Shown here: piece after piece, positions 1 to 7,351 of the stretch
Position numbering within the stretch: position 1 is the first letter of the stretch
Layout: each line of letters starts with the position of its first letter
Source: Sulfurovum sp.
GTDB lineage: Bacteria > Campylobacterota > Campylobacteria > Campylobacterales > Sulfurovaceae
Assembly (NCBI GenBank): GCA_026193735.1
Contig: JAPHUJ010000170.1
Location: forward strand, 1-7,351
DNA: 7,351 nt
Reading direction: 5' to 3'
Translations under genes and position numbers: made by a program
The notes under the pieces: model-generated
What the model was told of the DNA's origin: nothing
What the model saw: the letters and a program-made list of their open reading frames with translations, nothing else
Database searches by the model: none

Positions 1-13
1 AAAAGGATAATTA

Positions 14-262
14 ATGGGTATCAAAAAATTTATTAAGAACGCGAAACACGCTTTAGGATTGAATGATTGTCAGGTAGAGGGTAAAAAGAAAAGACTTAAA
101 GCTCTGTTGAAGAAGCTCAGCGAAAGAAAAAAAAGCATTAAGAAATCTCTAGAAGCCTCTTCTTTAGATAAAAAAGAAACAAAAGAGCTAAAAGAGGAAC
201 TTGAAATTGTTTCTCTACAGATCAAAAAAGGAAAAAAGCTTCTACACGAACTTTATTCTTAA
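14..262 (+). CDS. Small lysine-rich helical (coiled-coil-like) protein, function unknown
   Basis: An 82-residue protein that I do not recognise. It has 22 lysines and 2 arginines against 11 acidic residues, so it is strongly basic (about +13). After an N-terminal segment (residues 1-20, with a single Cys at 19), residues 24-46 and 53-80 look like two amphipathic helices with spaced Leu/Ile (L28, L32, L35, I42, L46; L59, L63, V66, I70), joined by a short Ser-rich turn near 48-52. A helical hairpin is likely. There is no signal peptide or membrane segment, so it should be cytoplasmic. The ATG at 14 has an AAAAGGA ribosome site just upstream. It lies 51 bases before the first ppk2 in the same orientation, so co-transcription is plausible, and its charge would suit binding a polyanion such as polyphosphate or nucleic acid. 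That role is inference only. Confidence 0.72.
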   Translation: MGIKKFIKNAKHALGLNDCQVEGKKKRLKALLKKLSERKKSIKKSLEASSLDKKETKELKEELEIVSLQIKKGKKLLHELYS

Positions 263-301
263 AAGATATCACAACAAGAACAAAATATACTAAAAATAAA
301 C

Positions 302-305
302 AGGG
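302..305 (+). promoter_or_regulatory. Ribosome binding site deciding the start of the first ppk2
   Basis: AGGG lies 8 bases before the ATG at 314. The in-frame GTG at 305 and TTG at 308 overlap or directly abut this site and have no other purine-rich site at a usable distance, so ATG 314 is preferred. Confidence 0.55.
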
Positions 306-313
306 TGTTGAAA

Positions 314-1210
314 ATGACAGAAAACAAAGAGAAATTGATAGAAATAGATGGTGATAAAGTATCACTAGATGAGTTAATAAATGTATATAAAGAATCAAAG
401 TCAGAAAAAGATTTTGAAAACAAAGCTGATAAAAAAAGAAAAGAGGAACAAGAACTAAAGCCTTATCAGGCGGAACTTATAAAGCTTCAAAGACATATTG
501 AAGAGACAAATCAAAAGATGATCATACTTTTTGAAGGCCGTGATGCTGCAGGAAAAGGTGGAACCATCCGAAGAGTTACACGGTATATGAATGAAAAACA
601 TTATCGTATCGTAGCGCTTGGAAAACCGACAGAAGAACAAAAAACACAATGGTTTTACCAAAAGTATATTTCGCATTTTCCAAGAGGTGGAGAGATCGTA
701 CTATTTGATAGGAGCTGGTACAATAGAGCCATGGTAGAATCTGTTTTTGGCTTTTGTACCAAAAAAGAGTATGATGATTTCATGAAAGGTGTTAAAGGGT
801 TTGAAAAGGATCTTACACGACAAGGAATCATTCTTATAAAACTCTATTTTTCTGTGACTAAAGATGAACAAGCAAGAAGATTTGAAAGAAGAAAAACAGA
901 TCCGCTCAGACAGTGGAAACTAAGTGAAATAGATGTACAGGCACAAGACAGATGGGATGATTTTACAGAGACAAAATATAATATGCTCAAGCAGACCCAC
1001 TCCTACAATGCTCCTTGGACGATCATACGGTCAAATGATAAGCAAAAAGCAAGACTTGAAGCTCTAAAAGTCATCTTAAACTCAGTAAATTATGAAGGTA
1101 GAGACGAAACCCTGGATTATACACTTGATCCAGAGATTGTGATATCTGGCGCAAGAGAAATTGAGATCATGGATGCACAAAGAAGCAGTAGTGGTAAATT
1201 TATAGGTTAA
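314..1210 (+). CDS. ppk2: Polyphosphate kinase 2 (PPK2), short single-domain type, first of a tandem pair
   Basis: A 298-residue cytoplasmic kinase that transfers phosphate between inorganic polyphosphate and nucleotides, most likely running towards ADP/GDP to ATP/GTP. Seen in the sequence: Walker A GRDAAGKGG (residues 75-83), Walker B region FDRSWYNRA (131-139), and the lid segment RRFERRKTDPLRQWKL (188-203), which supplies the basic residues that hold polyphosphate. Length and the EGRDAAGKGG signature fit class I of the family. Class and nucleotide preference cannot be proven from motifs alone. Residues 1-50 form a charged N-terminal extension (including a stretch rich in Lys/Glu near 30-47) that is longer than in the second copy. 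The start was chosen on the ribosome site at 302-305; an in-frame GTG at 305 would add three residues. The second ppk2 begins 18 bases downstream, so the two are almost certainly co-transcribed. Confidence 0.95.
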   Translation: MTENKEKLIEIDGDKVSLDELINVYKESKSEKDFENKADKKRKEEQELKPYQAELIKLQRHIEETNQKMIILFEGRDAAGKGGTIRRVTRYMNEKHYRIVALGKPTEEQKTQWFYQKYISHFPRGGEIVLFDRSWYNRAMVESVFGFCTKKEYDDFMKGVKGFEKDLTRQGIILIKLYFSVTKDEQARRFERRKTDPLRQWKLSEIDVQAQDRWDDFTETKYNMLKQTHSYNAPWTIIRSNDKQKARLEALKVILNSVNYEGRDETLDYTLDPEIVISGAREIEIMDAQRSSSGKFIG

Positions 1211-1228
1211 ACTTTATTAGGGGAAAAA

Positions 1229-2047
1229 ATGAAAGAGAACAAAAATACAGAAAAAGTGCAAATTTGGGTGAAGAAAGAAACTTTAGAATACGAGAAGGAA
1301 TTGGCAAAACTTCAAGTTGAACTTCTGAAATTTCAAAACCATGTGAAAGATAAAGGTCTTAAAATTTTAATGATCTTTGAAGGTCGAGATGCTGCTGGAA
1401 AAGGTGGTACGATCAAAAGAATTACAGAACACCTAAATCCAAGGGGTGCCAGAGTAGTTGCTCTTGAAAAGCCTAGTGATAAAGAGTTGTCACAGTGGTA
1501 CTTTCAAAGATATGCAGAACACCTTCCAAGTGCTGGTGAAATTGTTCTATTTGATAGAAGTTGGTATAATAGAGCAATGGTTGAACCTGTGATGGGATTT
1601 TGTACAGAGAGGCAACAGGTCAGATTTTTAAAAGATGCACCAGAGTTTGAAAAGATGATTACAGATGATGATATCCAGATATTTAAATTTTATTTTTCAG
1701 TATCTAAGGATGAGCAGGCAAGAAGATTTAAAGCTAGAGAGACAGATCCTCTCAGGCAGTATAAGCTCTCTCCAGTAGATAAAGAGTCACAAAAATTATG
1801 GGATGAATACTCACTTGCTAAATTTATGATGCTTAGTGCTACTCATACAGAAGTAACTCCTTGGACCATTGTTAAAAGTGACAATAAGAAAAAAGCCAGG
1901 ATAAATTGTATAAAACATATTTTGAATTTTGTGGATTATCCAGATAAGATCAAGAAAAAAGATATTCAAGTAGATTGCGATATCATTGTATATGGAAGAG
2001 ATGAAGCCATAGCAATGGAAAAAAGATTTAAGTTCTCACTTAAATAA
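1229..2047 (+). CDS. ppk2: Polyphosphate kinase 2 (PPK2), second of a tandem pair
   Basis: A 272-residue PPK2 with all catalytic motifs intact: Walker A GRDAAGKGG (52-60), Walker B region FDRSWYNRA (108-116), and lid RRFKARETDPLRQYKL (165-180). It aligns without large gaps to the upstream copy from about residue 29 to the C-terminus, with roughly half of the core residues identical by eye. The two differ in the N-terminal extension (shorter here), in the segment after Walker A, and around residues 126-150, which are acidic here (TDDDIQ). An AGGGG ribosome site (1219-1223) precedes the ATG by 5 bases. Because neither copy is decayed, the pair probably divides labour by nucleotide (ADP versus GDP, or mono- versus diphosphate) or forms mixed oligomers. 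That division is inference. Confidence 0.95.
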   Translation: MKENKNTEKVQIWVKKETLEYEKELAKLQVELLKFQNHVKDKGLKILMIFEGRDAAGKGGTIKRITEHLNPRGARVVALEKPSDKELSQWYFQRYAEHLPSAGEIVLFDRSWYNRAMVEPVMGFCTERQQVRFLKDAPEFEKMITDDDIQIFKFYFSVSKDEQARRFKARETDPLRQYKLSPVDKESQKLWDEYSLAKFMMLSATHTEVTPWTIVKSDNKKKARINCIKHILNFVDYPDKIKKKDIQVDCDIIVYGRDEAIAMEKRFKFSLK

Positions 2048-2061
2048 TTTCTGTTTATTTT

Positions 2062-2077
2062 GTATAAAAGTTTATAC
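2062..2077. repeat. Perfect AT-rich inverted repeat between convergent genes
   Basis: GTATAAA, a 2-base spacer, then TTTATAC: a 7-bp perfect inverted repeat. It starts 14 bases after the second ppk2 stop and overlaps the antiporter stop on the other strand. An adjoining ATACG-TTCT-CGTAT hairpin occupies 2074-2087. The stems are short and AT-rich and lack a clear T-run on the + strand, so it is at best a weak terminator for the ppk2 operon. Confidence 0.4.
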
Positions 2078-3271
2078 GTTCTCGTATTTAAAAAGCCATT
2101 TTAGTAAAAATGGCGGTGCAATAGTTGTTACTATGATCACAAAGACTAGAACAGCATAGATCTCATTATTGAGTATGCCGTTCACCCGCCCTACCTCTGC
2201 AAATATCAATCCCACTTCTCCACGTGGAACCATAGAAATACCGATCAAGGCTTTGTTTAATGCACTTGTTTTTCTAAGTAAAAAAGCGCCCATATATTTT
2301 CCAATAATAGCAATAAATAGGAAGATAAACGCCAAAGACCAAAATTTTGTTGATGTAAAGTCTATCACTCTTAAGTTCATCGATAATCCTACCATCACAA
2401 AAAATATAGGAGTGAACATCTGTGCTATAGGGGTTATAGATTTTTTTACTTTCTGCAAAAACACTTCATCATTTCTTAACCCCATACCAAATGGTAAAAT
2501 AAACCGTCGTGACAGTGCAATACCCGCAGCAAACGAACCTAAAATTTCAGGTGCACCAAAAAGATGTGAAAGATAAGCAAAAAGTGCGATCAAAGAGATG
2601 ATTATGGTTGGTATAAAACCAGGCACTTTTTGATGTTCATCAAATTTTTTCATAAAACTAGAGATAAAGTTGGCAAAAACAGGTGCAATAAGTAGAAAAA
2701 GTAAGATGAACACTGTCGTGTTCAAGGTATTGGTCATACTTAACTCTTGCGTGATGGCATAGTCATAGATAAATACAAGTATAATAACACCAAAAATATC
2801 ATCTATCACTGCAGCACCGATGACTATCTGTGCAATATCTGTATGTTCTTTTTTTAAGTCTTTTAACACCCTCATTGTTATCCCTATACTTGTTGCAGTA
2901 AGGGTACCGCCTATGAATAAAGAAACAACAAGTGAGAGATCAAATACATAATAGGATACTAAAGCAGAAACAGTAAACGGAAATACTGCACCAAATAATG
3001 CAACAATAACAGATTTTGCCCCTGCTTCTTTAAGACGCTGGATATCAGTATCCAAACCAATTTCAAAGAGTAAAAGGAGAATACCGATCTCGGAGAGTAC
3101 TTTGAGTACGTCATTCACCCCGATGAGTCCAAATCCTGAGACACCAAGAAGTATACCCGCACTTAATTCACCAAGTACAGCCGGAATGCCAATACGGGCA
3201 AACAACTCTCCTAAAATTCTTGCAGTCACTAAAATTAAAAAAAGTATCAGAAAAAAATTGTGTATATCCAT
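2072..3271 (-). CDS. CPA2-family cation/proton antiporter (NapA/GerN/Kef-type), membrane domain only
   Basis: A 399-residue, almost wholly hydrophobic inner-membrane protein with about 12 predicted membrane segments. It should exchange Na+ or K+ for H+. Seen: the family N-terminus with LGELSAGILLG (33-43); the unwound-helix motif TATS (125-128); the ion-binding pair D157-D158 in GAAVIDDIFG, typical of CPA2 exchangers such as NapA; a membrane-embedded Lys (K325 in IIGKYMG) at the place of the lysine conserved in that group; and MVPRGEVGLI (347-356) near the end. There is no C-terminal RCK/TrkA-N regulatory domain, unlike full KefB/KefC proteins. The start follows a TAAAT stretch with no visible Shine-Dalgarno. 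The gene lies 69 bases downstream of the FtsH-like gene and may share its transcript. Whether the ion is Na+ or K+ cannot be told from the sequence. Confidence 0.92.
   Translation of the reverse strand: MDIHNFFLILFLILVTARILGELFARIGIPAVLGELSAGILLGVSGFGLIGVNDVLKVLSEIGILLLLFEIGLDTDIQRLKEAGAKSVIVALFGAVFPFTVSALVSYYVFDLSLVVSLFIGGTLTATSIGITMRVLKDLKKEHTDIAQIVIGAAVIDDIFGVIILVFIYDYAITQELSMTNTLNTTVFILLFLLIAPVFANFISSFMKKFDEHQKVPGFIPTIIISLIALFAYLSHLFGAPEILGSFAAGIALSRRFILPFGMGLRNDEVFLQKVKKSITPIAQMFTPIFFVMVGLSMNLRVIDFTSTKFWSLAFIFLFIAIIGKYMGAFLLRKTSALNKALIGISMVPRGEVGLIFAEVGRVNGILNNEIYAVLVFVIIVTTIAPPFLLKWLFKYENV
2090..2114 (-). terminator. Intrinsic-terminator-like hairpin inside the antiporter's 3' coding end
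   Basis: Read on the minus strand: GCCATTTT, loop TACT, AAAATGGC, then TTTTT. This is an 8-bp perfect stem with a 4-base loop and an immediate T-run, the usual shape of a Rho-independent terminator. It is oriented for the antiporter transcript but lies before the TAA at 2074-2072, overlapping the codons for the last residues. On the + strand no T-run follows, so it would not serve the ppk2 operon. Confidence 0.45.
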
Positions 3272-3288
3272 ATTTAATTGTACAGAAA

Positions 3289-3294
3289 ATTATA
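3289..3294 (-). promoter_or_regulatory. Possible -10 element upstream of the antiporter gene
   Basis: A perfect TATAAT on the minus strand lies 17 bases before the antiporter ATG, within the 69-base gap after the FtsH-like gene. No good -35 is visible, which is common for vegetative promoters in Campylobacterota, but in such AT-rich DNA this may be chance. If real, the antiporter has its own transcript with a short leader. Confidence 0.3.
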
Positions 3295-3340
3295 TAATAT
3301 CTAACATCATTACTAATTCTTCTTTTAAAATACCCTGCAC

Positions 3341-4687
3341 TTATAGACTATCCGGTATCTTATGGGATAGTTCTGTATCACCTATAATTGAAGAAAGTTC
3401 ATCACTTTCTACTATTTCCTGCTCTATCAGTTTAAGTGCCAAGGTTTCTATCTTTTCCCAATATGCATCTACTAATTTTTCTGTATCATGTTTTGCTGCA
3501 TGAATCCAATGTAAAAATCTTTTTTCAATTTGTTGTTCTAAAAAATAGTTGTCTAAAGAACCAATCGCACTTAAATTAATATATCCCAATTCTTTATCCA
3601 TTCCTAAAGTTGTAATAGCTGCATAAATTTGCAACGAGGCTTGAGAAAGATCATTTTGCGCACCGCTATCCATCTGTTCACTTCCAATTTTTTTGACATT
3701 TGCCACACGTCCGGAAAGTAATACACAAACATCATGATACAAATCTTTTTTTGTCACATTGGATAACTGATCTTCATCATTGTAAGAAACAAAACCGAGC
3801 GTCTTACTTCGTGGTGCAATAGTGACTTGTTCAATTTTAATATGAGGTAAAAGCAAAACAGAAAGTACGGCATGTGCTGCTTCGTGATAGGCAGTCATTT
3901 TTAGTTCTTTTTCAAGATTCTCAACCATCTTTTTTTCAACTTTATGTCCGTATTTGATGATATTGATCTGTTCGATGAGTATCTCTTCAGTAATAAGCTC
4001 TTTATCCTGTTCAACCACAGAGAGTGCTGCCATGCGTCCAACTCTTTCAAGTTCCAAGGCACTCATTCCGGCAATATAACGTACAATGCGTTCAACATCT
4101 ATTTTTGTATCATGTGGCTTTTGCATGATCTTTTCTATAAAGAACCTTCTGGCATCTTTATCTAATTCTAAAACTTCTAATAAAAAATCAAGTTTCTGTG
4201 GTGAAGTTAATACAGGATCAATTTCATCAAGACTTTCAGCTGTAGCAACAGTAAATACCATCTCATTAGTTGATTCTAGTACTTTTGCAATATCTGAAAA
4301 TGAAACATTTGTAATAGCACCTTGCATAATGCCTTTGATGTCAATATCTTCCAGAATGACCATACAGGGTGCATGTTTGGAAGCAATTTCATACACTTCT
4401 TTAATATAGTCAAGTTCAAAAAGTTTAGATCCGGATATCTCAAGATAAGATAGACCTGCTTCTTTTGTGAAAGCCTTTGCAAGCATTTTTTTACCAACGC
4501 TAACAGGACCATAGATGAGTAACCCTTTAGGAATAGCCGTATCGAACCGTTCAAGTATTTCCGGATTTTTAACGATCCTGATGATCCCTTTAAGACGTTC
4601 TTTGATCTGTTTATGACCGACAACATCATCAAAGCCAATTTTAGACTTCTTTAATTTTGGTATATCTTTTGTTTTTTTCGTTGCCAT
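3341..4687 (-). CDS. Soluble FtsH-like protein: degenerate AAA module fused to an intact M41 zinc peptidase
   Basis: A 448-residue relative of the membrane protease FtsH. FtsH normally has about 600-650 residues with two N-terminal membrane helices; here the protein starts directly before the AAA domain with a Lys-rich stretch (1-17) and no membrane segment. The AAA domain (about 18-250) is recognisable (DDVVGHKQIKERL at 20-32) but damaged: Walker A is GPVSVGKK (60-67), with Lys where Thr/Ser should hold Mg; Walker B ends LEDID instead of IDEID; the FVG pore loop is deleted after ISGSKLFE; and the RPGRFD arginine-finger segment is replaced by TSPQKLD (161-167). The peptidase domain (about 262-435) keeps HEAAH (268-272) and the third zinc ligand D346 in SGAQNDL, 78 residues after H268 as in E. 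coli FtsH. A GGT ribosome site precedes the ATG by 6 bases. I infer a peptidase that does not unfold substrates by ATP hydrolysis; its substrate is unknown. It is divergent from upp and upstream of the antiporter. Confidence 0.9.
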   Translation of the reverse strand: MATKKTKDIPKLKKSKIGFDDVVGHKQIKERLKGIIRIVKNPEILERFDTAIPKGLLIYGPVSVGKKMLAKAFTKEAGLSYLEISGSKLFELDYIKEVYEIASKHAPCMVILEDIDIKGIMQGAITNVSFSDIAKVLESTNEMVFTVATAESLDEIDPVLTSPQKLDFLLEVLELDKDARRFFIEKIMQKPHDTKIDVERIVRYIAGMSALELERVGRMAALSVVEQDKELITEEILIEQINIIKYGHKVEKKMVENLEKELKMTAYHEAAHAVLSVLLLPHIKIEQVTIAPRSKTLGFVSYNDEDQLSNVTKKDLYHDVCVLLSGRVANVKKIGSEQMDSGAQNDLSQASLQIYAAITTLGMDKELGYINLSAIGSLDNYFLEQQIEKRFLHWIHAAKHDTEKLVDAYWEKIETLALKLIEQEIVESDELSSIIGDTELSHKIPDSL

Positions 4688-4710
4688 TTCATACCTTTAT
4701 ATACGTAATC

Positions 4711-4716
4711 ATTCTA
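4711..4716 (-). promoter_or_regulatory. Possible -10 element for the FtsH-like gene
   Basis: TAGAAT on the minus strand lies 23 bases before the start codon at 4687; a second TAGAAT lies at 4727-4732. Neither has a convincing -35. One of the two may serve the FtsH-like gene, which must be transcribed away from upp out of this 137-base divergent gap. Confidence 0.27.
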
Positions 4717-4770
4717 TATTATCCTAATTCTAGCATAACTCTTTCTTCAATACTTACCTAAAAAGATCGT

Positions 4771-4798
4771 TTTTCATGAAATTGAGTTTAGGTATAAT
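4771..4798 (+). promoter_or_regulatory. Sigma-70-type promoter of upp
   Basis: TTTTCA (4771-4776, four of six matches to TTGACA), a 16-base spacer, then a perfect TATAAT (4793-4798). Transcription would start near 4805 and give a leader of about 20 bases that holds the GAAAGG ribosome site 6 bases before the upp ATG. Confidence 0.6.
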
Positions 4799-4824
4799 AA
4801 AATATTCAAAATGAAAGGTACATT

Positions 4825-5448
4825 ATGATTCATGAACTATCTAACCCTGTTGCTAAAACTTTGTTAAACCATTTGAGAGAAATACAATCAGATGCATTAC
4901 GTTTTCGGCATATTATTCAAGAGCTTACACGGCTATTGGTTTATGAGGCACTAAAGACGGAAACAGTAGAAGATCAAACCATTACAACTTGGCAAGGAGA
5001 ACAAACATTTGGATTTATCAAAGAAGAAGATCTTATTTTTGTCACTATTTTACGCGCCGGTCTGCCTATGATAGAGTCTGTCACTGCACTTTTTCCAAAA
5101 GCTTCTTCAGGATTTTTGGCTATGAAACGTGATGAAAAAACACATCAGAGTGTGCTTTACTATGATCGTATACCTGAATGTAAAGACAAAACAGTTATTA
5201 TCGTTGATCCTATGGTAGCAACAGCCGGTTCACTATGTGATGCCATATCTGTCATTCAAGCTAAATTACCCAAAAAGATCATCTCTCTCAATATTATTGG
5301 ATCCCCTGAAGGAATGGTCATACTGGAACAAAAACACCCAAATATTGAAGTATTTATTGCACAGATAGATGAAAAACTTAATGAAAATAAGTATATTATC
5401 CCAGGATTGGGAGATGCCGGTGATAGATCTTACAATACAGAAAAATGA
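4825..5448 (+). CDS. upp: Uracil phosphoribosyltransferase
   Basis: A 207-residue cytoplasmic enzyme (E. coli Upp has 208) that makes UMP and pyrophosphate from uracil and PRPP in pyrimidine salvage. Seen: LRAGLPMIE (76-84), where Upp proteins bind the phosphates; the PRPP loop IVDPMVATAGS (126-136); and the uracil-binding C-terminal block YIIPGLGDAGDR (190-201), all in the family order and at the family spacing. The PRPP loop reads DPMVATAGS where most bacterial enzymes have DPMLATGGS, so one loop Gly is Ala. That is a mild divergence and not evidence of inactivity. It has its own promoter and a clear ribosome site, is divergent from the FtsH-like gene, and is followed by a long AT-rich gap, so it looks monocistronic. 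Confidence 0.95.
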   Translation: MIHELSNPVAKTLLNHLREIQSDALRFRHIIQELTRLLVYEALKTETVEDQTITTWQGEQTFGFIKEEDLIFVTILRAGLPMIESVTALFPKASSGFLAMKRDEKTHQSVLYYDRIPECKDKTVIIVDPMVATAGSLCDAISVIQAKLPKKIISLNIIGSPEGMVILEQKHPNIEVFIAQIDEKLNENKYIIPGLGDAGDRSYNTEK

Positions 5449-5465
5449 AGTCTTTATAAACATGC

Positions 5466-5486
5466 TATATCAATATATTCTTTTTC
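5466..5486 (+). terminator. Possible weak terminator after upp
   Basis: TATAT-CA-ATATA is a 5-bp AT stem followed by TTCTTTTTC. It lies 18 bases after the upp stop. The T-run and position fit an intrinsic terminator, but the stem is weak and could be chance in AT-rich DNA. Confidence 0.3.
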
Positions 5487-5500
5487 ATAAGTAAATATTA

Positions 5501-5525
5501 TTGATAATAAAATTTTTGATAATAA
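5501..5525. repeat. Two direct copies of TTGATAATAA upstream of the sulfite dehydrogenase operon
   Basis: TTGATAATAA occurs at 5501-5510 and again at 5516-5525, starts 15 bases apart. The first copy also forms a short inverted repeat, TTATT-GAT-AATAA (5498-5510). This lies about 90-115 bases before the presumed sorA promoter. It could be an operator for a dimeric regulator, but no specific regulator is recognised and the AT bias of the gap lowers the weight. Confidence 0.35.
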
Positions 5526-5616
5526 TTAAATGTATCATTATGAGCACAACTATACTCTTTAAAGCTTATTTTCAGTGACTATTAAGAGATATTCTCCCAT
5601 AATCACATTACTTACT

Positions 5617-5622
5617 TATAAT
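5617..5622 (+). promoter_or_regulatory. Possible -10 element of the sorA-sorB operon
   Basis: A perfect TATAAT lies 53 bases before the sorA ATG at 5676, giving a leader of about 45 bases. No good -35 is visible at the right distance. It is the best candidate in the gap between upp and sorA. Confidence 0.38.
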
Positions 5623-5663
5623 TAATATTAGAATTAATGAGTATATGGTATTTATCTCACACC

Positions 5664-5669
5664 GAAAGG
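5664..5669 (+). promoter_or_regulatory. Ribosome binding site deciding the sorA start
   Basis: GAAAGG lies 6 bases before the ATG at 5676. An in-frame ATG at 5637 would put 13 extra residues ahead of the twin-arginine signal and has no ribosome site, so 5676 is chosen. Confidence 0.8.
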
Positions 5670-5675
5670 TATTTT

Positions 5676-6881
5676 ATGGAAAGAAGAGATTTCTTTAAAA
5701 AAGCTATAGTAGCTGCTGGTACAGCAACTGTAGGTAGCAGTGCATTAGAGGCTGGAGTAACAGTTCAACCTATTGACGATAGACAAATATCGCCGGTTGC
5801 TTTTCCTGAAAAAAGACCATTGATAATGTATTCTGACAGACCTCCTTTATTGGAAACACCTAGGGATGTATTTACGTCTGTTCTTACACCAAATGATCAG
5901 TTTTTTGTACGTTGGCATATGCCCGATATTCCTACACATATCGATCCTGATACATACACGATACACATCAATGGACTTGTAGAAAAAGAGTTGAATATCT
6001 CACTGAATGACCTTAAAACAAAGTTTGAGCAAGTAGAAGTAACCGCTGTACTCCAATGTGGCGGTAACAGTCGTTCTGCATTTAAACCTGTTGCAGGTGG
6101 TATTCAATGGGGTTCAGGTGCTATGGGGTGTGCAATATGGAAAGGTGTTCGTTTAAGAGACATTCTTGACAAGGCAGGACTCAAAAAAGATGCTGAGTGG
6201 ATAGGATTTAATGGTTCCGAAAAAGCGGCGTACTATGAGACTCCGGAATTCATCCGTGAATTACATCTTGAAGAACTTGATGACCATGTTATTTTAGCAT
6301 ATGAAATGAATGGTGAAGACTTGCCATATCTTAATGGGTATCCACTAAGACTTGTTATCCCTGGTTCATATTCTGACAGTTGGGTAAAAATGCTTTCTAA
6401 TATTACTGTAACGAACAAATATAAACATCTTTTCTTTATGGATGTTGCATACCGTGTACCAGACAATGAATGTGAATGTGAAACACCTGAGAAAAAAGCA
6501 CCAAAAACAAAACCTATTACAAAAATGAATGTAAAATCTGTTATTGGATATCCTACGAAAGATTCTGTTGTGAGTCACAAGTCACATGTTGTTGTACGTG
6601 GTGTTGCTTTTGATGATGGGCATGGTATTAAAGAAGTACTAGTCTCAACAGATGCAGGTAAGACATGGAGTCAAGCAATTCTTGATGATGGTAAACTTGG
6701 TCGGTATGCATACAGAGCCTTTAGATTTGCATTTAAACCGAATACCTTAGGTAAAGTTACCATTATGACTAAAGCCATCAATAATATTGGTGAAGAACAA
6801 CCTTTTGCAAAAGATATCAAATGGAACCACGGCGGATATAAATACAATGGTATTGATGAAGTTACAGTAGAAGTAGTATAA
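5676..6881 (+). CDS. sorA: Sulfite dehydrogenase, molybdenum subunit (SorA-like), Tat-exported
   Basis: A 401-residue periplasmic molybdoenzyme of the sulfite oxidase family, oxidising sulfite to sulfate and passing electrons to a cytochrome c. Residues 1-26 form a twin-arginine signal (ERRDFFKK, then a hydrophobic Ala/Gly stretch, cut probably near 26), so it is exported folded with its cofactor. The molybdopterin domain (about 45-262) has the Mo-ligating Cys128 in LQCGGNSR, the active-site pair R79 and H81 in FFVRWHMP, and Y232 in PGSYSDSW. After a Cys-Glu-Cys and Lys/Pro-rich linker (about 264-282) comes the family's C-terminal dimerisation domain (about 283-401). There is no haem motif in this chain; the cytochrome is encoded 7 bases downstream. 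The pair matches the Campylobacter jejuni arrangement Cj0005c/Cj0004c. A different physiological substrate is possible for this superfamily, but the residues and partner favour sulfite. Confidence 0.88.
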   Translation: MERRDFFKKAIVAAGTATVGSSALEAGVTVQPIDDRQISPVAFPEKRPLIMYSDRPPLLETPRDVFTSVLTPNDQFFVRWHMPDIPTHIDPDTYTIHINGLVEKELNISLNDLKTKFEQVEVTAVLQCGGNSRSAFKPVAGGIQWGSGAMGCAIWKGVRLRDILDKAGLKKDAEWIGFNGSEKAAYYETPEFIRELHLEELDDHVILAYEMNGEDLPYLNGYPLRLVIPGSYSDSWVKMLSNITVTNKYKHLFFMDVAYRVPDNECECETPEKKAPKTKPITKMNVKSVIGYPTKDSVVSHKSHVVVRGVAFDDGHGIKEVLVSTDAGKTWSQAILDDGKLGRYAYRAFRFAFKPNTLGKVTIMTKAINNIGEEQPFAKDIKWNHGGYKYNGIDEVTVEVV

Positions 6882-6888
6882 GGACAAA

Positions 6889-7200
6889 ATGATGAAAAAG
6901 CTAATTTTAATTGCAGTATTAACTGCATCACCACTCTTTGCACAAGTCAAAGAAAAAGTAGAAGTACCTTATGTACCATTTCCTGTAAAAATGGGAGAAG
7001 GTTTTGATGCTATTCAAGCTAACTGTCTCATGTGTCACTCTTTTGGATACATTATCAACCAAGGAAGACAATCTAAAGCATTTTGGCGTGGTAAAGTAGA
7101 TAAAATGATCGTACACTTCAAAGCACCTATTGGTGAAGAAGCAGCAAAAACTACTACAAATTACCTCTTTGAACACTACGGAAACGGAAAGTTACAATAA
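6889..7200 (+). CDS. sorB: Monohaem c-type cytochrome, electron acceptor of sulfite dehydrogenase (SorB-like)
   Basis: A 103-residue protein with a Sec signal peptide (residues 1-18, MMKK then a hydrophobic core, cut after LFA). The mature part is about 85 residues with one haem-binding motif, CLMCH (46-50). M73 in VDKMIVHF is the likely second axial ligand, by analogy to other small cytochromes c. It should take electrons from the SorA subunit in the periplasm and deliver them to a downstream cytochrome or the terminal oxidase. The ribosome site AAGGA overlaps the sorA stop, which implies a translationally linked operon. Two adjacent ATGs (6889 and 6892) are possible starts; the second is 7 bases from the ribosome site and is slightly better placed. 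Similar in layout to C. jejuni Cj0004c. Confidence 0.87.
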   Translation: MMKKLILIAVLTASPLFAQVKEKVEVPYVPFPVKMGEGFDAIQANCLMCHSFGYIINQGRQSKAFWRGKVDKMIVHFKAPIGEEAAKTTTNYLFEHYGNGKLQ

Positions 7201-7210
7201 ATCTATTGCA

Positions 7211-7235
7211 CCACCTCCTTAGAGGTGGGATTTTC
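7211..7235 (+). terminator. Rho-independent terminator of the sorA-sorB operon
   Basis: CCACCTC, loop CTTA, GAGGTGG, then GATTTTC: a 7-bp, GC-rich perfect stem beginning 10 bases after the sorB stop, in strong contrast to the AT-rich surroundings. The T-run is short but present on the + strand only. Confidence 0.8.
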
Positions 7236-7253
7236 TAATACATTATCACTTGT

Positions 7254-7271
7254 TAGTATCTCTAGATACTA
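7254..7271. repeat. AT-rich inverted repeat near the right edge
   Basis: TAGTATC, loop TCTA, GATACTA: a perfect 7-bp inverted repeat. It lies 5 bases beyond the stop of the possible minus-strand gene at the edge. Neither strand shows a T-run after it, so it may be a weak terminator, a 3' stabilising hairpin or a small protein-binding site. Confidence 0.35.
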
Positions 7272-7276
7272 TTATC

Positions 7277-7351
7277 TTATGTATTTATCTTCATTCTCAT
7301 CATTGGTTCTTGTCTGAGTTCGAACATTTTCTCTATTCTTTGTTCTTGTTT
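7277..7351 (-). CDS. Possible 3' end of a minus-strand gene running off the window
   Basis: On the minus strand an open frame enters from the right edge, runs 24 codons and ends in TAA at 7279-7277. The residues are charged and Met/Arg/Lys/Glu-rich (ending RMKINT), like the tail of a soluble helical protein. A convergent gene here would fit the terminator and inverted repeat just to the left. A second minus-strand frame is also open to the edge for a similar length, so the reading frame is not certain. No family can be assigned. Confidence 0.35.
   Translation of the reverse strand, partial: KQEQRIEKMFELRQEPMMRMKINT

Follow-up and report, generated by a model that had tools for sequence, protein, structure and literature searches.

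Published accounts of FtsH-type proteases portray them as anchored in the membrane and dependent on ATP (PMC9020784, PMC8943139). The plant FtsHi pseudo-proteases are reported to have lost HEXXH and to be membrane-bound (PMC8197885). In another family, the Lon-like protease LonC of Meiothermus taiwanensis is described as having a defective AAA-like domain with a degenerate Walker B motif and no ATPase activity. According to the same source, each hexamer binds six nucleotides, and the enzyme degrades unfolded proteins without ATP but spares well-folded ones (PMC3391209).

Here we analyse a Sulfurovum gene whose product pairs a conserved, intact zinc site with disabled ATPase motifs and no predicted membrane anchor. 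Its fold and its peptidase family are familiar; what is new is this combination. Among the matches listed in searches of the open-licence PMC literature, no motorless or soluble M41 protein was found described. The gene lies on a contig of 7351 bases, which is the whole stretch of DNA analysed and is called the window below; the draft genome (G000) measures 1.70 Mb and is 78% complete.

The gene, its setting and its zinc-peptidase half

The gene and its two domains are placed as follows.

3341..4687, minus strand: gene of an AAA + M41 protein of 448 aa (ORF call, profile matches, orthologs, purifying selection)
4175..4522, minus strand: AAA core, residues 56-171 (PF00004, 47 bits, over cut-off)
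3386..3913, minus strand: Peptidase_M41 domain, residues 259-434 (PF01434, 101.9 bits against a cut-off of 29.9)

A monomer model of the protein has a predicted FtsH-type fold with the domain order AAA-lid-M41. The gene is real and conserved. Counted at an identity of at least 57%, it is present in 33 of 78 genomes of the genus, and a 397-genome sample of the phylum held one further copy, 66% identical, in a sister genus (G317). We refer to the window protein and its orthologs as the short family. The 120 closest database proteins (of 492 at E <= 0.001) are 80-91% identical to the window protein and nearly all are 448 aa long. In the two least saturated pairs dN/dS was 0.053 and 0.058, dS being saturated in many pairs, and purifying selection acts on both halves; in 28 of 36 pairs the AAA half had a dN no greater than that of the M41 half.

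Motif states were counted in 33 genome rows, which are 32 of the 33 carrying genomes of the genus plus G317, and in a wider set of 137 rows, to which the loci contributed 17 and the closest database proteins 120. The wider set includes near copies and its rows are not all independent; the counts to prefer are those of the genome rows. Contig ends truncate the orthologs of G009, G079 and G085. The genome left out of the rows is G008 (99% complete), whose ortholog (L022 / L061) is broken into two overlapping frames by either a recent loss or an assembly error. Forty canonical FtsHs, picked by G....GKT and HE.GH, served for comparison; Thr67 and HEXGH are thus present in them by construction, and their other positions are independent of that choice. 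Besides the window gene, the source genome has two or three M41 loci: C163 encodes a complete canonical FtsH; C306, a second FtsH paralog, is truncated where its contig ends, and C98, a C-terminal M41 fragment, likewise lies at a contig end.

The zinc site is made up of two elements.

3872..3886, minus strand: zinc site HEAAH, residues 268-272 (HEXXH in 33/33 genome rows and 137/137 of the wider set)
3650..3652, minus strand: D346, third zinc-ligand position (Asp in 32/32 readable genome rows and 137/137 of the wider set)

We take the downstream Asp, D346, to be the third zinc ligand of M41. The sequence of the protein places it in M41, as the PF01434 score exceeds the curated cut-off and both HEXXH and the third-ligand Asp are present. 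The zinc-site motif is complete, as the sequence-only reading of this DNA had said, and it is invariant in the short family; the loss of HEXXH from most orthologs, which that reading had named as counter-evidence, is not seen. It had also equated the 78-residue spacing between H268 and D346 with that of E. coli FtsH; we find 78 residues in the window protein and in the housekeeping FtsH of its own genome (446 to 524), and 77 in two other Campylobacterota FtsHs. HEXXH alone is not proof of peptidase activity. The third zinc ligand is given as glutamic acid in PMC8197885 and PMC12067869.

The gene neighbours vary and give no function. Upstream lies one possible regulatory element.

4727..4737, minus strand: possible extended -10 element TATGCTAGAAT upstream of the gene (read by eye)

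The form TATGNTARAAT was recognised by eye in 9 of 16 upstream stretches, and the possible element is absent from the promoter-scan list. Searches with the usual patterns for CIRCE and HAIR heat-shock operators and for sigma-54 found none in the 16 upstream stretches of up to 170 bases, and Rfam gave no match over the gathering score in the window. The divergent neighbour is upp, the gene of uracil phosphoribosyltransferase (UPRTase; window 4825-5448, plus strand). In 9 of 17 neighbourhoods it is the immediate divergent neighbour, and in 13 it lies no more than three genes away; apart from upp, the 17 neighbourhoods have no constant neighbour. Two neighbouring genes encode PPK2-family polyphosphate kinases (window 305-1210 and 1229-2047, plus strand; PF03976, 291 and 330 bits). 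Window 5637-7200 (plus strand) holds a molybdopterin oxidoreductase (PF00174) followed by a 103-aa protein that bears a CxxCH-like motif and has no Pfam match, a pair that by eye is of the sulfite-oxidase type. At four loci (L048, L049, L051, L056) a gene starts 9-12 bases downstream of the ortholog and is followed by another, and L053 has the first only; by eye the two resemble genes of a TrmH/SpoU RNA methyltransferase and a CHAD-domain protein.

Motif states in the ATPase half

In the ATPase half the motif positions read as follows.

4487..4510, minus strand: Walker A GPVSVGKK, residues 60-67 (GxxxxGK invariant; residue 67 mostly Ser, here Lys)
4409..4414, minus strand: place of the missing 6-residue pore loop 1 (FVG), at residues 92/93 (alignment with FtsH)
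4340..4354, minus strand: Walker B LEDID, residues 112-116, with the Asp-Glu order swapped (ED in 32/32 readable genome rows and 137/137 of the wider set)
4268..4276, minus strand: EST, residues 138-140, in place of the FtsH motif DGF (sequence comparison)
4235..4237, minus strand: E151 at the sensor-1 Asn position (alignment counts)
4187..4204, minus strand: SPQKLD, residues 162-167, in place of the arginine-finger segment RPGRFD (alignment)

The sequence-only reading had located the ORF, K67, LEDID, HEAAH and D346 correctly and had concluded that every AAA motif was broken. This goes too far for Walker A, since the P-loop residues G60, G65 and K66 are kept in 32/32 readable genome rows and in 137/137 of the wider set. 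Residue 67 is Ser in 21, Gly in 6, Lys in 3 and Ala in 2 of 32 genome rows; in the wider set it is Ser in 122/137 and Lys in 3/137, the window protein among the latter. Ser at this position is a normal Mg ligand and Lys67 is a minority state; a broken Walker A as a trait of the family is not supported. The conservation of GxxxxGK, usually with Ser67, argues that nucleotide binding is retained; the variation of residue 67 among S, G, K and A suggests that Mg-nucleotide chemistry is not tightly held. D21 and G24, in a stretch that presumably borders the adenine as in AAA proteins, are near-invariant in the 137-row set.

The other changes are shared by the orthologs. The Walker B swap that the sequence-only reading described is invariant. 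Its loss of the arginine finger is borne out as well, with a shift in register: RPGRFD aligns with S162-PQKLD167, one residue later than proposed. At the first finger position the 33 genome rows have Ala (21), Ser (11) or Gly (1) and never Arg; at the second, K165, they have Lys (32) or Thr (1), again without Arg. Thus, of the alterations whose occurrence in orthologs was to be checked, those of Walker B and the finger are common to the family and the Walker A Lys is not.

The sequence-only reading had not noticed the FVG deletion, the loss of DGF or the replacement of the sensor-1 Asn; nor had it noted that no transmembrane segment is predicted or that tandem-AAA relatives exist (see below). 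The sensor-1 position is Glu in 30/33 genome rows and Asn in none. The FVG pore loop was found in 0/17 short proteins, 0/82 tandem proteins and 0/19 proteins of the longer paralog, against 35/40 canonical FtsHs. The DGF motif of FtsH has a role in signalling between subunits. Taking the 123 positions that are at least 95% conserved in the 40 canonical FtsHs, the short family retains 18/26 in M41 and 28/97 in AAA (Fisher p = 4e-4).

A 19-residue hydropathy scan predicted no transmembrane segment in the window protein, with a maximum of 1.46 compared with 2.62 and 2.98 in two FtsHs; the sample comprised two short, two tandem, one longer-paralog and two FtsH proteins. The AAA homology begins about 15 residues from the N-terminus. 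The protein reaches 190.7 bits with the FtsH equivalog TIGR01241, far from its cut-off of 600. It lacks a predicted N-terminal anchor, and the short family lacks the Walker B Asp-Glu, the RPGR fingers and the FVG loop that mark FtsH. An anti-phage role of the IetA kind was considered and rejected: the NCBIfam equivalog gave 42.5 bits against a cut-off of 510, the AAA matches are generic, and the PADLOC IetA profile (35 bits over residues 20-79) is read as a generic P-loop match.

Tandem-AAA relatives and a paralog with the opposite loss

Beyond its orthologs, the nearest relatives of the window protein are tandem proteins of about 770-950 aa, in which an extra N-terminal Clp-like AAA domain precedes the FtsH-like AAA and M41 domains. 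They are 33-52% identical to the window protein; for canonical FtsH and the short protein the figure is 26-29%. They occur in Nitratiruptor, Nitrosophilus and other Campylobacterota, and in Desulfobacterales, Desulfobulbaceae and related groups, under database names such as 'AAA family ATPase' and 'ATP-dependent Zn protease' (rows P0121-P0199, L057-L060 and L086-L095). PF07724 exceeded its cut-off in the N-terminal half of three of the four scanned, Sulfurovum-long (described below) aside, and L059 fell just under it. The hydropathy scan found no membrane segment in the two tandem proteins checked.

In this family the ATPase motifs decay stepwise while HEXXH stays. Among 82 tandem rows (P0200 and P0201, shorter than 600 aa, being excluded) HEXXH is present in all. 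Fifty have lost the catalytic Walker B Glu, often with Gly instead (LDGID), and 73 the first finger Arg; the second Arg is retained in 80 and the Thr at the end of Walker A in 78. Only seven retain Asp-Glu, both Arg and the sensor Asn together. An altered Walker B is also found in many of the N-terminal halves.

The short proteins form one clade (100/100) within the tandem family, separate from canonical FtsH. Adjoining it are the tandem proteins of G231, G205, G354 and G234, which already read GKK and LEDID, and P0189, which reads GKA, LEQID and PGKID; the fork joining the short clade to the LEDID tandems has moderate support (93/81), below the star line of the tool. By its sequence, the window protein stands at the end of a lineage of tandem-AAA M41 proteins and is no housekeeping FtsH in decay. 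The sequence-only reading, which called it an FtsH relative, is to be amended in that its descent runs through the tandem family. In the simplest story, a tandem protein would first have had its motor disabled and later have lost its N-terminal half. A split gene with a free Clp-like half was considered for the short-only genomes and rejected: none was seen among the matches listed, which, outside the long proteins, lie mostly in ORFs of ClpA/ClpB size or cut by contig ends.

A longer paralog, here called Sulfurovum-long, is found in 20 of the 78 Sulfurovum genomes (L065-L084, L112) and forms its own clade (100/100). In all 20 the Walker A and B motifs, the sensor Asn and both finger Arg (RPGR or RAGR) are retained, in the second, FtsH-like AAA half of the tandem protein, and HEXXH is lost (YEAGR, REAAH, KEAAH and others). 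It keeps 53/97 AAA and 9/26 M41 canonical positions, a contrast that is not significant (p = 0.08). Since it also lacks FVG, the statement that its ATPase is kept is one about motifs. Among the 78 genomes, 9 have both the short and the long gene, 24 the short only, 11 the long only and 34 neither (Fisher p = 0.80). The 9 observed compare with about 8.5 expected; co-occurrence is thus at chance level, and the two are probably not obligate partners.

Proposed function and comparison with known systems

We consider the window protein, with a probability of roughly 0.55, to be a peptidase for unfolded proteins or peptides that would act independently of ATP hydrolysis on a nucleotide-binding, non-hydrolysing AAA scaffold. 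With an intact zinc motif, no predicted anchor and most motor signatures missing, energy-free trimming of such substrates is likely. The protein would assemble as an FtsH-like ring, probably a hexamer, whose AAA part would use bound nucleotide as a structural cofactor or as a gate and make no power strokes; put differently, it may bind nucleotide, or once have done so, as a structural element. Diffusion would bring unfolded chains or peptides to the zinc sites. Proteolysis by canonical FtsH is coupled to ATP, and M41 activity on its own is therefore not a given. The sequence-only reading had likewise proposed a peptidase held on a frozen or nucleotide-sensing AAA scaffold. A non-hydrolysing scaffold is also our best reading, but as a kind of enzyme it has a precedent in LonC (PMC3391209).

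Against a motorless protein, it could be argued that a partner supplies the motor or that the Glu-Asp swap leaves slow hydrolysis. A peptidase subunit of a mixed complex, fed by an active AAA partner such as a membrane FtsH, a Clp ATPase or Sulfurovum-long, seems to us unlikely. Canonical FtsHs are encoded in the same genome (C163, C306), heterocomplexes among FtsH family members are described elsewhere (PMC9020784), and Sulfurovum-long is complementary in 20/20 cases. However, short and long genes meet no more often than by chance and 24 genomes have the short one alone; the short protein is distant from canonical FtsH, no recurrent AAA neighbour was recognised by eye in the 17 neighbourhoods, and among the matches listed the short-only genomes have no free N-terminal Clp-like half. 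Less likely still is a nucleotide-gated switch, the second option of the sequence-only reading, in which binding of ATP or ADP without hydrolysis would open or close the peptidase. The freedom of residue 67 speaks against such a gate, as does LonC, which is described as binding nucleotide yet degrading unfolded substrates independently of ATP (PMC3391209); in its favour, GxxxxGK is invariant and Ser67 common despite the lost hydrolysis and finger residues, and D21 and G24 hardly vary.

A working but unusual ATPase protease, with the swapped Walker B Asp as base and K165 standing in for the arginine finger, would fit the conservation of E113/D114 (137/137) and K165 (136/137) and the intact GxxxxGK. 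We nevertheless hold it to be improbable: pore loop 1 is deleted, the sensor-1 Asn and DGF are gone, neither finger position has Arg, and Gly or Lys is tolerated at residue 67. As for a decaying gene or an assembly artefact, the split ortholog of G008 is the one observation pointing that way, and the chance is negligible. The other 32 carrying genomes of the genus, three with orthologs cut by contig ends, have no in-frame stop, the closest database proteins keep their length and identity, and dN/dS is about 0.05-0.06 in the least saturated pairs. The Walker B and finger changes recur in the orthologs and selection maintains them, which excludes sequencing error and local decay, the two objections that the sequence-only reading had raised against itself.

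Within this frame of a peptidase independent of ATP hydrolysis, a broader picture can be put forward tentatively, at somewhat less than even odds. An anchorless FtsH/M41 branch in Campylobacterota and Desulfobacterota may have separated ATPase from protease, giving one line in which the AAA ring, still nucleotide-binding, became a motorless cage or gate for an active zinc peptidase and, in the same genus, one that retained the ATPase and had its peptidase inactivated; the window gene would then be the most reduced form of the motorless line. If true, AAA proteases would have given rise to energy-free peptidases more than once, in the Lon family with LonC and here in the FtsH family. A conserved M41 protein with its zinc site but without anchor or motor motifs would let one ask what the AAA ring contributes besides pulling substrates, and how far an M41 ring can do without ATP. 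Natural intermediates exist in the family: proteins with full ATPase motifs, with the catalytic Glu or the finger lost, with a swapped Walker B and, finally, with the extra AAA half gone. A mirror-image mutant, Sulfurovum-long, is available in the same genus.

With FtsH and the m-AAA and i-AAA proteases (MEROPS M41, TIGR01241) the window protein shares the AAA-lid-M41 order, the predicted fold, HEXXH and the third-ligand Asp. It differs from FtsH in having no predicted membrane segment, FVG, normal Walker B, arginine finger or sensor-1 Asn. Its parent family of tandem AAA_2 + AAA + M41 proteins resembles it in lacking FVG and keeping HEXXH, but carries the extra N-terminal Clp-like AAA half that it lacks. 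FtsHi and the window protein are both FtsH relatives with one of two activities lost, in the window protein as judged by motif. The pattern is reversed, as the sequence-only reading had noted: FtsHi has lost HEXXH, whereas the window protein keeps it and has lost ATPase motifs (PMC8197885). Sulfurovum-long is a bacterial parallel closer to FtsHi than the window protein.

LonC offers the nearest precedent, by analogy between families and not by kinship. Both proteins have an AAA domain without hydrolysis residues but with a P-loop, the Walker A-like GPPSLGKHE of LonC resembles GPVSVGKKM of the window protein, and both keep a protease domain (PMC3391209). The protease domains are unrelated, a Lon peptidase in one case and a zinc M41 peptidase in the other. 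Degradation of unfolded chains independent of ATP was assayed in LonC (PMC3391209) and is, by this analogy, what we propose for the window protein.
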